Of a DNA stretch of 64,000 nucleotides, positions 1 through 64,000 are shown in pieces. The notes under the pieces are model-generated. The model saw nothing but the letters and a program-made list of their open reading frames with translations. It was not told the origin of the DNA and searched no databases. Numbering within the stretch: the first letter of the stretch is position 1; every line of letters begins with the position of its first letter. The stretch is from Halopiger xanaduensis SH-6 (GTDB lineage: Archaea > Halobacteriota > Halobacteria > Halobacteriales > Natrialbaceae): positions 570,270 through 634,269 of the forward strand of contig NC_015666.1 of the NCBI RefSeq assembly GCF_000217715.1, read 5' to 3'. A program made the translations under genes and the position numbers.

Positions 1-1206
1 ACCTTCGGCACGATCAAGCGCATCGGGGCGATTTTACTCGCGATCGCGGTCGTGCTCGCCGCGGGGATACTCGTCGGACAGGCGCCGACCCTCTTCGGCG
101 TCGAGGAGAACCCGGAGGCGTCGATCACGTTCGCGGACCAACAGGGCGACGGGACCAGCGTGACGATCGACTCGGTCTCGCTGTCGGACGGTGGCTTCGT
201 CGTCATCACCGACGGCGGTTCGGAGCCGATCGCCGTCTCCGACTACCTGAGCTCGGGGAGCCACGAGAACGTCACCGTCGAACGCGACGAGGCTGCAAAC
301 CGGGAACTGACCGGCCAACTCACGGCGACCGTCCATCAGGACACCGACGGCGACGAAACCTACACGTACGCGGAAAGCGAGGGCGAGGAGGACCGCCCCT
401 ACCTCGAGGACGGGTTCCCGGTCAGCGACACCGCGACGGTGACGACCGCCGAAGAACAGGGGCTGACCAACTCGTTCGCCGTCGAGTCTATCGACGTTCC
501 GTCGTCGGCGACGACCAACGGAACGATCGACGTCAACGCGACGATCAGCAACCCGACCGAGTTCACGACCCAGCAAAACGTCGAGGTCCGCCTCGACGGC
601 GCGGTCGTCGAACGCCAGCTGCTGGAACTCGAGGCAGAGGAATCCCGCGACGTGACCTTCCAGGTCGACGCCAGCGAGGCCGCACCCGGCGAGCGGACCA
701 TCGGCGTCTACACCGACGCCGACGGCGCCCTCGAGACGATCGAGTTCGAGTTCCACACCGATCCCGCCATCACCGTCGCGAACACGAGCGAGAACGAGAG
801 TACGGTAACGTTCAACGTCGCGACCCCCGCGGACGGGTTCGTCGCCGTCGAGGACCGGGCCGACGGCAACGCCAGCGACGGCGACAACGCCAGCGTCGTC
901 GGCACGAGCGCCGCGCTCACGCCGGGCGAACACGAGAACGTCAGCGTCGCCCTCGGGGGGGTCGGCAGCGACGACGAACTCACGGCCGTCCTCTACGAGG
1001 GCGACCCCGCCGACAACGAGTCGGCACCGCCGATCGAGCACGACGGCGAGCCCGTCGAAACGACGTTCACGCTCGCGGACGGAGAGATCGAACCCGCGGG
1101 AGACGGCGGAAACGGCGCCGCGAACGAGAGCGGCAACGAAACCACAGCTGACGGGAACGAGTCCGCGAACGACGGCACCGTGAGCGTCGAGCCGGCCGAC
1201 GGGTAA
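1..1206 (+). CDS. Membrane-anchored surface protein with DUF7282-like and CARDB-like domains (5' partial)
   Basis: The reading frame is open from the first base, so the true start lies outside the window. The first ~22 visible residues include a hydrophobic helix (AILLAIAVVLAAG), so the rest is probably extracellular. Two similar beta domains are visible, each with a GFVxx...HENV(T/S)V pattern (about residues 50-95 and 255-335). They resemble haloarchaeal DUF7282 domains. Between them, around residues 160-240, is a CARDB-like segment. Many N-x-S/T sequons suggest N-glycosylation. The C-terminal ~35 residues are a Gly/Asn/Glu-rich tail. Family assignment is from pattern memory; ligand and partners are unknown. 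Confidence 0.8.
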   Translation, partial: TFGTIKRIGAILLAIAVVLAAGILVGQAPTLFGVEENPEASITFADQQGDGTSVTIDSVSLSDGGFVVITDGGSEPIAVSDYLSSGSHENVTVERDEAANRELTGQLTATVHQDTDGDETYTYAESEGEEDRPYLEDGFPVSDTATVTTAEEQGLTNSFAVESIDVPSSATTNGTIDVNATISNPTEFTTQQNVEVRLDGAVVERQLLELEAEESRDVTFQVDASEAAPGERTIGVYTDADGALETIEFEFHTDPAITVANTSENESTVTFNVATPADGFVAVEDRADGNASDGDNASVVGTSAALTPGEHENVSVALGGVGSDDELTAVLYEGDPADNESAPPIEHDGEPVETTFTLADGEIEPAGDGGNGAANESGNETTADGNESANDGTVSVEPADG

Positions 1207-1307
1207 CCGCGCCGCGTACTGCACACCGCACACCGCGGACCGCGGGCCGCCTCGAGCCGATCGAACAATCGACCGATTCTTACCCGCGCCGCTCCTACCG
1301 GCGGTCG

Positions 1308-2312
1308 ATGGACGCGCCGCTGTGGACCGATACGCACGCTCCCGAACTGGCGGAGTTGCCCCAGGACGACGTTCGCGAGTACTTAGAGCGGGCCGTCGAC
1401 GAACCGATCAACCTCCTGCTCCAGGGGCCGCCCGGCAGCGGGAAGACGGCGGCGGCGCGCGCGCTGGCTCGCGAAGCACACGTCGATCCGGACAACGACC
1501 TGATCGAGATCAACGTCGCCGACTTCTTCGGCCGGACGAAGACCGAGATCAAGAACGACCCCCGGTTCGCGCAGTTCCTCGTCGGCCGCTCCTCGATGTC
1601 CAAGCGAGACATGATCAACCGCGTGCTCAAGGAGTCCGCCAGCTACTCGTCGGTCTCGGGCGAGTACAAGACGATCCTGCTGGACAACGCCGAGGACGTC
1701 CGCGAGGACTTCCAGCAGGCCCTGCGCCGGATCATGGAGCAACACCACCGGACGACCCAGTTTATCGTCGCCACGCGCCAGCCGACGAAGCTGATCCCGC
1801 CGATCCGCTCGCGGTGTTTCCCCGTCTCCGTCCGCTCGCCGACGACCGACGAGACCGTCGCCGTCTTAGAGCGTATCCTCGAGGCCGAGGACGTCGACTA
1901 CGACGCCGACGGCCTCGAGTTCGTCGCCAACTACGCGGACGGCAACCTCCGACAGGCGATTCTGGGCGCCCAGACGACCGTCGAGGACGAGGGCGAACTG
2001 ACGATGAACGCGGCCTACGAGACGCTCGGCGAGGTCGGTCTGGACGACGAGATCGAGTCGATGCTCGACGATGCCGAGGCGGGCGAGTTTACGGACGCCC
2101 GGAGCACGCTCGACGACCTGCTCGTCGACGAAGGACTGGACGGCGAGGAGGTGCTCGATGCGATTCTTCGGATCGGGCGCAAGCGCTACCAGGGCGAGAA
2201 GTTGGCCCGCATTCATCGACTGGCTGCGGACATCGAGTTCGAGTTGCACGAGGGGACGAGCGACCGGATCCACGTCTCGCACCTGCTGGCGGAGCTAGGG
2301 CGAGACGCCTGA
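1308..2312 (+). CDS. rfcC: Replication factor C small subunit-like AAA+ ATPase
   Basis: Clamp-loader ATPase that would help load the PCNA sliding clamp at primer-template junctions. Walker A (GPPGSGKT) is at residues 40-47, and the RFC arginine-finger motif SRC is at 168-170 in PIRSRC. The C-terminal helical part fits an RFC collar. At 334 aa it has small-subunit length. The Walker B position reads LLDNAED rather than the usual DEAD-box-like sequence, which suggests a specialised second small subunit as haloarchaea have. The ATG is favoured because a TATA-like CGATTCTTACC lies about 30 nt upstream. The symbol follows haloarchaeal rfcA/B/C usage; RfcA versus RfcC cannot be proved from the sequence alone. 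Confidence 0.85.
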   Translation: MDAPLWTDTHAPELAELPQDDVREYLERAVDEPINLLLQGPPGSGKTAAARALAREAHVDPDNDLIEINVADFFGRTKTEIKNDPRFAQFLVGRSSMSKRDMINRVLKESASYSSVSGEYKTILLDNAEDVREDFQQALRRIMEQHHRTTQFIVATRQPTKLIPPIRSRCFPVSVRSPTTDETVAVLERILEAEDVDYDADGLEFVANYADGNLRQAILGAQTTVEDEGELTMNAAYETLGEVGLDDEIESMLDDAEAGEFTDARSTLDDLLVDEGLDGEEVLDAILRIGRKRYQGEKLARIHRLAADIEFELHEGTSDRIHVSHLLAELGRDA

Positions 2313-2547
2313 CCGGTGCGGCCGGTCCGACGGCAACCGTCTCCCGCCCACCGGTCACTCAGTTCGATTCTCGAGCCGCGCCATCGCGCCCCCAGCAGTC
2401 CGACCAGCACGGCGCGAACCCAGCGGGGCGACGTCGGTCGCTGCCGGTCTCGAGCCACGCGAGCCGCTACGAGGAGCCGGTCAATAAACGTCGGCTATCT
2501 CATAGGTCAGGCAGGCTTTCTTCACGGCCTCGTGCGAACACCGGCGT

Positions 2548-2985
2548 ATGCCGAACGTCCTCGAGACGCACATCAAGAACCGTTTTCGCGTCCAACCGAA
2601 CCACGCGAACAACAATAATACGCTTCACGGCGGGAACCTCATGAAGTGGCTCGACGAGGTCGGCGCGATGTCGGCGATGCGCTTCGCCGGCGAAACCTGC
2701 GTCACCGCGCAGGTGAACGAACTCGACTTCGAGCGACCGATCCGGATCGGCGACACGGCGCTGGTCGAAGCCTACGTCTACGACGAGGGTCGAACCAGCG
2801 TCCACGTGGCACTGCGGGCCTGGCGCGAGGAGCCCCGCAGCGGCGAGACGGAGAAGACGACCGAATCGTCGTTCACCTTCGTCGCGATCGACGCGGACGG
2901 CACGCCCGTTCCCGTCCCGGACCTGACGGTCGAAACCGACGAGGGCGCGGCGCTTCGGGAACGAGCGCTCGAGGCGGATTACTGA
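2548..2985 (+). CDS. Acyl-CoA thioesterase, hotdog fold (YciA/BACH type)
   Basis: Predicted to hydrolyse acyl-CoA to free acid and CoA in the cytoplasm. The 145-residue length fits a single hotdog domain. The conserved helix region NTLHGGNLMKWLDEVGA is at residues 24-40, with the likely catalytic acid Asp36. The later ELDFERPIRIGD and FTFVAID segments match YciA/BFIT-type thioesterases. It stands alone on the plus strand and is convergent with the TrmB-type regulator downstream. Substrate chain length cannot be predicted. Confidence 0.88.
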   Translation: MPNVLETHIKNRFRVQPNHANNNNTLHGGNLMKWLDEVGAMSAMRFAGETCVTAQVNELDFERPIRIGDTALVEAYVYDEGRTSVHVALRAWREEPRSGETEKTTESSFTFVAIDADGTPVPVPDLTVETDEGAALRERALEADY

Positions 2986-3217
2986 AGCGTTCGTCGCTGC
3001 TACGGAACCGACCCGTTGAAACCCTCGAATGGAGAGGGGTCTCAGAAGTCCTGCTGGGACAGCCAACTCGTCGCCTTCGAGCAACGCCGACAGTGGTCGA
3101 TAGGAACGGAGACGGTGACCCGCGCCCGCCGCTCGCTCGGGTGTCGTTACCCGCGATCCGCCGCTGCCGATCAACTCCGTAACTGTACTGTGACTTTAAG
3201 CGGAGACCGATGTGCAT

Positions 3218-4009
3218 TCACGCTGCTCGTTCACCGTCGAGTCGCCACGTAAAGATCGCTCGAAGGACGACGACGAGGCTATTTCGATCGCCTGCGCCCC
3301 AGATCGCCGTTTCTTCGATCTCAGTAGCGCCGCCGGAACCATTCGCGAGGGCGCTGACGAGCGCCGTCTCTTCGTCAGTGATCAATAGGCTCCCGGCGGG
3401 CGTATCCCGCCATTCCCACAAGGTTTCGAACAGTTCGGCCGACGGTACTGTTTCGTGAATTTGATCCTGAACATCGTCCGAAATTCCCGCGAGGTAGATC
3501 TCTACGCCTCGATCGTCGGCGTCCTGAAGCTGCTCGAGATGCTCGTCGGTGAGTAACTCGTCGACGGTCATGTAGACGATTTGCTCGTCCGCGTCGGCGA
3601 TGAACTCGTCGACGCGAGACGCGACCGCCTCCCGACCGGTCACCGTCCAGACGCCGAACTGTTCGCGTTGCGGTTGGGCCGGCCCGATCGCCTCAAAACA
3701 CTCCGCAAGTTCGGTGATCGTGTTTTCACGTTGGGTGTTGAGCATGCGGATGATCGTCTCCTCCGAGATTATCGTGAACTTCCGCGGCGTCGTGTGCTGG
3801 ATGTCGATAAAGCCCAGCTCGTGGAGCCGCTCGGTGGCTTCGTACACGCGAGTGCGGGGAACACCGTTGACGCGGGTAATGTCCTGCGTGGTTCCCGTAC
3901 CGAGCCGAAGGAGGTTGATCAGCGTCTGCGCTTCGTACTGGGACAACCCGAGCTCTTGGAGTCGGTCGAGAGCCTCAGCTTCGGCTCGTTCTTCGTCAAT
4001 TGAGACCAT
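3218..4009 (-). CDS. TrmB-family transcriptional regulator
   Basis: The N-terminal ~100 residues form a TrmB/Sugar-type winged helix (LGLSQYEAQTLINLL, then VPRTRVYEATERLHELGFI). The C-terminal ~130 residues form a phospholipase-D-like effector domain, with FGVWTVTGREAVASRV and QIVYMTVDE visible. TrmB-family proteins in archaea regulate sugar or central metabolism genes. No target operon is adjacent: its neighbours are a convergent thioesterase and a same-strand tRNA methyltransferase. The start is supported by a TATA-like CTTTATTCGA at 4031-4040, which predicts a leaderless mRNA. Confidence 0.88.
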   Translation of the reverse strand: MVSIDEERAEAEALDRLQELGLSQYEAQTLINLLRLGTGTTQDITRVNGVPRTRVYEATERLHELGFIDIQHTTPRKFTIISEETIIRMLNTQRENTITELAECFEAIGPAQPQREQFGVWTVTGREAVASRVDEFIADADEQIVYMTVDELLTDEHLEQLQDADDRGVEIYLAGISDDVQDQIHETVPSAELFETLWEWRDTPAGSLLITDEETALVSALANGSGGATEIEETAIWGAGDRNSLVVVLRAIFTWRLDGERAA

Positions 4010-4333
4010 ACCCGATGGTACGACGCGGAGTCGAATAAAGGCCGCTCGGGCGATTAATTCACGGTCCGTTTGTCAAACTCGAGAGGTATGCCTTGCAGTC
4101 GGTACGGAGCGCCGGGACCCGAGACGCAGACAGTTCGACGGAACCGAACTTCGACGACGTCGCGCCGTTTCTCGAGTTGATAGGCGACCGCGCCGACGAG
4201 TCACCAGCCGATCGGCCGCGACTCGCGGTCAGTCCTCGGAACCTGAGATTCGCAGGTCTGCTGCTCGGCCGATGCAGCACGCCGAACGAATCGGCCGAGT
4301 AGTATTCCGGCAGAACCGTGAAACTCCCTCGCG
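4010..4333. other. Gap without a convincing gene
   Basis: The left part holds the promoter of the TrmB-type gene. A 69-codon plus-strand frame beginning at TTG 4093 and ending at 4302 has partly haloarchaeal codon choice in its middle but no recognisable motif and no clear promoter. I treat it as unsupported. Nothing else is evident. Confidence 0.5.
4031..4040 (-). promoter_or_regulatory. TATA box of the TrmB-type regulator
   Basis: On the minus strand the sequence reads CTTTATTCGA, centred about 26 nt upstream of the ATG at 4009. This is the spacing expected for a leaderless archaeal transcript. Confidence 0.6.
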
Positions 4334-5419
4334 CTACTCGAGCACCAGCACGTACCGCGTCAGCGACCGGTGGACGCGGCGCTCGAACGACGCGGCGAGT
4401 TCCCAGCCGGCCTCCCGAGCCTCGCTCCGCCACGACCGATCGGCGACGACGACGGCCCGGGAGCCGACGCGGCGGGCTTCGGCGAGCGCGCTGGCAACTA
4501 AGTCCTCGAGGCGGTGGGTGTCGATCTTCGACTGCCGGCCGTAGGGCGCGTCGAAGACGACGCCGTCGACCGCGTCGTCGGCGAGCGGGAGCCGGGTGGC
4601 GTCGCCGCGGCCGACGTGCCAGGAACCGCGCTCGACGCCCGTCGGCGACGGGTCGTCGGACTCGAGGAAGTGCGCGAGGTTCTCGCGGGCCCCTTCGGCC
4701 ATCTTTCGCTGGGCGTCGGTACCGATCACGTCCGCGCCGACGAGGCCGGCCTCGACGAGGCCGCCGCCGGTGCCACACATGGGATCCAGTATCGTGCGCC
4801 CGGTGCGTGCGCCCGCGACGTTCGCGACCGCGCGCGCGAGCAGCGGATCCATGCTGCCGGGCTGGAAGAAAGGTTTGTCCGTGGGCGCGCGAGCGCCGAA
4901 ATCGCGGACGCTCTCGGCCGCGAGCCAGCCGAGGGCACAGATCGAGACGCGCTCGCCGCCTCGAGCGTCGGATTCGTCGCGCACGGCGGAATTGTCCGCG
5001 GGGTCGGTCGTGCCCTCGAGCCGCCCTTCCGAAAAGGCGACCCGCAGGAGGTGATCGGGAGCCTCGAGATCCACGGAGAAGCCGCGATCGACCAGCACTT
5101 GGCCGAGTTCCCGTTCAGCCCGCTCGGTGCTGACGCCGGTCGAGCCGTGGACATCGGTGGATCGGACTGCAACCGTCGCGTCGCGGTCACGGTCGATCGA
5201 CGCAGCCTCGAGCAGCGCCCGCGCGCTCTCTACGTCCGCGTCGGTCCGACCGATAAGCTCGCTGGCGCGGTGGGTGTACGCGAGGCCGCGGACGCGCTCG
5301 GGGGCGATCCCGCGCGCGACGGCGAGGCCCGGCGCAATCCGTCGCACGCCGGTCGCGGCGCTTTCCGCCTCGTAGGCCGCGAAGGCGTCGTCCTCGCCGC
5401 CGAGCTCGAGCAGGTACAC
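4334..5419 (-). CDS. THUMP-domain RNA methyltransferase, probable tRNA (guanine(10)-N2)-dimethyltransferase
   Basis: Predicted SAM-dependent methylation of tRNA guanosine-10 (TIGR01177/Trm-G10 family). The N-terminal half is a THUMP-like RNA-binding region. The C-terminal half carries a Rossmann SAM site with DPMCGTGGG and the catalytic amino-methyltransferase motif DAPYG (N/D-P-P-Y class). The frame extends upstream to ATG 5572, but those extra 51 residues are Arg/Pro-rich and atypical. Homologues, as I recall them, begin at YLLELGGEDDAF, which puts the start at GTG 5419. The divergent TATA element (5588-5595) predicts transcription starting near 5566, inside the ATG-5572 frame, which also favours the internal GTG. 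The 5' end remains uncertain. Confidence 0.82.
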   Translation of the reverse strand: MYLLELGGEDDAFAAYEAESAATGVRRIAPGLAVARGIAPERVRGLAYTHRASELIGRTDADVESARALLEAASIDRDRDATVAVRSTDVHGSTGVSTERAERELGQVLVDRGFSVDLEAPDHLLRVAFSEGRLEGTTDPADNSAVRDESDARGGERVSICALGWLAAESVRDFGARAPTDKPFFQPGSMDPLLARAVANVAGARTGRTILDPMCGTGGGLVEAGLVGADVIGTDAQRKMAEGARENLAHFLESDDPSPTGVERGSWHVGRGDATRLPLADDAVDGVVFDAPYGRQSKIDTHRLEDLVASALAEARRVGSRAVVVADRSWRSEAREAGWELAASFERRVHRSLTRYVLVLE

Positions 5420-5587
5420 GTTCGGTCGTCGCCGCGGGGCGAGTATGAGCCTACCGCTTTCCGCGAACCGCGGGACCGCGGGTCGATCGTCGCGGTGCCG
5501 GCGCGACGGCCGCTCGGGCGTGCTGCGGAACGTATTCGGTTCCGTGACCGTCGAACGAACCGGATATATCATGCGGCGGCACCAACC

Positions 5588-5604
5588 TTTATAAGCCTTA
5601 AATA
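5588..5604. promoter_or_regulatory. Shared divergent TATA region between tbp and the tRNA methyltransferase
   Basis: TTTATAAG at 5588-5595 reads as a TATA box on both strands (CTTATAAA on the minus strand). A second box, CTTAAATA, follows at 5597-5604. On the plus strand the first box is about 30 nt from the tbp ATG, giving a leaderless tbp mRNA. On the minus strand it predicts a transcription start near 5566. Confidence 0.55.
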
Positions 5605-5622
5605 CGTCTTTTTAAGCGACTA

Positions 5623-6183
5623 ATGACGGATCCGAAGGATACCATCAACATCGAAAACGTGGTGGCGTCGACCGGTATCGGCCAGGAACTCGACCTCCAG
5701 AGCGTCGCGATGGACCTCGAGGGGGCCGACTACGACCCCGAGCAGTTCCCCGGGCTGGTCTACCGAACCCAAAACCCCAAATCCGCCGCACTGATCTTCC
5801 GGTCGGGGAAGATCGTTTGTACCGGCGCGAAGAGTACCGACGACGTTCACGAGAGCCTGCGTATCGTCTTCGACAAGCTCCGTGAACTCCAGATTCAGGT
5901 CAACGAGGACCCCGAGATCGTCGTTCAGAACATCGTCACCTCGGCCGACCTCGGCCGCAACCTCAACCTGAACGCGATCGCGATCGGCCTCGGCCTCGAG
6001 AACATCGAGTACGAGCCCGAGCAGTTCCCGGGACTGGTCTACCGCCTCGACGACCCCGAGGTCGTCGCCCTGCTGTTCGGGTCGGGCAAGCTCGTCATCA
6101 CCGGCGGCAAGAAGCCCGAAGACGCCGAGCACGCCGTCGACAAGATCGTCTCCCGACTCGAGGACCTCGGCCTGCTCGAGTAA
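5623..6183 (+). CDS. tbp: TATA-box-binding protein
   Basis: General transcription factor that binds promoter TATA boxes and recruits TFB and RNA polymerase. The 186 residues form the two direct repeats of the TBP saddle. Each repeat has an N-terminal strand (INIENVVAS; VVQNIVTSAD), the motif EQFPGLVYR and a strand-loop with SGKIVCTGAKS or SGKLVITGGKK. The tail is short, as in the main haloarchaeal TBP (TbpE type). It sits alone downstream of two overlapping TATA-like elements, so dosage feedback on its own promoter is plausible. This is a confident call. Confidence 0.97.
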   Translation: MTDPKDTINIENVVASTGIGQELDLQSVAMDLEGADYDPEQFPGLVYRTQNPKSAALIFRSGKIVCTGAKSTDDVHESLRIVFDKLRELQIQVNEDPEIVVQNIVTSADLGRNLNLNAIAIGLGLENIEYEPEQFPGLVYRLDDPEVVALLFGSGKLVITGGKKPEDAEHAVDKIVSRLEDLGLLE

Positions 6184-6466
6184 CGCCCTTAGCCGGCGTT
6201 CGTTCGCGCCCTCTCGAGTGTCGACGCCGCCGAAACGGACTCTGGCAATCGGTCGTCAGTCCCGGTCGCGATCACCGATCACTGACCACCGCTCGTCGGT
6301 CGCAACTCGAGCCCTCCTCCAGCCGCCGCTCGTCCCGTCTCGAGTCCGTCGTTCGGCGGCGGCCGCCGACTCGACTGCGCGGCCGATCGTCATCGGTTCT
6401 AAGCAATCCCTCGTCTCGCCGGCCGACCGTTGACGGGCCTGCCCGACGTACGGGTACGGAAGGGAA

Positions 6467-7471
6467 ATGCAACCGCTGTTCCTCCTCGCAGGACTCGTAC
6501 TGCTCGTTGCGACGACCGTGGACATCATCTGGACGACGCTCTGGGTCGACGGCGGCTCCGGGCCGCTCTCGGGCCGGCTGACGACGCTCGTCTGGCACGG
6601 CCTGCGACGCGTCAGTAGCGACCGCTCGCGGGTGCTCAGCATCGCCGGACCGCTCATCCTCGTGCTCACGCTCGTGATGTGGATCGGGCTGCTCTGGCTC
6701 GGGTGGACGCTCGTGTTCGCCAGCAGCCCGATCGCGCTCGTCAGTACGCGGACCGGCGCGCCGGCCGACTGGCCGGGTCGGTTCTACTACGTCGCGTACA
6801 CGATGTTCACCGACGGCAACGGCGACTACACCCCGACCAGAGACGTCTGGGAGATAGCCAGTTCGTTCACGACGGCGACGGGGATGGCCTACGTTACCCT
6901 CGGAATCTCCTACATCATCGCGGTGATCGGCGCGGTTTCGGAAAAGCGCTCGTTCGCCAGCGACGTTACCGGCCTCGGCGAGCGCAGCGAGGCGTTCGTC
7001 CGGACGAGCTGGGCCGGCGAAGACGAGCGATTCCGCGGCCTCGAGTTACCCCTCGAGTCGCTCTCGTCGGATCTCTCCCTGCTCGCGGACCAGCACAAGT
7101 CCTACCCCATCCTCCACTACTACCACAGCGAGCGCGGGAAGCGAGCGTCGGCGATGGCCGTGCCCATCATGGACGAGGCGCTGACGATTTACGAGTACGG
7201 CATGCCCGACGACGAGGGGCCGAATCAGACGCTCGTCACGGACGCCCGCTCGAGCGTTCAGAGCTACCTGGACACGCTCGATACCGCCTTCATCGATCCC
7301 GCGGACGAGGTCCCGCCCGAACCGGACCTCGATCGACTTCGCGAGGACGGGATTCCGACCGTCTCGGACGAGGCGTTCGCCGACGCGCTCGAGGATCACA
7401 CCGAACGCCGCCGCAAACTGCTGGGTATCGTGAAGGCCGACGCGTGGCACTGGCCGCCGGTCGAGGACTGA
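6467..7471 (+). CDS. Potassium-channel-like membrane protein with a variant selectivity filter
   Basis: Hydrophobic helices lie at about residues 3-25 and 58-90. A pore segment ends in FTDGNGDY, followed by a third helix (about 130-160, ending IIAVIGAVSEKR). The pore loop resembles the K+-channel filter TVGYGD but has Asp and Asn at the two variable positions. The C-terminal ~170 residues are soluble, acidic and without a recognised RCK domain. It could be a channel subunit that oligomerises to form the pore. It stands alone on the plus strand after a 283-bp gap. Ion selectivity is inferred only. Confidence 0.75.
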   Translation: MQPLFLLAGLVLLVATTVDIIWTTLWVDGGSGPLSGRLTTLVWHGLRRVSSDRSRVLSIAGPLILVLTLVMWIGLLWLGWTLVFASSPIALVSTRTGAPADWPGRFYYVAYTMFTDGNGDYTPTRDVWEIASSFTTATGMAYVTLGISYIIAVIGAVSEKRSFASDVTGLGERSEAFVRTSWAGEDERFRGLELPLESLSSDLSLLADQHKSYPILHYYHSERGKRASAMAVPIMDEALTIYEYGMPDDEGPNQTLVTDARSSVQSYLDTLDTAFIDPADEVPPEPDLDRLREDGIPTVSDEAFADALEDHTERRRKLLGIVKADAWHWPPVED

Positions 7472-7530
7472 ACGCGACTCCCGGACGGTCGCAGGACGTC
7501 CGGCGATAGATCCGGATTCGGTCGTTCGCG

Positions 7531-7605
7531 GTTCGGCTCGGTCCGGTTCGGCTCGATCCGGTTCAGTTCGATCCAGTTCGATTCGATCCGGGTCGGATCG
7601 AATCG
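7531..7605. repeat. 15-bp tandem repeat, five degenerate copies
   Basis: Five head-to-tail 15-bp units begin at 7531, 7546, 7561, 7576 and 7591, with consensus GTTCGGTTCGATCCG. The first two differ at one position and the last is most divergent. They fill most of the space between the convergent channel-like gene and the small winged-helix gene. Confidence 0.8.
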
Positions 7606-7619
7606 GTTTCCTCGTCGCG

Positions 7620-7835
7620 TCATTCCGCGAGCGATGCCAGCCGCTCGCGTCCGGCTTCGGAGATGGCGTAGACGTCCGCCGACACGCGGTAGACGTAGCC
7701 GTCGGACTGGAGGTCGTCGCAGTACTGGGTGATCGTGATCGGATGGGTATCGAGTTCGGTCGCGAGCGCCGTCACTCTCGTCGGTCCCCGTTCGTCGAGG
7801 ACGGTCAGCAGCACTCGCTCCGGACGATGAACCAT
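7620..7835 (-). CDS. Small winged-helix DNA-binding protein
   Basis: The 71-residue protein is essentially one winged helix: RVLLTVLDERGPTRV, a recognition-helix region HPITITQYCDDLQ, then a wing (GYVYRVSADVYAISEAGR). This resembles haloarchaeal MarR/ArsR-like minimal regulators. A TATA-like CCACTATACGAC on the minus strand near 7864-7876 lies about 33 nt upstream of the ATG. A 9-bp inverted repeat sits just upstream of that box. The target is unknown; autoregulation is possible. Confidence 0.75.
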   Translation of the reverse strand: MVHRPERVLLTVLDERGPTRVTALATELDTHPITITQYCDDLQSDGYVYRVSADVYAISEAGRERLASLAE

Positions 7836-7895
7836 TTCGTGCTAATAGATGGCATTCCGCAAGGTCGTATAGTGGTTTCGGTGGGCTGGGTCGGG

Positions 7896-7919
7896 ACCGT
7901 TCGGCGGCTACCGAACGGT
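7896..7919. promoter_or_regulatory. Perfect 9-bp inverted repeat, candidate operator
   Basis: ACCGTTCGG and CCGAACGGT are separated by 6 nt, just upstream of the TATA-like box of the small winged-helix gene. The flanking decamer GGGACCGTTC (7893-7902) recurs at 7954-7963, between this gene and the divergent DUF7344-like gene. The position fits a regulator site; binding is inferred. Confidence 0.45.
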
Positions 7920-8059
7920 TCGGATCGAATTCAGCGGGATTCGAGCCCGGTTTGGGACCGTTCACGGCGTTGAATTCGCCGAGACTGATCGAAAGCGGCG
8001 GGCACCGTCGAAACGAGCGCTCGCGTTTATCGGGTCGGTTTCGGTAACCAAGCCTGTCC

Positions 8060-8485
8060 ATGACGACTCACTCGGATCGACGCCAGGCGGGATCGAACAC
8101 CACCGTTCCTCGCGGAGCGATCCTCGGTAACGCCCGGCCGCCCACCACCGTCCAGCGCCGTCGCGCGCTCGAGAGCGACCGGCGACGAGCGGTACTGCGG
8201 CGACTGCTCGACGCCGACGAAGACGAGCGGATCCCCGTACAGACGCTCGCGGGCGTTCTCGCCGACGCCGAGGACGACCCGACGATCGTCACCACGCTGC
8301 TGGAACTGCGCCAGCGCATCTACGTCTCGCTGTGCCGAACGCACCTGCCGCTGCTCGAGTCGTGCGGACTCGTCGCCTACGATCGGGAGCGGGGCGTCGT
8401 CTCGCGCGGCAGGGACCTCCCCGCGATCAAGTCCGATCTCGAGGGAGACCCGGTCGACGGGAACGCACCGGCCGAGCCCGCGTAA
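8060..8485 (+). CDS. DUF7344-like winged-helix protein
   Basis: A 141-residue soluble protein. The core from about residue 35 to 115 (RRRAVLRRLLDAD, a helical segment, then RTHLPLLESCGLVAYD) matches the pattern I know from haloarchaeal DUF7344 proteins, which look like winged-helix regulators. The N-terminal ~33 residues and C-terminal ~20 are low complexity. GTTTATCGG at 8025-8033 is about 30 nt upstream of the ATG, so a nearly leaderless transcript is expected. It is divergent from the small winged-helix gene. Confidence 0.75.
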   Translation: MTTHSDRRQAGSNTTVPRGAILGNARPPTTVQRRRALESDRRRAVLRRLLDADEDERIPVQTLAGVLADAEDDPTIVTTLLELRQRIYVSLCRTHLPLLESCGLVAYDRERGVVSRGRDLPAIKSDLEGDPVDGNAPAEPA

Positions 8486-8615
8486 CTGCGATTTCGACCG
8501 ATCGGAAGGGCGAGAAGGGGGATCGAGATCGACCGCGACGACCGGCCGCAAAACCACCGATACCGGCACCGACCGACGTCCGCGCCGACCGTCGCGCCGG
8601 TGCCGGCCGGCGTGC

Positions 8616-9476
8616 TTACTCGACTAACCGCTCGATTTCGTTCACCAATACGTCGCTGGCGCCGGCCTTTTTCACCTCGGTGATCGTCTCGAAGACGTCG
8701 CGCTCGTCGACGACCGCGTGAACGGCGACCTTGCCATCGTCGCCGTTCTCGTCGGCGATGTCCATCACCGTCGGCCCGCCCATCCCCGGAATCACGTCGC
8801 GGACGGTCTCGAGCCGGTCCTCGGGGACGTTCATCATCAGGTACCGCTTGCCCTCGGCCTGCTTGACCGACGACAGCGCCGTCCGAACTTCGTCGACCTT
8901 CGGCTCCTCGAGGACGTCCTCACGGCCGAACAGCCGGACGGAGCTGGCGAGCACCTCCTCGACGACGGCCAGCCGGTTCATCTTCAGCGTCGTCCCGGTG
9001 CTCGTGATGTCGACGATGGCGTCGGCCATCTCGACGTGCGGGGTCAGTTCGGTCGCACCCGAAACCTCGACGATGTCGGGCTCGACGCCGGTGTCGGCGA
9101 AGAAATCCGCGGTGATGTTCGGGAACTCGGTGGCGACGGTGCCGCCCTCGAGGTCCGCGACCGACTCGATATCGCCGTCTTCGGGGGCGGCGAGGACGAG
9201 CCGGCAGCGGCCGAACTCCAGATCCAGCAGTTCGGAGACGTTGTCGACGCGAGCCTCCCGGACCTGATCGTAGCCCGTGATTCCGAGGTCGGCCGCGCCG
9301 TCGGCGACGTACTCCGGAATGTCCGCCGCGCGGGCGAAGAGGACGGAGACGTCGGGGTCGACGGTATCGGCGTAGAGTTTGCGGTCGGCACCGTTCTCGA
9401 GATGGAGCCCCGCCCGCTCTAGGAGGTCGATCGTCGGCTCGTGCAGGCGGCCCTTGTTGGGAACGGCGATTCGCAT
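8616..9476 (-). CDS. hisG: ATP phosphoribosyltransferase, long form
   Basis: Catalyses the first step of histidine biosynthesis, joining ATP and PRPP to give phosphoribosyl-ATP. The protein begins [11 protein letters not shown] and has the phosphoribosyl-binding stretch [12 protein letters not shown] near residue 155. The C-terminal ~75 residues form the ACT-like regulatory domain ([12 protein letters not shown], then [14 protein letters not shown]), so this is the long HisG form that is feedback-inhibited by histidine and needs no HisZ. No other his genes are adjacent, as is common in haloarchaea. Confidence 0.96.
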
Positions 9477-9590
9477 TATCGAGGTATTGACGACGAGACG
9501 GGAATTGTCTTTTCATTCGGGCGAGGCTGGATCGAAACGGGTATTCGAGGAATAAGTCGCTGAGACGTTTTCGACTCGAGCTACACAATC

Positions 9591-9600
9591 CTTTATATTT
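9591..9600 (+). promoter_or_regulatory. TATA box of the 64-aa membrane protein gene
   Basis: CTTTATATTT is centred about 25 nt before the ATG at 9621, predicting a leaderless mRNA and supporting the small gene as real. Confidence 0.6.
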
Positions 9601-9620
9601 TGTTGTCGGAGTAATACGAT

Positions 9621-9815
9621 ATGGAAGTCATCGCTGGTGTCTTGCTCTTTCTCGTCGGTACAGCCGGATTTCTCTGGCCCGAACGAGCGCTGCGGTTCTG
9701 GTTTCTCGGCCTTCTCAGCGAGGATGCGCTGTCTGACGCTGGAAAGCTGTTCTTCCGAGGGTTGGGAGGGGTTTGTACGCTGATCGGGACCGGATTAGTG
9801 CTGTCTGGCGGATAA
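9621..9815 (+). CDS. Small two-helix membrane protein
   Basis: The 64-residue product has two hydrophobic segments (VIAGVLLFLVGTAGFL near the N terminus and LGGVCTLIGTGLVL at the C terminus) joined by an amphipathic loop with WPERALRFWFLG. It has a good TATA box and leaderless start. It lies between divergent hisG and the convergent copper-type ATPase. I do not recognise a named family; membrane location is clear, function is not. Confidence 0.65.
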   Translation: MEVIAGVLLFLVGTAGFLWPERALRFWFLGLLSEDALSDAGKLFFRGLGGVCTLIGTGLVLSGG

Positions 9816-9847
9816 CGGAGGCTTCCGAAAGGAAGGGTTGAGACCGA

Positions 9848-12163
9848 TCAGACCGACAGATCCGCCCGTCGAAGCAACTGCGCGTTGATCGCGACGATCA
9901 CCGTGCTCGCGGACATGAGGACCGCGCCGACCGCGGGCGAGAGCACGATGCCGATCGGCGCCAGAATCCCGGCCGCCAGCGGCAAGGCGAACACGTTGTA
10001 GCCGGCCGCCCAGGCGATGTTCTCCTGCATCTTCCGGTAGCTCTTCCGGCTCAGGCGGACGAGTCGGGCGACGTCGCGCGGATCGTTCTCCACGAGGACC
10101 ACGTCGGCCGATTCGACCGCGACGTCCGTCCCGGAACCGATGGCGAGCCCGACGTCAGCGCGAGTGAGCGCGGGGGCGTCGTTGACCCCGTCGCCGACCA
10201 TCGCGACGAGGTGACCCTGCTCCTGTAACTCGCGGATCTTCACGTCTTTGTCCTCGGGCAGCACCTCCGCGAAGACGGTGTCGATACCGAGTTCGTCCGC
10301 GACACTGTGGGCGACGTCTGCGTCGTCGCCGGTCAACATTGCGACCTCGACGCTCATCTCGTGGAGCGCGTCGATCGCCTCGTAACTCGCCTCGCGGATC
10401 ACGTCCGCCAGCGCGACGGCGCCGACGACTCGCTCGTCGCGGAGCACGTAGACGACGCCCTCGCCGCGCGACCCCGCTTCGTCGGCGAAGCGCTCGAGGT
10501 CGGCGCCGGGTTCGACCTCGAGATGGCGGAGGAGGTTCGGGCCGCCGACGGCGACGGCGTGGCCGTCGCGCTCGGCCGATCCAGCCCTACGATTGCTCGA
10601 GGCACTCGAATCGGTCGAGTCCGAACCGACGCCGTCAGACGCCGCGGCCGGCACGGCCTCGGGTTCGATCGTCGCCCGGACGCCGCGGCCCTCGAGGGCC
10701 TCGAACCCGTGGACGTCCGGCACCGAGAGGTCTCGGTCCTGGGCTTCCTCGCGGATAGCCTGGGCGATCATGTGTTCGGAGTCGCGCTCGACGGCGGCCG
10801 CGAGCGCCAAAACATTGTCGTCGGTCCACTCGTCAGCCGTCGCGACGTCGACGACGCCCTGCTCGCCCTCGGTGAGCGTCCCGGTCTTGTCGAAGACGAT
10901 CGTATCGAGGTTGCGAGCCTGCTCCATCGCGATCCGATCGCGGACGAGCATTCCGTTGCGCGCGGCCATGGAGGTGTTGATGGCGACGACCAGCGGGACC
11001 GCCAGCCCGAGCGCGTGCGGGCAGGCGATGACGAGAACGGTGACGACGCGCTCGACGACCGGCAGGCCGAAGCCGATCGCGATCGACCAGGCGACGGCCG
11101 TCACCGCCGCGGCGCCCAGCGCGGCGTAGAAGAGCCACCCCGCGGCCCGGTCGGCTAACACTTGCGTGCGCGAGCGACTCTGCTGGGCCTCCTCGACCAG
11201 CCGCACGATTCCCGCCAGCGCCGTCTCCTCGCCCGTCGCCGAGACGCGCACCCGCAGGCTGCCGTCCCGGTTGGTCGTCCCGCCGATGACCTCGTCGCCG
11301 GATTCCTTGGAGACCGGTTTCGACTCGCCGGTCACCATCGACTCGTTGACGTTCGACTCCCCGGACTCGACGACGCCGTCCGCGGGGACGTTGGCGCCGG
11401 GGCGGACGAGCACGAGGTCACCCTCCTCGAGGTCGTCGACGGCCACTTCCTCGGTCTCGCCCGTTTCGGGGTTAGCGATCCGCTCGGCGGTGTCGGGCAT
11501 CAGTTCGGCGAGTTCGTCGAGCGCGCCCGAGGCCCGCCGGACTGACCGCATCTCGATCCAGTGGCCGAGCAGGAAGATGACGATTAGCGTCACGAGCTCC
11601 CAGAAGAACGGCTCGCCGAGACCGAAGCCGACGGCTGCGAGGCTGTAGCCGAAGGCGACGGTAATCGCCAGCGAGATCAGCAGCATCATCCCGGGCTCGC
11701 GGTTGCGGACCTCGACGGCGCCCATCCGGAGGAACGGAACTCCGCCGTAGGCGAAGACCGCGACGCCGAGGATTGGCCCGACGTACTCGCTGCCGGGGAA
11801 CGTCACCGCCGCGTAGCCGAACCACGCCTGGAACATCGGGCTGTAGTACAGCACCGGCAGCGCGAGCGCGAGACAGACGAAAAAGCGCCGCTTGAACATG
11901 TCCTCGTGATCGGAGTGGTCGACGTGAGTACCGTCGTCGTGGTCGCGTTCGTGGCCGGACTCGTGGTCCCCACCACCACTACCGCCGTGGCGCTCATCGC
12001 GGTCGCCGTGTTCGTTCGGTTCCGACGCGTCGCGGTAGCAGTTACAGACCCGACAGCACGAGCAGTAGCTATCGGTCGGCGTCGTCCGATCGCTGTCCTG
12101 TACATCTCGAGCAGCGGCCGGCCCGGCCGCGCGGTCGGCGTCGTCGGGAGTGGTCTCGGGCAT
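9848..12163 (-). CDS. Heavy-metal P1B-type ATPase, CopB-like (CPH motif)
   Basis: Predicted inner-membrane metal-export pump of about 771 residues. The membrane metal site reads CPHALGLA, the CPH signature of the CopB subgroup. Also visible are the phosphorylation site DKTGTLTEG, the P-domain GDGVNDAP, the actuator TGES and the SEHMIAQAI variant of the HP motif. The N terminus is a Cys cluster (CSCCRVCNC) followed by a His/Asp/Glu-rich stretch, and no canonical HMA domain is seen. The frame continues upstream to 12250, but ATG 12163 (MPETTPDD) is the likelier start. Known CopB enzymes move copper or silver; the substrate here is inferred. Confidence 0.9.
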
Positions 12164-12531
12164 AAGTCGTCGGTTCGGATTGACTGTCTTCTCGAGCGGC
12201 GCGACCTGGCCGTCGTGCACTCGAGTAGGCGCCGCGGCCCCGTAATTCACCGACTGGCGACGTCCTGCCGAGAGCGACGCGGGCGGGCCGCTCGCTGACG
12301 AGAACGTACGTGAGACGCGATTAAGCGGGTTGTCACTACGAGGATCGGAATATTCCGCGTCCAGAACTACGAATCGAACGGTTCGACCAGCCCCAGCCTG
12401 TGAATCCGAAGCGCCGTCGAATCGAGTGCACCGATCCGACAGTCAAACTGACGCTCGTGTACAATAACACTAGTTATCGATATTACACCACTGCGGAATC
12501 TATTTATTCGACGACTACCCTGGATTTAACG
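12164..12531. other. Divergent regulatory gap between the metal ATPase and the RAD55-like gene
   Basis: The left side upstream of ATG 12163 holds only weak TATA-like sequence; the best candidate reads GTGAATTACG on the minus strand near 12241-12250. The right side is AT-rich between 12460 and 12530 and contains the TATA box for the plus-strand gene. No gene is seen. Confidence 0.5.
12500..12509 (+). promoter_or_regulatory. TATA box of the RAD55-like ATPase gene
   Basis: CTATTTATTC is centred about 27 nt upstream of ATG 12532. This supports that ATG over the in-frame upstream ATG-like start at 12400 and predicts a leaderless transcript. Confidence 0.65.
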
Positions 12532-13242
12532 ATGCGACTCTCCACGGGAGTCCCGGGGTTCGACGAGTTAGTCGACGGCGGGCTGTTGCGGGACCGGCTC
12601 TACATCGTGAGCGGCCCGCCGGGGAGCGGCAAAACGACCTTCTGCGCGCAGTTTCTCACCAAGGGCGCGTTCAACGGCGAAACGGGGCTGTACGTGAGCA
12701 TGCACGAGTCCGAGCAGGAACTCGTCGCGGACATGTCGTCGTTCCAGTTCGGCTTCGATCAGGCCGTCAACGCGGGCCAGATGAAGTTCATGGACGTCTT
12801 CGCGAGCGAGACCAAGCGGTTCTTCTCCTCGTCGTCCCGCGGCGGCAGCGACGGCCCCGACAACGTGGAGAATCTCACGAACAAACTCGTCTCCTATATC
12901 GAATCGAACGGCGTCGAGCGGGTCGTCATCGACTCGACGATGCTGCTCGAGTACTACTTCTCCGACGAGGTCGACCAGCTGATCACGTTCCTGTCGAAGC
13001 TCAAACGCGCCGACGCGACGGTGCTGGTCGTCTCCGAGATGACCGATCCGACATCCTACTCCGACGGCCACTACCTCGCCCACGGCGTCCTGTTCATGCA
13101 CAACTACCTCGAGTCGGGCGGCATGACCCGCGGGCTCCAGCTCATCAAGATGCGCGGGACGGAAATCGACTGCGACATCCACCACCTCGAGTTCACCGAC
13201 CGCGGGCTTCGGGTGCATCCGGACCAGAAGATCCAGAGTTAG
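12532..13242 (+). CDS. RAD55/KaiC-like RecA-superfamily ATPase
   Basis: A 236-residue single KaiC-type domain. Walker A GPPGSGKT is at residues 28-35 and Walker B-like VVIDS at 131-135. The opening STGVPGFDELVDGGLL is the typical KaiC/GvpD-like substrate loop. Haloarchaea have many such proteins, often annotated HTR-like or RAD55-family, with roles in signalling or circadian-like regulation. The next gene begins one base after this stop, so the two are very probably co-transcribed. Confidence 0.85.
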   Translation: MRLSTGVPGFDELVDGGLLRDRLYIVSGPPGSGKTTFCAQFLTKGAFNGETGLYVSMHESEQELVADMSSFQFGFDQAVNAGQMKFMDVFASETKRFFSSSSRGGSDGPDNVENLTNKLVSYIESNGVERVVIDSTMLLEYYFSDEVDQLITFLSKLKRADATVLVVSEMTDPTSYSDGHYLAHGVLFMHNYLESGGMTRGLQLIKMRGTEIDCDIHHLEFTDRGLRVHPDQKIQS

Positions 13243-13243
13243 A

Positions 13244-13687
13244 ATGTACGAACGCACCTTCGGCACCGACTGGGAGACGCTCGAGGACCGCGACGAGGCG
13301 CTGCGCCGCGCCTTCGCGCTCGGCGTCGCCGAGTGTCTCGGCGAGGACCACCCCGAGGAACGCGAGCGGCTCGCCGACGCAGTCGAGAGGGCCTACGATC
13401 GCCGGTTCGTCGACCTGGCCTACCGGAAGGGCCGCCAGCGCGTCCGGCAACTCGAGCCGGAAGTCGACGACGGCCGACAGCTCCGAAAACGCTTAGCCGA
13501 CGAACTCACCGATCTCACGCCGCTGGTCGCCCCCCGGTCGGAACTCGAGGCCGAGGACGCCGACGAGGGAGACGGCGATCGCAGCGGTCTCCCGACCTCG
13601 CTACAGGGGTATCGGATCGATACGCTGCCGGACGACAGCACCGAGCGCGTCCGGCGGCCGAGCTTTCTCGAGCGGGACCGGCCGTAG
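13244..13687 (+). CDS. Conserved haloarchaeal hypothetical protein coupled to the KaiC-like gene
   Basis: A 147-residue soluble, charged, mostly helical protein (TFGTDWETLEDRDEALRRAFALG at the N terminus, repeated DLAYRKGRQRVRQLE-type helices). No membrane segment or enzymatic motif is visible. The start codon follows the upstream stop by one base, so it should be made with the RecA-superfamily ATPase and may act with it. Its last ~87 bp overlap an antisense candidate gene (13601-13822). Confidence 0.75.
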   Translation: MYERTFGTDWETLEDRDEALRRAFALGVAECLGEDHPEERERLADAVERAYDRRFVDLAYRKGRQRVRQLEPEVDDGRQLRKRLADELTDLTPLVAPRSELEAEDADEGDGDRSGLPTSLQGYRIDTLPDDSTERVRRPSFLERDRP

Positions 13688-13822
13688 AATCGGAGCAGAG
13701 AGTGGTTCGGCGGCGATCGTATCGAACAGTTCGGTAGCGGCCACGCCAAGCGTGCGCTCGAGACGCGATCGCTGTTCGTCGACGATACCGCCGAGCGCTC
13801 GGACGGACCGCCGAGCAATCAC
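13601..13822 (-). CDS. Candidate small protein coupled to the upstream membrane gene
   Basis: GTG at 13822 overlaps the TGA of the upstream gene (GTGA at 13819-13822), the classic layout of translational coupling. The 73-codon frame shows haloarchaeal codon choice (ctc, gtc, gac, gcc endings) and encodes a plausible helical stretch (RALGGIVDEQRSRLERTLGV, then ATELFDTIAAE). It overlaps the 3' end of the plus-strand gene by 87 bp, which is a caution. I know no family for it. Confidence 0.4.
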   Translation of the reverse strand: MIARRSVRALGGIVDEQRSRLERTLGVAATELFDTIAAEPLSAPILRPVPLEKARPPDALGAVVRQRIDPIPL

Positions 13823-14169
13823 GCCGCCTCGCCTTCGTCGTCGTTCTCCTCCTCGTCGCCCTCGACGTCCGCGCCGGGGAGGCGGCGAACCGACTGCAGC
13901 CATCTTTCTTTCGCCATTTGCCCGGGGGCGAGCGGATCGTACACGAGGTCTCCGGCCGTACCGAGGTGGTCTCCGTCCCTCCCGGTCTTCCACCGCCACA
14001 GGCCGACGACCATTGCGAGTACCACGGACGCAAAAAAGACGGCTAACGGGACGCTAGCGGGACGGTCAGTCCGTACCAGTATAAAGATGAACAGTACCAA
14101 CATGGACAGCGTGACCGCGTGGAGGAGGTACGCGATCGATTTGCCCGATATTGTGATCGTCTTCTCCAT
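13819..14169 (-). CDS. Small membrane protein in the SpoIIM-family operon
   Basis: The 116 residues contain two hydrophobic helices (about 13-34, SIAYLLHAVTLSMLVLFIFI, and 42-60, VPLAVFFASVVLAMVVGLW). An acidic cytoplasmic tail follows, ending in a Glu-rich run. It starts 11 nt after the SpoIIM-family gene stop on the same strand, so the genes are probably one transcript. No known family is recognised. Confidence 0.65.
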   Translation of the reverse strand: MEKTITISGKSIAYLLHAVTLSMLVLFIFILVRTDRPASVPLAVFFASVVLAMVVGLWRWKTGRDGDHLGTAGDLVYDPLAPGQMAKERWLQSVRRLPGADVEGDEEENDDEGEAA

Positions 14170-14180
14170 ACGCGTGAAAA

Positions 14181-15272
14181 TTACGGGACGGTCGTCCCGC
14201 CCATTTCCGCGAGTCGGTCGGCGAACAGCGCCTCGAGCAGCGCCGTCGTGACGTAGGCCTCGACGAACGCCGCCAGTACCAGCAGCAGCCAGCCGAAAGC
14301 GATCAGCGCGGCGGTGCGGGCGAGGTACGGTTTCGTGAAGAAGGCGTCCCGCGAGCCGACGAGGCGCTCCCCGAACCGGTAGACGATCCGGAAGCCGACG
14401 CCGGCGGCGATAAACAGCGCGGGGAGTTCGAAGATGCCGTGGGGAGCCAGCCCGACGAGGATGTAGTCGAGACCGACGCTCTGCCCGATCGAAGCGCCCA
14501 TGTTGCCGATGATGATCCCGTTGAAGACCATCACGAACGCCGTGAGTAAGCCGAGCGTCAGCGCGCCGGCGATCGCCATCAGGAACGCGCGCGAATTGTT
14601 CAGAATGAAGAACGTGGCGGTCAGTTCGATCCCGCCCGTCTCATCCTCGACCTCGGAGAGCATCTCCTCGAAGAGTTCGGCGACCATCTCGAGCAGGTCG
14701 TAACCGGCGAGCAGGAGCGCGATGCCGCCGACGGTGCCGATCGCGAACAGCCCGGTCGCGAACCAGACGGAGCGGCGGTATTCGTCCCAGCCGGCCGCCA
14801 GAGCGGCGACGAGTCGGGTCCGTCCCGACCGAGCGGCGGCGCCGACCGCGCCGAACACGACGCCGAGGGCTCCCGCGCCGGCGGCGGGAGCCGGATCGCC
14901 GGTAGTCGCAACGGTGACGACTGCCGTCCCGAACGCCGCCACCGCGAGCGCGAACAGGAGCGTCGACCACGTGCGCACGGTAGCCGGGTCAGGGCCGGTA
15001 CCGACACTCGAGGCGGTCGGTTCGGCACCGGGCCCCGTCCCCGATGGCTCGGCCGTCCGGTCGTCGCCGTCCGCGAGATCGACGGCGATCCCCGCATCCT
15101 CGCCGGTCGCCGTTCGATTCGTACCGGCGCCGTCCCGTTCGTCGGGAACGGTTTGGCGGTCGGGACCGAACTCGAAACCGCCGTCTCCGTCCCCACCCTC
15201 GCCCTCGGCCTCGTCGCCGCCCGGGTTGCGGCCGGAGCCGTCGTCGGTCGCGCCGTCCTCGGGTCCGTTCAT
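14181..15272 (-). CDS. SpoIIM-family (stage II sporulation protein M-like) membrane protein
   Basis: The N-terminal ~90 residues are a disordered Gly/Asp/Glu-rich region, followed by two hydrophobic segments (about 95-145). The C-terminal ~200 residues match the SpoIIM/DUF95 family: an LNNSRAFLMAIAGAL segment, FNGIIIGNMG, then the family-typical APHGIFELPALFIAAGVGF. In bacteria SpoIIM is a membrane-remodelling factor in sporulation. Archaea do not sporulate, and the archaeal homologues have no proven role. It appears to head an operon with one or two small genes. Confidence 0.82.
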   Translation of the reverse strand: MNGPEDGATDDGSGRNPGGDEAEGEGGDGDGGFEFGPDRQTVPDERDGAGTNRTATGEDAGIAVDLADGDDRTAEPSGTGPGAEPTASSVGTGPDPATVRTWSTLLFALAVAAFGTAVVTVATTGDPAPAAGAGALGVVFGAVGAAARSGRTRLVAALAAGWDEYRRSVWFATGLFAIGTVGGIALLLAGYDLLEMVAELFEEMLSEVEDETGGIELTATFFILNNSRAFLMAIAGALTLGLLTAFVMVFNGIIIGNMGASIGQSVGLDYILVGLAPHGIFELPALFIAAGVGFRIVYRFGERLVGSRDAFFTKPYLARTAALIAFGWLLLVLAAFVEAYVTTALLEALFADRLAEMGGTTVP

Positions 15273-15445
15273 GTCATCTCGTTATCCGAACGGGGAAATA
15301 AAGCCGCCGACCGTTGGCCGGCTCGAAAACCGCTCGAAGGTTCCAGTCGAAACGACGGTGGGTGATCGACCCGCCGCTCGAGTTCCTCGCCCGATCGACG
15401 TCGAGAATCGACACTATAAGGCCCGGCGGGGCGAAACCACGGTCC

Positions 15446-16750
15446 ATGACGACGCTTTCGATCACCGGCGGCCGGGTGCTGCGACCCGACGCGACGGTGA
15501 CGCGCGCGGACGTACTTGTCGATCAGGACGCCGGCGAAATCCTCGAGATCGGATCGGACCTCGCGGGCGAGGGCAACGAGACCCTCGACGCCGAGGGCTC
15601 GCTCGTGACGCCGGGCTTCGTCAACGGCCACTGCCACGTCGCGATGAGCCTGCTGCGGGGCTACGCCGACGACAAGCCGCTGGACGCGTGGCTCCAGGAG
15701 GACATCTGGCCCGCCGAGGGTGAACTGACCGCCGAGGACGTCCGTACCGGCGCCGAACTCGGGCTCCTCGAGATGATCAAGTCCGGGACGACGGCCTTCG
15801 CGGACATGTACTTCGACGTGCCCGAGATCGCCGCCGCGGTCGAGGAGGCCGGCCTGCGCGCTCGCCTCGGCCACGGCATCGTCACGGTCGCCAAGGACGA
15901 CGAGGGCGCCCGCGCGGACGCCGAGACGAGCCTCGAGGTCGCCCGCGAGTACGACGGCGCCGCGGACGGCCGTATCTCGACAGCCTTCATGCCCCACTCG
16001 CTGACGACCGTCGGGACCGAGTACCTCGAGGAGTTCGTCCCGAAGGCCCGCGACGCCGGCGTCCCGATCCACTACCACGCCAACGAGACCGAAGACGAGG
16101 TCGCGCCGATCGTCGAGGAGGAGGGCGTCCGCCCGCTCGCCTACGCCGCCGAGCGCGGGATGCTCGAGCCCGAGGACTTCGTCGCCCACGGCGTCCACGT
16201 CGACGAGAGCGAGATCCAGTTGCTCGCGGAGGCGGGGACGAGCGTGATCCACTGTCCCGCCTCGAACATGAAACTCGCAAGCGGCATGGCGCCGGTCCAG
16301 CGGCTGCGCGACGCCGGCGTCACCGTCGGACTCGGCACGGACGGCGCGGCCTCGAACAACGACCTCTCCATGCTCGACGAGGCCCGCGACGCCGCCATGC
16401 TCGGCAAACTCGCCGCCGCCGACGCCGCGGCGGTGCCGGCGGAAGCGGTCGCCGAAATGATGACCGCCGGCAGCGCCGACGCGATCGGCCTCGAGAGCGG
16501 CCGCCTCGAGGAAGGGGCGCCCGCCGACCTCGCGGTGATCGACCTCGAGAAGGCCCACCTTACTCCCCGCCACGACCTCGTGAGCCACCTCGCCTACGCC
16601 GCGGCGGCGGCCGACGTGCGCCACACGGTCTGCGACGGGCGGGTGCTCATGCGCGACCGCGAGGTGCTGACCCTCGACGAAGCGGCGGTTCGCGAACGCG
16701 CTCAAGCGGCGGCCGAGGCGCTGTCGGCCCGGGCCGGCGACGACGAGTGA
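15446..16750 (+). CDS. mtaD: 5-methylthioadenosine/S-adenosylhomocysteine deaminase (amidohydrolase)
   Basis: Predicted zinc amidohydrolase that deaminates MTA and SAH to the inosyl compounds (MtaD/DadD type). Metal-site motifs are visible in order: GHCHVAM (HxH), IHYHANE, VAHGVHVDE, and the final Asp in LGTDGAASNNDLSML. The 434-residue length is normal. The ATG was chosen because the protein then begins with the usual N-terminal beta strand (TLSITGGRVLRPD); upstream codons are not conserved-looking. The S-adenosylhomocysteine hydrolase gene lies 1.3 kb downstream on the same strand, suggesting a linked SAM-cycle function. Exact substrate preference is inferred. Confidence 0.88.
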   Translation: MTTLSITGGRVLRPDATVTRADVLVDQDAGEILEIGSDLAGEGNETLDAEGSLVTPGFVNGHCHVAMSLLRGYADDKPLDAWLQEDIWPAEGELTAEDVRTGAELGLLEMIKSGTTAFADMYFDVPEIAAAVEEAGLRARLGHGIVTVAKDDEGARADAETSLEVAREYDGAADGRISTAFMPHSLTTVGTEYLEEFVPKARDAGVPIHYHANETEDEVAPIVEEEGVRPLAYAAERGMLEPEDFVAHGVHVDESEIQLLAEAGTSVIHCPASNMKLASGMAPVQRLRDAGVTVGLGTDGAASNNDLSMLDEARDAAMLGKLAAADAAAVPAEAVAEMMTAGSADAIGLESGRLEEGAPADLAVIDLEKAHLTPRHDLVSHLAYAAAAADVRHTVCDGRVLMRDREVLTLDEAAVRERAQAAAEALSARAGDDE

Positions 16751-16877
16751 GGCGACTGCAACGCCCAATAATCGCGAAAGTTTGATCGAGAACTGAACAC
16801 TCAGACGCCTCGATAAACTGTTTAACTTTTTCTGAGTTAGTTTTGGAATCGGCGAATCGGTCCGAACTGCCGGCGGG

Positions 16878-16887
16878 GTTTATTCAC
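16878..16887 (+). promoter_or_regulatory. TATA box of the secreted GPPDHAG protein gene
   Basis: GTTTATTCAC is centred about 28 nt upstream of ATG 16911, which predicts a leaderless mRNA. Confidence 0.55.
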
Positions 16888-16910
16888 GTAATCCTGTATG
16901 TCTCGAGCGG

Positions 16911-17714
16911 ATGAGGAACACAAAACCGCTCGCAGTGATGCTGGCCACAGCGTTGCTGCTGTCCGTTCTGTTCGCGGGCGGCGGCATCGCAACGGTCGCC
17001 GCATCCAACGCTTCGGCGAACGACAGCGTCGAGCCGGCGATCAACGTCGCACAGGACGCCGACGCGACCGTGACGGTCACGGACGCGAACGCCGATAACG
17101 AACCCGTCGCAGACGCGACCGTCGACGTAACCCTCGCTGACGGCGAAGACGCCTCGTACGCGGATACGGGCACGTACACTACCGGCGAGGACGGTACTGT
17201 CACCCTCGATGCGCCGACCGGTAACGAGAGCGTCGACGTGGCGATCACCGCGACGGTCAACGGCACCACCGCCGAGACGACCGCCACCCTCGAGCCGCTG
17301 AGCGAACTCGAGGTCGACAACTTCGGCGCGCTGGTCTCGCAGTTCGTCGAGCAGCAGCGCAACGAGACCGACGGGCCGCTCGGCCTCGCGGTGGCGGACT
17401 TCGTCGTCGAGAACAACCCCGGTAACGCGCCCGATCACGCCGGTCCGCCGGACCACGCCGGCCCGCCGGGTGACGATGACGACGATGACAAGAAGCAGGG
17501 GCCGCCGGACCACGCCGGCCAGTCTGACGGCGACGGCGACGACGACAAGAAGCAGGGACCGCCGGACCACGCTGGACCGTCGGACGATGACGAATCGGGC
17601 GACGATACGGACAGCGACGAAGAGTCGGACGACGATGGTGACGACGGAAACAGCGGTAACGGCAACAGCAACGGCAACGGCGGCGGTCCGCCGGACCACG
17701 CCGGACCGAACTGA
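16911..17714 (+). CDS. Secreted protein with acidic GPPDHAG repeats
   Basis: A Sec-type signal peptide (KPLAVMLATALLLSVLFAGGG, cleavage probably after AAS near residue 32) precedes a beta-rich region of about 110 residues. That region resembles an Ig-like surface domain (NEPVADATVDVTLADGE). The C-terminal third is a low-complexity tail with five copies of a (G/A)PPDHAG-like motif between Asp/Ser runs and KKQ spacers. N-x-S/T sequons suggest glycosylation. It sits between the two SAM-cycle genes but has its own promoter. Function is unknown; cation binding by the Asp/His tail is possible. Confidence 0.75.
   Translation: MRNTKPLAVMLATALLLSVLFAGGGIATVAASNASANDSVEPAINVAQDADATVTVTDANADNEPVADATVDVTLADGEDASYADTGTYTTGEDGTVTLDAPTGNESVDVAITATVNGTTAETTATLEPLSELEVDNFGALVSQFVEQQRNETDGPLGLAVADFVVENNPGNAPDHAGPPDHAGPPGDDDDDDKKQGPPDHAGQSDGDGDDDKKQGPPDHAGPSDDDESGDDTDSDEESDDDGDDGNSGNGNSNGNGGGPPDHAGPN
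17437..17711 (+). repeat. Repeat region encoding PPDHAG motifs
   Basis: Within the secreted-protein gene the codons for PPDHAG recur in five near-identical units separated by variable Asp-rich spacers. DDDKKQGPPDHAG appears twice almost exactly, so unit duplication is likely. Confidence 0.75.
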
Positions 17715-18073
17715 GACCCGGAACCGAACGCAACGATGATCTCGATACCGGTCGACGAAAACCGATCGATCCGCGCGCTGTCAGTGTCAGAGGCACGTTC
17801 CGTCGCCGGTATCGAGCGCGGCGACGCGCACGAGCAGCCGACGGGAACAGGGGCTGCCGTGCGCTGACGACCGCACCGATCGACACCCCAACGCGGGTTT
17901 CGGACCCGCACACCCCCACTCGACACCCACCAGATCAGTTTCGTTTTTCGTTTTTATCGACGTTCGCCGATCGATTCTCGTTTGTCCCCTCGAGCGGCCG
18001 TCGCTCGCCGAGGGTGCCGGTGTCGCCGGCCGGGTTCGGTAGCGTTTTGGCCCCGCTCCCACTCAGTCGACCC
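17715..18073 (+). other. Intergenic gap before ahcY
   Basis: A T-rich stretch (TTTCGTTTTTCGTTTTTA, around 17939-17956) could terminate the secreted-protein transcript or contribute to the ahcY promoter. No open frame with haloarchaeal codon choice or motif is visible. Confidence 0.5.
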
Positions 18074-19375
18074 ATGACCGAGCTCGATATCGATAGCGAC
18101 TATCCGCCGATCAGCGAGCAACTCGAGGACCTCGAGTCGGCCCGGGAGGAGGGCCGGCGCAAGATGGACTGGGCCGCCCAGCACATGCCCATCCTCGAGT
18201 CCGTTCGCGAGGAGTTCGTCGACGACCAGCCCTTCGAGGGCGAGCGCATCGCGATGGCGATGCACGTCGAGGCGAAGACGGCGATGCTGGTCGAGACGCT
18301 GGCCGAGGGCGGCGCCGAAGTCGCCGTTACGGGCTGCAACCCGCTCTCGACCCACGACGACGTGAGCGCGGCGCTTGACACCCACGAGAACATCACCAGC
18401 TACGCCAAGCGCGGCGTCGACGACGAGGAGTACTACGCGGCCATCGAGGCCGTCATCGCCCACGAGCCGACGATCACCGTCGACGACGGGATGGACCTCG
18501 TCGCCGCGATCCACGAGGACTACCCCGAACTGATCGACGGCATCGTCGGCGGCTGCGAGGAGACGACCACCGGCGTCCACCGCCTGCGCGCGATGGACGA
18601 CGACGGCGCCCTCGAGTACCCCGTCTTCGCCGTCAACGACACGCCGATGAAGCGACTGTTCGACAACGTCCACGGCACCGGCGAGTCCTCGCTGGCCTCC
18701 ATCGCGATGACCACGAACCTCTCGTGGGCCGGCAAGAACGTCGTCGTCGCGGGCTACGGCTACTGCGGCAAGGGCGTCGCGAAGAAGGCCGCCGGCCAGA
18801 ACGCCAACGTCATCGTCACCGAGGTCGAGCCCCGCCGCGCCCTCGAGGCCCACATGGAGGGCTACGACGTGATGCCGATGGACGAAGCCGCGGAAGTCGG
18901 CGACGTCTTCCTGACGACGACCGGCAACCGGGACGTCATCGTCGAGGAGCACTTCGAGCAGATGAAAGACGGCGTCCTGCTCGCGAACGCGGGTCACTTC
19001 GACATCGAGATCGATCTGGACGCGCTGGACGACCTCGCGGTCGACCGCTACGAGGCCCGCGACGGCGTCGAAGCCTACGAGATGGACGACGGCCGCCGGC
19101 TGAACGTCATCGCCGAAGGCCGACTCGTGAACCTCGCGGCGCCCGTCTCGCTGGGTCACCCCGTCGAGGTCATGGACCAGAGCTTCGGCGTCCAGGCCGT
19201 CTGCGTCCGCGAGATGCTCGAGAACGGCGAGGAGTACGGCCCCGGCGTCCACGACGTGCCGGACGAACTCGACAAGGAGATCGCGGAGATCAAACTCGAG
19301 GCCGAAGGCGTCGAGCACGACTCGCTGACCGACACCCAGCGCGACTACATGGACAGCTGGGACCACGGAACGTAA
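18074..19375 (+). CDS. ahcY: S-adenosylhomocysteine hydrolase family protein
   Basis: NAD-dependent enzyme that splits S-adenosylhomocysteine, or in some archaea S-inosylhomocysteine, into homocysteine and nucleoside. Visible features are the substrate-domain TGCNPLSTHDDVSAAL, the HGTGES turn, the NAD-binding GYGYCGKGVA and LTTTGNRDV, plus the C-terminal DYMDSWDHGT. At 433 aa it is the normal archaeal length. The ATG at 18074 is chosen over an upstream in-frame start because MTELDIDSDYPP begins the conserved protein. Its same-strand neighbour 1.3 kb upstream is the MTA/SAH deaminase. Confidence 0.95.
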   Translation: MTELDIDSDYPPISEQLEDLESAREEGRRKMDWAAQHMPILESVREEFVDDQPFEGERIAMAMHVEAKTAMLVETLAEGGAEVAVTGCNPLSTHDDVSAALDTHENITSYAKRGVDDEEYYAAIEAVIAHEPTITVDDGMDLVAAIHEDYPELIDGIVGGCEETTTGVHRLRAMDDDGALEYPVFAVNDTPMKRLFDNVHGTGESSLASIAMTTNLSWAGKNVVVAGYGYCGKGVAKKAAGQNANVIVTEVEPRRALEAHMEGYDVMPMDEAAEVGDVFLTTTGNRDVIVEEHFEQMKDGVLLANAGHFDIEIDLDALDDLAVDRYEARDGVEAYEMDDGRRLNVIAEGRLVNLAAPVSLGHPVEVMDQSFGVQAVCVREMLENGEEYGPGVHDVPDELDKEIAEIKLEAEGVEHDSLTDTQRDYMDSWDHGT

Positions 19376-19470
19376 GGTCGGCCGTCGTTTCGGTACCGTC
19401 GGCTGTCCCCTGCGCCGGCTGAATCGGCCGAAGCGCTCAAACCGAGCCTCCGAGATAGTACAGCCAATCG

Positions 19471-20196
19471 ATGGGATCGAGGGGAAAACCGGCCGGCGGC
19501 GGAGAGTCGACGGGCGAGTATCCGATCTCGCCGCTGCTCGAGCGGTCGACGATCGACGCCGACGGCCACCTCGAGGTCGGCGTCTCCGTGGCGGGCGCCG
19601 GACGAGTCGCGGAGAACGACCTCGACGTCTTTCTCAAGCGCCCGCGGCTCTCGCCGGGCGAGCGGATCGAACTGGGGATCTTCGTCTCCGGACTCGAGCG
19701 GGTCGACGAAACCGAACTCAGCGTGTTTTACGACGGCGAGCGCGACGAACTGATCGACCTCGAGGATCCCGGGACGGTGCGTCAGAGTTCGAACGAGACG
19801 GCGACACCGTCGACAGCGGCGACGGATGCCGACGCGAGCGGCGCGGACGACAGCGACGTCGCGAACGCCGACGAGGAATCGGAACCGTTCGTTCACCCGA
19901 CGACCCTCGACCGCGGGGACCCGGGGGAGTACGCCCTCGAGCGGAAGCCCCTCGAGGGGACCGACGGAGGCGGGCCGTCGTACATCCTCGAGATCAACAC
20001 GCGGGCGGCCGCCCCGACGGGGTCGTACTCGCTGCCGATCGTTTTCACGTGCCGCTCCGAGGGCGGGATCAAGCAGATCAAGAAGGTGCGAACGGTCCGC
20101 CTCCGCTCGCGGCGCGAGCGGTGGCTGCCGTGGGTGGCGGGGCTTGCCCTCCTCGGACTACTGGCGGCCGCCGCCGTCCAGTTCGGGTTCTTCTAA
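19471..20196 (+). CDS. Tail-anchored haloarchaeal hypothetical protein
   Basis: A 241-residue protein whose soluble part contains two beta-rich segments (about 28-100, with LSPGERIELGIFVSG, and 165-215), separated by an Asp/Ser/Thr-rich linker. A single C-terminal helix (WVAGLALLGLLAAAAV) ends in GFF, so it is probably tail-anchored with the beta domains in the cytoplasm, since no signal peptide is present. It is convergent with the PAS-domain gene, with stops 10 bp apart. No named family is recognised. Confidence 0.7.
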   Translation: MGSRGKPAGGGESTGEYPISPLLERSTIDADGHLEVGVSVAGAGRVAENDLDVFLKRPRLSPGERIELGIFVSGLERVDETELSVFYDGERDELIDLEDPGTVRQSSNETATPSTAATDADASGADDSDVANADEESEPFVHPTTLDRGDPGEYALERKPLEGTDGGGPSYILEINTRAAAPTGSYSLPIVFTCRSEGGIKQIKKVRTVRLRSRRERWLPWVAGLALLGLLAAAAVQFGFF

Positions 20197-20205
20197 CGCG
20201 GCAAG

Positions 20206-21150
20206 TCAGGCGGTGCTATCACCGGCAGTTACGTCCTCCTCGCCGTCAGCACTCTCGCCGTTGTCGTCCTCGGTAGCGGCAGCTTCGACGACGAAGACGA
20301 GACTCCCGTCCTCGAGGCCGGCGAGCCGAACGTGGACCGGAACCGGCTCGCCGGACCGTCGGCGGCCGGTACAGGTGCCGGTCCAGCGCCACCCGTCTGC
20401 CGCCGTCGGAATCGCGGTCGCCTCGAGGTGTGCGACGGCGTCGGCGGTGAAAAAGTCCGTCCAGGAGCGCCCGCGCAGCGTCTCGCGGTCGTACCCGAAC
20501 TGGGCCGCGAACCAGCAGTTCGCGGCCTCGAGTCGGCCGTCGGGGCCGGCGACGGCGATCGCGTCTCGGGAAAGCTGGATTCCCGCGAGCAATCGCATCG
20601 ACAGGTCACTGAGTTGACTGCGATCGACGAGCGAGCGAATACGACGGGCGAGGCGCTCGTAGTCGCGGTCTGGCCGGGGATCGCTAGCGTTGGCGTCGAC
20701 GTCGGCGTCGGCATCGGAATCGGCCGCGAGAACGGCGCCCGCTCGAACGCCGTCGATCAACCGGTGGGCTCGGACGGCGTCGGTGACGGTCGTCGTCCCC
20801 TCGTCAGTCGACGCATCCGAGACGACGATCACCGGGAGCGACGAATACCGATCGCGGACGCGCTCGAGGACGGCGACGGCGTCCGCGGCCGGCATCCCGG
20901 ACGCGGCGTGCTCGAGAACGAGACAGTCCGCGTCGGCCAGTCGCTCGAGGAGCGGCGCCGTCGATTCCGCCGTGGAGAACGCCGGGAGGACCCGAAGATC
21001 GATCTCGTCGCCGCACTCGTCGCGCAACGCCGCCTCGAGTCGGTCCGGTGCTCGCCCGAGCGACGGGCGGTGGGTCGCGACGAGGACCGTGATGGCGGCG
21101 CGTCGCGTCCGCGGATCGGGGCGAAGAACTGTCGTCGAGAACTCTTGCAT
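20206..21150 (-). CDS. Receiver-like plus PAS sensory protein
   Basis: The N-terminal ~150 residues resemble a response-regulator receiver (ITVLVATHRPSL, then ADCLVLEHAASGMP, VIVVSDAS). The normal phospho-acceptor Asp position reads Glu and the acidic pocket near residue 20 is missing, so it is probably a pseudo-receiver. An Asp-rich linker precedes a helix (RLARRIRSLVDRSQLSDLS) and a PAS domain (about 200-295: DAIAVAGPDGRLEAANCWFA...FGYDRETLRGRSW). No kinase or HTH follows. The HalOD1 gene lies 105 bp upstream on the same strand, so the two could be co-expressed. Confidence 0.75.
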   Translation of the reverse strand: MQEFSTTVLRPDPRTRRAAITVLVATHRPSLGRAPDRLEAALRDECGDEIDLRVLPAFSTAESTAPLLERLADADCLVLEHAASGMPAADAVAVLERVRDRYSSLPVIVVSDASTDEGTTTVTDAVRAHRLIDGVRAGAVLAADSDADADVDANASDPRPDRDYERLARRIRSLVDRSQLSDLSMRLLAGIQLSRDAIAVAGPDGRLEAANCWFAAQFGYDRETLRGRSWTDFFTADAVAHLEATAIPTAADGWRWTGTCTGRRRSGEPVPVHVRLAGLEDGSLVFVVEAAATEDDNGESADGEEDVTAGDSTA

Positions 21151-21255
21151 GGTCTGGAGCGTCGGTTCCGGCTGTCGTTTCGGGATTAGAACAGGGGGTA
21201 ATTCTCGCCACTGCCGTCTCGATCGATCGTTGCAACTGCGGTTGCGTTCCGGCGC

Positions 21256-21516
21256 TTACACGCACTCATCGTAGATCGTCCCGTCGATGGCGATGGCGCC
21301 GTCGCTTCGAACTTCGACGCTGTGTCCGCCGTAGCCGAACGCCACGGTGGCTTCGCCGGTGGGATCGGCCTCGAGGAACCGGTCCAGCGCTTCGGGATCG
21401 ACGACGTCGTAGAGCGGATCGAGCTCGAGCGGATCGGTGTCGGTTGCGTCGGCGAGGGCGTCGACGATCCGGAGACTGGGCGAGTCGTGAGCGACGTCGA
21501 GCGTGGATTCGGGCAT
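21256..21516 (-). CDS. HalOD1 output-domain protein
   Basis: An 86-residue single HalOD1 domain, an output module found almost only in haloarchaea, with the pattern RIVDALADATDTDPLELDPLYDVVDPEALD and a C-terminal beta hairpin (VEVRSDGAIAIDG). In some proteins HalOD1 is fused to receivers; here it is free-standing. A TATA-like GTGTATAACG on the minus strand near 21556-21565 puts the transcript start near 21535. That favours ATG 21516 over the in-frame ATG at 21543. A direct partner may be the PAS protein downstream. Confidence 0.8.
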   Translation of the reverse strand: MPESTLDVAHDSPSLRIVDALADATDTDPLELDPLYDVVDPEALDRFLEADPTGEATVAFGYGGHSVEVRSDGAIAIDGTIYDECV

Positions 21517-21734
21517 AGTCGTCCGGAGGCGCGCGGCGACCATCCCCCTGATCGTTATACACGTTACGTCCGGCGGTTACGAGACGCTACGTGTATAGAA
21601 GGTCGACGGACCGACCGCTTCGGACCGGCTACCGGCGCCGCAATCGGTTCGCGGAATCGAGACTATCGGTTCGAGACGAATATTTTTGCGTGAACGGGCG
21701 AACGTATAACTCCCGATCGCCACGTATTGCCACC

Positions 21735-24700
21735 ATGACCGAGGCTCGGCCTCGAGCGGATTGTCTCGAGCGACGGGAGTGCTACCGCATGATCGCCATC
21801 GTCGCGGGCGTACTCGGGCTGGTCGCCGCGGGCAGCAGCCACGCCGTCGGGACCGAACTGCTTCCCGTGCCCGGCGTCCTTGGACTTGCCGCTCGAGACG
21901 AATCGGATCGAACGACCGTCGAGCGCCTCGCGAACGAGGTCGAAGCGTACGTCGACCGGCTCGACATCACCGACCGCGGTACCGATCCGGTCACGGAGGT
22001 TCCGGTCGGGCCCGAACTCGGTCCCGAGGCTGAACCCGAATCCGAGTCCGAGTCCGAACCGGAATCCGAACCAGCAGCGCAGGACCCGGACTCCCGCCGA
22101 AACGACGAGGTCGAGCGCCTCGCAGCGGCCGTCGACGACCTGACGAGCGCGGTCGAACGCCGCGAACGGCACCTCGCCGAGAGCGAACGCTACCGGACGG
22201 AGCTGTACCGCATCACGTCGGACCCGTCCGCGAGCGGCGACGAGAAGATCCGCCGCGTACTCGAGCTCGGCTGCGAGCGCCTGGGCGTCGAAGCGGGATT
22301 CGTCTCCCGCATCGATCCCGAGCGCGAACGATACACGGTGCAGTTCGCCCGCGGGAGCGACCTCGTGCAGGAAGCCGAGGAGAGCGATCTGTCGACGATG
22401 TACTGTCGCCACGCGATCGATGCCGACGGCATCCTCGAGATTTACAACGCGCCCGCGGAAGGGTACGAGGACGAGCCGAGCTACGCGGAGCTGGACGTCG
22501 GCTGTTACCTCGGCGGGCGGATCGAGGTCGACGGCGACCTGTACGGCACCCTCTGTTTCGTCGCTCGCGAGCCGCGCACCGAGCCGTTTACGGGCCCGGA
22601 GCGGACGTTCGTCGACCTCGCGACGCGGTGGGTGAGCCACGAACTGGACCGGCGGACGTACGAGCGCGAACTCGAGCGCCAGCGGACGTTCACCGACGAC
22701 CTGCTCGACGCGCTCGACGACGTCTTCTACGTGGTCGACGAGGACAGGTCGCTCCGGCGCTGGAACGACGCGCTCACCGACGTGACCGGCTACTCCCACG
22801 CCGAACTCGAGGCGATGGACGAACCGCTGTACTTCGACGCGGACGCGCGAACGGCGATCGAGGAGTCGGTAGCGGAGGTCTTCGAGACCGGCGAGACCCG
22901 GGTCGAGGCACCCCTGACGACCAAAGACGGCGAGCGGATCCCCCACGAGTTCGTCGCGTCGGTAATCGAGGACCCGGACGGGAACCAGATCGAGGTCGGC
23001 ATCGCCCGGGACATCTCCGACCGGAAGCGCTACGAGCGCGAACTCGAGCGGACGACGCACCTCCTCGAGCAGGCCCAGCGGCTGACGAGCGTCGGCGCCT
23101 GGGAGCTCGACGTTCGCGGCGCCTCGCCCGACGTTCAGTGGACCGACGAGACGGCGCGCATCCACGGCGTCGATCCCGATACCGACCCCGGTATCGAGGA
23201 CGCCCTCGAGTACTACCATCCGGCGGATCGACCGCGGCTCCGCGAGGCGATCGACCGGGCCCTCGAGCGGGGGGAGTCGTACGAACTCGAGTTGCGGATG
23301 CGAACGGCGACGGACGATCGGCAGTGGGTCCGGACGATCGGCGAGCCGATCTACGACGACGGCACCGCGGCCGACTCCGAGACCGAGATCGTCGGCGTTC
23401 GCGGCTCGATTCAAGAGATCACCGCGCGCAAGGAGCGCGAGCGGGAGCTTCGGGAAACCAACGAACGGCTCAACGCGATCATCGAGGCGTCGCCGGCGGC
23501 GCTGGTCGCGCTCGATCGCGACGAGAACGTGACGCTCTGGAACCCCGCGGCCGAGCGCATCTTCGGCTGGAGCGAGTCCGACGTACTGGACGACCCACTG
23601 CCGATCGTTCCCGACGATCGCGACGACCACCAGCCGATCTTCGAGCGCGTGCTCGAGGGCGAGACGATCGCCGGACTCGAAACGAAACGGCGCCGCGAGG
23701 ACGGGTCGCTGATCGACGTGAGCGTCTCGGCCGCGCCGATCCGCGACGCGGACGGCGAGATCGTCGGCACCATGGGCGCGCTCGAGGACATCACCGAGCG
23801 CAAGGAACGCGAGCGACGGCTGGAGACGACGACCGCGCGGCTCGAGGCGCTGTTCGACGACTCCCCGGACATCATCAACGTCGTCGACGCCGACGGGACG
23901 ATCGTCGAGGCGAACCGGCGCTTCGCCGACGAACTGGGATACGCCGAGGGCGAACTGCTCGGAACGAAAGTCTGGAAGTACGACGAACTGTTCGACGCGG
24001 ACGACGCGCTCGGACTGCTCGAGGGAATGGCGGTCGGCGAGCGGCGGAAGTTCGAGGGCCGGTTCCGTCGCCGCGACGGATCGACGTTCCCGATCGAAGT
24101 CCACCTGATTCGGCTCGACCTGGAGGACGAGAACCGATTCCTGGCGATCTGTCGCGACATCACCGAGCGCAAGCTACGCGAACAGGATCTCCAGGAGACG
24201 AAACGTCGACTCGAGCTGGCGCTCGAGGGGACGAACACCGGGCTCTGGGAGTGGAACGTCGACACCGACGAGATCGACTGGAGCGGGACGCTGGAGCGGC
24301 TGGTCGGGCTCGAGCCGGGGGCGTTCGAGGGCACCTACGAGGCGTTCGAGCGGCGCGTCCACCCCGACGACGTCGACCGCGTGGAAGCGGCGCTCGAGGC
24401 GGCCGTCGAGGAGCGCGAACTCTACCGGACGGAGTTCCGGATGCGCCGCGAGGACGGCGACTGGATCTGGATCGGCGCCCGCGGCCGGCTCGTGACCGAC
24501 GCCGACGGCGGCCGGCGCATGGTCGGCATCCTCAACGACGTCACCGAGCGCGTCGAGTACGAGCGGGAACTCGAGCGGACGACGAACCTGCTCGAGCGAG
24601 TCCAGCGGATGGCCGACATCGGCGGGTGGGAACTCGACGTCACTGACGAGCCACAGGTCGCGATCTGGTCCGACGAGTTGTACCGGCTCCACGATCTGTC

Positions 24701-26705
24701 CCGCGACGTCGAGCCGGACCTCGAGACGACGATCGAGTGCTACCACCCCGACGACCGACCGCTCGTCCGCGAGGAACTCGAGCGGGCGCTCGAGACCGAG
24801 ACGGAATACGAACTCGAGGCGCGGATCCGGACCGATTCGGGCGAAAACAAGTGGGTGCGAGCCATCGGCGAACCGATCCACGAGGGCGGCGACCTCGTCG
24901 CTTACCGCGGTGCGCTACAGGATATCACCGCGCAGAAGGAACGCGAACGGACCCTCGAGTCGCTCACGGAGACCGCTCGGCGGCTGCTCAACGCGACGAC
25001 GGAGCCGGCGGTCGCCGAACTGGCCGCGGAGACGGCGACCGAGTTGCTCGAGGGGGCCAGCGCCGGCGTCTACCTGCTCGATGCCGAGACCAACCGGTTC
25101 GAGCCGGTCGCGTCGGCCGGCGACTTCGAGGAGCGAACCGGCGGCGCGCCGTCGGTCGCGGTCGGCGGCGACTCCCTGCTCTGGAACACGTACGTGACGG
25201 GCACGCAGACGGTCGTCGACGGCGGAAGCGGCGCCAGCGGAACGCCGCTGTTCGGCGACGACGCCTCGAGCGGATTGCTGGTGCCGCTGGGCGAGCACGG
25301 CGCGTTCGTTCTCCTGGCTCCGCCGGCGGCGATCGACGACGAGACCCGACGGCTGTTCGAAACGCTCGTCGCGACCGTCGAAGCGGCCTTCGACCGCCTC
25401 GAGAGCGAGGCGAGCCTGCGGGAGCGGGACGCGGAACTCGAGGCGCGCAACCGCCGGCTCAGGCGCCAGATTTCGATTACGGACCTCATCCGGCGGATCG
25501 ACCGGTCGCTGATCGGCGCCGAGAGCCGCGACGAGATCGAACGCACCGTCCCCGAGCGGCTGGTCGAGGCCGACGACATCGCGTTCGCGTGGATCGGCGC
25601 CGCCGATCCCGGCGAGACGACGCTCGAGCCTCGGACGTGGGCCGGCACGAGCCCCGAGTATCTGGACGCGGTCTCGCTGGACCTGTCGTCGGGAACGGAG
25701 CCGGCCGTCCGGACCGCCCGCACCGAGACGCCGACGGTGGTCGAAAACGTCGTCGACGACCTGCAGGAGGGGGCGTGGCGAACGACCGCACTCAACGAGG
25801 GGCTGCAGTCGGCCGTCGCCGTCCCGCTCGAGTTCGAGGAGTACGGCTACGGCGTGCTGGCCGTCTACGCCGACGAACCCGACGCGTTCACGGACCTCGA
25901 GCGGACGGTGTTCGCGGAACTCGGCGAGGGGATCGCGAACGCGATCAACGCGGTGCAGACGCGGGAGGCGCTACACGCCGAGTCGGTCGTCGAACTCACG
26001 CTCGAGTTCTCGGACGCGGACGACGTGCTGTCCCGGATCGCCGAGGGCGCCGACGCACGGGTCGCGTACGAGGGACTGAGCACCAGTTCCGAGGAGGAGG
26101 CGCTGCTGTTCTTCGAGATCGAAGGGGCGGAGACTGACGACGCCGCCGACACCGGTGACGCGGAAGACGGCGCGTCCGCCGCCCGCGACGTCCTCGAGGA
26201 CCTCGTTGCCGTCACCGACTACCGCGTGATCGCCGCGACGGACGACGGCTGGCTCGTCGAGGCGACCGTCGCCGGCGACGTGCTCGCCTCGCGGCTCGTC
26301 CGCCACGGCGCCAGCCCGCGCTCGATCGCAGCCGACGGCGACCGAACCGTCGTCACGGCCGACGTGCCGCCCGGAACCGACGTCCGCGAGTTCGTCGAGA
26401 TGCTCGCGGACCGCTACCCGAGCGTCGACCTCCGGTCGCGGCGCCACGTCCAGCGGGACACCCACACTCGCCGGGAGCTGGTCGCGTCGCTACTGGACCC
26501 GCTCACGGAGCGGCAACTCGAGGTGCTCCGGACGGCCTACTTCGCGGGCTTTTTCGAGTGGCCCCGCGAGAGCACCGGCGAGGAGGTCGCCGAGTTGCTC
26601 GAGGTGACCCAGCCGACGGTCAACCGCCACCTCCGGCTGGCTCAGCAGCGGCTCCTCTCGCAGTTGTTCGAAACTGAAACGCGGCCGTTCGGCGGCGAGA
26701 CATGA
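21735..26705 (+). CDS. Large multi-PAS/GAF bacterio-opsin-activator-type transcriptional regulator
   Basis: About 1,656 residues. After a short hydrophobic N-terminal segment (MIAIVAGVLGLVAAGSS) and a Glu/Ser/Pro-rich linker come, approximately: GAF 162-298; six PAS domains at 318-438, 447-568, 575-693, 697-812, 825-940 and 952-1070; GAF 1087-1218; GAF 1252-1410; a Bat-type domain 1415-1575; and a C-terminal HTH_10 (LTERQLEVLRTAYFAGFFEWPRESTGEE). No histidine kinase is present, so it is a sensor-regulator of the Bat (bacterio-opsin activator) type. Stimulus and targets are unknown. ATG 21735 follows a TATA-like AATATTTTT near 21676; the longer frame to 21591 is rejected. Confidence 0.85.
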   Translation: MTEARPRADCLERRECYRMIAIVAGVLGLVAAGSSHAVGTELLPVPGVLGLAARDESDRTTVERLANEVEAYVDRLDITDRGTDPVTEVPVGPELGPEAEPESESESEPESEPAAQDPDSRRNDEVERLAAAVDDLTSAVERRERHLAESERYRTELYRITSDPSASGDEKIRRVLELGCERLGVEAGFVSRIDPERERYTVQFARGSDLVQEAEESDLSTMYCRHAIDADGILEIYNAPAEGYEDEPSYAELDVGCYLGGRIEVDGDLYGTLCFVAREPRTEPFTGPERTFVDLATRWVSHELDRRTYERELERQRTFTDDLLDALDDVFYVVDEDRSLRRWNDALTDVTGYSHAELEAMDEPLYFDADARTAIEESVAEVFETGETRVEAPLTTKDGERIPHEFVASVIEDPDGNQIEVGIARDISDRKRYERELERTTHLLEQAQRLTSVGAWELDVRGASPDVQWTDETARIHGVDPDTDPGIEDALEYYHPADRPRLREAIDRALERGESYELELRMRTATDDRQWVRTIGEPIYDDGTAADSETEIVGVRGSIQEITARKERERELRETNERLNAIIEASPAALVALDRDENVTLWNPAAERIFGWSESDVLDDPLPIVPDDRDDHQPIFERVLEGETIAGLETKRRREDGSLIDVSVSAAPIRDADGEIVGTMGALEDITERKERERRLETTTARLEALFDDSPDIINVVDADGTIVEANRRFADELGYAEGELLGTKVWKYDELFDADDALGLLEGMAVGERRKFEGRFRRRDGSTFPIEVHLIRLDLEDENRFLAICRDITERKLREQDLQETKRRLELALEGTNTGLWEWNVDTDEIDWSGTLERLVGLEPGAFEGTYEAFERRVHPDDVDRVEAALEAAVEERELYRTEFRMRREDGDWIWIGARGRLVTDADGGRRMVGILNDVTERVEYERELERTTNLLERVQRMADIGGWELDVTDEPQVAIWSDELYRLHDLSRDVEPDLETTIECYHPDDRPLVREELERALETETEYELEARIRTDSGENKWVRAIGEPIHEGGDLVAYRGALQDITAQKERERTLESLTETARRLLNATTEPAVAELAAETATELLEGASAGVYLLDAETNRFEPVASAGDFEERTGGAPSVAVGGDSLLWNTYVTGTQTVVDGGSGASGTPLFGDDASSGLLVPLGEHGAFVLLAPPAAIDDETRRLFETLVATVEAAFDRLESEASLRERDAELEARNRRLRRQISITDLIRRIDRSLIGAESRDEIERTVPERLVEADDIAFAWIGAADPGETTLEPRTWAGTSPEYLDAVSLDLSSGTEPAVRTARTETPTVVENVVDDLQEGAWRTTALNEGLQSAVAVPLEFEEYGYGVLAVYADEPDAFTDLERTVFAELGEGIANAINAVQTREALHAESVVELTLEFSDADDVLSRIAEGADARVAYEGLSTSSEEEALLFFEIEGAETDDAADTGDAEDGASAARDVLEDLVAVTDYRVIAATDDGWLVEATVAGDVLASRLVRHGASPRSIAADGDRTVVTADVPPGTDVREFVEMLADRYPSVDLRSRRHVQRDTHTRRELVASLLDPLTERQLEVLRTAYFAGFFEWPRESTGEEVAELLEVTQPTVNRHLRLAQQRLLSQLFETETRPFGGET

Positions 26706-26775
26706 CCCGAAGCAGGTTTCGACGCCTCGAGATCGGAAAGGAACACCCAAGGACCGCCCGACCGTAGTCAGGCGC

Positions 26776-27603
26776 ATGGAAACACCCGCTCGCGACCGTC
26801 GCGACGCCGCGCCGCTGCGGTCGACGCTCGTCGCCATCGGCCTGACGATCTTCGGCGTTCTCGTCGCGCCGAACGTCACGACGCTGCCCGCGTTTCTGCT
26901 CGATCCGGCGCTGATCGACGGGCCGGCGGAGGCGTCGATCGCCGGCCGAACGGCGCTGTTGACGCTGAACTTCGTCGGGATGTTCCTGGCCGGCGCCATC
27001 TATCTGGTCGTCACCGACCGCGGCTGGTCGTACGTCGACCTCCACGTCCCGTCGAAGCGGGGCTGGGGGTACGTCGGCATCGGTATCGCCAGCATGATCG
27101 CGTTCTACATCCTCGTGAACGTCGTCGTCACCGTCCTCTCCTTGCCGTCCGCGGAGAACGAGGTGATGCGGTTCATCGAGAACGACCAGACGATGGTCCT
27201 GATCATGATCGGCATCGTCTTCTTCTTCAACGCGCCCGCCGAGGAGTTCCTCTTCCGGAACATCGTCCAGAAACGGCTCTACGATGCGTTTAGTCAGACG
27301 CAGGCGATCGTCATCGCTAGCGTGATCTTCGCACTGATCCACTTCTTCTCCTACGCCGTCAGTTCGACCTCGCTGCTCGCGACTATGGTGCCGATCGTGA
27401 CCGTCTTCGGCGGCTCACTTATCTTCGGCTACCTCTACGCGAAAAGCGAAAACCTCCTCGTCCCGATCGCCGCTCACGCCACGTTCAACGGCATCCAGTT
27501 CGCCCTGTTCTACATCGCGCTCGAGTACGAACTCGAGGAGGCGGCGCCGACCGGCGAGGCAGTCACTGCGGTTCTCGAGGTCGTCGCGGCGGTCCCGCTG
27601 TAG
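26776..27603 (+). CDS. CPBP-family intramembrane metalloprotease (CAAX protease-like)
   Basis: Membrane protein of 275 residues with about seven hydrophobic helices. The conserved glutamates and Arg are in AEEFLFRN, followed by ALIHFF and HATFNGIQF, the three motif blocks of CPBP/Abi proteases. Bacterial relatives process prenylated or other membrane peptides, or act in bacteriocin immunity. The archaeal substrate is unknown. The start lies 70 bp after the sensor-regulator stop on the same strand, but with no known functional link. Confidence 0.87.
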   Translation: METPARDRRDAAPLRSTLVAIGLTIFGVLVAPNVTTLPAFLLDPALIDGPAEASIAGRTALLTLNFVGMFLAGAIYLVVTDRGWSYVDLHVPSKRGWGYVGIGIASMIAFYILVNVVVTVLSLPSAENEVMRFIENDQTMVLIMIGIVFFFNAPAEEFLFRNIVQKRLYDAFSQTQAIVIASVIFALIHFFSYAVSSTSLLATMVPIVTVFGGSLIFGYLYAKSENLLVPIAAHATFNGIQFALFYIALEYELEEAAPTGEAVTAVLEVVAAVPL

Positions 27604-27665
27604 CCGTCACCAGCCCGTCCTCGAGGCCCGACCACTTTCACCGCGCCATCCGTCGCCGTCCGGTC

Positions 27666-27675
27666 CTTTATTATC
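27666..27675 (+). promoter_or_regulatory. TATA box of hjc
   Basis: CTTTATTATC is centred about 27 nt upstream of ATG 27697, supporting a leaderless hjc transcript. Confidence 0.6.
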
Positions 27676-27696
27676 ACCCGCGGAAGAGAGGGCCGT

Positions 27697-28215
27697 ATGT
27701 CTCAGGCGAAGGGCGACCGTCGCGAGCGCGAACTCGTCAACGAACTCGACGAGGCCGGCTTCGCGGTGATGCGCGCCCCCGCGAGCGGTTCGGCGACCGA
27801 ACGCGAACTCCCCGACGTGCTCGCCGGCGACGGCGAGCAGTTCTACGCGATCGAGGCGAAATCGAGCTCCGGCGACCCCATCTATCTCACCGGCGAAGAA
27901 GTCGAGGCGCTGATCTACTTCGCGCAGAACTTCGGCGCGAAACCCCGCATCGGCGTCCGCTTCGACCGCGAGGACTGGTACTTCTTCCACCCCGGCGACC
28001 TCTACGTGACCGACGGCGGCAACTACCGGGTCAAGAAGGAGACGGCCGTCGCCGACGGCACCGACTTCGCCGAGTTCGTCGGCAAATCCGAGAAGGTGAC
28101 CCTCGAGGAGATCGGCGACGAAGACGACGGCCCCGACGAGGACGTCCTGCGCGTGTTAAACGCCGTTAAACAGGGCGTAATGGACGTCGAGGAGGCGGCG
28201 GAGGCGCTCGAATAG
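27697..28215 (+). CDS. hjc: Holliday junction resolvase Hjc
   Basis: Nuclease that cleaves four-way DNA junctions during recombination. The N-terminal [26 protein letters not shown], the catalytic PDVLAGD and the [12 protein letters not shown] core match the PD-(D/E)xK Hjc fold. The length of 172 exceeds the ~130 core because of an acidic C-terminal extension ending in helices ([15 protein letters not shown]), as seen in haloarchaea. Its own promoter supports independent expression. Confidence 0.95.
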
Positions 28216-28230
28216 CGGGGTAGAAGGGCG

Positions 28231-28707
28231 TTATACCCCACCGTCGCGGCGATCGTACCGCCGCGCGATCGCTTCGATCCACGCGAACTTACAGGCCATC
28301 GAGAGGCCGTACGTGACGGCCGCGCGAATCGGGCGGCGCTTGTACGCCGCGTACAGGGCGTAGCCGTACAGCGGCACGTTCGCGGTGTTGAGGACGTTCG
28401 GCCAGTCGAGCCCGAAGGTGCCGTCCCCGCCGTCGAGCCACCACCGCTCGGCCCGGACGCCGCGGGTCATCCAGTTCTCCGTCTCCGGGTCCGGCCGGGC
28501 GAAGAAGATCGGGTTGATTCCGAGGCCGACCGCTACCACGGCGAGCAAGCGCCAGTCCCGCCGGTAGAGCGCGACCGGAACGAACAGGCCGAGCAGGACC
28601 CGCGACCAGCCGCTTTTCGGGTTCGCGTGGCGCTCCCAGAACGCGCCTTCGAAGCGCTCGAGTCGCGCGTTCCGGGCCGCCGCGTCGTCGCCGTCTCGAG
28701 TCGACAT
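28231..28707 (-). CDS. DUF6653-like haloarchaeal membrane protein
   Basis: A 158-residue protein with four hydrophobic segments and the motif FWERHANPKSGWSR near residue 23, which I recall from DUF6653 proteins. The rest includes RRDWRLLAVVAVGLG and a C-terminal PIRAAVTYGLSMACKFAWIE segment. No enzymatic motif is obvious. It is convergent with hjc and next to the SWIM-domain gene on the same strand. Function unknown. Confidence 0.7.
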   Translation of the reverse strand: MSTRDGDDAAARNARLERFEGAFWERHANPKSGWSRVLLGLFVPVALYRRDWRLLAVVAVGLGINPIFFARPDPETENWMTRGVRAERWWLDGGDGTFGLDWPNVLNTANVPLYGYALYAAYKRRPIRAAVTYGLSMACKFAWIEAIARRYDRRDGGV

Positions 28708-28780
28708 AGCTGAACGTACGGCGAGCGGCGAGAAAAGCGTTCTTCGGTCCGAACGGCCGGGGACGCGCTCGGCGGCGGTG

Positions 28781-29413
28781 TCAGTAGTCGGCGGTAACCT
28801 TCTCGAGGCGCGTCCGCGGGAAGGCGTAGACCTTCAGCGACGAGGGGACGACGCCGTTCGGCTTGACGCTGGCGTGAGGGTAGACCGCGCCGACGACGGG
28901 GACGCCGGGATCGTAGTCCTCGTTGGTCGCGTACTCGGCGACCGTGCCGCCGGTCGTCCCGATCTCGACCGCATCGGAACGGTAGTCGGAGACGTCGACG
29001 ACGGTAAGTCGATCGCCGGTCTCGCGGTCGCGAACCGTATCGCCGGGACGAATCTCGTGATCGTCGCAGTAGCACGGTTCGGCGACGTCTTCGTCGACGA
29101 ACAGCGTCTCGCCGCAGTCGTAGCACTCGACGGCGATCTCGCCCGGCGGCGGGGTGCGTCCCTCGGTGATCTCGATCGCGACGCGACGAACGTGCTTGCA
29201 GCGGGCGCCGCGGAAGACGTGGTCCGGACAGGTGCAGCGGCCGGCTCCGAGGTCGACGAGGTAGGTGCTCTCGCTGGCGGATTCGACCTCGTAGAGGCCG
29301 TCGCCCAGCGCGAGCACGGCCATCGGCTCGACGCGGGCGCGCAGCGAGCGCTCTTCGAGGTGGTCGGGAGTCGGAACGGGAAGCGGTGCTTTCGGTGATG
29401 CTGTTGTTTTCAT
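28781..29413 (-). CDS. SWIM zinc-finger protein
   Basis: The SWIM motif CxCx(n)CxH is visible as CTCPDHVFRGARCKH around residues 79-93, so a zinc-bound protein-DNA or protein-protein module is likely. A second Cys set (ECYDCGETL, then CYCDDHE, about 117-140) suggests another zinc ribbon. The C-terminal part is a small beta domain (VGAVYPHASVKPNGVVPSSLKVYAFPRTRL is distributed across residues 170-200). A TATA-like element lies near 29456-29468, about 45 nt upstream of the ATG. Haloarchaeal SWIM proteins may act in nucleic-acid binding; the specific role is unknown. Confidence 0.8.
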   Translation of the reverse strand: MKTTASPKAPLPVPTPDHLEERSLRARVEPMAVLALGDGLYEVESASESTYLVDLGAGRCTCPDHVFRGARCKHVRRVAIEITEGRTPPPGEIAVECYDCGETLFVDEDVAEPCYCDDHEIRPGDTVRDRETGDRLTVVDVSDYRSDAVEIGTTGGTVAEYATNEDYDPGVPVVGAVYPHASVKPNGVVPSSLKVYAFPRTRLEKVTADY

Positions 29414-29615
29414 GGATGCATCAGGGGTGAACTGACGGAATCGGTCGACCGGCTATTCGATATTCCTAGGGGCTCGAGCACTATAACGAGCCCGCTACCC
29501 GCCATTTACCCTGAAATTCCGACTTTCGATCCGTTCGGACACAGCGGACACAGACTCGAGAGAGGGCCGAGATGCGCCGCTCGAGACGAGCCAATCGAGG
29601 TTCGAGATCGGGCCG

Positions 29616-29849
29616 TCACGGCCCGCGCGGTGCGATCCCGGTGTAGATGAGACAGGCGTGGATCGCGCCGACTGCCGGCGGCCCGCCGACCAGTAGCGGC
29701 CAGTCGATGGTCCGAATGCCGAGGATCGGAAGAAGGAGTCCGATACCGAGCAGCGACGCTCCCAGAATCGCGCCGTGGAAGATAGCGTATCGGAGTCGAG
29801 TCTCGTTCGCGTTCATCGCGATCAGTTGCTCGAGTGCCAAAGGAGTCAT
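29616..29849 (-). CDS. Small two-helix membrane protein
   Basis: A 77-residue protein with two helices (YAIFHGAILGASLLGIGLLL and the C-terminal GPPAVGAIHACLIYTGI). A minus-strand GCTATTGGAC near 29873-29882 fits a TATA box for a leaderless start at ATG 29849. The in-frame ATG at 29816 is a possible alternative. No family is recognised. Confidence 0.6.
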   Translation of the reverse strand: MTPLALEQLIAMNANETRLRYAIFHGAILGASLLGIGLLLPILGIRTIDWPLLVGGPPAVGAIHACLIYTGIAPRGP

Positions 29850-29963
29850 CGAGATGAGAGAAAGACCTTGGGGTCCAATAGCCGCGGCCTCGAGCGAACG
29901 GCGAGTCGAGTACTCTCGTCACCGAGACTAACAGATTAAATGATCGCCGCCCCTAGACCGGGT

Positions 29964-30572
29964 ATGGGACTGCTGGACGGACTCCGCGCCGCCCTCGGGT
30001 TGCGCGCCGAAACCGACGCCCGGCGCGACGCCGACCCCGACGACCTGTTCGGGATGAGTACCGCCTATCTGACGATGGAAGCGGATTTGGGCTACGAATC
30101 GCTCGATATCGGGGCCCTGTGTTTCTCCGGCGTCGACTCGCACAGCTTCAGCGAAACCGTCGACGAAGTCGTCTCGATCCTCGAGGCCGGCCAGGAGGAG
30201 ACAGGCACCGAGTTCTCCGTTTCGGAGGACGACCACGGCTACCACTGGGTGATCCTCGAGGACGACGACCCCGAGGACCTGATCACGAGCATGCACTTCG
30301 CCGCGGACACGTTCATCGAACGCGACTACGGCTCGCGGCTGCTGGCGGCCGTCTTCGCCTACGCGGACCGGGACGGCGATCCCGCCTACTGGATCTACTC
30401 GTTCCGCCGGGGCGCCTACTACCCCTTCGCGCCCCGCGACGGCCGGGAACGCGACTCGGGCGCGGAGTTCAAACTCGAGTCGGCGCTGGACGGCGAACTC
30501 GAGATCGAACGCGAGAAGGAGTACTGGTATCCGCTCTGGCCCAGCGAGCGGGGGACCCATCCCTGGGAGTGA
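29964..30572 (+). CDS. PspAB-like (PspA-associated) protein
   Basis: A 202-residue soluble protein that begins MGLLDGLRAALGL and contains ADPDDLFGMSTAYLTMEAD and the C-terminal FRRGAYYPFAPRDGRERDSG, EKEYWYPLWP and HPWE. I recognise the overall pattern from the PspAB family, which co-occurs with PspA membrane-stress proteins. No pspA gene is in the window. TATA-like AGATTAAATG at 29933-29942 places transcription at the ATG, supporting 29964 rather than the upstream in-frame start at 29940. The family label is from memory. Confidence 0.7.
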   Translation: MGLLDGLRAALGLRAETDARRDADPDDLFGMSTAYLTMEADLGYESLDIGALCFSGVDSHSFSETVDEVVSILEAGQEETGTEFSVSEDDHGYHWVILEDDDPEDLITSMHFAADTFIERDYGSRLLAAVFAYADRDGDPAYWIYSFRRGAYYPFAPRDGRERDSGAEFKLESALDGELEIEREKEYWYPLWPSERGTHPWE

Positions 30573-30828
30573 GCGGCTCTACTCCAGTCAGGCCACCCAC
30601 CAAATTCTGTTGGCAACACTGCTATCCCCTCGGGGCACCGAGAACGGGTGTCGGCAGGACGCCACATCATCACCATCACAACTGCGCCATACACAGTTGC
30701 CCCTTCTCCTGCCGCTTTCTCCCGCTCGATAGCGACGCGAAGGGCCGGTGACGACGGCCACTCGCCCCCCATTTGCTCGTCGAACACGGTCACACCAATT
30801 ATGGGGGTGGGCTCGGTACCCGACAGCA

Positions 30829-31935
30829 GTGACCGAGTGGAATCAGTTCAAGGGCGACCCGCAAAACGGCGGCCTTCGACGCGATCTCGAGGGGCCGGTC
30901 CGACTCGAGGAGGCGTGGTCGGTCGACCTCGCCGCCCCGGTCGGGCCGCCGGTGCTGGATCACGAAACTGTCTACGCGGGTACCGAGCGCGGCACGCTCT
31001 TCGCGCTCGATCGCGAGACCGGCCGGCGGCGGTGGGCCGTCGAGACGCAGGCTGCGACCGACGAGGCGCCAGTTGCGACTCGCGACCGGGTGGCGTTCGC
31101 CACCGCGGACGGTATCGTCCGCGCGGTCGATCGCGCGACCGGCGATCCGGCGTGGCGAACGGAACTGCAAGGCACAGAGCCGACCGCGCTCGCGCTGTCA
31201 GAGGCGGGCGATCGGCTCTACGTCGGACACACGGCCGGCAGTACCGCGCTCGCAGTCGACAGCGGTGAGGCCGTCTGGACCCACGAGACCGAAACGCGAG
31301 TCGTCGGCTGTCCGGCGATCGCCGACGACCGAGCGTGGGCCGGCCCGCGCGTGTACGTCGCCACTGCGGGCGAAGCCGTGATCTGCCTCGAGGCCGAGTC
31401 CGGCGAGGAGAACTGGACGACGCCCGCGGACGGGCCCGCGGTCGCGGGACCGACGGTCGCGGCGGACCTCGTCTACGTCGCCGACGAGTCCGGCACGCTG
31501 CTCGCGATGAACGCCGACTCGGGCCAGCCGTGGTTTTCCTACGAGATCGACGGGCCGCTCGCGTCGTCGCCGACGGTGCTGCCCGACGCGGAGACGACGT
31601 TCGTCGGCGCCGCGGACGGCTACCTCCACGTCACCGACACGACCTTCGGCCGCCGCAAGCTTCGCGGCTGGCTCTTCTCGAAGAAGGGCGTTCCGCTGGA
31701 CGGGCCGGTCAGTGCGAGTCCGGTGGTCGTGGGCAACGTGCTCTGCGTCGCCGACGAGACCGGGTCGCTGTACGGACTCGACGTCGCCGACGGCTGTTCG
31801 CACCTCTGGCACCGCGCGCTCGATGGCGCGATCTCACACGCCCCTGCGGTCGGCCGGGAGCGGCTGTACGTCGGCGACGACGACGACGGAACCCTCACCT
31901 GCCTCGCGTGGACGCCCGGCGAGCCGCGGCCCTGA
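30829..31935 (+). CDS. PQQ-type beta-propeller repeat protein
   Basis: The 368-residue protein is built from about seven to eight propeller blades with repeated patterns such as VYAGTERGTLFALDRETGRRRW, LYVGHTAGSTALAVDSGE and LYGLDVADGCSHLWH. BamB-like or PQQ-dehydrogenase-like propellers share this fold. No signal peptide, lipobox or PQQ catalytic residues are evident, so a scaffold or binding role is likely. GTG 30829 is chosen because a TATA-like CAATTATGG sits about 32 nt before it; the longer frame from 30748 is rejected. Confidence 0.8.
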   Translation: MTEWNQFKGDPQNGGLRRDLEGPVRLEEAWSVDLAAPVGPPVLDHETVYAGTERGTLFALDRETGRRRWAVETQAATDEAPVATRDRVAFATADGIVRAVDRATGDPAWRTELQGTEPTALALSEAGDRLYVGHTAGSTALAVDSGEAVWTHETETRVVGCPAIADDRAWAGPRVYVATAGEAVICLEAESGEENWTTPADGPAVAGPTVAADLVYVADESGTLLAMNADSGQPWFSYEIDGPLASSPTVLPDAETTFVGAADGYLHVTDTTFGRRKLRGWLFSKKGVPLDGPVSASPVVVGNVLCVADETGSLYGLDVADGCSHLWHRALDGAISHAPAVGRERLYVGDDDDGTLTCLAWTPGEPRP

Positions 31936-32099
31936 CCAGCGCGAATCCGATCGATCCCCTTCACTCGCGCTTTCGCCACCGCTTCGCAGTTCTCCCGACA
32001 CCCGCCGATCGCGATCGGCTTCCCACGTAAACCTGCTGGCGCATCTTCGATTACCCTGCCGCCGTCCCCCACTTTCACTTTCACTCCCCTGTTAACGAG

Positions 32100-32108
32100 G
32101 GTTTATGG
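32100..32108 (+). promoter_or_regulatory. TATA box of radA
   Basis: GGTTTATGG is centred about 28 nt upstream of ATG 32132, predicting a leaderless radA mRNA and supporting that start. Confidence 0.6.
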
Positions 32109-32131
32109 GGGGTGGGGCACAACGAGGGAGT

Positions 32132-33163
32132 ATGCCCGACGCAGATCTCGAGACGCTCCCCGGCGTTGGACCGGCAACCGCAGAGAAACTCCAGGACGCA
32201 GGCTTCGACTCCTTCCAGAGTCTCGCCGTCGCCTCGCCCTCCGAACTGTCGAACACGGCCGACGTCGGCGAGTCCACCGCCGCGGACATCGTCAACGCCG
32301 CCCGCGACGCCGCCGACGTCGGCGGCTTCGAGACCGGCTCGACCGTCCTCGAGCGACGGAACAAGATCGGCAAGCTCTCCTGGCACATCGACGAGGTCGA
32401 CGACCTGCTCGGCGGCGGGATCGAGACCCAGTCGATCACCGAAGTGTACGGCGAGTTCGGCTCCGGGAAGTCCCAGGTCACCCACCAGATGGCCGTCAAC
32501 GTCCAGCTGCCCAAGGAGGTCGGCGGCCTCCACGGCAGCGCGATGTTCATCGACAGCGAGGACACGTTCCGCCCCGAGCGGATCGACGACATGGTTCGGG
32601 GCCTCCCGGACGACGTCATCGAGGCCACCCTCGAGGACCGCGAGATCGAAGGCTCGGCCGACAACGAGGAGGCGCTCGACGAACTCGTCGACGCCATCCT
32701 CGAGAAGATCCACGTCGCGAAGGCGTTCAACTCCAACCACCAGATGCTGCTGGCCGAGAAGGCCCAGGAGCTGGCCAGCGAACACGAGGACTCGGAGTAT
32801 CCGATCCGCCTGCTTGCGGTCGACTCCCTGACCGCCCACTTCCGCGCCGAGTACGTCGGTCGTGGCGAACTCGCAGACCGACAGCAGAAGCTCAACAAGC
32901 ACCTGCACGACTTAGACAAGGTCGGCAACCTCTACAACACCGCGGTCATCGTCACGAACCAGGTCGCGTCGAACCCCGACTCGTTCTTCGGCGACCCGAC
33001 CCAGCCGATCGGCGGGAACATCCTCGGCCACAAGTCCACCTTCCGCATCTACCTCCGCAAGTCCAAGGGCGACAAGCGGATCGTCCGCCTGGTCGACGCG
33101 CCGAACCTCGCCGACGGCGAGGCCGTCATGCGCGTCGAGGACGGCGGCCTGAAGCCCGAGTAA
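32132..33163 (+). CDS. radA: DNA repair and recombination protein RadA
   Basis: The archaeal RecA/Rad51 recombinase forms nucleoprotein filaments and drives strand exchange. The N-terminal helix-hairpin-helix domain ([20 protein letters not shown]) is followed by the RecA core. Walker A GEFGSGKS is near residue 110, Walker B LLAVDS near 230, and the L2/ATP-cap region [17 protein letters not shown] follows. The 343-residue length is standard, without an intein. It and hjc lie within 4 kb on the same strand. Confidence 0.97.
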
Positions 33164-33213
33164 CGCCCCGCGCACCGGACGACTCGTCGTTCGGAGCGAT
33201 CAGAGCCAACTTT

Positions 33214-34011
33214 TCAGTTTTCGACGGCCGTCAGAAGCTCCGTGAGTCCGTCACGAGCCGCCTCGAATCCCGCCCGCGAGTCGACGCGCATCGTCGTCGG
33301 CCGCTCGGGTCCGAGCCGCTCGAGGACCCCGCCGAGCGCGGCGATCGGCCGCGGCGCGTCCGGCGGATCGGTCCACTCGAGGGTGAGCCGCCGGTGGGCC
33401 GGTTCGACGTCGATATCGGCCACCCGCGAACAGCGGAAGCACGCGCGGCTCGAGGTGCCGAGCGGGCCGTCCGTTTCGTAACAGAGGCTCGCGCCGGCGA
33501 GTTCGAACGGCGTGCCGTCGACGGTCCACCGTCGGGGCTCGGTCGAGACGACGCCCGCCGGCGTCCCCTCGAGCGCGGTTGCGACCGCATCGACGGCGTC
33601 GGCCGCCGTCTCGGCGTCGAGGTCGAAGTTCCGGTGATCGGGATCGTAGGAGAGATACGGCGCGCCGCTGCGCTCGAGGCGGACGGACTCGAGCGCGACG
33701 TGGCCGTGCCAGGACGGGACGGTCAGCAGCGATCGGACGATCCCGAGCGCGTCGTCGGTCGCGGGCGCTCGGTACGCCGCGAGCGAGCCGTCCGTTCGGA
33801 CGCACTCGAACGCGTCGCGGAGCCGCTCCGTCCGGGCGGGATACGCCCCGGCGAACGCCTCGTCCTCGAGGCGGAGCCAGCAGCGGTCCGCCGGCGTCGC
33901 GGCGGCATCGATCGCGGTCATCGCGAGGTGGCGATCGTCGCCCTCGAGCGCCGCGGTCCTGACGACGAGTTCGTGGGTCGAATCGACCCGCCGCTCGCTG
34001 TGGTCGGTCAC
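33214..34011 (-). CDS. Haloarchaeal hypothetical protein
   Basis: A 265-residue soluble protein with good haloarchaeal codon use. Segments such as WHGHVALESVRLERSG and RSVVSTE-like beta strands, and a CFRCSRVADIDVEP stretch with CxxC near residue 200, are visible. The CxxC could bind zinc but has no partner pair nearby. It is convergent with radA and 90 bp from sufU on the same strand. No family is recognised. Confidence 0.65.
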   Translation of the reverse strand: MTDHSERRVDSTHELVVRTAALEGDDRHLAMTAIDAAATPADRCWLRLEDEAFAGAYPARTERLRDAFECVRTDGSLAAYRAPATDDALGIVRSLLTVPSWHGHVALESVRLERSGAPYLSYDPDHRNFDLDAETAADAVDAVATALEGTPAGVVSTEPRRWTVDGTPFELAGASLCYETDGPLGTSSRACFRCSRVADIDVEPAHRRLTLEWTDPPDAPRPIAALGGVLERLGPERPTTMRVDSRAGFEAARDGLTELLTAVEN

Positions 34012-34101
34012 GGCCGGGACTGCGTGGTGAGAAGGATCGTCATCGTCGGCGGTTGCGGATCGGCCCTCGCCTGGGGTCGCGAATCGGTGCGTCTGCCGTT
34101 G

Positions 34102-34533
34102 TTAGTCCTCGGTCGTCGTCTTGTCGACCTCGAGTTCGCCGCGTTCGATCTCGGCGCCGTCCTGGGCGACCTTCTCGGCCAGCACGGCGCACTTGACGCG
34201 CATCGGGGAGATGTCGACGCCGAGCATGTCGATGACGTCGTCGCGGTCCATCTCGAGGAGCTCGGACACCGTCATCCCCTGGAGCTCCTTCGAGAGCATG
34301 CTCGCGGAGGCCTGGCTGATCGCGCAGCCGTCGCCCGAGAACGCGACCTGCTGGATAGTCGCGTCGTCGTCGTCGACGGTGCCGTCGAGTTTGACGTCCA
34401 TCCGAATCTCGTCGCCGCACATCGGGTTCTCCCCGACGTGGGTAAACGTGGGATCCTCGAGTTCCCCGTAGTTGCGGGGGTTCTTGTAGTGATCGAGGAT
34501 CTGCTGTCGGTACATGTCCGAGCCCAGTCCCAT
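34102..34533 (-). CDS. sufU: Fe-S cluster assembly scaffold SufU
   Basis: IscU/SufU-type protein that accepts sulfur from SufS and helps assemble iron-sulfur clusters. Ligand residues are visible at Cys39-x-Asp41 (NPMCGDE), Cys70 (GDGCAISQAS) and Cys115 (RVKCAVLAE). The ~19-residue insertion typical of SufU over IscU is consistent with the segment between Cys70 and Cys115. The 143-residue length fits. The cognate desulfurase sufS is 2.5 kb away on the same strand, separated by an H-NOX gene and others. ATG 34533 starts the conserved MGLGSDMYRQ. Confidence 0.92.
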   Translation of the reverse strand: MGLGSDMYRQQILDHYKNPRNYGELEDPTFTHVGENPMCGDEIRMDVKLDGTVDDDDATIQQVAFSGDGCAISQASASMLSKELQGMTVSELLEMDRDDVIDMLGVDISPMRVKCAVLAEKVAQDGAEIERGELEVDKTTTED

Positions 34534-34637
34534 TGTTACTCACGGGTAGGGCGGGTTCACCGAAAAGGGTTCCGACCGGGGTGTGTATCGGCGGGCGAAC
34601 AACCGGTTCCGGTTCGTTTCCGCGACCGCCGCGACCG

Positions 34638-35195
34638 TCACACGGCGCCCGCGCGTCGACGGGTCACCACGAAGACGCAGCAGTCGGCCCCCTCGTGCAT
34701 GCAGCGTCGCTGTTCGATATGTAACGGTTCGTCGTAGTAGTCCGCGATGCCCTCGAGGAGTCCCCGGGCGAGTGCACAGAGGCCGCGATCGGATTCGTAG
34801 GCGAGGGCAACCCGGCGATCGTCGACGCGGCGCGTTCGCAGTTCCGGCGGCGTGAACTCGCCGCTCTGCTTCGCGCGCAGCGCCTCGTGGATGTACGTTT
34901 CGACGTTGGCGATCAGCTCGAGGCCGGTCCACTCGCGGTCGACGTGCACGCCGTACGTCGAGAGCAGGTGCGGCACGAGGAATCGTCCGAACGCGGCCAG
35001 CAGCGTCGGCTCCTCGAGGCCGGTGAGGTCGGTCGCCGCGTCGACCAGCTCAAGGACGATCTCGTCGGGATACTCCGTGACGGGGACGTACAGGCGCGTT
35101 CGAAATCCGGCGGCCTCGTGGAGGTCGGTCCAGACGTCCGCGCCGTACTCCTCGGTGACGAAATCCTTCAGACCCTTCAGGACGATTCCGTGCAC
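34638..35195 (-). CDS. Free-standing H-NOX (heme NO/O2-binding) domain protein
   Basis: A 185-residue single domain. From GTG 35195 it begins with the H-NOX signature HGIVLKGLKDFV. His103 in YIHEALR sits at the canonical proximal heme ligand, and Y133-x-S135-x-R137 (YESDR) is the conserved propionate-binding motif. It should therefore bind heme and sense NO or related gases. The upstream in-frame start at 35318 adds 41 atypical residues. No methyl-accepting or kinase domain is fused or adjacent, unlike many bacterial operons. Signalling partner is unknown. Confidence 0.88.
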   Translation of the reverse strand: MHGIVLKGLKDFVTEEYGADVWTDLHEAAGFRTRLYVPVTEYPDEIVLELVDAATDLTGLEEPTLLAAFGRFLVPHLLSTYGVHVDREWTGLELIANVETYIHEALRAKQSGEFTPPELRTRRVDDRRVALAYESDRGLCALARGLLEGIADYYDEPLHIEQRRCMHEGADCCVFVVTRRRAGAV

Positions 35196-35426
35196 GGTTA
35201 GGCTCCCCCCGCGGAGCGTCCCACTCGCCGCGAGCCGCGGTCGGACTCGCCGGATACGTTCGGTACGGACGACGGCATTACCCTCAGAAATGGAGCGAGC
35301 GGGCAAATAACTTGTCACAAACAGTGATTGCGTCGATCGGCGACCGGTCGGCGCGGATCGATCGCGAGCAGTTCGGAAAACGGTTGCACGTCCTCGGCGC
35401 GTCGAAGCGGTTGGTGGTCGGTACCG

Positions 35427-35675
35427 CTACGTCGACCCCTGGTCGATCGGAGGGTTGCGGTAGCAGCCGTCGACGATGACGAGCACGCCGACGATCGCCG
35501 CGACGAGCATCGCTTCGACCAGCGACACGCTCGCCACGGTCGCGACGACCAGTGCAACCGCGAACGCAACCGGCACGATCCCGAGCAGGAGGTCGTACCG
35601 GCTGGCCGCGGCGAGAACGTCGACCAGGGCGTCGAACGGGTCCCGTTCGGGACGGCCGATGCCTTTCTCGTACAT
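35427..35675 (-). CDS. Small membrane protein
   Basis: An 82-residue protein with two hydrophobic helices (YDLLLGIVPVAFAVALVVATVA and EAMLVAAIVGVLVIVDG). Codon use is native. It could belong to an unnamed haloarchaeal DUF family; I cannot name it with certainty. It lies between the H-NOX and HD-domain genes on the minus strand. Confidence 0.6.
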   Translation of the reverse strand: MYEKGIGRPERDPFDALVDVLAAASRYDLLLGIVPVAFAVALVVATVASVSLVEAMLVAAIVGVLVIVDGCYRNPPIDQGST

Positions 35676-35716
35676 ACGTTCTCACCTCGGCATCGGACTA
35701 GTACCGACGGGACGCG

Positions 35717-35743
35717 GAAAAATCCTCCGCGGGTTTTTTGTTG
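35717..35743 (-). terminator. A/T-tract hairpin-like termination region
   Basis: A CCGCGG core is flanked by AAAAATC on one side and GTTTTTTG on the other, immediately after the HD-hydrolase stop and before the small membrane gene. This fits a transcription stop, though archaeal terminators are poorly defined by sequence. Confidence 0.35.
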
Positions 35744-35774
35744 TTTGATAGGACGCGAGAATCGATCCGCTGGA

Positions 35775-36446
35775 CTACGTCTCGCCCGCCAGTTCGGCGT
35801 CGAACTGCCGAACGTACTCGCGGACGAACCGGACGCGGGCGTCGGCGAGCTCCCGACCCGGCTCGGTGTACATCCGGTCGGGCAGGTCGAGGATCTTCTC
35901 GTGGATGTGATCGTACTGCGCGTCCGTCGACTGCGCGCCCGGCGAGTCCGAGTCGGCCCCCGGTCCATCGACCGCGTCGGCGTCGACGGCGCCGACGTCG
36001 TGGATCGGCGAGCCGGCCGCGCCGCCGTGGGCGAACACGCGAGCGAGCCCCACCGCGCCGAGCGCGTCGAGGTTGTCCGCGTCCGAGACGATCTTCGCCT
36101 CGAGCGTCTCGGGCTCTGCGGCGTTCGAGTAGCGGTGGGTGCGAACGCAGTGCCGGACGCGCTCGATCGCGTCCGGGTCCGCACCGACGTCGGTGAGAAT
36201 TTCGCCCGCCTCGCGAGCGCCCCAGGTCGCGTGGTCGTCGATCTCGCCGCGGTCCTCGCGCTCGCGGCCGATGTCGTGCAAGTAGATCGCGAGGGTGACT
36301 ACCCGTTCGTCGACGGCGTCGCCGTCTGGATGGCGGTCGATCAGCGTTTCGGCGAGCGCCGCGACCCGCCGGACGTGGTGCCAGTCGTGGGCCGGCGGGG
36401 CGTCCTCGAAGTACGACCGGGCGCGGCTGCGAACTGCCTCGAGCAT
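35775..36446 (-). CDS. HD-domain metal-dependent phosphohydrolase
   Basis: Predicted phosphohydrolase of the HD superfamily with metal-ligand set His23/His24 (HDWHHV), His57-Asp58 (LHDIG), His72 (DDHATWG) and Asp in SDADNLDAL. A YfbR/uncharacterised nucleotidase-like role is possible, but substrate cannot be told. About 30 Asp/Ala/Ser-rich residues are inserted after the last ligand. ATG 36446 is chosen because a TATA-like GCTTTTGTC on the minus strand near 36470 fits it; the TTG 36473 extension is less likely. Confidence 0.85.
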   Translation of the reverse strand: MLEAVRSRARSYFEDAPPAHDWHHVRRVAALAETLIDRHPDGDAVDERVVTLAIYLHDIGREREDRGEIDDHATWGAREAGEILTDVGADPDAIERVRHCVRTHRYSNAAEPETLEAKIVSDADNLDALGAVGLARVFAHGGAAGSPIHDVGAVDADAVDGPGADSDSPGAQSTDAQYDHIHEKILDLPDRMYTEPGRELADARVRFVREYVRQFDAELAGET

Positions 36447-36491
36447 GCGGGGCCGTTTCGACGGCACCGACAAAAGCGACTCCCTCGCGGC

Positions 36492-36902
36492 CTAGCACTC
36501 GGACTGCTCGCGCTCGCGTTCGTACTCCCGCTCGAGCGTTCGACAGGCCGGGACCAGGTGTTCGGGAACGGTGCCCGCGTTGGCGTAGAGCGCCTCGAGG
36601 ACGACCGCTACCTCGTCGAACTGCGGCCCGGGTGCGGCCTGAAACGGCGTGCGCTGCCACTCGACGAAGCCGGCGTCGGCCAGCAGCGGGAGATGCCGGT
36701 GGTGGAGTTCGATCTGGAAGGCCTCCGGATCCCGCTCGATGACCGCCGGGACCGCCGCTTCGGGTAGCGAGACGGTGCCACCGTCGGGAACGTCCATGAG
36801 CTCGTCGACGAGGTGCCGCCGCGGTGCGGCCGACAGCGCTTCGAAAACGCGGTCCCATCGCCGGATCGCCTCCTCGGACTCCTGTCGCCGGTGGCGTGTC
36901 AT
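36492..36902 (-). CDS. DUF7344-like winged-helix regulator with a start-site palindrome
   Basis: A 136-residue soluble protein with the pattern RRHLVDELMDVPDGG...IELHHRHLPLLADAGFVEWQ, a DUF7344-type winged helix. The C-terminal ~40 residues are Glu/Arg-rich. A minus-strand TATA-like CATTTATG at 36928-36935 is about 29 nt upstream of the ATG, and a perfect 7-bp palindrome lies between that box and the start codon. This strongly suggests autoregulation. A physical or functional link to the adjacent HD hydrolase is only positional. Confidence 0.78.
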   Translation of the reverse strand: MTRHRRQESEEAIRRWDRVFEALSAAPRRHLVDELMDVPDGGTVSLPEAAVPAVIERDPEAFQIELHHRHLPLLADAGFVEWQRTPFQAAPGPQFDEVAVVLEALYANAGTVPEHLVPACRTLEREYEREREQSEC

Positions 36903-36920
36903 ACCGTCATATCACGGTAT
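36901..36920. promoter_or_regulatory. Perfect inverted repeat overlapping the start of the DUF7344-like gene
   Basis: ATACCGT, a six-base spacer and ACGGTAT form a perfect palindrome that includes part of the ATG of the gene at 36902. It lies between the TATA-like CATTTATG (36928-36935) and the start codon, where a bound repressor would block transcription of a leaderless mRNA. Confidence 0.6.
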
Positions 36921-37036
36921 CGGATGCCATAAATGTGTGCAACGGTAACATTCAACTAGTTTACCGGGGAAACGGTGAGCTACCCGGGAAGCGGAACCGA
37001 AGAAAACGGCAGACGGCCCCGAAAGGGAGGCGCCGA

Positions 37037-38281
37037 TCAGGCGAACAGCGCCCGCGCGTCGTCGAGGGCAGCGACCAGCTTGTCGACCTCCTCGCGGGTG
37101 TTGTAGACGTAGAACGACGCCCGCGTCGAGGCCGGAACCCCCAGTTTGTCGTGGAGCGGCTGGGTACAGTGATCGCCCGCGCGGACCGCGACCGTGTGGT
37201 CGTTCATGATCGAGGCCAGGTCGTGGGCGTGGACGCCCTCGAGGTTGAAGCTCACGAGGCCGCCGCGGTCAGGCCCGGGTTCGGGGCCGTAGATCTCGAC
37301 GTCGTCCTCGGCCGCGAGCCGCTCGTAGGCGTAGGCCGCGATCTCCTCCTCGTGGGCCTGGATACGCTCCATGCCGACGTCCTCGAGCCAGTCGACGGCC
37401 TCGTGGAGGCCGACGGCTTCCGCGATGGGGGGCGTGCCGGGTTCGAACTTCCAGGGCAGGTCGCCCCACGTCGAGTCCTCGAAGGTGACCTTCCGGATCA
37501 TCCCGCCGCCGTAGAGGTACGGCTCCATCTCCTCGAGCAGGTCCCGTTTGCCGTAGAGGACGCCGATGCCGGTGGGACCGGCCATCTTGTGGCCCGAGAA
37601 GGCGTAGAAGTCCGCGTCGATGTCCTTGACGTCGACCGGGCGGTTGGGGACGGCCTGCGCGCCGTCGATGAAGGAGAGAGCGCCGTGCTCGTGGGCCAGC
37701 TCGGTCAGTTCGGAGACGGGGTTGACGGTGCCGAGCGTGTTCGAGACGTGGACCGCCGAGACGATGGCGGTGTCGTCGGTGATCAGTTCGCGGGCGTGGT
37801 CCATGTCGAGCCGCCCGGTCTCGTCGACGCGGATGTACTCGACGTCGGCGCCGGTCCGCTCGCCGATCTGCTGCCACGTCACGAGGGAGGCGTGGTGTTC
37901 CATCTCCGTGAGGACGATCCGATCGCCGGGGCCGAGTTCGTTCAGCCCCCACGAGTAGGCGACCAGGTTCTCGCCCTCGGTCGTGTTCTTGGTGAAGATG
38001 ACCTCCTCGCGGCCGTCGGCGTTGATGAACTCGGCGACGCGGTCGTGGGCCTCCTCGTAGGCGATCGAGGCCTCCTGGCTGAGGTGGTGGATCCCCCGGT
38101 GGACGTTGGCGTTCGTCTGCCGGTAGTAGTCGCTCATCGCGTCGACGACCCGGTCGGGGGTCTGGGTCGTCGCCGCGTTGTCGAGGTAGACGACCTGCTG
38201 GCCGTCGAACTCGCGCTGCAGGATGGGGAACTGCTCGCGGATGGCCTCGACGTCGAGCGACTCGAGGTTCTGGTGGCTCAT
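37037..38281 (-). CDS. sufS: Cysteine desulfurase SufS
   Basis: PLP-dependent enzyme that removes sulfur from L-cysteine for iron-sulfur clusters and other cofactors. The PLP lysine is in FSGHKMAGPTG and the active cysteine in RAGDHCTQPL (the SufS-type RAGxHC). N-terminal YLDNAATTQTP and middle TEMEHHASLVTWQ match the class-V aminotransferase fold. At 414 aa the length is standard. The TATA-like GTTTTGTATGG on the minus strand around 38303-38315 fits the ATG at 38281. SufU is a few genes away on the same strand. Confidence 0.95.
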   Translation of the reverse strand: MSHQNLESLDVEAIREQFPILQREFDGQQVVYLDNAATTQTPDRVVDAMSDYYRQTNANVHRGIHHLSQEASIAYEEAHDRVAEFINADGREEVIFTKNTTEGENLVAYSWGLNELGPGDRIVLTEMEHHASLVTWQQIGERTGADVEYIRVDETGRLDMDHARELITDDTAIVSAVHVSNTLGTVNPVSELTELAHEHGALSFIDGAQAVPNRPVDVKDIDADFYAFSGHKMAGPTGIGVLYGKRDLLEEMEPYLYGGGMIRKVTFEDSTWGDLPWKFEPGTPPIAEAVGLHEAVDWLEDVGMERIQAHEEEIAAYAYERLAAEDDVEIYGPEPGPDRGGLVSFNLEGVHAHDLASIMNDHTVAVRAGDHCTQPLHDKLGVPASTRASFYVYNTREEVDKLVAALDDARALFA

Positions 38282-38408
38282 TGTGTGTTTACAGGGACCC
38301 CATACAAAACACTCCTTCGGTCCCTCCACGGTTTGCGTCGATCGCGGTCGCTCGGGCCGCCGCGGTGACGGACGCGCGGCTCGTGGCCGCAACCGCGCCC
38401 CGGGCCGC

Positions 38409-39299
38409 CTACCGCGGCGCCTCGAGCAGCCGCGCCTCGCAGTCGTCGCAGGTGATCGCGTACACCTGCTGCGATCGACAGCACGACTCGACGGTCTCCT
38501 CGCCGAGCGAAACTGGCCCGTTACAGCGCGGACAACGCTCGAGAAACGCCCGCAGGCCGTTCGCCAACCGGCTGCGGTGGGCGAGGGGCCGCCGGTTCCA
38601 GTCGGGGATCTGATCGGCGAGCACCTGCGCCCCCGCGAGATCGGCAAGCAGTGCCGGTTCCGACTCCCAGCGACCGACCAGCCGTTCGTCGACCCGGACG
38701 GATACGCGCTCGTCGCGCCGATCGATCGTTACCGCCTCGGGATCGGTCTCGAGGAAGCGCGCGACCTGTCGCCGACGGTCGCCGTCCCGACGCACGTCGA
38801 TCTCGGTTTGCCAGGCGCTACGAACCGGATCCGGCAGGCAGACGTCGTCGGTCGGCTGGTCGGCGTCGGTCCGATCCTCGCCGTCCGTACAGGGAACGAC
38901 GATCCGGTGCTCGAGGAAGACGCGTTCGGGATCGATCGACGCTGGCGCAGAATCAACCGCAGGATCCTCCTCGTGGGTCGGCCCTGCCGGCGGCTGTACG
39001 TTCGTATCTGCTGCGGCCGCGGCGGGTGACGGCCCCTTGTCGAACGCTGCGAGCAGCCAGTCCGGGAAGTACCGCTTCGTCAGCGTCGGCGTTCCCGGCA
39101 CCAGATAGCCCCGGAAGTAGATTGCGGCGACCGACAGCGCGAAGACGACCGGCGCCGCCGGGAGGGACGCGACGGCGACGGCAGCCGAGAGGGCAACCGC
39201 GAGCGCGATGTTGACCGCGGTACACGGGAGACATCGATTGGAACCCGTGTACTCCGGTCGACGGAGCCGCTCGAGCGGCCCCGTGCGTTCGGATGCCAT
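38409..39299 (-). CDS. Haloarchaeal membrane protein with C-terminal zinc ribbons
   Basis: After a short CLPCTAV segment the protein has two helices (about 30-50 VNIALAVALSAAVAVA and VVFALSVAAIYF) and then an acidic Pro/Ala linker. The large cytoplasmic part ends in RCPRCNGPVS, VESCC and TCDDCEARL, which look like zinc-binding Cys pairs. No catalytic motif is obvious. It is divergent from the ABC exporter and upstream of sufS. I cannot name the family. Confidence 0.65.
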   Translation of the reverse strand: MASERTGPLERLRRPEYTGSNRCLPCTAVNIALAVALSAAVAVASLPAAPVVFALSVAAIYFRGYLVPGTPTLTKRYFPDWLLAAFDKGPSPAAAAADTNVQPPAGPTHEEDPAVDSAPASIDPERVFLEHRIVVPCTDGEDRTDADQPTDDVCLPDPVRSAWQTEIDVRRDGDRRRQVARFLETDPEAVTIDRRDERVSVRVDERLVGRWESEPALLADLAGAQVLADQIPDWNRRPLAHRSRLANGLRAFLERCPRCNGPVSLGEETVESCCRSQQVYAITCDDCEARLLEAPR

Positions 39300-39475
39300 A
39301 CCGGAACGATCATGGCAGTTACCAAAAACGTTCGCCCCGGACGCACCGCGAGCGACTGCAGCGGCGGAGCCGGCGCGAGCTCACTCGAAGGCCTCGAGCG
39401 ACCCGTCAAGCCTGTTTCCCGGCGCGAGAACCCGGCCGGTGACTTATACGGGCCATCGTGGTAGCCCCCGACGGG

Positions 39476-40459
39476 ATGCCCGCGATCGACACGACAGCGC
39501 TCACCAAGGAGTACGGCGACCTCACCGCCGTCGACGGGTTGGATCTGACGGTTCGGGAGGGGGAGGTGTTCGGCTTCCTCGGCCCGAACGGGGCCGGGAA
39601 GTCGACCACGATCAACATGTTGCTCGATTTCACCCGTCCGACGGCGGGCTCGGCGACCGTGCTGGGCTACGATGCGCAGGCCGAGGCCGACCGGATCAGT
39701 CCACGGATCGGAATCATTCCCGAGGGGTTCGACATCTACCCGCGACTCGACGGCCGCCGCCACGTCGAGTTCGCCGTCGAGACCAAGGACGCCGACGACG
39801 ACCCCGACGACGTACTGGACCGCGTCGGTCTCGAGCCCGCAGCCCGGGATCGGGCGGCCGGCGAGTACTCGACGGGGATGCGCCAGCGTCTCGCGATGGG
39901 AATGGCGCTGGTCGGCGACCCCGACCTCCTGATCATGGACGAACCCTCGAGCGGCCTCGATCCGCACGGCATCCGCGAACTGCAGGACCTCGTTCGCGCG
40001 GAGGCCGAGCGGGGGACGACCGTCTTCTTCTCGAGCCACATCTTAGAGCACGTCGAAGCCGTCTGCGACCGCGTGGGGGTGTTGAACGACGGCGAACTCG
40101 TCGCCGTCGACACGATCGACGGCCTGCGCGAGTCGATCGGCGGCGAGTCGACGGTGGGACTCGCGCTCGCCGGTCCCGCCGAGGAACTCGCTCCCGTCGC
40201 AAAATCGATCGACGGCGTGACCGACGTCGCGGCGTCCGGACGGACGCTCGAGTGTACGATCGTCGATCCGGCGGCGAAGGCGACCGTCGTGACCGAACTC
40301 GTCGACGCGGGCGCGACGATTCGGGACGTCCGGATTCGGGACGTCTCCCTCGAGTCGCTGTTCGCGAGTCTGACCGGCGACGCGGACGCCGCGGACGCGA
40401 ACGCGGCGCCGGAATCCGACGCGAGTCCGCCGACCGCGGGTTCGGAGGTGGCCGAATGA
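39476..40459 (+). CDS. ABC exporter ATP-binding protein
   Basis: The nucleotide-binding subunit of a two-gene exporter. Walker A GPNGAGKST, Q-loop region GIIPEGFD, ABC signature STGMRQRL (in place of LSGGQ), Walker B LLIMDEP and H-loop FFSSHILEH are visible. The C-terminal ~100 residues are an extra acidic domain. ATG 39476 is preferred over an upstream GTG at 39458 because the TATA-like CTTATACG at about 39438-39446 would start transcription just before it. The permease follows with an ATGA overlap. Cargo is unknown. Confidence 0.9.
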   Translation: MPAIDTTALTKEYGDLTAVDGLDLTVREGEVFGFLGPNGAGKSTTINMLLDFTRPTAGSATVLGYDAQAEADRISPRIGIIPEGFDIYPRLDGRRHVEFAVETKDADDDPDDVLDRVGLEPAARDRAAGEYSTGMRQRLAMGMALVGDPDLLIMDEPSSGLDPHGIRELQDLVRAEAERGTTVFFSSHILEHVEAVCDRVGVLNDGELVAVDTIDGLRESIGGESTVGLALAGPAEELAPVAKSIDGVTDVAASGRTLECTIVDPAAKATVVTELVDAGATIRDVRIRDVSLESLFASLTGDADAADANAAPESDASPPTAGSEVAE

Positions 40460-41337
40460 CCTCCCACATCGGCACCGTCGCGCGCAAGGAGTTCGACGAC
40501 GCCGGCCGGTCGAAGCTGCTCTGGGCGCTGATCGGATTGCTCGTCGGCATCGTGGTCATCGGCTACGCGGCGATCTGGTACACGGCCGACGACGTGACCG
40601 CGGCCGAGATGCTGAGCTTCCTCGGCTTTCCGCTGCAGACGATCGTGCCGATCGCCGCGCTCATCGCCGGCTACATGGCGGTCGTCGGCGAGCGCCGGTC
40701 GGGCAGCATCAAACTCCTGCTCGGCCTGCCGCCGAACCGGACGGACGTCGTCTTCGGCAAGTTGCTCGGACGGATGGCCGTCGTGGCCGCGGCCGTCGTC
40801 CTCGCCTTTCTGGTCGCGCTCGTCCTGAGCGCCGTCCTCTTCGGCGGCGTGCCGATCGTCGACTGGCTCGGCTTCGCCGCGGTCACGCTGCTGTTCGGCG
40901 TCGCCTTCGCCGGACTGGCCGTCGGCGTCTCCGCCGCCGTCGCCACCCGCGGCAAGTCGATGGCGCTCGTCGTCGGGATCTACATGCTCCTCGTCGCGCT
41001 GTGGGAACTCGTCACCGCGGGCCCGTACTACCTCGTCTACGGCGAGGGCCCGCCCGTCGAAGCCGAGACGTGGTACCTCCTCCTCGAGCAGTTCAATCCG
41101 ATGTCGGCCTACACGACGCTGGCGAGCGAGACGGTCGAGGGGACCGTCCCGCCCTTCACCTTCCAGTACGGCCTCGAGAGCTTCGAGGCGTCGCAGCTGA
41201 CGCCGGCCGAGCGCTACGCCGGCGCGGGCGACGCGCCCTTCTTCCTGCAGGACTGGTTCGGCGTCGTCGTGCTGCTGTGCTGGCTGGTCGTGCCCGTCGC
41301 GATCGGCTACTATCGGTTTCAGAAGACGGATCTGTAG
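40456..41337 (+). CDS. ABC exporter permease
   Basis: A 293-residue membrane protein that begins THIGTVARKEFDDAGRSKLLW, typical of ABC-2-type permeases, with about six hydrophobic segments (for example WALIGLLVGIVVIGYAAIWY and the final DWFGVVVLLCWLVVPVAIGYY). The ATG overlaps the ATPase stop as ATGA, so translation is coupled and the pair forms one transporter. Substrate is unknown; similar haloarchaeal pairs are often annotated as multidrug or lipid exporters. Confidence 0.88.
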   Translation: MTSHIGTVARKEFDDAGRSKLLWALIGLLVGIVVIGYAAIWYTADDVTAAEMLSFLGFPLQTIVPIAALIAGYMAVVGERRSGSIKLLLGLPPNRTDVVFGKLLGRMAVVAAAVVLAFLVALVLSAVLFGGVPIVDWLGFAAVTLLFGVAFAGLAVGVSAAVATRGKSMALVVGIYMLLVALWELVTAGPYYLVYGEGPPVEAETWYLLLEQFNPMSAYTTLASETVEGTVPPFTFQYGLESFEASQLTPAERYAGAGDAPFFLQDWFGVVVLLCWLVVPVAIGYYRFQKTDL

Positions 41338-41355
41338 TCCGAGCCGCGGGTGCGA

Positions 41356-41649
41356 TCAGTACATCCGCAGCAACTGCGCGTGGCGGGTCTCCCCGACCTC
41401 GAGGACGTTCGCCTCGTCGATGAACCCTTCCTCGATCGCGAGTTCGACCGCGCGGGTGCCGACGATGTTGGCGATGTCGGCCCGCGCGAGGCTGTCGATC
41501 ACGGCGCTTTCCTCGACCTCGTCGCCGCCGTAGAACTCCTCGTTGACGGTCAACGAGACCGCGTCGGTTTCGAACGTCTCGCCGAGCACGTCGCTGTCGC
41601 AGACGGCGACCAGCAGCCCCTCTTCGGTCTGTCGTTCGTTGACGATCAT
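41356..41649 (-). CDS. DUF424 domain protein
   Basis: A 97-residue archaeal-specific domain with the pattern LVAVCDSDVLGETF, FYGGDEV and the C-terminal IVGTRAVELAIEEGFIDEANVLEV. DUF424 proteins are widely conserved in archaea next to translation or tRNA-related genes. Its start codon directly follows the TPR gene stop (TAA then ATG), so it is co-transcribed with it. Role is not established. Confidence 0.85.
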   Translation of the reverse strand: MIVNERQTEEGLLVAVCDSDVLGETFETDAVSLTVNEEFYGGDEVEESAVIDSLARADIANIVGTRAVELAIEEGFIDEANVLEVGETRHAQLLRMY

Positions 41650-42537
41650 TTACTCCAACTGCCAGTCCTCGTCGTCGCGGTCGGACGCGCGACCGGGATC
41701 GGTGATGGTCACGTCCGCGTCCTCGGGTTCGCCCTGCTGGAACGCGGACTCGCGGCCCGCGCCGGCGCCGCCCGGCGCCTCGCCGAACATCTCCTCGCGT
41801 TCCTCCATGACCCGCTGTTCGGCGCGCTCGCGCATCTCGTTTGCTTCGTCGGCGATCTCCTCGGCCTCGTCGTACTCGCCCAGCTCCTCGAGGATGTGAG
41901 CCTTCTCCTCTAACACCTGCGCGTTGCGCATTCCCAGCCGGATCGCGTTGTCGATGCAGTGCAGCGCCTCTTCGGACAGCCCGCGCTCCGAGAGGAAGAA
42001 CGCGCGGTTGAACCAGCCCTCGGCGAACCGCTCGTCGATCTCGACCGCGCGCTCAGCGTGCTCTAAGGCCTGGGCGGTCTCGCCGAACTCCCAGAGCGCG
42101 TACGCGAGGTTGGTTTCGGCGGTCGCGGCGTGCTCGCTCGAGTCGTCGATCCGCAGGGCTTCGCGGTGGGCGCCGATGGCCTCGTCCCACTCCTCGAGTT
42201 CGGCGTGGGCGACGCCCTTGTTCACCCAGGCCTCCTGCTCGACGCGGTCGTCCTCGGCGAAGTGAGCGGTCCGCTCGAAGGCTTCGGTGGCCTGCTCGTA
42301 GCGGTTGATCTGCATGTAGTTCAGGCCGACGTCGAGCAGCTCCTGGGCGTCGACCTCGTCGCTCGCGACGTTGTGCTTGTCGAGCGTGTCGGTGACGACG
42401 CGGGAGTCGACCGGGTCGACCTTCGAGGGGTCGACGTCCAGTTCCGGCGGGTCGAGATCGAACTCGTCGTAGGGGTCGTCGAAGCCCTCCCCTTCGGAGA
42501 ACTCGTGCCGATCGTCGTCGGCCTCGCGGTCAGTCAT
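41650..42537 (-). CDS. TPR-repeat protein
   Basis: A 295-residue protein with at least four tetratricopeptide-like units (for example INRYEQATEAFERTAHFAEDD, EEWDEAIGAHREALRIDD, GETAQALEHAERAVEID and GLSEEALHCIDNAIRLG). A disordered acidic N terminus of about 60 residues and a Gly/Gln-rich C terminus flank them. TPRs usually scaffold protein complexes. It has a minus-strand TATA-like CCCTTAACAG near 42564 and is divergent from thpR. The 3' end abuts DUF424. Confidence 0.82.
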   Translation of the reverse strand: MTDREADDDRHEFSEGEGFDDPYDEFDLDPPELDVDPSKVDPVDSRVVTDTLDKHNVASDEVDAQELLDVGLNYMQINRYEQATEAFERTAHFAEDDRVEQEAWVNKGVAHAELEEWDEAIGAHREALRIDDSSEHAATAETNLAYALWEFGETAQALEHAERAVEIDERFAEGWFNRAFFLSERGLSEEALHCIDNAIRLGMRNAQVLEEKAHILEELGEYDEAEEIADEANEMRERAEQRVMEEREEMFGEAPGGAGAGRESAFQQGEPEDADVTITDPGRASDRDDEDWQLE

Positions 42538-42690
42538 TAGCCGAATTTGGCGTCGCGGGCTGTTAAGGGCTGCGACCTGGGTACCGCCGGCGAGCCCGAC
42601 GTTCGTCTCGGTGGCGGTGTCGACAGCGGTCGATCGACCAGCACCAGCGGGACCGCCACCGTTGAGTACCGCGCCCACGACTGCTCGCGT

Positions 42691-43248
42691 ATGCGACTGT
42701 TCGTCAGCGTCGACCTTCCCGACGAACTCGCGGAGTCAGTTGCCGACCTGCAAGCGGAGTTCGCCGACGCCGGCGGGCTGAACGTCACCGACCCCGAGCA
42801 GGCCCACATCACGCTGAAATTCCTCGGCGACGTCGAGGAGCGTCGCCTCCCCGACCTCAAGCAGGAACTCGCGGCCGCCGTCGAGGACGCCGGCGTCGAG
42901 CCCTTCGAGGCGCGGTTCGGCGGCCTGGGCGTGTTCCCCAGCCTCGAGTACATCAGCGTCGTCTGGTTCGGCACCGAGACGGGCGGCGAGGAACTCGCGC
43001 GGCTCCACGAGGCCGTCGAGGACCGCACGACCGCGATGGGGTTCGAGCCGGAGGACCACGACTTCACGCCCCACGTCACGCTCGCGCGGATGGAACACGC
43101 CGCCGGGAAGGAACTGGTCCAGGAACTCGTGCAGGAACGCGACCCGACCATCGGCGAGATGCGCGTCGACGAGGTACGGCTAACCGAGAGCACGCTGACC
43201 GACGACGGGCCGGTCTACTCGACGGTCGAATCGTTCCCGCTCGAGTGA
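42691..43248 (+). CDS. thpR: RNA 2',3'-cyclic phosphodiesterase (2H family)
   Basis: A 185-residue 2H-phosphoesterase with the two catalytic motifs H39ITL42 and H128VTL131. It is predicted to hydrolyse 2',3'-cyclic phosphate at RNA ends, as in bacterial ThpR (formerly LigT), possibly in tRNA processing. ATG 42691 is chosen because MRLFVSVDLPDEL is the conserved N terminus; the upstream in-frame start at 42547 is unsupported. Confidence 0.9.
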   Translation: MRLFVSVDLPDELAESVADLQAEFADAGGLNVTDPEQAHITLKFLGDVEERRLPDLKQELAAAVEDAGVEPFEARFGGLGVFPSLEYISVVWFGTETGGEELARLHEAVEDRTTAMGFEPEDHDFTPHVTLARMEHAAGKELVQELVQERDPTIGEMRVDEVRLTESTLTDDGPVYSTVESFPLE

Positions 43249-43286
43249 GGATACCGCTTCGATCGGCAACTGTCGGCCGTTGGCCG

Positions 43287-43517
43287 TCAGTAGCCACGCC
43301 CCGGAACGGTCGCGTCGCGCCCGAGGAGCACGTACAGGACGAGACCGAGCAGCGGCGCGAAGAAGACGACGACCGCCCAGAGAAACGCCGGGTGGGTGCT
43401 GTTGCGCTGTGCGTCCGAGTACGTCCAGACGACCATCCCGAGGTAGACGGCCATCAGAACGGCGAAGATCAGGAAGGCGAACGCGCCGAATCCGGCTGCG
43501 ATGATGATGGAGGGCAT
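43287..43517 (-). CDS. PLDc_N-like small membrane protein
   Basis: A 76-residue protein with two helices (FGAFAFLIFAVLMAVYLGMVVW and FLWAVVVFFAPLLGLVLYVLLG) and the WTYSDAQ pattern typical of the phospholipase D N-terminal domain (PLDc_N). It lacks any catalytic HKD motif. A TATA-like AAATATTTGA on the minus strand at 43542-43551 fits a leaderless start at 43517. Function is unknown. Confidence 0.75.
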   Translation of the reverse strand: MPSIIIAAGFGAFAFLIFAVLMAVYLGMVVWTYSDAQRNSTHPAFLWAVVVFFAPLLGLVLYVLLGRDATVPGRGY

Positions 43518-43749
43518 AGCCGAGCAGACGAACCCCTATATCAAATATTTTTCCTCTTTATTTGTCACGTGTGTCGGCCGAACGCCTCGACGCCGTAGGC
43601 CTGCGTGGGGTACCCGGCCTCGAGTCGGCTGTGACGACGGTCCGACAACATGCACCGTTCACTGTCGGCGACTCTCCGGACGACGATACCGTCAGGCGCG
43701 GAACGAATGGCTATGATGGGTCCGATCGGTGTAGGGCGGCGTAGCAACG

Positions 43750-44790
43750 ATGGCACGAGGAGACCGGCAAGCCGACGGGGCCGAGGACGAGACTGACCCT
43801 GACGGCAGGGTCGTCAGCCGGCGCGAACTGCTCGCCTCGGTCGGTGGCGCGGGAGCGGCCTCCGCGGCCGCGCCGCGGACGACGCGTGCCACCGCAGACG
43901 CGTCGCGCGTCCGCGTTCGCGTCTATCCCGGCCCCGTCCCGTTGCACGGCTGGGCCCACGCCGGCGTCGCCGGCATGCACCGCGACTGGCCGCTCCCGTT
44001 CCGCGACGGGTTCGACGCGATCGAGACGGCGCTCGAGCGCGTCCGCGAGTACGCGTCCCAACACTCGCGACTCGAGGGGCTCGAGGTCGACGTCGAACGC
44101 GGCTCGCCAGTGCGGTACCCGCTCTCGGCGGCCGATAGTCCGGGCGAATTCGTCGCCCCGTCGCTGTCGACGGTCCTCGAGACGTTTCGCGAGCAGTTAG
44201 CCCGGCGGGACGTGCTCGCGGAACTGACGACGCACGTGCTGTTTTGCTGGTCGCCGTTCAACTACCGCGTGGGGTACGGCGGAACGCTGTCGCCGAACGC
44301 GGCGATCGGCTCGAGCGGTGACGATGGGACCGACGAGACCGCCGAGACCGCCGATTCCGACACGGCGCGAACGCCCGTCGACGGCGCGCTGGCCGTCGTA
44401 AACCTCGGCGCGACCGAAATCTGGGACTCGAGGGCGGTGACGCGAAACATGGCGATCCACGAGACGCTGCACACGTTTCTCACGCCCGAGGTCGCCGCGG
44501 CGGTCAACGACTCGCCGTGCGACCACGACCTGGGTGTCGCCGTCCAGTCCGAGGTCGACGACGGCCGCCGGTTGCAGATTACGCCGATGGCAACGTCCTA
44601 CGCCGGCCCGGACCGCATCCGCGTCGCCGACGGCGCCGCTCGCTTTGCCGGCCGCGGCTGTGCGAACCACGACGCGTTCTCCCGCCACGACGGCTACGAG
44701 AACGTCGACCGCTGGGAGTACACCGCGACGCCGACCGACGCAACTCTCGAGGCGGCGACGCGCTACCTCGAGCGGACGCTTTCGCAGTGA
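43750..44790 (+). CDS. Tat-signal secreted protein with an HExxH zinc-protease motif
   Basis: A twin-arginine signal (SRRELLASVGGAGAASAAA) near residues 23-41 predicts export of the folded protein. The mature part has an HETLHTF segment around residue 238, the zincin HExxH core of metallopeptidases, with a hydrophobic context (TRNMAIHETLHTFL). The third ligand cannot be fixed; a downstream CDHDLGVAVQSE segment is possible. Residues ~190-210 are Asp/Thr-rich. It may be a secreted protease or a degenerate relative. Confidence 0.75.
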   Translation: MARGDRQADGAEDETDPDGRVVSRRELLASVGGAGAASAAAPRTTRATADASRVRVRVYPGPVPLHGWAHAGVAGMHRDWPLPFRDGFDAIETALERVREYASQHSRLEGLEVDVERGSPVRYPLSAADSPGEFVAPSLSTVLETFREQLARRDVLAELTTHVLFCWSPFNYRVGYGGTLSPNAAIGSSGDDGTDETAETADSDTARTPVDGALAVVNLGATEIWDSRAVTRNMAIHETLHTFLTPEVAAAVNDSPCDHDLGVAVQSEVDDGRRLQITPMATSYAGPDRIRVADGAARFAGRGCANHDAFSRHDGYENVDRWEYTATPTDATLEAATRYLERTLSQ

Positions 44791-44858
44791 GTCGCCCCTC
44801 GAGCGCCCGATCCGGGGCGACAGCCGGGTTGAGACGGACGGTCGAATCCAATGGACAA

Positions 44859-44868
44859 GATTTTAAGC
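44859..44868 (+). promoter_or_regulatory. TATA box of the rpl39e operon
   Basis: GATTTTAAGC is centred about 29 nt upstream of ATG 44893 and fits a leaderless operon start. Confidence 0.6.
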
Positions 44869-44892
44869 CAGCATGGGCTACGTCCGGCCACT

Positions 44893-45045
44893 ATGGGTAA
44901 GAAATCGAAGGGCAAGAAAAAGCGACTTGCCAAACTCGAGAACCAGAACAGCCGCGTTCCGGCCTGGGTCATGATGAAGACCGACATGGAAGTCCAGCGG
45001 AACCCGAAGCGACGCAACTGGCGACGCAGCGACACTGACGAGTAA
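44893..45045 (+). CDS. rpl39e: 50S ribosomal protein L39e
   Basis: A 50-residue basic protein typical of archaeal/eukaryotic L39e, located at the peptide-exit tunnel. The sequence [20 protein letters not shown] and the C-terminal [10 protein letters not shown] match the family. It leads an rpl39e-rpl31e-eif6 operon; the stop is 2 nt before rpl31e. Confidence 0.96.
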
Positions 45046-45047
45046 CG

Positions 45048-45326
45048 ATGAGCGCAAGTGATTTCGAGGAACGCGTCGTTACCGTTCCGCTGCGAGACGT
45101 CAAGAAGGGAGCCAACCACGAGGCCGCGGACCTCGCGATGCGACTCGTCCGCGAACACCTCGCGAAACACTTCGCGGTCGACGAGGACGCCATCCGCCTG
45201 GACCCCTCGATCAACGAGACGGTCTGGGAGAACGGGCGCTCCAACCCGCCGCGAAAGCTCCGCGTCCGCGCGGCCCGCTTCGAGGAGGACGGCGAGGCCG
45301 TCGTCGAGGCCGAGGTCGCCGACTAA
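45048..45326 (+). CDS. rpl31e: 50S ribosomal protein L31e
   Basis: A 92-residue large-subunit protein with the conserved [20 protein letters not shown] and the C-terminal [16 protein letters not shown]. It lies between rpl39e and eif6 with 2-nt spacers, so it is co-transcribed. The acidic composition is the halophilic adaptation. Confidence 0.96.
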
Positions 45327-45328
45327 AC

Positions 45329-45994
45329 TTGCAACGTCTCGCCTTCGCCGGGTCGGCGTACGTCGGCGTCTTCGCCCGCGCGACCGACTCGTGCGTGCTC
45401 GTTCGCCAGGACGTCGACGACGACGTCGTCGCCGACCTGTCCGACGAACTCGAGGTGCCCGCCATCGAGACGACCGTCGGCGGTTCTTCGACGGTCGGCG
45501 CGTTAGCCACGGGTAACGAGAACGGCCTGTTGGTCAGTTCTCGCGTCCTCGAGTACGAGCGCGAGCGCCTCGAGGAGGCCGTCGACGTGCCGATCGCGGA
45601 GCTGCCGGGCAACGTCAACGCGGCCGGCAACGTCGTGTTGGCCAACGACTACGGCGCCTACGTCCACCCCGACCTGACACGGGAGGCGATCCAGATCATC
45701 GAGGATACCCTCGAGGTGCCCGTCGAACGGGGCGATCTCGCAGGGGTCCGGACGGTCGGCACCGCCGCGGTCGCGACCAACACCGGGGTGCTCTGTCACC
45801 CGAAGGCGACCGACGAGGAACTCGACTTCCTCGAGGAGGCCCTGGACGTCCGGGCCGACGTCGGCACCGTCAACTACGGCGCGCCGCTGGTCGGCTCCGG
45901 GCTGATCGCGAACGAGGCCGGCTACGTCGTCGGCGAGGACACGACCGGCCCGGAACTGGGCCGGATCGAGGACGCGCTGGGCTACATCGACTGA
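45329..45994 (+). CDS. eif6: Translation initiation factor aIF-6
   Basis: Anti-association factor that binds the 50S subunit and prevents premature joining with 30S. The pentein-fold repeats are visible ([64 protein letters not shown]). The 221-residue length is normal. The start is TTG at 45329, 2 nt after the rpl31e stop. In many archaea rpl18a, pfdA and ftsY follow directly; here two other genes intervene. Confidence 0.95.
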
Positions 45995-46088
45995 CTCCGG
46001 CGCGGTGCAAGTCGCGAGTTCCCCTTCTCGGACCGCTCACAACTGAACTACCGGCAGCTACATTTACTCGAGAGCGAGTACGCTCTGT

Positions 46089-46427
46089 ATGGGTTGGCAG
46101 GATCTCGTCTTTATGGCTGGTAGTCTCCTCACAGTCGCATTTCTCGTCCCTGCGCTGCGAGACGTCACGACGCGAATTCCGCTCGTGACGAGCGTGCCGA
46201 AAGCGGCGCTGGGTGCCGTCTACGCAGTGACCTTTGCCACGCTCGGCATGGACCTCGCCGCGGTCGGCCTCGTCGCGACCGGTGTAGCGTGGTCGCTGCT
46301 TGCGGCGTACCGATCGCCACGGGCGGCGATTCGGACGCCCTCGCGTGGCACCACGCAGTCCGCCACGGTGACCGGGACGAACGACCCTACCGACGCTGCG
46401 GCGCAACTGCACCGTCTCGAGGAATGA
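46089..46427 (+). CDS. Small membrane protein within the ribosomal cluster
   Basis: A 112-residue protein with about three hydrophobic helices (DLVFMAGSLLTVAFLVPAL, AALGAVYAVTFATLG and LAAVGLVATGVAWSLLAA), then a soluble Thr/Ala-rich tail. TATA-like CATTTACTCG at 46061-46070 gives a leaderless start. It interrupts the otherwise conserved order of eif6 and rpl18a. Function unknown. Confidence 0.7.
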   Translation: MGWQDLVFMAGSLLTVAFLVPALRDVTTRIPLVTSVPKAALGAVYAVTFATLGMDLAAVGLVATGVAWSLLAAYRSPRAAIRTPSRGTTQSATVTGTNDPTDAAAQLHRLEE

Positions 46428-46462
46428 GCTGCGGTGTGCGGTCGGCGATTACGGGATATCGG

Positions 46463-46774
46463 TCACTGCTTCTCGAACTGGTGTAACACGACCTCGCTGT
46501 CGTCGTCCCACTCGAAATCGTCGTGGACCCGCTCGAGCATTCGTCGGTAAGTCTCGAGGTCGTCCATCCCCTCCGCCCGTGCGTCTTCGTCGGTCAGATC
46601 GCCCAGCGTGCGTTCGGTGACCGTCGTCACTTCGAACGTCTCGTCGTCGATGGTGAACGTGTCGCCCTCGTCGGCGTACTGGTGGCCGCGGTGGATCTGC
46701 GTCACCTCGCCCTCGAGGGCCTGTTGGCGCATTCGGTCGTTGGGTAACAGGTCGTCGGGGTCGATCTCTCCCAT
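46463..46774 (-). CDS. ASCH-domain protein
   Basis: A 103-residue ASCH-like protein with the pattern IHRGHQYADEGDTFTIDDETFEVTTVTERTLGDLTDEDARAEGM spanning residues ~27-70. ASCH domains are RNA-binding or RNA-hydrolase modules related to PUA. It lies on the opposite strand between the two halves of the ribosomal-protein cluster, suggesting insertion or local rearrangement. No specific substrate is known. Confidence 0.78.
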   Translation of the reverse strand: MGEIDPDDLLPNDRMRQQALEGEVTQIHRGHQYADEGDTFTIDDETFEVTTVTERTLGDLTDEDARAEGMDDLETYRRMLERVHDDFEWDDDSEVVLHQFEKQ

Positions 46775-46930
46775 AGGATGCCCTTGGGCACCGCGACCGA
46801 AATTAGTTGGTGCTCGAGTCGCCGTCGCGCCCGTCGCGAACCCGCTCGAGGCGGCAGCCTCCCCCGCCGTTCGCGCAGGAACCGCCTTGGTTGCGAGCCC
46901 GAAGGGGGCTGTCGGCCGAAAGCTACCCCC

Positions 46931-46939
46931 GTTTATAGA
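46931..46939 (+). promoter_or_regulatory. TATA box of the rpl18a-pfdA-ftsY operon
   Basis: GTTTATAGA is about 43 nt upstream of ATG 46978, giving a short leader. It shows that the second half of the cluster has its own promoter. Confidence 0.5.
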
Positions 46940-46977
46940 AGGGAAGATTCTTCCGACTGCCCGCCGGAGTGGGACCC

Positions 46978-47169
46978 ATGAGTCAGTTTACGGTCACCGG
47001 CCGGTTCCAGACTCGCGACGGCTTCGCCGAGTTCGAAACGACCATCGAGGCGGAAAACGAGAACGTCGCTCGCGAGCACGCCTACGCGGAGCTCGGGAGC
47101 CAGCACAACCTCAAGCGCACCCAGATCGAGCTCGAGGACGTCGTCGAGAGCGAGGAGGTGACGGCGTAA
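46978..47169 (+). CDS. rpl18a: 50S ribosomal protein L18Ae (LX)
   Basis: A 63-residue archaeal L18Ae/LX protein with FTVTGRFQTRDGFAEFET and the C-terminal HAYAELGSQHNLKRTQI, a half-size version of eukaryotic L18a. ATG 46978 gives the conserved MSQFTVTGRF. The stop overlaps the ATG of pfdA (TAATG), so the genes are translationally coupled. Confidence 0.93.
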   Translation: MSQFTVTGRFQTRDGFAEFETTIEAENENVAREHAYAELGSQHNLKRTQIELEDVVESEEVTA

Positions 47170-47621
47170 TGGGTCAGCAGCAACTCCAGCAGCTCTCGCA
47201 GGAACTGCAGGAAATCCAGGAACAGATCGAAGCGCTGCAGGCGAACGTCGAGGAACTGCAGCAGGAGAAGACCGAGATCGACGAGGCCGTCGAGGCCCTC
47301 GAGACCCTCGAGACGGGCTCGACCGTGCAGGTGCCGCTGGGCGGCGGCGCGTACCTTCGCGCGACGATCGAGGACATTGACGAGGCGATCGTCGACCTCG
47401 GCGCCGACTACGCCGCGGAGTTCGAGCAGGACGACGCCGTCGACGCCCTCGAGAACAAGAAGGACACCGTCGACGACCGCATCGACGAGGTCAACGAGGA
47501 GATCGCCGAACTCGAGAGCGAGAGCGAGCAGCTCGAGCAGCAGGCCCAGCAGCTCCAGCAGCAGGCGATGCAACAGCAGATGCAGCAGATGGGCCAGGGC
47601 CAGCAGCCCGACGACGAGTAA
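47169..47621 (+). CDS. pfdA: Prefoldin subunit alpha
   Basis: A 150-residue co-chaperone subunit that transfers unfolded proteins to the thermosome. It has N- and C-terminal coiled coils (Gln/Glu/Leu-rich) and the central prefoldin hairpin LETGSTVQVPLGGGAYLRATI. The C-terminal coil ends in a Gln/Met-rich tail. The ATG overlaps the rpl18a stop codon by one base. Confidence 0.94.
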   Translation: MGQQQLQQLSQELQEIQEQIEALQANVEELQQEKTEIDEAVEALETLETGSTVQVPLGGGAYLRATIEDIDEAIVDLGADYAAEFEQDDAVDALENKKDTVDDRIDEVNEEIAELESESEQLEQQAQQLQQQAMQQQMQQMGQGQQPDDE

Positions 47622-47642
47622 CGTCGGCACCACGTTCCTACC

Positions 47643-49127
47643 ATGTTCGACAACCTGAAGGAGAAGCTCGGGAGCTTCCGGAAAGACGCCGAAGAGGCCG
47701 CCGAGGAGAACGTCGAGGAGGTCGAGGACGAGGAGGACCTCGAGGACGTCGACGAGGCGGCCGTCGAGGCGGAGGCCGAGGCTGCCGACGCCGAGGAAGC
47801 CGGCGCAGCCGAGCCGGAAGCCCCAGATACCACTCCCGGCGACGACGCGGCCGAGGTCGCCGAGACGGAGGCCGACGGAGACCTCGAGGCCGAGGCGGCC
47901 GCGCCCGACTCGGGAGAGGCGGCGGCGAACGCCGATGCGTCGAGTGCGGCGGTCGAACCCGAACCCGAATCCGCCGACACCGAGGCCGAACTCGAGTCCG
48001 AACCTGAACCTGAACCCGAACCCGAACCGGAGACCGAGTCCGGTTCCGGTTCCGGTTCCGGGCTGGACCTCGAGGGAATGATTCGGGACGACGAGCCCGA
48101 GGAGTCCGCCGGGCCGGCGGACGCCGCCGAACCCGACGCGGAGGCCGACGCTGCCGCGGAGACCGAGGCCGCGGAGGCCGTCGAGGACGACGATACCGAC
48201 ACCGACGACGAGGCCGAGTCGAACGGCTCCACCGGATTCGGCCGCAAGGCCAAGTCGCTCGTCAAGGGGAAGTTCGTCATCGAGGAGGAGGACCTCGAGG
48301 ACCCGCTCCACGAACTCGAGTTGGCCCTGCTCTCGAGCGACGTGGAGATGGGCGTCGTCGACGAGATCCTCGACAACCTGCGCGACGAACTGATCGGCGA
48401 GACGCGGGCGTTTACCACGTCGACCGGCGACGTGATCGAGGAGGCCCTGCGCGACGCCATCTACGACGTGATCAGCGTCGGGCAGTTCGACTTTAACGAG
48501 CGCATCGCCATCGAGGACAAGCCCGTCGTCATCGTCTTCACCGGCGTCAACGGCGTCGGGAAGACCACCTCGATCGCCAAGATGAGCCGCTACCTCGAGG
48601 AGCGCGGCTACTCGACGGTGATGGCCAACGGCGACACCTACCGCGCCGGCGCCAACGAGCAGATCCAGGAGCACGCCGACGCCCTGGACACGAAGTGCAT
48701 CAGCCACGAGCAGGGCGGCGATCCCGCCGCCGTGCTGTACGACGCCGTCGAGTACGCCGAGGCCAACGACATCGACGTCGTGCTCGGCGACACCGCCGGC
48801 CGCCTGCACACCGACGAGGGGCTGATGGACCAGCTCGCGAAGATCGACCGCGTCGTCGACCCCGACATGACGCTGTTCGTCGACGAGGCGGTCGCCGGCC
48901 AGGACGCCGTCAACCGCGCCCGCGAGTTCAACGAGGCCGCCGAGATCGACGGCGCCGTGCTGACGAAGGCCGACGCCGACTCCAACGGCGGCGCGGCGAT
49001 CTCGGTCGCCCACGTCACCGGGAAGCCGATCCTCTTCCTCGGCGTCGGGCAGGGCTACGACCACCTCGAACGGTTCGATCCCGACGAGATGGTCGATCGG
49101 CTACTCGAGGACGAAGACGAGGAGTAG
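47643..49127 (+). CDS. ftsY: Signal recognition particle receptor FtsY
   Basis: GTPase that docks SRP-ribosome complexes to the membrane. The ~190-residue N-terminal region is extremely acidic (Ala/Glu/Asp with a PEPEPEPE stretch), followed by the N domain and GTPase domain. Motifs are GVNGVGKTTSIAKM (P-loop), DTYRAGA, DTAGRLHTDE and TKADAD, and the end has the conserved GVGQGYDHL. The 494-residue length is long because of the acidic extension. It is co-transcribed with pfdA (21-bp gap). Confidence 0.96.
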   Translation: MFDNLKEKLGSFRKDAEEAAEENVEEVEDEEDLEDVDEAAVEAEAEAADAEEAGAAEPEAPDTTPGDDAAEVAETEADGDLEAEAAAPDSGEAAANADASSAAVEPEPESADTEAELESEPEPEPEPEPETESGSGSGSGLDLEGMIRDDEPEESAGPADAAEPDAEADAAAETEAAEAVEDDDTDTDDEAESNGSTGFGRKAKSLVKGKFVIEEEDLEDPLHELELALLSSDVEMGVVDEILDNLRDELIGETRAFTTSTGDVIEEALRDAIYDVISVGQFDFNERIAIEDKPVVIVFTGVNGVGKTTSIAKMSRYLEERGYSTVMANGDTYRAGANEQIQEHADALDTKCISHEQGGDPAAVLYDAVEYAEANDIDVVLGDTAGRLHTDEGLMDQLAKIDRVVDPDMTLFVDEAVAGQDAVNRAREFNEAAEIDGAVLTKADADSNGGAAISVAHVTGKPILFLGVGQGYDHLERFDPDEMVDRLLEDEDEE

Positions 49128-49425
49128 ACGGCAACGCCGCCGATCACCCTCGGTCGCAATTTGTGGCTATCGGTTCTGCTATCCGGTTTCGACTGCAGTT
49201 TCGTCGCGTCAGTGCTCGAGCGGTGCGGCGACTTCCAACCGCTTCGACGACCGAATCTCGACGGCGATCCTCGGCGAGACGGCGACCGCTCGAGTGCGCA
49301 CGACTGCCGGATTATATTTCCGGTAGTTGGCGCGGTTTCTGTCGGATCGGCTCGGACGGTGGCAGCTACCGGCCTGTGGACGGGGATTTCCCGATTCGGC
49401 GGCGTATCGGTGCGAACGTATGAGG

Positions 49426-49435
49426 CAATATTTAC
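49426..49435 (+). promoter_or_regulatory. Candidate TATA box of the reductase operon
   Basis: CAATATTTAC is well placed to start an mRNA with a ~150-nt 5' UTR. A leadered mRNA agrees with the Shine-Dalgarno-like GAGGTG before the reductase start. Confidence 0.45.
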
Positions 49436-49532
49436 TGGTTGGGGCGACCCACGACATGATTCGCCGAGTTGCGGGAGCGTATACGTGTCGGGTTCTAGTA
49501 CCCGCTAAACAATGGTCCTTGAAGGTAGCGTC

Positions 49533-49573
49533 CGCGAACCACTGACCACGATTTCTCTCGGTACTGGTTCGCG
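49533..49573 (+). repeat. 9-bp inverted repeat in the reductase leader
   Basis: CGCGAACCA (49533-49541) and TGGTTCGCG (49565-49573) are perfect inverted repeats with a 23-nt loop, ending 33 nt before the reductase ATG. As RNA they would form a hairpin in the 5' UTR. Confidence 0.6.
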
Positions 49574-49606
49574 ATACGGCAGTCACGGAACTGCGAGGTG
49601 GGTCGC

Positions 49607-51307
49607 ATGAACACCGTCGAAGAACACAAGCAAGAAAAACATCCGCTGGACGTCATCGAGGACGTCTACGACTACGCGGAGGGGGACCTCTCCGACGAGG
49701 AGATCGAGGAACGCGCCGGCGGCGGCGAGTGGGAGCGGCTCAAGTGGGCCGGGATGTACTCCCAGAAGCAGGACGACTACTTCATGATCCGGACCAAGGT
49801 CCCGGGCGGCTACCTCACGCCCGAGCAGGCCGAGGTCATCGGGGAATGCGCCACCGACTACGCCACCGCGCCCGAGGAGTACGGCGGCGAGGAACAGAAC
49901 GAGCTCTGGGGCGACGCCTTCCTCGACATCACGACCCGGCAGGACATCCAAAAGCACTGGGTCGAGGTCTCGGACGTCCCCGAAATGTGGGAACGCTACG
50001 ACGAGGTCGGCCTGACGACCGTCCAGGGTTGTGGCGACTCCGCTCGTAACGTGCTGGGCTGTCCCGCCGCCGGGCTCGACGACCACGAGTGTTTCAACGC
50101 CCAGCCGGTCATCGACGCCGTTTCGGACTACTTCACCGAAAACCGCGAGTACGCCAACCTGCCGCGGAAGTTCAAGATCACGATCACGGGCTGTGCGCAC
50201 GACTGCGCTCAGTCCCAGATCAATGACGTCGGGATGACCCCGGCGAAAAAAGAGATCGACGGCGAGTACTACTACGGCTTCCACGTCCGCGTCGGCGGCG
50301 GCCTCTCCGACGGCCCGCGGATGGCCTCCGATCTCGATGTCTTCGTCCCACCGGAGGACGCCGTCGAGTTCTGCCGCGCCGTCGCCCAGACGTTCAAGGA
50401 ACTGGGCGACCGCAACAACCGCGGCGTCTGCCGAATGCGCTACCTCGTCGAGCAGATGGGCGCGGACAAGTTCGAGGAAGCGATCCGCGACCGCTGTACC
50501 GTCGACCTGCCCACCAGCGGCGAGGACCTGACCGTCGGCTACCGCGGCGACCACGTCGGCGTCCACGACCAGAAACAGGACGGCCTGAAGTACGTCGGCT
50601 TCAACGTCATCGCCGGCCGCATGGGCGGCGACGAGTTCGCCGAGGCCGCCCGCGCCGCCAAGAAGTACGGCACCGAGGACACCTCGATTCGCCTGGCCAC
50701 CGACCAGAACTTCCTCATCACCCACATCCCCGAGGAGAACGTCGACGACCTCCTCGCGGAGCCGTTCGCTCAGGAGTACAGTCCCGATCCGGGGCCGTTC
50801 TCGCGGGGCGCAGTCGGCTGTACGGGTACCGAGTTCTGTAACTACGCCATCATCGAGACCAAGAAGCGCACCAAGCGCTGGGCCCGCGAACTCGACGAGC
50901 GCATCGACACGCCCGACGACCTCGAGGTCGTCCGGATGCACATGTCGGGCTGCTCGGCCTCCTGCGCCCAGCCCCAGATCGCCGATATCGGCTTCCGCGG
51001 CGAGACCGTCAAGCTCGAGGACGAGAACAGTCCCAATGAGGAAGGTGACAACCTCGTCGAGGGGATGGACTTCGGGATCGGCGGTGCGCTCGGCGCCGAC
51101 AACGAGTTCTTAGACTGGATCGAGCGCGCGGTGCCCGCCGAGGGCGTGATCCCGGCGCTCGAGCAGCTGTTCGACGCCTACAACGAAGACCGCAACGACG
51201 GCGAGCGCTTCTACGAGTGGGCCCGTCGCGTCGACAACGAGCGACTTCGGACGCTCATGACCGACGCCGACGCGCCGGTCGCACGAGGTGTTGCCCATGG
51301 AGACTGA
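49607..51307 (+). CDS. Sirohaem-type nitrite/sulfite reductase
   Basis: A 566-residue enzyme of the ferredoxin-nitrite/sulfite reductase family that would reduce nitrite to ammonia or sulfite to sulfide. The sirohaem and [4Fe-4S] ligands are Cys405-x5-Cys411 (CTGTEFC) and Cys449-x3-Cys453 (CSASC). The N-terminal half also has GCAHDC (Cys196-x3-Cys200), so the family signature occurs in both halves. ATG 49607 is preceded by GAGGTG about 7 nt upstream. It overlaps the start of the F420-dehydrogenase-like gene by 11 bp, indicating an operon and a likely electron donor. Whether nitrite or sulfite is used cannot be told. Confidence 0.88.
   Translation: MNTVEEHKQEKHPLDVIEDVYDYAEGDLSDEEIEERAGGGEWERLKWAGMYSQKQDDYFMIRTKVPGGYLTPEQAEVIGECATDYATAPEEYGGEEQNELWGDAFLDITTRQDIQKHWVEVSDVPEMWERYDEVGLTTVQGCGDSARNVLGCPAAGLDDHECFNAQPVIDAVSDYFTENREYANLPRKFKITITGCAHDCAQSQINDVGMTPAKKEIDGEYYYGFHVRVGGGLSDGPRMASDLDVFVPPEDAVEFCRAVAQTFKELGDRNNRGVCRMRYLVEQMGADKFEEAIRDRCTVDLPTSGEDLTVGYRGDHVGVHDQKQDGLKYVGFNVIAGRMGGDEFAEAARAAKKYGTEDTSIRLATDQNFLITHIPEENVDDLLAEPFAQEYSPDPGPFSRGAVGCTGTEFCNYAIIETKKRTKRWARELDERIDTPDDLEVVRMHMSGCSASCAQPQIADIGFRGETVKLEDENSPNEEGDNLVEGMDFGIGGALGADNEFLDWIERAVPAEGVIPALEQLFDAYNEDRNDGERFYEWARRVDNERLRTLMTDADAPVARGVAHGD
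51284..51290 (+). promoter_or_regulatory. Shine-Dalgarno-like site for the F420-type flavoprotein gene
   Basis: GAGGTG lies inside the 3' end of the reductase gene, about 7 nt before ATG 51297. The same motif precedes the reductase start, so both genes appear to use leadered, SD-assisted initiation, unlike most genes here. Confidence 0.5.
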
Positions 51308-52955
51308 CGGAAACGACGGACGCGATGCAGAGGACCGGGGACAGGAGCGTACGTTCCCCAGCGTCCCCGAATCCGAAGCCCGCGACGACGACGCCGTCAT
51401 CGTCCCCGACGCCGGCAACGCCGCGCCGCGCTCCCGAGACGGGACGGAACACGCTCGAGAGGGCGCCATTGCGACGGACGGCGGGCACGGACACGAGCAC
51501 GCAGACGGCGACAGTTGTTCGCCGAATACGTGCACCTGCGGGGAGAAGACCGCCGACACCTCGAGCGCCGGGACCGACGCGACCGACAAACCCGTCGCCA
51601 CCGACGGGGCGGGCGTCGCCAACGTCGACGAGGAGGGCAACCTCGGGGACCTCGAGTTCACCGAGCCCGCCGAAAACGTCAGCCAGGACGTCTACGACGA
51701 CGCGCCGGACACGCGCGTCGGCGTCCCCGACGGCGTCGACCTCGATACCCCCGAATACTCCATTCGGTCGGAGATGAACGACATCGAGACGCCGGACGAG
51801 AAGACCTGGTTCATGGAACTGGACGAGGCCGTCATCGACGAGGGCCGCTGTATCCAGTGCGGGACCTGCGTCGCGGCCTGTCCCTCGGACTCGATCGGCG
51901 TCGGCGATGACGACCTGCCCAAGCTGGTCAAGATGTGTACCGGCTGTTCGCTCTGCTGGGACTTCTGTCCCCGCGGCGGCCTCCGGTACGAGCGCCAGTG
52001 GAAGATCACCGGCGGCGAGGACAACGTCAAGGGCGCCGGCGACCCGATCACGGAGTTCTCCGCGAAGGTCGACGACGACTGGACCGATCAGGCCCAGGAC
52101 GGCGGCGTCGTCACCGGCATCCTCGCGACGCTGCTCGAGGAGGGCGAGATCGACGGCGCCCTCATCGCGACCGAGAGCGAGGAGGAGGCCTGGAAGGCCG
52201 AGAGCTTCCTCGCGACCACGAAGGAGGAACTCATCGAGAACGCCGGCACGGTCTACAACCAGACGCTCGCGCTGGGCAACCTCGACTTAGAGCAGTGGGA
52301 GGACAAGCTCCCGGACAAGGACTGGGACGACCTCTCGCTGGCGCTCGTGGGCACGCCCTGCGAGATCGAGGGCATCCGCGCCCTGCAGGACTTCGAGTGG
52401 GACTACCAGGCCCAGAACCAGGGTATCCGCGCGGTCGACTACACGATCGCGCTGATGTGCACGAAGAACTTCAACTACTACAGCCTCATGGGCGAGATGG
52501 TTCAGGAGCAGCGCGGCATCGACCCCGAGGACATCGGCAAGATGGACGTCCTCCACGGGAAGATGATGATCTACGGCCACGACGGCGAGATGATCTTGGA
52601 GGAGGACATCGAGAACTTCCACGACGCCGCCTTGAAGGGCTGCGACGAGTGTGCCGACTTCACCGGCTTCTGCGCCGACGTCACCGTCGGCTCCGTCGGC
52701 TCGAGCGACGAGTACTCGAGCGTCATCATCCGCACCGAGCAGGGGATGAAGGCCTGGGAGCTGACCGAGCCGACCCTCGACTACCACGACTTGGAGGATC
52801 GCTCGGCGATCGGCAAGCTCCAGGGCTGGGACAAGAAGAAGGCCTTCGAGAGCCTCGAGCGTCCCTTCGACTCCGACGCGCCGCGCTTTATCGACTACAC
52901 GGACCACGCCGAGAACTACGGGACGGCGCTGAACCCGCACGACCAGGGGCACTGA
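51297..52955 (+). CDS. Coenzyme F420 hydrogenase/dehydrogenase beta-subunit-like iron-sulfur flavoprotein
   Basis: A 552-residue protein. After a ~165-residue acidic, partly Cys/His-rich N terminus (GGHGHEHADGDSCSPNTC) come two [4Fe-4S] motifs: CIQCGTCVAACP (Cys185, 188, 191, 195) and CTGCSLCWDFCP (Cys214, 217, 220, 224). The rest is the FrhB-like flavin and F420-binding region, with GCDECADFTGFCADVTVG late in the sequence. FrhB-like subunits oxidise F420H2, and haloarchaea make F420. It starts inside the reductase stop region and so probably feeds electrons to it. The cofactor is inferred. Confidence 0.85.
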   Translation: METDGNDGRDAEDRGQERTFPSVPESEARDDDAVIVPDAGNAAPRSRDGTEHAREGAIATDGGHGHEHADGDSCSPNTCTCGEKTADTSSAGTDATDKPVATDGAGVANVDEEGNLGDLEFTEPAENVSQDVYDDAPDTRVGVPDGVDLDTPEYSIRSEMNDIETPDEKTWFMELDEAVIDEGRCIQCGTCVAACPSDSIGVGDDDLPKLVKMCTGCSLCWDFCPRGGLRYERQWKITGGEDNVKGAGDPITEFSAKVDDDWTDQAQDGGVVTGILATLLEEGEIDGALIATESEEEAWKAESFLATTKEELIENAGTVYNQTLALGNLDLEQWEDKLPDKDWDDLSLALVGTPCEIEGIRALQDFEWDYQAQNQGIRAVDYTIALMCTKNFNYYSLMGEMVQEQRGIDPEDIGKMDVLHGKMMIYGHDGEMILEEDIENFHDAALKGCDECADFTGFCADVTVGSVGSSDEYSSVIIRTEQGMKAWELTEPTLDYHDLEDRSAIGKLQGWDKKKAFESLERPFDSDAPRFIDYTDHAENYGTALNPHDQGH

Positions 52956-53133
52956 GGTCGGATCGCGGCGCGGAAATTTGGACGGAAGATCGCGCATCGT
53001 TCCGTCTCTCGCGGTTCCTTCTTCGATCGTCGTTCAAAGAGATCGGTGACGACCGAGAGAGCCAACCGGATCGAATCGACGCGTCGCGTCGGGAGTCGCT
53101 AGCCCTTAGTCGGTCGTCCCCGTAGGTGCGGGC

Positions 53134-54063
53134 ATGACTCGAGGCATCGCGGAGTTCGATCCGATACGGGAACTGGTCCCCGAGTGGGCGGCGATCGTCG
53201 TCGCGCTCCTGACGCAGTTGGGCGACGTCTGGTTCCTGACGCTGCTCGTCGGCGGGTTCTACCTGTACCGGACGGACGACCGCGAGGAGGGGGCCGTCCT
53301 CGTGGGCCTGCTGCTGGCGGGATTCGGGATTCTCCTCGCGCTGAAATACGCCTTCGCGCTCCCTCGGCCGGACCGGACGCTCGTGCAACTCGAGACGCTG
53401 CCGGCGGTGGTCCGGCCGCTGTACGAGGCGACCGGGACGGCCGACGGCTACGGGTTTCCGAGCGGCCACGCGTTCATGACGACGGTGGTCTACGTCAGCC
53501 TCGCCGGACGACTCTCGATCGGGACGGCTCGCCAGCGACTGCTCGGTGCAGCGACCGTCATCGCCGTGGTCTGTCTCTCGCGGGTCGCGCTCGGGGTCCA
53601 CTACCTCGTCGACGTCGCTGCCGGAGCGGCCGGCGGGTTGCTGCTGGTGCTCGCCGCGGAGTGGTTGCTCGACCGGTACGCAGCCGATCGCGGGACGGCA
53701 GCGTTCGCGCTGGCCGTTCTCGCGAGCGCGAGTGCCGCCCTCATAGCCAGCGACGATCCGGACGCCGTCCTGTTACTCGGCGCGTCGCTGGGCGCGTTCG
53801 GCGGCTGGCAACTCGTTCGGCTCGGCGAACGGCTCCCGGAACGCGACCGCGACCGCCGCTCTCGCTCGCGGACCGATCGCCGACCTGCGATCAGAATCGG
53901 ACTCGCGATCGGCGCGTTCGCACCGCTGGCGGGTGCGCTCGTCTACTTCGGACTCGTCTCGATGCCCGTGCCCGCAGCCAGCGGCGCGCTCGGGTTCGGT
54001 CTCGCAGCGGTCCTTGCGGCTCCCGTCCTGCACACACTGCGATCCCGCCCCAGCGGCATTTGA
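53134..54063 (+). CDS. PAP2-family phosphatase
   Basis: Predicted membrane phosphatidic acid phosphatase or haloperoxidase-like phosphatase. The three motifs are visible: KYAFALPRP (KxxxxxxRP), FPSGH (PSGH) and SRVALGVHYLVD (SRxxxxxHxxxD). About six hydrophobic helices surround them and ~120 extra C-terminal residues follow. It is convergent with the lipoprotein gene. Substrate might be lipid phosphate or pyrophosphate; not determinable. Confidence 0.87.
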   Translation: MTRGIAEFDPIRELVPEWAAIVVALLTQLGDVWFLTLLVGGFYLYRTDDREEGAVLVGLLLAGFGILLALKYAFALPRPDRTLVQLETLPAVVRPLYEATGTADGYGFPSGHAFMTTVVYVSLAGRLSIGTARQRLLGAATVIAVVCLSRVALGVHYLVDVAAGAAGGLLLVLAAEWLLDRYAADRGTAAFALAVLASASAALIASDDPDAVLLLGASLGAFGGWQLVRLGERLPERDRDRRSRSRTDRRPAIRIGLAIGAFAPLAGALVYFGLVSMPVPAASGALGFGLAAVLAAPVLHTLRSRPSGI

Positions 54064-54084
54064 ATATTCGTCCGATCCGCCTCC

Positions 54085-54732
54085 TCAGCCCGTCTCGGTG
54101 ATTTCGCCGTCGATCTCGGCGTCGCCGGCGACAGTTACCGCGCTGCCGGTGACGTTCCCGTCGATTTCCGCGTCTCCCGCAACGGCGACGGTTCCGTCCG
54201 CCTCGAGGTTCCCGTCGATCTCGGCACCGTTGCTGAGGATCACGCCGCCGCCGGCCTCGACGTTGCCGTCGATCGCAGCCCCCGGATCGAGCCGGACGTC
54301 GTCGCCGGCCTCGAGGTTCCCGTCGAGTTCGGCGTCGTCCTCGAGGGCCACCTGATAGCCGGCCTCGACGTCGTCGTCGACGGAGGCATCGGACTCGAGG
54401 ACGACGGAGCCGCCGGTCTCGATGCCGTCATCCCGCTCGTCGTCGGCCGAGACGATGACGAGATCGTCGGTCGATCCGCCGGTCGTGTCGTCCTCGTCGC
54501 CCTCGGTCCCGTTCGCGTCCGTTTGCGCGTCGACGTCCGACTCCCCGACCGCCGTCTCCGACTCGGTCCCGTCGCCGAAGCGCTCGTACTCGCCGTCGTC
54601 GGCACCTCCTTCCCGCCAGTGGGCGCCGGCGTCGGACTGCAAGCCGGTACAGCCGGCGAGGCCGACCGCAGCTCCGCTCGCGGCCCAGAGTAGTCGGCGT
54701 CGAGAGCACCGCGGTCCTCGAGATCGGGACAT
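54085..54732 (-). CDS. Bactofilin-like repeat lipoprotein
   Basis: A 215-residue protein with a Tat/lipoprotein signal (RRRLLWAASGAAVGLAGC, lipobox LAGC near residue 28). A Glu/Asp-rich spacer follows, then at least six tandem copies of a ~17-residue beta-helix unit with the pattern (D/N)AEIDGN(V/L)EAGxxVxL. This is the signature of polymer-forming bactofilin-like proteins. As a lipoprotein it is outside the membrane, unlike cytoskeletal bactofilins. The ATG is 54732. Divergent neighbour: a GNAT acetyltransferase. Role in envelope or surface structure is inferred. Confidence 0.82.
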   Translation of the reverse strand: MSRSRGPRCSRRRLLWAASGAAVGLAGCTGLQSDAGAHWREGGADDGEYERFGDGTESETAVGESDVDAQTDANGTEGDEDDTTGGSTDDLVIVSADDERDDGIETGGSVVLESDASVDDDVEAGYQVALEDDAELDGNLEAGDDVRLDPGAAIDGNVEAGGGVILSNGAEIDGNLEADGTVAVAGDAEIDGNVTGSAVTVAGDAEIDGEITETG

Positions 54733-54864
54733 CGTACGGGGATCGGACACCGACGGGACGGAAAGGCGTTGTGCGCCTTTGCAGCGGCTGAGACAGCGAA
54801 ACGAGGAGACAGTGCGGCGACGAGGAGTCGGCGCGCTTATCAGCGACCGATCGAAACGCCCGCT

Positions 54865-55473
54865 ATGGAATCGCGATCGCGCATCCGAGTCGCGACGCCC
54901 GACGACGCCGCGGCCGTCCGCGACATCTACGCGCCGTTTTGCGAATCGACGGCCGTCACCTTCGAGGAGACGCCGCCGACGGCGGCCGAGGTGGCCGAGC
55001 GGATCGAATCGACGCTCGAGGAGTACCCGTGGCTTGTCTGCGAGATCGACGGCGAGGTCGCCGGCTACGCCTACGCCCACCGACTGCGCGAGCGCCGCGC
55101 CTACGACTGGGTCGTCGAACTCTCGATCTACGTCGCCGAAGACGCCCGGCAGTCGGGCGTCGGCCGTGCGCTGTACGAGTCGCTGTTCGCGGTGCTCGAG
55201 CGCCAGGGGATCCGCGACGCCTACGCCGTGACGACGCTGCCGAACCCCGAAACGGTCGGCTTCCACGAGAAGATGGGCTTCGAGCGCGTCGGCGACTTTC
55301 CCGCGGTGGGGTACACGGAGGACGAGTGGCGGGACGTCGCCTGGTGGCGCCGCTCGATCGGCGAAAAGGGGGACGCTCCGGATCGCCCGCGATCGTTCGC
55401 CGCGCTGCAGGACGATCACGACGTGGACGTCGAATCGCTCGTCGCAGCGGGTGACGAACGGCTCGAGCAGTAA
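54865..55473 (+). CDS. GNAT-family N-acetyltransferase
   Basis: A 202-residue acetyl-CoA-dependent acetyltransferase with the GNAT motif A region (VELSIYVAEDARQSGVGRALYESLFAVLE) and the GFHEKMGFERVG motif B, resembling phosphinothricin-type acetyltransferases (Pat/YncA). ATG 54865 begins MESRSRIRVATPDDA; the upstream in-frame 32 residues are unsupported. Substrate unknown. Confidence 0.87.
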   Translation: MESRSRIRVATPDDAAAVRDIYAPFCESTAVTFEETPPTAAEVAERIESTLEEYPWLVCEIDGEVAGYAYAHRLRERRAYDWVVELSIYVAEDARQSGVGRALYESLFAVLERQGIRDAYAVTTLPNPETVGFHEKMGFERVGDFPAVGYTEDEWRDVAWWRRSIGEKGDAPDRPRSFAALQDDHDVDVESLVAAGDERLEQ

Positions 55474-55485
55474 GGAGCGCCGCAG

Positions 55486-56160
55486 TTACCGTGAGAGCAG
55501 GTCCGCGACCATTTCGCCGACGAACGCGAGTTCGTCCTCGTTGACGCCGTGGCCCATCCCCTCGTAGATGCGGGTGGTCACGTCGGCGTTCAGTTCCTCG
55601 AGGACGTCCGCCGTCTCGTGGACGCGCTCCTCGGGGATGTGCGGGTCGGAGTCGCTGCAGCCGAGGAATGCGGGGGTATTCTCGAGGTCGCTCTCGACGT
55701 CGAGGTAGTCGTCGGGATCGATCGCCTGTCCGATGAGGCCGCCGCTAAAGGCGACGAGGCCGCCGTACCGCTGCGGGTTGCGCGCGACGTACTCGCTCGA
55801 GAGGCAGGCGCCCTGCGAAAAGCCGAGCACCATGATCCGGTCGGTCGGGATGCCGGCGTCGTTCGCTTCGCCGATGGCGTCTTCGATCGCCTGCAGCCCC
55901 GAACTGCGGCCGGGTTCGTTCTTCTCGACCGGCTCGAGGAACGAGTTCGGGTACCACGTGCGCCGGGCCGCCTGCGGGGCCAGCAGCGCGACGCCCTCGC
56001 GGTGGATCTCCTCGCCCATCTGGACGATGCTGCGGGCCGTCGCGCCGCGGCCGTGGACGAGGACGATCGCGGCCTCGGCGTCCGCGAGGTCGGTGCCGGC
56101 CGTGACCAGTTCCTGCCCCTGGTGCGGGTTCTCGCCCTGGTGGCCGCCGCCGCGGTTCAT
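55486..56160 (-). CDS. Phospholipase/carboxylesterase-family hydrolase
   Basis: A 224-residue alpha/beta hydrolase with oxyanion region IVLVHGRGATARS, nucleophile elbow GFSQGAC, acid-bearing SDSDPHIP and catalytic His in GMGHGVN. It resembles bacterial MhqD/YodD-type hydrolases. Its ATG overlaps the VOC stop (ATGA), so the genes are coupled. It is the last gene of the operon with the VOC and flavoprotein genes. Confidence 0.88.
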   Translation of the reverse strand: MNRGGGHQGENPHQGQELVTAGTDLADAEAAIVLVHGRGATARSIVQMGEEIHREGVALLAPQAARRTWYPNSFLEPVEKNEPGRSSGLQAIEDAIGEANDAGIPTDRIMVLGFSQGACLSSEYVARNPQRYGGLVAFSGGLIGQAIDPDDYLDVESDLENTPAFLGCSDSDPHIPEERVHETADVLEELNADVTTRIYEGMGHGVNEDELAFVGEMVADLLSR

Positions 56161-56783
56161 TCGACACCACCGACGCCCGCGCTCGCGTCGGGCAGGTCGT
56201 GCTCGACGACCTCGAGGCCGAGTTCCTCGATGGCTTGCCGGAGATGTTCGTCCTTGGCGTACTCGGCGCCGTCGGCTTCGCGCAGTTCCTGGGCCTTCGC
56301 GAGGATCTCGCCGCGGCGGTCGTTCGGAATCTCGTACTTGTCGGCGCTGAGTTCGATGACCAGCCCGTTGTTGTCCCGGGTGTAGATCGAGTGGAAGATG
56401 CCCCGGTCGAAGACGTTGTAGCCGTGGCCGGCCTCCTCGAGGGACTGCATGATCTGTTCGTACTCGTCGGGTTCGACGCTGAAACAGAGGTGGTGGACGG
56501 CGCCGACGCCGGCGCGCTGGCCGCGCGCGGAGGGGCGGTCGTCGCTGACGAAGAAGGTCAGGATGCGCCCGTCGCCGGTGTCGAAGAACAGGTGGGTCTG
56601 CGAGGGATCGTCGAGGTTCGGCTGGCGCAGCACCAGCGGCATCCCCAGGAGATCCTGGTAGAACTCGACGGTGTCTTCCTCGTTGCTTCCCCAGATCGTG
56701 ATATGGTCGGTGCCCGTCGTGTGGAACGGGCTGTCGGGGAGTTCGGGCGTCACCGGGGTCGTGGATTCGGATTCGTCGGACAT
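56157..56783 (-). CDS. VOC-superfamily protein, putative ring-cleaving dioxygenase
   Basis: A 208-residue vicinal-oxygen-chelate protein. The metal-ligand set is visible as DHITIW (His), VHHLCFSV (His) and GLVIELS (Glu), with two beta-alpha-beta-beta-beta modules. It resembles bacterial MhqO-type dioxygenases. ATG 56783 is preferred over GTG 56795. It starts 15 nt after the upstream flavoprotein stop and overlaps the esterase start, so the three form one operon. Confidence 0.85.
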   Translation of the reverse strand: MSDESESTTPVTPELPDSPFHTTGTDHITIWGSNEEDTVEFYQDLLGMPLVLRQPNLDDPSQTHLFFDTGDGRILTFFVSDDRPSARGQRAGVGAVHHLCFSVEPDEYEQIMQSLEEAGHGYNVFDRGIFHSIYTRDNNGLVIELSADKYEIPNDRRGEILAKAQELREADGAEYAKDEHLRQAIEELGLEVVEHDLPDASAGVGGVE

Positions 56784-56798
56784 GGGATCACTCACTAC

Positions 56799-57428
56799 TC
56801 ACTCCGCGACCGCGTCGCCGAAGACGCGCTCGGCGTCCGCGGGGACGTCGAAGTCGTGGTAGTGTTCACCCTTAACGTCCGAGAGGATGTTGAGTGCTGC
56901 GGCGGCGCCGTCGCCGACCGCGATCGCGGCCTGCCACTCCTCGGGGCGGACCATCGCGCCCGTCGCGTAGACGTTATCGACGCTGGTCTCCATCTCGACG
57001 TCGACGTCGACCACGTCCTCCTCGGTGAACACGCAGCCGAGGTCGTCGGCGAGGTCGCGGTTCGCGCCCGTCGCGAGCACGACGTAGTCGGCCTCGTACT
57101 CGCCGTCCTCCGTCGCGACGACGAAGCCGTCGCCGGTATCGGCCGCCTCGACGCTCGTCACTTCCTCGCCCTGCCGGCGGTCGACGCCGAAGCTGTCGAC
57201 CTGCTGGCGGGCCGTCTCCATGAACTCGGTGCCGCCGACGGAGCCGATGCCGAGGTAGTTGAACAGGTGCGCCTTGTGCATCCACGTTCCGTCGGCGTCG
57301 AAGACCGTCGTCTCGAGCCCGTTCTTCGCGGTAAAGAGGGCGGCACTCAGGCCGGCGGGGCCGCCGCCGACCACGATTACCGAAGCGTCGCTGCCGTCGT
57401 CCGCAGTCGCGTTCGCGTCGTCGCTCAT
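56799..57428 (-). CDS. Short FAD-dependent oxidoreductase (thioredoxin-reductase-like)
   Basis: A 209-residue protein with the FAD Rossmann motif VVGGGPAGLSAAL near residue 19 and the second FAD stretch DNVYATGAMV near 155. It lacks the CxxC redox pair and the NADPH-binding domain of full-length TrxB (~310 aa), so its donor must differ. It leads the operon with VOC and esterase. Similar short forms exist in haloarchaea, but biochemical function is unknown. Confidence 0.8.
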   Translation of the reverse strand: MSDDANATADDGSDASVIVVGGGPAGLSAALFTAKNGLETTVFDADGTWMHKAHLFNYLGIGSVGGTEFMETARQQVDSFGVDRRQGEEVTSVEAADTGDGFVVATEDGEYEADYVVLATGANRDLADDLGCVFTEEDVVDVDVEMETSVDNVYATGAMVRPEEWQAAIAVGDGAAAALNILSDVKGEHYHDFDVPADAERVFGDAVAE

Positions 57429-57851
57429 ACGTGGTTGTATCTTGTTACTTCAGGGGTAAGAACCCAGCAGAGACGCCGACGCAATCACGTGACACGGGCG
57501 TTAGTAGGGCGGCTATCTCCGCCCCTCCAGATGAGACGGAAAAGAACGAAAGGGTGGTTACACGATCCTGCAGACGCAGGTCCACTGGTAGCGTACCGCA
57601 TTCTCTGAAACCCGTGTACTAGCACGGTACAGTCGCTCTGCGGCGCAATCTACTACTTTCGTACGCAAGCTCAATCGGTTCACCGGGATAGGCGCTACAC
57701 TCTCGGTACACACGACGTACCACGTCGGCACCGAACGCGGCGCAGTGCGGTGCAGATGCGATATTCGGTATCGGTGCCGCCACAACTCGGCTCCCGCCCG
57801 TCCCCCGACGGCCGCTCGGGGGCCACCGACTCACAAGCGCAAGAGACATCC
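57429..57851. other. Gap between the flavoprotein operon and the glutamate-cysteine ligase gene
   Basis: The divergent promoters of both genes must lie here. A small perfect hairpin (GGGCGG/CCGCCC, 57507-57524, 6-nt loop) is visible. No coding frame with haloarchaeal codon choice or motif is seen. Confidence 0.5.
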
Positions 57852-58958
57852 ATGAAAACCAGCCTCGAGGTGGAGTACTGGGTCGTCGACGACGACGGCG
57901 ACCTGGTCCCACCCGACTCACTGCTCGACGTCTGTGACGGGATCGACCCCGAGTTCGTCGAGCCGATGCTCGAGATCAAGACAACGCCGTGCACGTCGAT
58001 GGCCGAACTCCGTACGGAGTTCCGCGATCGGATCGCGACCGTCGTCGACGCGGCCCGCGAGCAGGGCAAGCGGCTCGTCCCGCTGGCGACGCCGCTGTCC
58101 GCCTCGCCGTCCGAAATTCCGTACCGCGAGAAGCGAAGCACCGATCTCCAGCGACGGATCGTCGGCCCCGGATTCGACGATGCCCGCGTCTGTGCCGGGA
58201 CGCACATTCACTTCGAACAGTCCAGCGTCGTCGACCAGCTCAACGCGCTGACGGCGATCGACCCCGCGTTCGCGCTCCTCACCAGCTCCTCGCACTACCG
58301 CGGCGAACGGATCCTCGAGTGCGCTCGCCCCTACCTCTACCGGCGCTCCTGCTACGGCGCCTGCCCCGAGCAGGGCCAGCTGTGGCCCTACGTCGACAGC
58401 GTCGCCGAGTGGGAGCAACGGATGGACGACGCCTTCGGGACCTTCCGCGAGCGCGCGATAGAGCGCGGCGTCGACCCCGACGCCTTCGACGAGGCGTTCG
58501 ACCCCTACGAGGCCTGCTGGAACCCGGTCCGGCTGCGGCGGGCGATGCCGACCGTCGAGTGGCGCTCGCCGGACGCAGCACTACCGAGCCAGGTGCTGCA
58601 ACTCGCCGAGGAGGTCCGCTCGATCGTCGCACAGGCAGACGCTCGCGGTACTGCCGTCGTCGACGGCGATCCGGACCGCGCCGGTGCCGAGACCGGTGAC
58701 GATCCGAACGCCGACAGCGTCCCGCTCCCCGCGTTCGACACCGTCGAGGAAATCACTGACGCCGCGATCTACAACGGCCTCGAGGACTCGAACGTGCAAG
58801 CGTACCTCCGCAGGCTCGGCTTCACGCCGTCGAACTACGAGCCGCTGACGACGCGGCTTCCCGACGGCCAGCTTACCGAACGCCGCGCCAAGCGCCTGCG
58901 ACTCGCAGCCGCGCGGCGCCTCGAGGCCGACCTCGAGCAGCGCCGCGTCCGCGCCTGA
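57852..58958 (+). CDS. gshA: Glutamate-cysteine ligase (GCS2 family)
   Basis: Makes gamma-glutamylcysteine, the main small thiol of haloarchaea, from glutamate and cysteine with ATP. The GCS2 pattern is visible: SLEVEYWVVD at the N terminus, DARVCAGTHIHFEQ with the metal-binding His, and PTVEWRSPDAA late in the fold. The 368-residue length fits. ATG 57852 is chosen; the in-frame ATG at 57750 would add 34 Ser/Gly/Pro-rich residues. It stands alone. Confidence 0.92.
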   Translation: MKTSLEVEYWVVDDDGDLVPPDSLLDVCDGIDPEFVEPMLEIKTTPCTSMAELRTEFRDRIATVVDAAREQGKRLVPLATPLSASPSEIPYREKRSTDLQRRIVGPGFDDARVCAGTHIHFEQSSVVDQLNALTAIDPAFALLTSSSHYRGERILECARPYLYRRSCYGACPEQGQLWPYVDSVAEWEQRMDDAFGTFRERAIERGVDPDAFDEAFDPYEACWNPVRLRRAMPTVEWRSPDAALPSQVLQLAEEVRSIVAQADARGTAVVDGDPDRAGAETGDDPNADSVPLPAFDTVEEITDAAIYNGLEDSNVQAYLRRLGFTPSNYEPLTTRLPDGQLTERRAKRLRLAAARRLEADLEQRRVRA

Positions 58959-59040
58959 AGCCGTTCTGATTCGGGTCCGGTCCCGGCACCGCAGGCTGCA
59001 AGCGGAGCGTCTTTTCTTCGGAAAATTCGTGCGGCAGTCG

Positions 59041-60213
59041 TCAGGTCATCCCCTCGAGCCAGCGCCGACCCGTCCGCAGGTCGGCCGGGACTGCGTCGCC
59101 GAACGAGTACCGCATTCGCTCATCCTCGCAGGGGTTGCCCGTCGCGATCTCGATCGTCGGCGCGCCGCCCTCGAAGACGGCCGTGCTGGCGGTGGTGAGC
59201 TGCCCCGTCGCGTACTCGCCGGCCTCGGGTTCCGGGTGGCGACAGATCGAGTCGTCGCCGGGGCCGTGCTCGTGGTCGCGGGCGATCGTCCAGAGGTCCT
59301 CGCGGGTAAGGGGCTCAAGCTCCTCGAGCAACTCGAGGGCGCGGCGGCGGCGTTTCGTCGAACTCTCGGCCTCGGTCGAGTCGGAGATGACGAAGTGGTT
59401 GGTCCGCGTGACGACCGGGCCGTCGTCAGCGGAGATTTGTTCGGCTACCGGATCGACCTCGAGCAGGACGGCATTCGTCTCGTCGGCGAGAAACAGCGTT
59501 TGGCCCATCAGGTGTTTCGTGGGGGAGGACTCGAGTTTCGCGCGGGCCGCCTCGACGGTCGCACACTCCTCTAAGAGCATCCGGATGACGGTGCCGTTTC
59601 GCAGTTGATCCTCGGGATCGATGTCGTCGCGCTCGCTGTCGATGTAGGTGTTGGCCGCGACCAGCCCCCGGTCGTTGACGCCCTTGAACATCGAGATCGT
59701 GCCGCAGGTGTCGATCGTCAGGATCCCGTGGTAGTCGTCGATCGGCGGCTGTTCGACGATCGACTTCGGGCGCAGGCCCCGACCCGCGATGTCGCGGTTC
59801 TTGAGCACCAGCGGCCCGGCGGCGTCAGCCCGGTCGGCGACCGCGGGCTCGGCGACTAGCGCGTTCGTACACCCCCTGGGATTCCGCTCGGAGCGGCCGG
59901 TCCCCTCGGTCAGTTCCTCGCAGAGTTCCGAGAACGCGAAGACGTAGGCTTCGTATACCGCCGCGTCGACGTCGAACACGTCCGCCATCGCCTCGTAGGC
60001 CCGCCGGTGGCGAGCCGGCAGGCTCTCCCGGCTGCGCTCGGCGTACTCAAGCAGCGGCTCGAGGTCGACCCCGCGGTCATCGACGAGGCTCTCGAGTTCG
60101 TCGACGGCCCACTCGACGGCCTCGCGTTCGGTTTCGGCGCGGCGGCGGGCCTGTTCGGCGAAGGTGTCGACCTCGGGGACGGCAGGCGTGGTGTCGACGG
60201 CGGTGTCGTCCAT
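59041..60213 (-). CDS. C45-family autoproteolytic acyltransferase/hydrolase
   Basis: A 390-residue Ntn-type protein of the peptidase C45 (acyl-CoA:6-APA acyltransferase) family. Self-cleavage would occur before Cys115 in NPRGCTN, which then becomes the catalytic N-terminal nucleophile. Later NRDIAGRG, the TCGTISMFKGVNDRG region and VVTRTNHFVI match the family. Its substrate in archaea is unknown. It is convergent with gshA. Confidence 0.85.
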   Translation of the reverse strand: MDDTAVDTTPAVPEVDTFAEQARRRAETEREAVEWAVDELESLVDDRGVDLEPLLEYAERSRESLPARHRRAYEAMADVFDVDAAVYEAYVFAFSELCEELTEGTGRSERNPRGCTNALVAEPAVADRADAAGPLVLKNRDIAGRGLRPKSIVEQPPIDDYHGILTIDTCGTISMFKGVNDRGLVAANTYIDSERDDIDPEDQLRNGTVIRMLLEECATVEAARAKLESSPTKHLMGQTLFLADETNAVLLEVDPVAEQISADDGPVVTRTNHFVISDSTEAESSTKRRRRALELLEELEPLTREDLWTIARDHEHGPGDDSICRHPEPEAGEYATGQLTTASTAVFEGGAPTIEIATGNPCEDERMRYSFGDAVPADLRTGRRWLEGMT

Positions 60214-60701
60214 ACAGGTGGTGATGGCTCGAGGGGTTTGGGGAGTAGGCTTGAAAAGGAGTGCTTGAGCGAGTCGTAGTACTGCGCGACGACCGCGGAT
60301 GCATCCTCGTACTGGCCGCCGTCGCAGGTGCGCGCGAGGGTCTGCGCGGTCGGTAACCGGCTATCCACAGTCATACAGGTCTGCCCTGCCAGACGTATCA
60401 CGTAACCACCGACTCGAGGGATGAAATCGAAATCGCAAGATGGCGTTGCTTCAAGCCGGTGCTGTAGGAGTTCTATGCCCGCCTAATTATCAGGCCTGAA
60501 AGCGTATATGACCGTCTTTTCGTTCGATCAAATACACTATCGGGAAATTATATATACCCCGCTTCCACTGGTAGTTATCAGCGCCAAATCGGAGCGGCAA
60601 GGAAGGGTGCGACGGGATGGTGTGCTCCAATCCCCCGTGCAGTCGGTGGTACCTTACCACCGTGTATAATCCTTCCGACCGTTCAGGGCGCATGAGAATA
60701 C
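60214..60701. other. Gap upstream of the pilin gene
   Basis: The left ~160 bp on the minus strand (60230-60374) keep codon choice like a gene and encode TLARTCDGGQYEDASA and related residues. The frame runs into the start of the C45 gene without a stop, so it may be a gene remnant. The right part is AT-richer, with AATTATATATACCCC near 60546-60560 and the pilin TATA box. Confidence 0.45.
60662..60671 (+). promoter_or_regulatory. TATA box of the type IV pilin gene
   Basis: GTGTATAATC is centred about 35 nt upstream of ATG 60702 and should give a short (~9 nt) leader. Confidence 0.6.
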
Positions 60702-61154
60702 ATGGATCTGAAACTAATGCGTGACAAACTGGTCGGATCGGAAGAACAACGCGCCGTATCGCCCGTTATCGGAGTTATTCTGATGGTGGCAATTACGGTG
60801 ATTCTGGCTGCAGTGATCGCGACGTTCGTCCTCGATATGGGCGACAGCATGGGCGAAGGTTCGGTAAACGCTGCTCTTGATTCAGATGTCAGCAATGAGG
60901 ACGAAGAAATTACATTCACCCTTGAAAAGGAAGGAAACGCTGAGACGTTCTATGTGCGTAACGGGGACGGTCTAAACAGTAGTTCGAGTGGTAGTGGCGA
61001 ACATGAACTTAGCTTCTCCGGCACTGGATCAACTGTGACGCTCGAGAAGGATAGTAGTAGTGGCGTACTCAATAACACCGGTGACGTGAATATCGTTGCT
61101 GTTGATGGCAACGCTGAGACAGTCATTGGCTCTGTCGAATGGGACTTCTCATAA
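60702..61154 (+). CDS. Type IV pilin
   Basis: A 150-residue archaeal pilin with a short positively charged leader and the class-III signal [18 protein letters not shown] (residues ~18-35). The prepilin peptidase PibD would cut before the conserved hydrophobic helix. The remainder is Ser/Gly/Glu-rich and probably surface-exposed (adhesion or biofilm). The GC content is lower than the neighbouring DNA. No PilB/PilC homologues are adjacent. Confidence 0.88.
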
Positions 61155-61517
61155 ACACGCACTAATATATTTTATTTAACAAGAGTTGGGTTTTACTGGA
61201 CTAAGCGAAAACAGTCCTAACTGCACAGGGTACGTTCAATTGATAAATGAAATCGCCATTCTTAGAGAGGAGACCGGGTTTGGAATCCCGCGAATACGAA
61301 CAGTAGCGGACCACATTCGAGCTTCCGGATAGAAGCCCTAAAACAATAGTCTTCGCACAGATGCGTGAGTTTGAACAATGCCGAGACGTGCTTGCTACGC
61401 ACGACTCGTCTCGTTCAAATCTTGGCGCTGTTACTGCTCACGATGTTCGCAGATAACGGGCACGATGGGATCGGGTGATGTCGATGTTCGCGACGTTCAG
61501 GTTGGCGTTCATGGATT
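61155..61517. other. Lower-GC gap between pilin and integrase
   Basis: A T-rich run after the pilin stop (AATATATTTTATTT, around 61165-61178) may terminate transcription. A long stem-loop lies at 61370-61419. A short piece, CGGGTTTGGAATCCCGCG (around 61275-61292), resembles the 3' arm of a tRNA but cannot fold as a full one. No gene is seen. Confidence 0.5.
61370..61419. repeat. Nested inverted repeat (~50 bp) next to the integrase gene
   Basis: TTTGAAC (61370-61376) pairs with GTTCAAA (61413-61419), CGAGACG (61382-61388) pairs with CGTCTCG (61407-61413), and CGTGC/GCACG form the inner arms. It could be a core attachment site, a terminator or a binding site; orientation and function are unknown. 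Confidence 0.55.
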
Positions 61518-62570
61518 TCATAGGTCTGGAAGGTAGTCGGTGCGCTGTTCGGCCTGCTCGCGGTCGGAACGACGGTCGTAGTGCCGATCGAGGATGTCTT
61601 CGCTCGCATTGAGTCGATCCTTGACGACTCGCCGGGGGACATCCTCGCGACGATAGAAGGTCACGCGACCGCTCCGGAGATCGTGCGGCGACCGTGCCGA
61701 CGGACACTTACTCGCGTGGTCCAGGTGCGTCGCTTCGCACTCGTCAGGATCACGCTCGTGCGGACACGGTTCACCGCGCCAGCAGGGGCGCGTAACGCGG
61801 TAGAGCGTCTTTCGAAGCGTGTTCCCTGCTGGACGGCCGTATTCCGTCGTAATCAACGGTTCCCGGCCGTGGTCGTCCGTCACGTCAGGGCGATGGTACT
61901 CGATATAGTCCTCGAGGTACCGGGCCGTTTTCTCGCTGATTCGGTTCCAGCGAGTCCCCTTCTCCTGATTCTTCAACGGAGTACCGGTATCCGGTCGGTG
62001 AACGAAATGGATCGCAGGCCCGGACACGCGCGGATGCGAACCGTCGAGATCAAGATCTCGCAAGTCGAGCCCACGGATCGCCCCGGTTCGCGCTCCCGTT
62101 CGCCACAGCAACATGACGATAATGTGGTCTCGCGAAGCCGGTTGCGCGTTCTCGAGGTAGTCGAGAATATCGACCGCTCGCTCCGGCTTCAGCGTCGAAT
62201 TCGACACGTCTTCGCCATTTTTCATCGTCGGCAGCGTGACCTGCTCGTACAGCTCTGCCGGGACAGCATCGATGTTCGCTGCGAACCGCAGGAACCGACG
62301 CACTGACGCGAGCTGGCCTTTCAGCGTAACCAACTTGATCGGTTCACGGTCGTCGCCATGACCCTCGCGACGCCAGGTCCGGTATTTGTATAGATCCCGT
62401 CCGGAGAGATCGTTCAGGTTCTCGATTCCCTCTTCATCGCAGAACTGAACGAACGCGCGTAGTCGGTGTTTCTCGCTTCGGCGCGTCGATTCTGCGTGCT
62501 CGTCGCGCATCGCGTCGTGATACATCTTGACCGCTTCGTGCGGTGCGATCGGCTCGAGGTCGGCAGTCAT
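61518..62570 (-). CDS. Tyrosine-type site-specific integrase
   Basis: A 350-residue recombinase. An N-terminal core-binding (SAM-like) domain (about 1-110) is followed by the catalytic domain. Catalytic residues are Arg161 (GARTGAIRGL), Lys200 (TPLKNQEKG), His295-Asp-Leu-Arg298 (SPHDLRSG) and Tyr331 (ILDRHYDRR). Between Arg161 and His295 a Cys set (Cys263, 269, 278, 289 in CWRGEPCPHERDPDECEA...KCPS) suggests a zinc insertion, a feature I recall from haloarchaeal integrases. It marks one end of an integrated element. Confidence 0.9.
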   Translation of the reverse strand: MTADLEPIAPHEAVKMYHDAMRDEHAESTRRSEKHRLRAFVQFCDEEGIENLNDLSGRDLYKYRTWRREGHGDDREPIKLVTLKGQLASVRRFLRFAANIDAVPAELYEQVTLPTMKNGEDVSNSTLKPERAVDILDYLENAQPASRDHIIVMLLWRTGARTGAIRGLDLRDLDLDGSHPRVSGPAIHFVHRPDTGTPLKNQEKGTRWNRISEKTARYLEDYIEYHRPDVTDDHGREPLITTEYGRPAGNTLRKTLYRVTRPCWRGEPCPHERDPDECEATHLDHASKCPSARSPHDLRSGRVTFYRREDVPRRVVKDRLNASEDILDRHYDRRSDREQAEQRTDYLPDL

Positions 62571-62605
62571 CTGCTACCACCTGCTGCCGGTGAACCAACT
62601 ATCAC

Positions 62606-62753
62606 ATCGGACATACACGGTGGAACGAACTTCCGGACATTAGGTCTATAGCGGCTGTGTCCGGAAAACACCAATATTTGCTCTATACCCTGAAACCAAC
62701 GCTGTAAGAGGTTGTATCCCGTGTCCGGAAAGTGGCCGGAAAATGTCCGGGAA
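62606..62753. repeat. Iteron-like array upstream of the integrase
   Basis: Three direct head-to-tail 11-bp units are GTGTCCGGAAA (62721), GTGGCCGGAAA (62732) and ATGTCCGGGAA (62743). A fourth, GTGTCCGGAAA, is at 62657. Inverted copies are CTTCCGGACAT (62630-62640) and a partial ATCGGACAT (62606-62614). The consensus is RTGTCCGGAAA, and the 11-bp spacing is about one helix turn. Likely binding sites for the integrase arm domain, an excisionase or the PhiH1-like repressor. Confidence 0.7.
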
Positions 62754-62880
62754 GCAGATTCGGCAGTACTATCCGCTGATACTGCTGAATACCTGCGTTC
62801 TCGAATATAGTCGCTTTCTAGTCGTCTATACGTCGGTCGAACGGGAATTTTATTCCCTATGGCGTCGAGCGATTGCATGC

Positions 62881-62955
62881 TTCCGTAGTATGGATACGGA
62901 AGCCAGCGGGCCGGTGCCCCTAACACCGGGTCCGCGAATTCTGACGAGGACCCGA
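62881..62955. repeat. Cluster of three perfect stem-loops
   Basis: Hairpin 1 is CTTCCGTA/TACGGAAG (62881-62903, 7-nt loop). Hairpin 2 is CCGGTG/CACCGG (62912-62930, 7-nt loop). Hairpin 3 is CGGGTCC/GGACCCG (62928-62955). Hairpins 2 and 3 overlap, so only one may form at a time. This could be a regulatory RNA, terminator array or structured attachment DNA. Confidence 0.6.
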
Positions 62956-63108
62956 CCGGGCAGCGGCGGGTCCGTCTGGCTCCCGTTGGATTCTCGACTA
63001 TAGCGGAATAACTTAAATCTATGCAATAGAACTTGCACACACAGAATAAAACATGTACCAGGAAATCTCATCGGTGCGACTAAGAAACGATCACCGGAAT
63101 ACCGGGGT

Positions 63109-63414
63109 ATGCGCCCCCGGGTACCGTGGATGAACGAAGTTGACGACTCAATTCTCGAGTTTCTCGACGAGCTCGAGGTCGACGGTCGCCCGGTGGCTCT
63201 CAAACCCGGCGCAGTCCGCTACAACTTGGTCGACGAATTTGGGATGCTAGACAAGAGTCTAAGCACGTTCTCCCGCCGAATGGACCGATTGGCAGAACAT
63301 GGGCTGTTAGAGCAAACAGAAGACGGGAAGGGTTCACCCTACAAGATCACCGAAAAAGGGCGTGCGTATCTCAGCGGCGATCTCGATGCTGCAGATCTCG
63401 AGCGAACCGAATAG
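63109..63414 (+). CDS. PhiH1-like repressor (winged helix)
   Basis: A 101-residue winged-helix protein with VPWMNEVDDSILEFLDELEVDGRPVAL and RMDRLAEHGLLEQTEDGKGSPYKITEKGRAYLSG, the pattern of the Halobacterium virus phiH1 repressor family. In phage phiH1 the repressor controls lytic transcription. Here it probably regulates the integrated element, possibly through the nearby iterons. The MRPRVPWM start is accepted because of its family resemblance. Confidence 0.85.
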   Translation: MRPRVPWMNEVDDSILEFLDELEVDGRPVALKPGAVRYNLVDEFGMLDKSLSTFSRRMDRLAEHGLLEQTEDGKGSPYKITEKGRAYLSGDLDAADLERTE

Positions 63415-63426
63415 CAGAATCAGATT

Positions 63427-64000
63427 CTACCGAGCAGTTCCCAACCGTCGTGCCGCGTCAGCAGAGATAACGATATGGCGGTCTCGAAGTGCAACGCCTC
63501 CGTCGGCAACATCGTCAATCAAATCTGCGAGTGCTGAGAGGTAGTCCCGATTCCGCTCCTCTTGGATGTGTAGCGTCTCCTTCTCGTCGTGTTCGATCGC
63601 CCGGTTCTCGAGATACGCGTACACGAAGGTCTCGCGAACGTCTGCTGGTGCGGCCTCGAGGTAGTTGGGCAGTTCGAGATGCTGGTCGGCCTTCGGACCA
63701 ATCGGTGCGCCAAGCGTGGCGAGCACGCGCCCGAGAACCGTGCCGTCGTCAGTGGGACGAATCTCGTCGGCACGACTGTCGCGATCGGCGACTACCTGAT
63801 AGTCGACGCTGGTCAATTCGAGCGCATCAATGACGTGTGAGTCTTCACTCCGGCGATTCAACGAGAACGACGGACGGTAGTACTGTTCAGCGATCGATCC
63901 GCCTGAAAAGACGTTCGCGACAAGAACATTCAGACCCGCAAACTCCGGATCATCGTAGGAACAATTGAGCCAGCCGTAATCACGTGCCGTCTCAATTCCG
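63427..64000 (-). CDS. Partial protein of the integrated element (possible homing-endonuclease-like)
   Basis: The minus-strand frame is open from the right edge to the TAG at 63427, so its 5' end is outside the window. The visible ~190 residues contain YGWLNCSYDDPEFAG and VLGRVLATLGAPIGPKADQHLELPNYL, then VRETFVYAYLENRA and a Glu-rich helix. The pattern recalls LAGLIDADG-type domains by shape, but no catalytic motif is certain. Native codon use is consistent with a real gene in the element. Confidence 0.55.
   Translation of the reverse strand, partial: GIETARDYGWLNCSYDDPEFAGLNVLVANVFSGGSIAEQYYRPSFSLNRRSEDSHVIDALELTSVDYQVVADRDSRADEIRPTDDGTVLGRVLATLGAPIGPKADQHLELPNYLEAAPADVRETFVYAYLENRAIEHDEKETLHIQEERNRDYLSALADLIDDVADGGVALRDRHIVISADAARRLGTAR

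Follow-up and report, generated by a model that had tools for sequence, protein, structure and literature searches.

The locus described here raises the question of which protein reads an array of 11-bp repeats upstream of a proviral integrase gene, and what such reading would control. Coordinates are those of the window, the whole 64-kb stretch of DNA that was analysed (G000:C3:570270-634269). A sequence-only reading had taken the repeats for iteron-type protein sites, with the integrase and a PhiH1-like protein as possible binders; they are likely to be binding sites, and are conserved in other elements, but both of the proposed binders fit badly.

The provirus and its surroundings

The gene downstream of the repeats encodes a SNJ2-type tyrosine integrase of 350 aa (61518-62570, minus strand), 62% identical to the integrase of SNJ2 and 63% to that of HHPV4. 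By tblastn, homologues of SNJ2 genes are arranged in SNJ2 order, namely int (62%), orf4 (37%), orf9 (41%), orf10 (42%) and orf19, encoding Rep (25%; L009:14992-16611). The attL core, ACGGGCACGATGGGAT (16 bp, 61456-61471), has a second copy, attR, at L009:17624-17639, which was read by eye as the 3' end of an intron-containing tRNA gene; ARAGORN called no tRNA for this gene. With this gene order and att core, the element is a betapleolipovirus (SNJ2-like) provirus of about 15.9 kb. It carries an Orf4-like winged-helix regulator (63109-63414, plus strand; 37% identity to SNJ2 Orf4) and an Orf9-like protein (63427-64000, minus strand, running past the window end; 41% identity to SNJ2 Orf9). No Orf8 gene was found between the Orf9-like and winged-helix genes in the window or, by tblastn over L009 and L010, in this provirus; the similarly arranged provirus of G095 has Orf8 between Orf4 and Orf9.

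Outside attL, positions 60429-61358 of the window hold a second Orf10-like pilin gene, 73% identical to the copy in the provirus and with upstream DNA 90% identical to that of the same copy, as well as a 101-bp stretch 78% identical to the right end of the provirus. The two are probably what is left of another provirus at this tRNA. A second SNJ2-like provirus with int, orf3, orf4, orf7 and orf8 is present in the same genome at C3:3606000-3622000 (L195). Scanning IMG/VR with the window's winged-helix protein and integrase returned no relatives, and a pattern scan of IMG/VR returned 15 contigs, none matching either gene.

Repeat units and promoter geometry

RTGTCCGGAAA, with at most one mismatch, matched five times in the 64-kb window, every match lying inside 62630-62753; shuffled windows gave a mean of 1.7 (sd 1.31), and 4 of 100 shuffles reached five. 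In 2000 dinucleotide shuffles of the intergenic stretch between the winged-helix gene and int alone, which holds all five copies, the mean count was 0.091 and no shuffle had more than 2. The sequence-only reading had located the array correctly and had counted at least four direct copies. Four were found, two without mismatch (62657-62667 and 62721-62731) and two with one mismatch (62732-62742, GTGGCCGGAAA, and 62743-62753, ATGTCCGGGAA), and the three units of 62721-62753 abut at 11 bp, as that reading had said. It had also placed inverted copies nearer the integrase: one is clear (CTTCCGGACAT on the plus strand, 62630-62640, one mismatch), but the second is only an ATGTCCG heptamer (62614-62608), part of GTGTATGTCCGA, a start-codon context that orf7 genes have as well. 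The four direct 11-bp units and the one inverted copy lie within 124 bp, and a single weaker copy of the unit, TTTCCGGCAAT, occurs elsewhere in the provirus.

In int orientation (minus strand) the units read TTTCCGG(A/C)CA(C/T), the first having TTCCC. Unit 1 (TTCCCGGACAT, 62743-62753), unit 2 (TTTCCGGCCAC, 62732-62742) and unit 3 (TTTCCGGACAC, 62721-62731) form a distal cluster, and the promoter-proximal unit 4 (also TTTCCGGACAC, 62657-62667) follows at a distance of 64 bp from unit 3 and 75 bp from unit 2, the latter within the 75-77 bp that characterizes the module. Downstream of unit 4 comes a 15-aa ORF (MSDVIVGSPAAGGSR, 62567-62614, minus strand); the first base of its start codon is 43-53 nt from the unit, and the codon stands 52 nt from the unit's TTCCG. 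Just downstream of unit 4 is a predicted TATA-like stretch, CCTAATG (62638-62644, minus strand), about 24-30 nt upstream of the short ORF by eye. The inverted copy overlaps this stretch; of the ten loci shown, G009:C2:905 (L105) is the one other with such a copy. The stop codon of the 15-aa ORF overlaps the start codon of int (ATGA), and it is these two genes that follow the array, not orf7 as in the SNJ2-type module.

Leaderless transcripts are common in haloarchaea. The array together with a leaderless promoter would transcribe the 15-aa ORF and the integrase, and if the transcript is leaderless, a protein bound at unit 4 would be positioned for activator contact with basal factors. The distal cluster, 64 bp or about six helical turns away, lies on the same helix face as unit 4, and the three distal units and one proximal unit would place a regulator just upstream of the TATA region.

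Recurrence of the module in other genomes

Relatives of the integrase at E <=1e-20 are present in 115 of the 125 genomes of the family. Thirty integrase loci were fetched, one of which was the window itself, and the array was found within 700 bp upstream of the integrase in 0 of the 29 others. Taken alone, this result would speak for a motif that is not conserved, the outcome that had been named in advance as counting against the sequence-only reading. The array does recur elsewhere, though, with int downstream in four further loci. Some related integrase genes are split in two or have an internal stop (L043, at G015:C1:1727954-1728993, and G084:C1:3802793-3803689).

A two-unit pattern matched in 10 of 125 genomes, and its reversed control gave two matches, both in one genome. 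Four of the pattern matches (L104, L110, L111 and L112) were set aside as chance, having no 3+1 layout, and the control of the looser pattern had also matched. In six loci a fourth unit at +75 is in register with three at -11, 0 and +11; the first unit of G033 reads TTCCCGGCCAG, beyond the one-mismatch listing. A broad pattern of two abutting units and a spaced unit gave 20 places in 18 of the 125 family genomes (reversed control 0), and a stricter pattern gave 8 places in 8 of 391 genomes of the class (reversed control 0), all in the window's family. Most of the arrays stand between SNJ2-type orf8 and orf7 genes. SNJ2 has the 3+1 layout in this place, reading TTTCCGTTCA.

Downstream genes were read in 22 loci, comprising the 20 broad-pattern places, SNJ2 and a second G009 locus. 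The gene downstream is orf7 in 15 of them (SNJ2 included; the weakest, L153, is a 45% match) and a SNJ2-type integrase in five, which are the window, G009:C2:905, G009:C2:402, G095 and G075:C51, the last with an orf2 homologue between array and int. Neither orf7 nor an integrase was found downstream of the arrays of L179 and L183, and the array of L184 is longer and irregular. Nineteen of the 22 loci have unit 4 at a distance of 75 or 77 bp from unit 2; for the exceptions, G075, G122 and G009:C2:402, the script chose another fourth unit, and a copy is present at +77 in G075 and at +75 in G122. Fourteen of the 22 loci were translated (9 orf7, 5 int), and in all 14 the start codon comes at exactly 52 nt from the TTCCG of that locus's unit 4. 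All five int-linked promoters have a 15- or 18-aa ORF first, its stop overlapping the int start. In G033 the array lies 2.6 kb from Orf8 and still abuts orf7, which argues that the array belongs to the downstream gene. The array is a real, conserved operator-promoter module. No description of it was found in the literature searched, as far as the available parts of those papers extend; Chen 2023 may have mapped part of the promoter.

An Orf8-type regulator as candidate binder

We consider it likely that the array is the operator of a DNA-damage-responsive regulator of the Orc1/Cdc6 family, of the SNJ2 Orf8 type, within the leaderless promoter of the 15-aa ORF and int. An Orf8-type protein would bind the array and activate, with DNA damage as the signal here: damage would cause the regulator to switch on int, and excision would follow. 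Chen 2023 is said to have found that, in SNJ2, Orf8 activates orf7 and Orf7 counters the repressor Orf4. The module of SNJ2 would act on orf7, which it precedes, and that of the window and four other loci directly on int. The available parts of two papers report that the Orc1/Cdc6 homologue of SNJ2 is involved in the lysogenic-lytic switch (PMC10544981) and that mitomycin C induces SNJ2 excision (PMC13107129).

SNJ2 Orf8 is Orc1/Cdc6-like, matching Pfam Cdc6_lid and AAA, and TIGR02928 at 9.1e-51, just under the cut-off; the Orf8 homologue of G009 matches PDB 2qby at 8e-20. Homologues of at least 48% identity are present in 29 of 125 genomes (in G100 over 255 residues only), and a distinct group of relatives at about 35-43% identity is present in nearly all genomes. 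The 29 include all 18 genomes that have the array (hypergeometric 1.4e-14), a value that overstates independence because the 48% cut was chosen with the list in view, the genomes are related to one another and Orf8 is the neighbour of most arrays. Motif type tracks the Orf8 tree: the SNJ2 clade has TTTCCG(T/C)TCA, the clade of G033, G095, G050, G009, G021 and G108 has TTTCCGG(C/A)CA, G007 and G008 have TTTCCGCCCA, and G118 and G020 have a TTCTGCCCA-like motif. No recognisable array was found within 250 bp downstream of Orf8 in L131, L132, L133, L135, L138, L141 and L142; in G033 (L132) and G095 (L133) the array lies farther from Orf8, before orf7 and int respectively.

The single Orf8 of the window's genome (C3:3614824-3615831) is encoded in the second provirus and belongs to the SNJ2 clade, with the array type TTTCCG(T/C)TCA. 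The window array is of the other type, TTTCCGG(A/C)CA, and regulation here may therefore be weak or absent. Two further int arrays stand without a local Orf8, G009:C2:905 and G075:C51 (for G075, the stretch read runs to the end of the contig), and in both genomes an Orf8 of the matching type is encoded elsewhere; control in trans is therefore plausible, with the least support for the window itself. Orc1/Cdc6 paralogues other than Orf8 in G000 and G009 showed no close TTCCG pairs at the 18 loci scanned.

Alternative readings of the array

It is unlikely that another conserved virus protein, for example an Orf9-like one, or a host factor binds the array. Such a binder would suit a provirus without Orf8, and the window's provirus, SNJ2, G095 and the proviruses of the CGGAA class described below have Orf9-like genes. 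SNJ2 Orf9, however, had no match around either array locus of G009, and against any binder other than Orf8 stand the tracking of the Orf8 tree by motif type and the presence of Orf8 in every array genome.

Orf4-type repressors control lysogeny in SNJ2. As the gene for the divergent PhiH1-like (Orf4) winged-helix repressor lies next to the array, the array could be its operator, keeping int off in the lysogen. We regard this as very unlikely: the winged-helix protein of L060 is 82% identical, yet its locus has no array, and at G009:C2:402 (16 kb, tblastn) Orf8 and int surround the array and SNJ2 Orf4 has no match. A different inverted repeat, TGCAAGTTCTATTGCA (63022-63037, minus strand), stands at the winged-helix-side promoter beside a TATA-like TTTAAGT (63011-63017) and is, by eye, identical in the window and L060. 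Inverted repeats on this side differ, by eye, between winged-helix groups, L049, L066 and L067 forming one, L050, L051, L053 and L061 another, and the window going with L060; these repeats, TGCAAGTTCTATTGCA among them, are candidate Orf4 operators.

As arm-type integrase sites, the repeats would serve integration and excision together with the att core, and both their place beside int and their helical spacing agree with this. It is nonetheless highly improbable: the int gene lies between the array and the att core (61456-61471), at a distance of about 1.16 kb, the array was found in none of the 29 other integrase loci, 15 of the 22 array loci have orf7, which encodes no integrase, downstream of it, and its distance to a start codon is fixed, at +52. 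The array does not match what is expected of an integrase arm site; a PhiH1-like operator is probably to be dismissed as well. Replication iterons for a virus initiator are extremely improbable: the units are direct 11-bp repeats, and truncation upstream of int reduced SNJ2 plasmid stability, but in the same, partly available source the SNJ2 origin is a hairpin downstream of rep and the replicating plasmid lacks the orf4-orf10 region (PMC13107129), to which the SNJ2 array, before orf7, belongs, and the window array, compared with the Rep homologue (L009:14992-16611) and the published SNJ2 origin, is not at an origin next to rep.

Structured leader of the int operon

Upstream of the array in int orientation lies a conserved structured leader of the int operon, contained with the first 45 nt from its ATG in the stretch 62834-63006 (minus strand). 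It consists of three strands (62976-62986, 62896-62906 and 62879-62887) that form two mutually exclusive helices, the possible partners of the middle strand being the 5' strand and the one directly before the ATG. In SNJ2-like elements, among them SNJ2, HRPV9 and Halfgib1, the leader precedes the operon's first ORF. Alignment A1 contained 27 of 37 regions; of the other ten, nine had no leader at the usual place, and in one, L086, no leader start was found. Compensatory changes occur in both helices (P1, 3 of 7 pairs; P4, 3 of 9 pairs); for covariation in A1, 0 of 500 shuffles reached any of five measures, and a second test gave 0 to 5 of 500. An alignment-free search for the three strands reached 22, against a shuffle maximum of 20, and the alignment counts were clearer. 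Rfam at the gathering threshold returned no match for three loci, and for the window a single weak sub-threshold match near 61256-61294. The leader looks like an RNA switch; the rival reading is a single-strand origin of rolling-circle replication.

A second structured stretch (CGACGGAC...GTCCGCGGTCCCAC...GTGAGACC-ATG), which by eye is built like the int-operon leader and abuts a start codon, lies between CGGAA arrays and the next ORF in L050, L051, L053, L049 and others.

A mirror-image array class and a host repair operon

Many other SNJ2-type integrases are preceded by pairs of CGGAA, which is TTCCG in reverse; some loci lack such pairs. For 31 loci together, 18 pairs 9-12 bp apart were counted (shuffle mean 0.24, maximum 2) and 11 pairs 63-67 bp apart (shuffle mean 0.25, maximum 3), in tests that are not blind because the repeats had first been noticed by eye. 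A genome-wide search for the CGGAA pattern, which is more independent, gave 36 places in 29 of 125 genomes and 0 in the control. Six of these places had no locus and were left out of the reading; the remaining 30 comprised 17 before integrases, 8 before one host gene and 5 origin-like repeats. The last five (L200, L201, L208, L211 and L220) were rejected as promoters, being read by eye as origin-type repeats, and we take them to resemble ORB boxes. The notion that CGGAA repeats are a separate, unrelated system was dropped, since their spacing is similar to that of the TTTCCG module.

The product of the host gene has a weak Rad51/RadB match (Pfam Rad51 7.8e-5 for L212; none for three others). 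A small protein starting MG(R/K)TNPTYRD is encoded after it, and in the one locus read further a family-B DNA polymerase comes next and an Orc1/Cdc6 paralogue lies upstream. Judged by gene order and by the PPB2 'MGRT' motif, both as given in the available part of PMC11791011, the eight loci (L212 and L222 among them) are the iRadA-PPB2-PolB2 operon, which encodes the translesion mutasome. According to the same part, damage induces PolB2 operons, and orc1/cdc6 is enriched around them (PMC11791011). A protein match to iRadA was found in 61 of 125 genomes, and none in that of the window. Among 30 host iRadA loci fetched (L230-L259), all had a close CGGAA pair, 29 had copies 60-78 bp apart and 27 had an Orc1/Cdc6 match within the flank. 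Spaced CGGAA arrays before iRadA-PPB2-PolB2, beside an Orc1/Cdc6 paralogue, are a candidate haloarchaeal DNA-damage operator in their own right. In the CGGAA-class proviruses, 0 of the 5 read over 15 kb had an Orc1/Cdc6 gene, and their regulator would therefore have to be host-derived. Core, spacing and neighbouring genes together suggest that both mirror classes are bound by related proteins.

Relation to known systems and significance

The closest likeness to the window array is the SNJ2 orf8-orf7 promoter, with the same 3+1 layout and TTTCCG core; in G059, the near-identical relative of SNJ2, the start codon is 52 nt after unit 4, as in the window. The window differs in having int behind a 15-aa ORF instead of orf7, in a provirus without Orf8, in its motif (TTTCCGG(A/C)CA against TTTCCG(T/C)TCA) and in a distance from unit 3 to unit 4 of 64 bp against 66 bp. 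The host iRadA-PPB2-PolB2 promoter is like the window in that, at many loci, its proximal sites lie about 48-58 nt before the start codon, but its core reads CGGAA toward the gene, in the opposite orientation and with other flanking bases, and its pairs are mostly 8-12 bp apart.

Bacterial LexA/SOS control of prophages couples a damage response to prophage exit. The regulation proposed here would differ in having no LexA, an AAA+ regulator of the Orc1/Cdc6 type and probably activation rather than derepression. Sulfolobus Orc1-2 resembles the proposal in being a non-initiator Orc1/Cdc6 protein that serves as a damage regulator, and has TTTC in the core of its element, ANTTTC, according to the available part of that report (PMC9738581); there the element is a hexamer and not a spaced array, and the host is distant.

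It is possible, and we put it forward tentatively, that these arrays are a haloarchaeal SOS-like operator code, in which Orc1/Cdc6-family proteins would read spaced TTTCCG and CGGAA arrays on the host PolB2 translesion operon and, in copied or mirrored form, on the exit genes of many proviruses. Some proviruses would carry the sensor, Orf8, and others, that of the window included, only the operator on int, with the sensor supplied in trans by the host or a co-resident provirus. How archaea and their proviruses sense damage without LexA is largely an open question outside Sulfolobus. The array offers a concrete operator with fixed geometry, and its motif variants may be a binding code of Orc1/Cdc6 regulators. 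At the five int-linked loci it would provide a short route from damage signal to excision. The module would link the host repair operon with virus excision, and because sites of similar layout stand before that operon, virus escape and cell repair may share an alarm signal.
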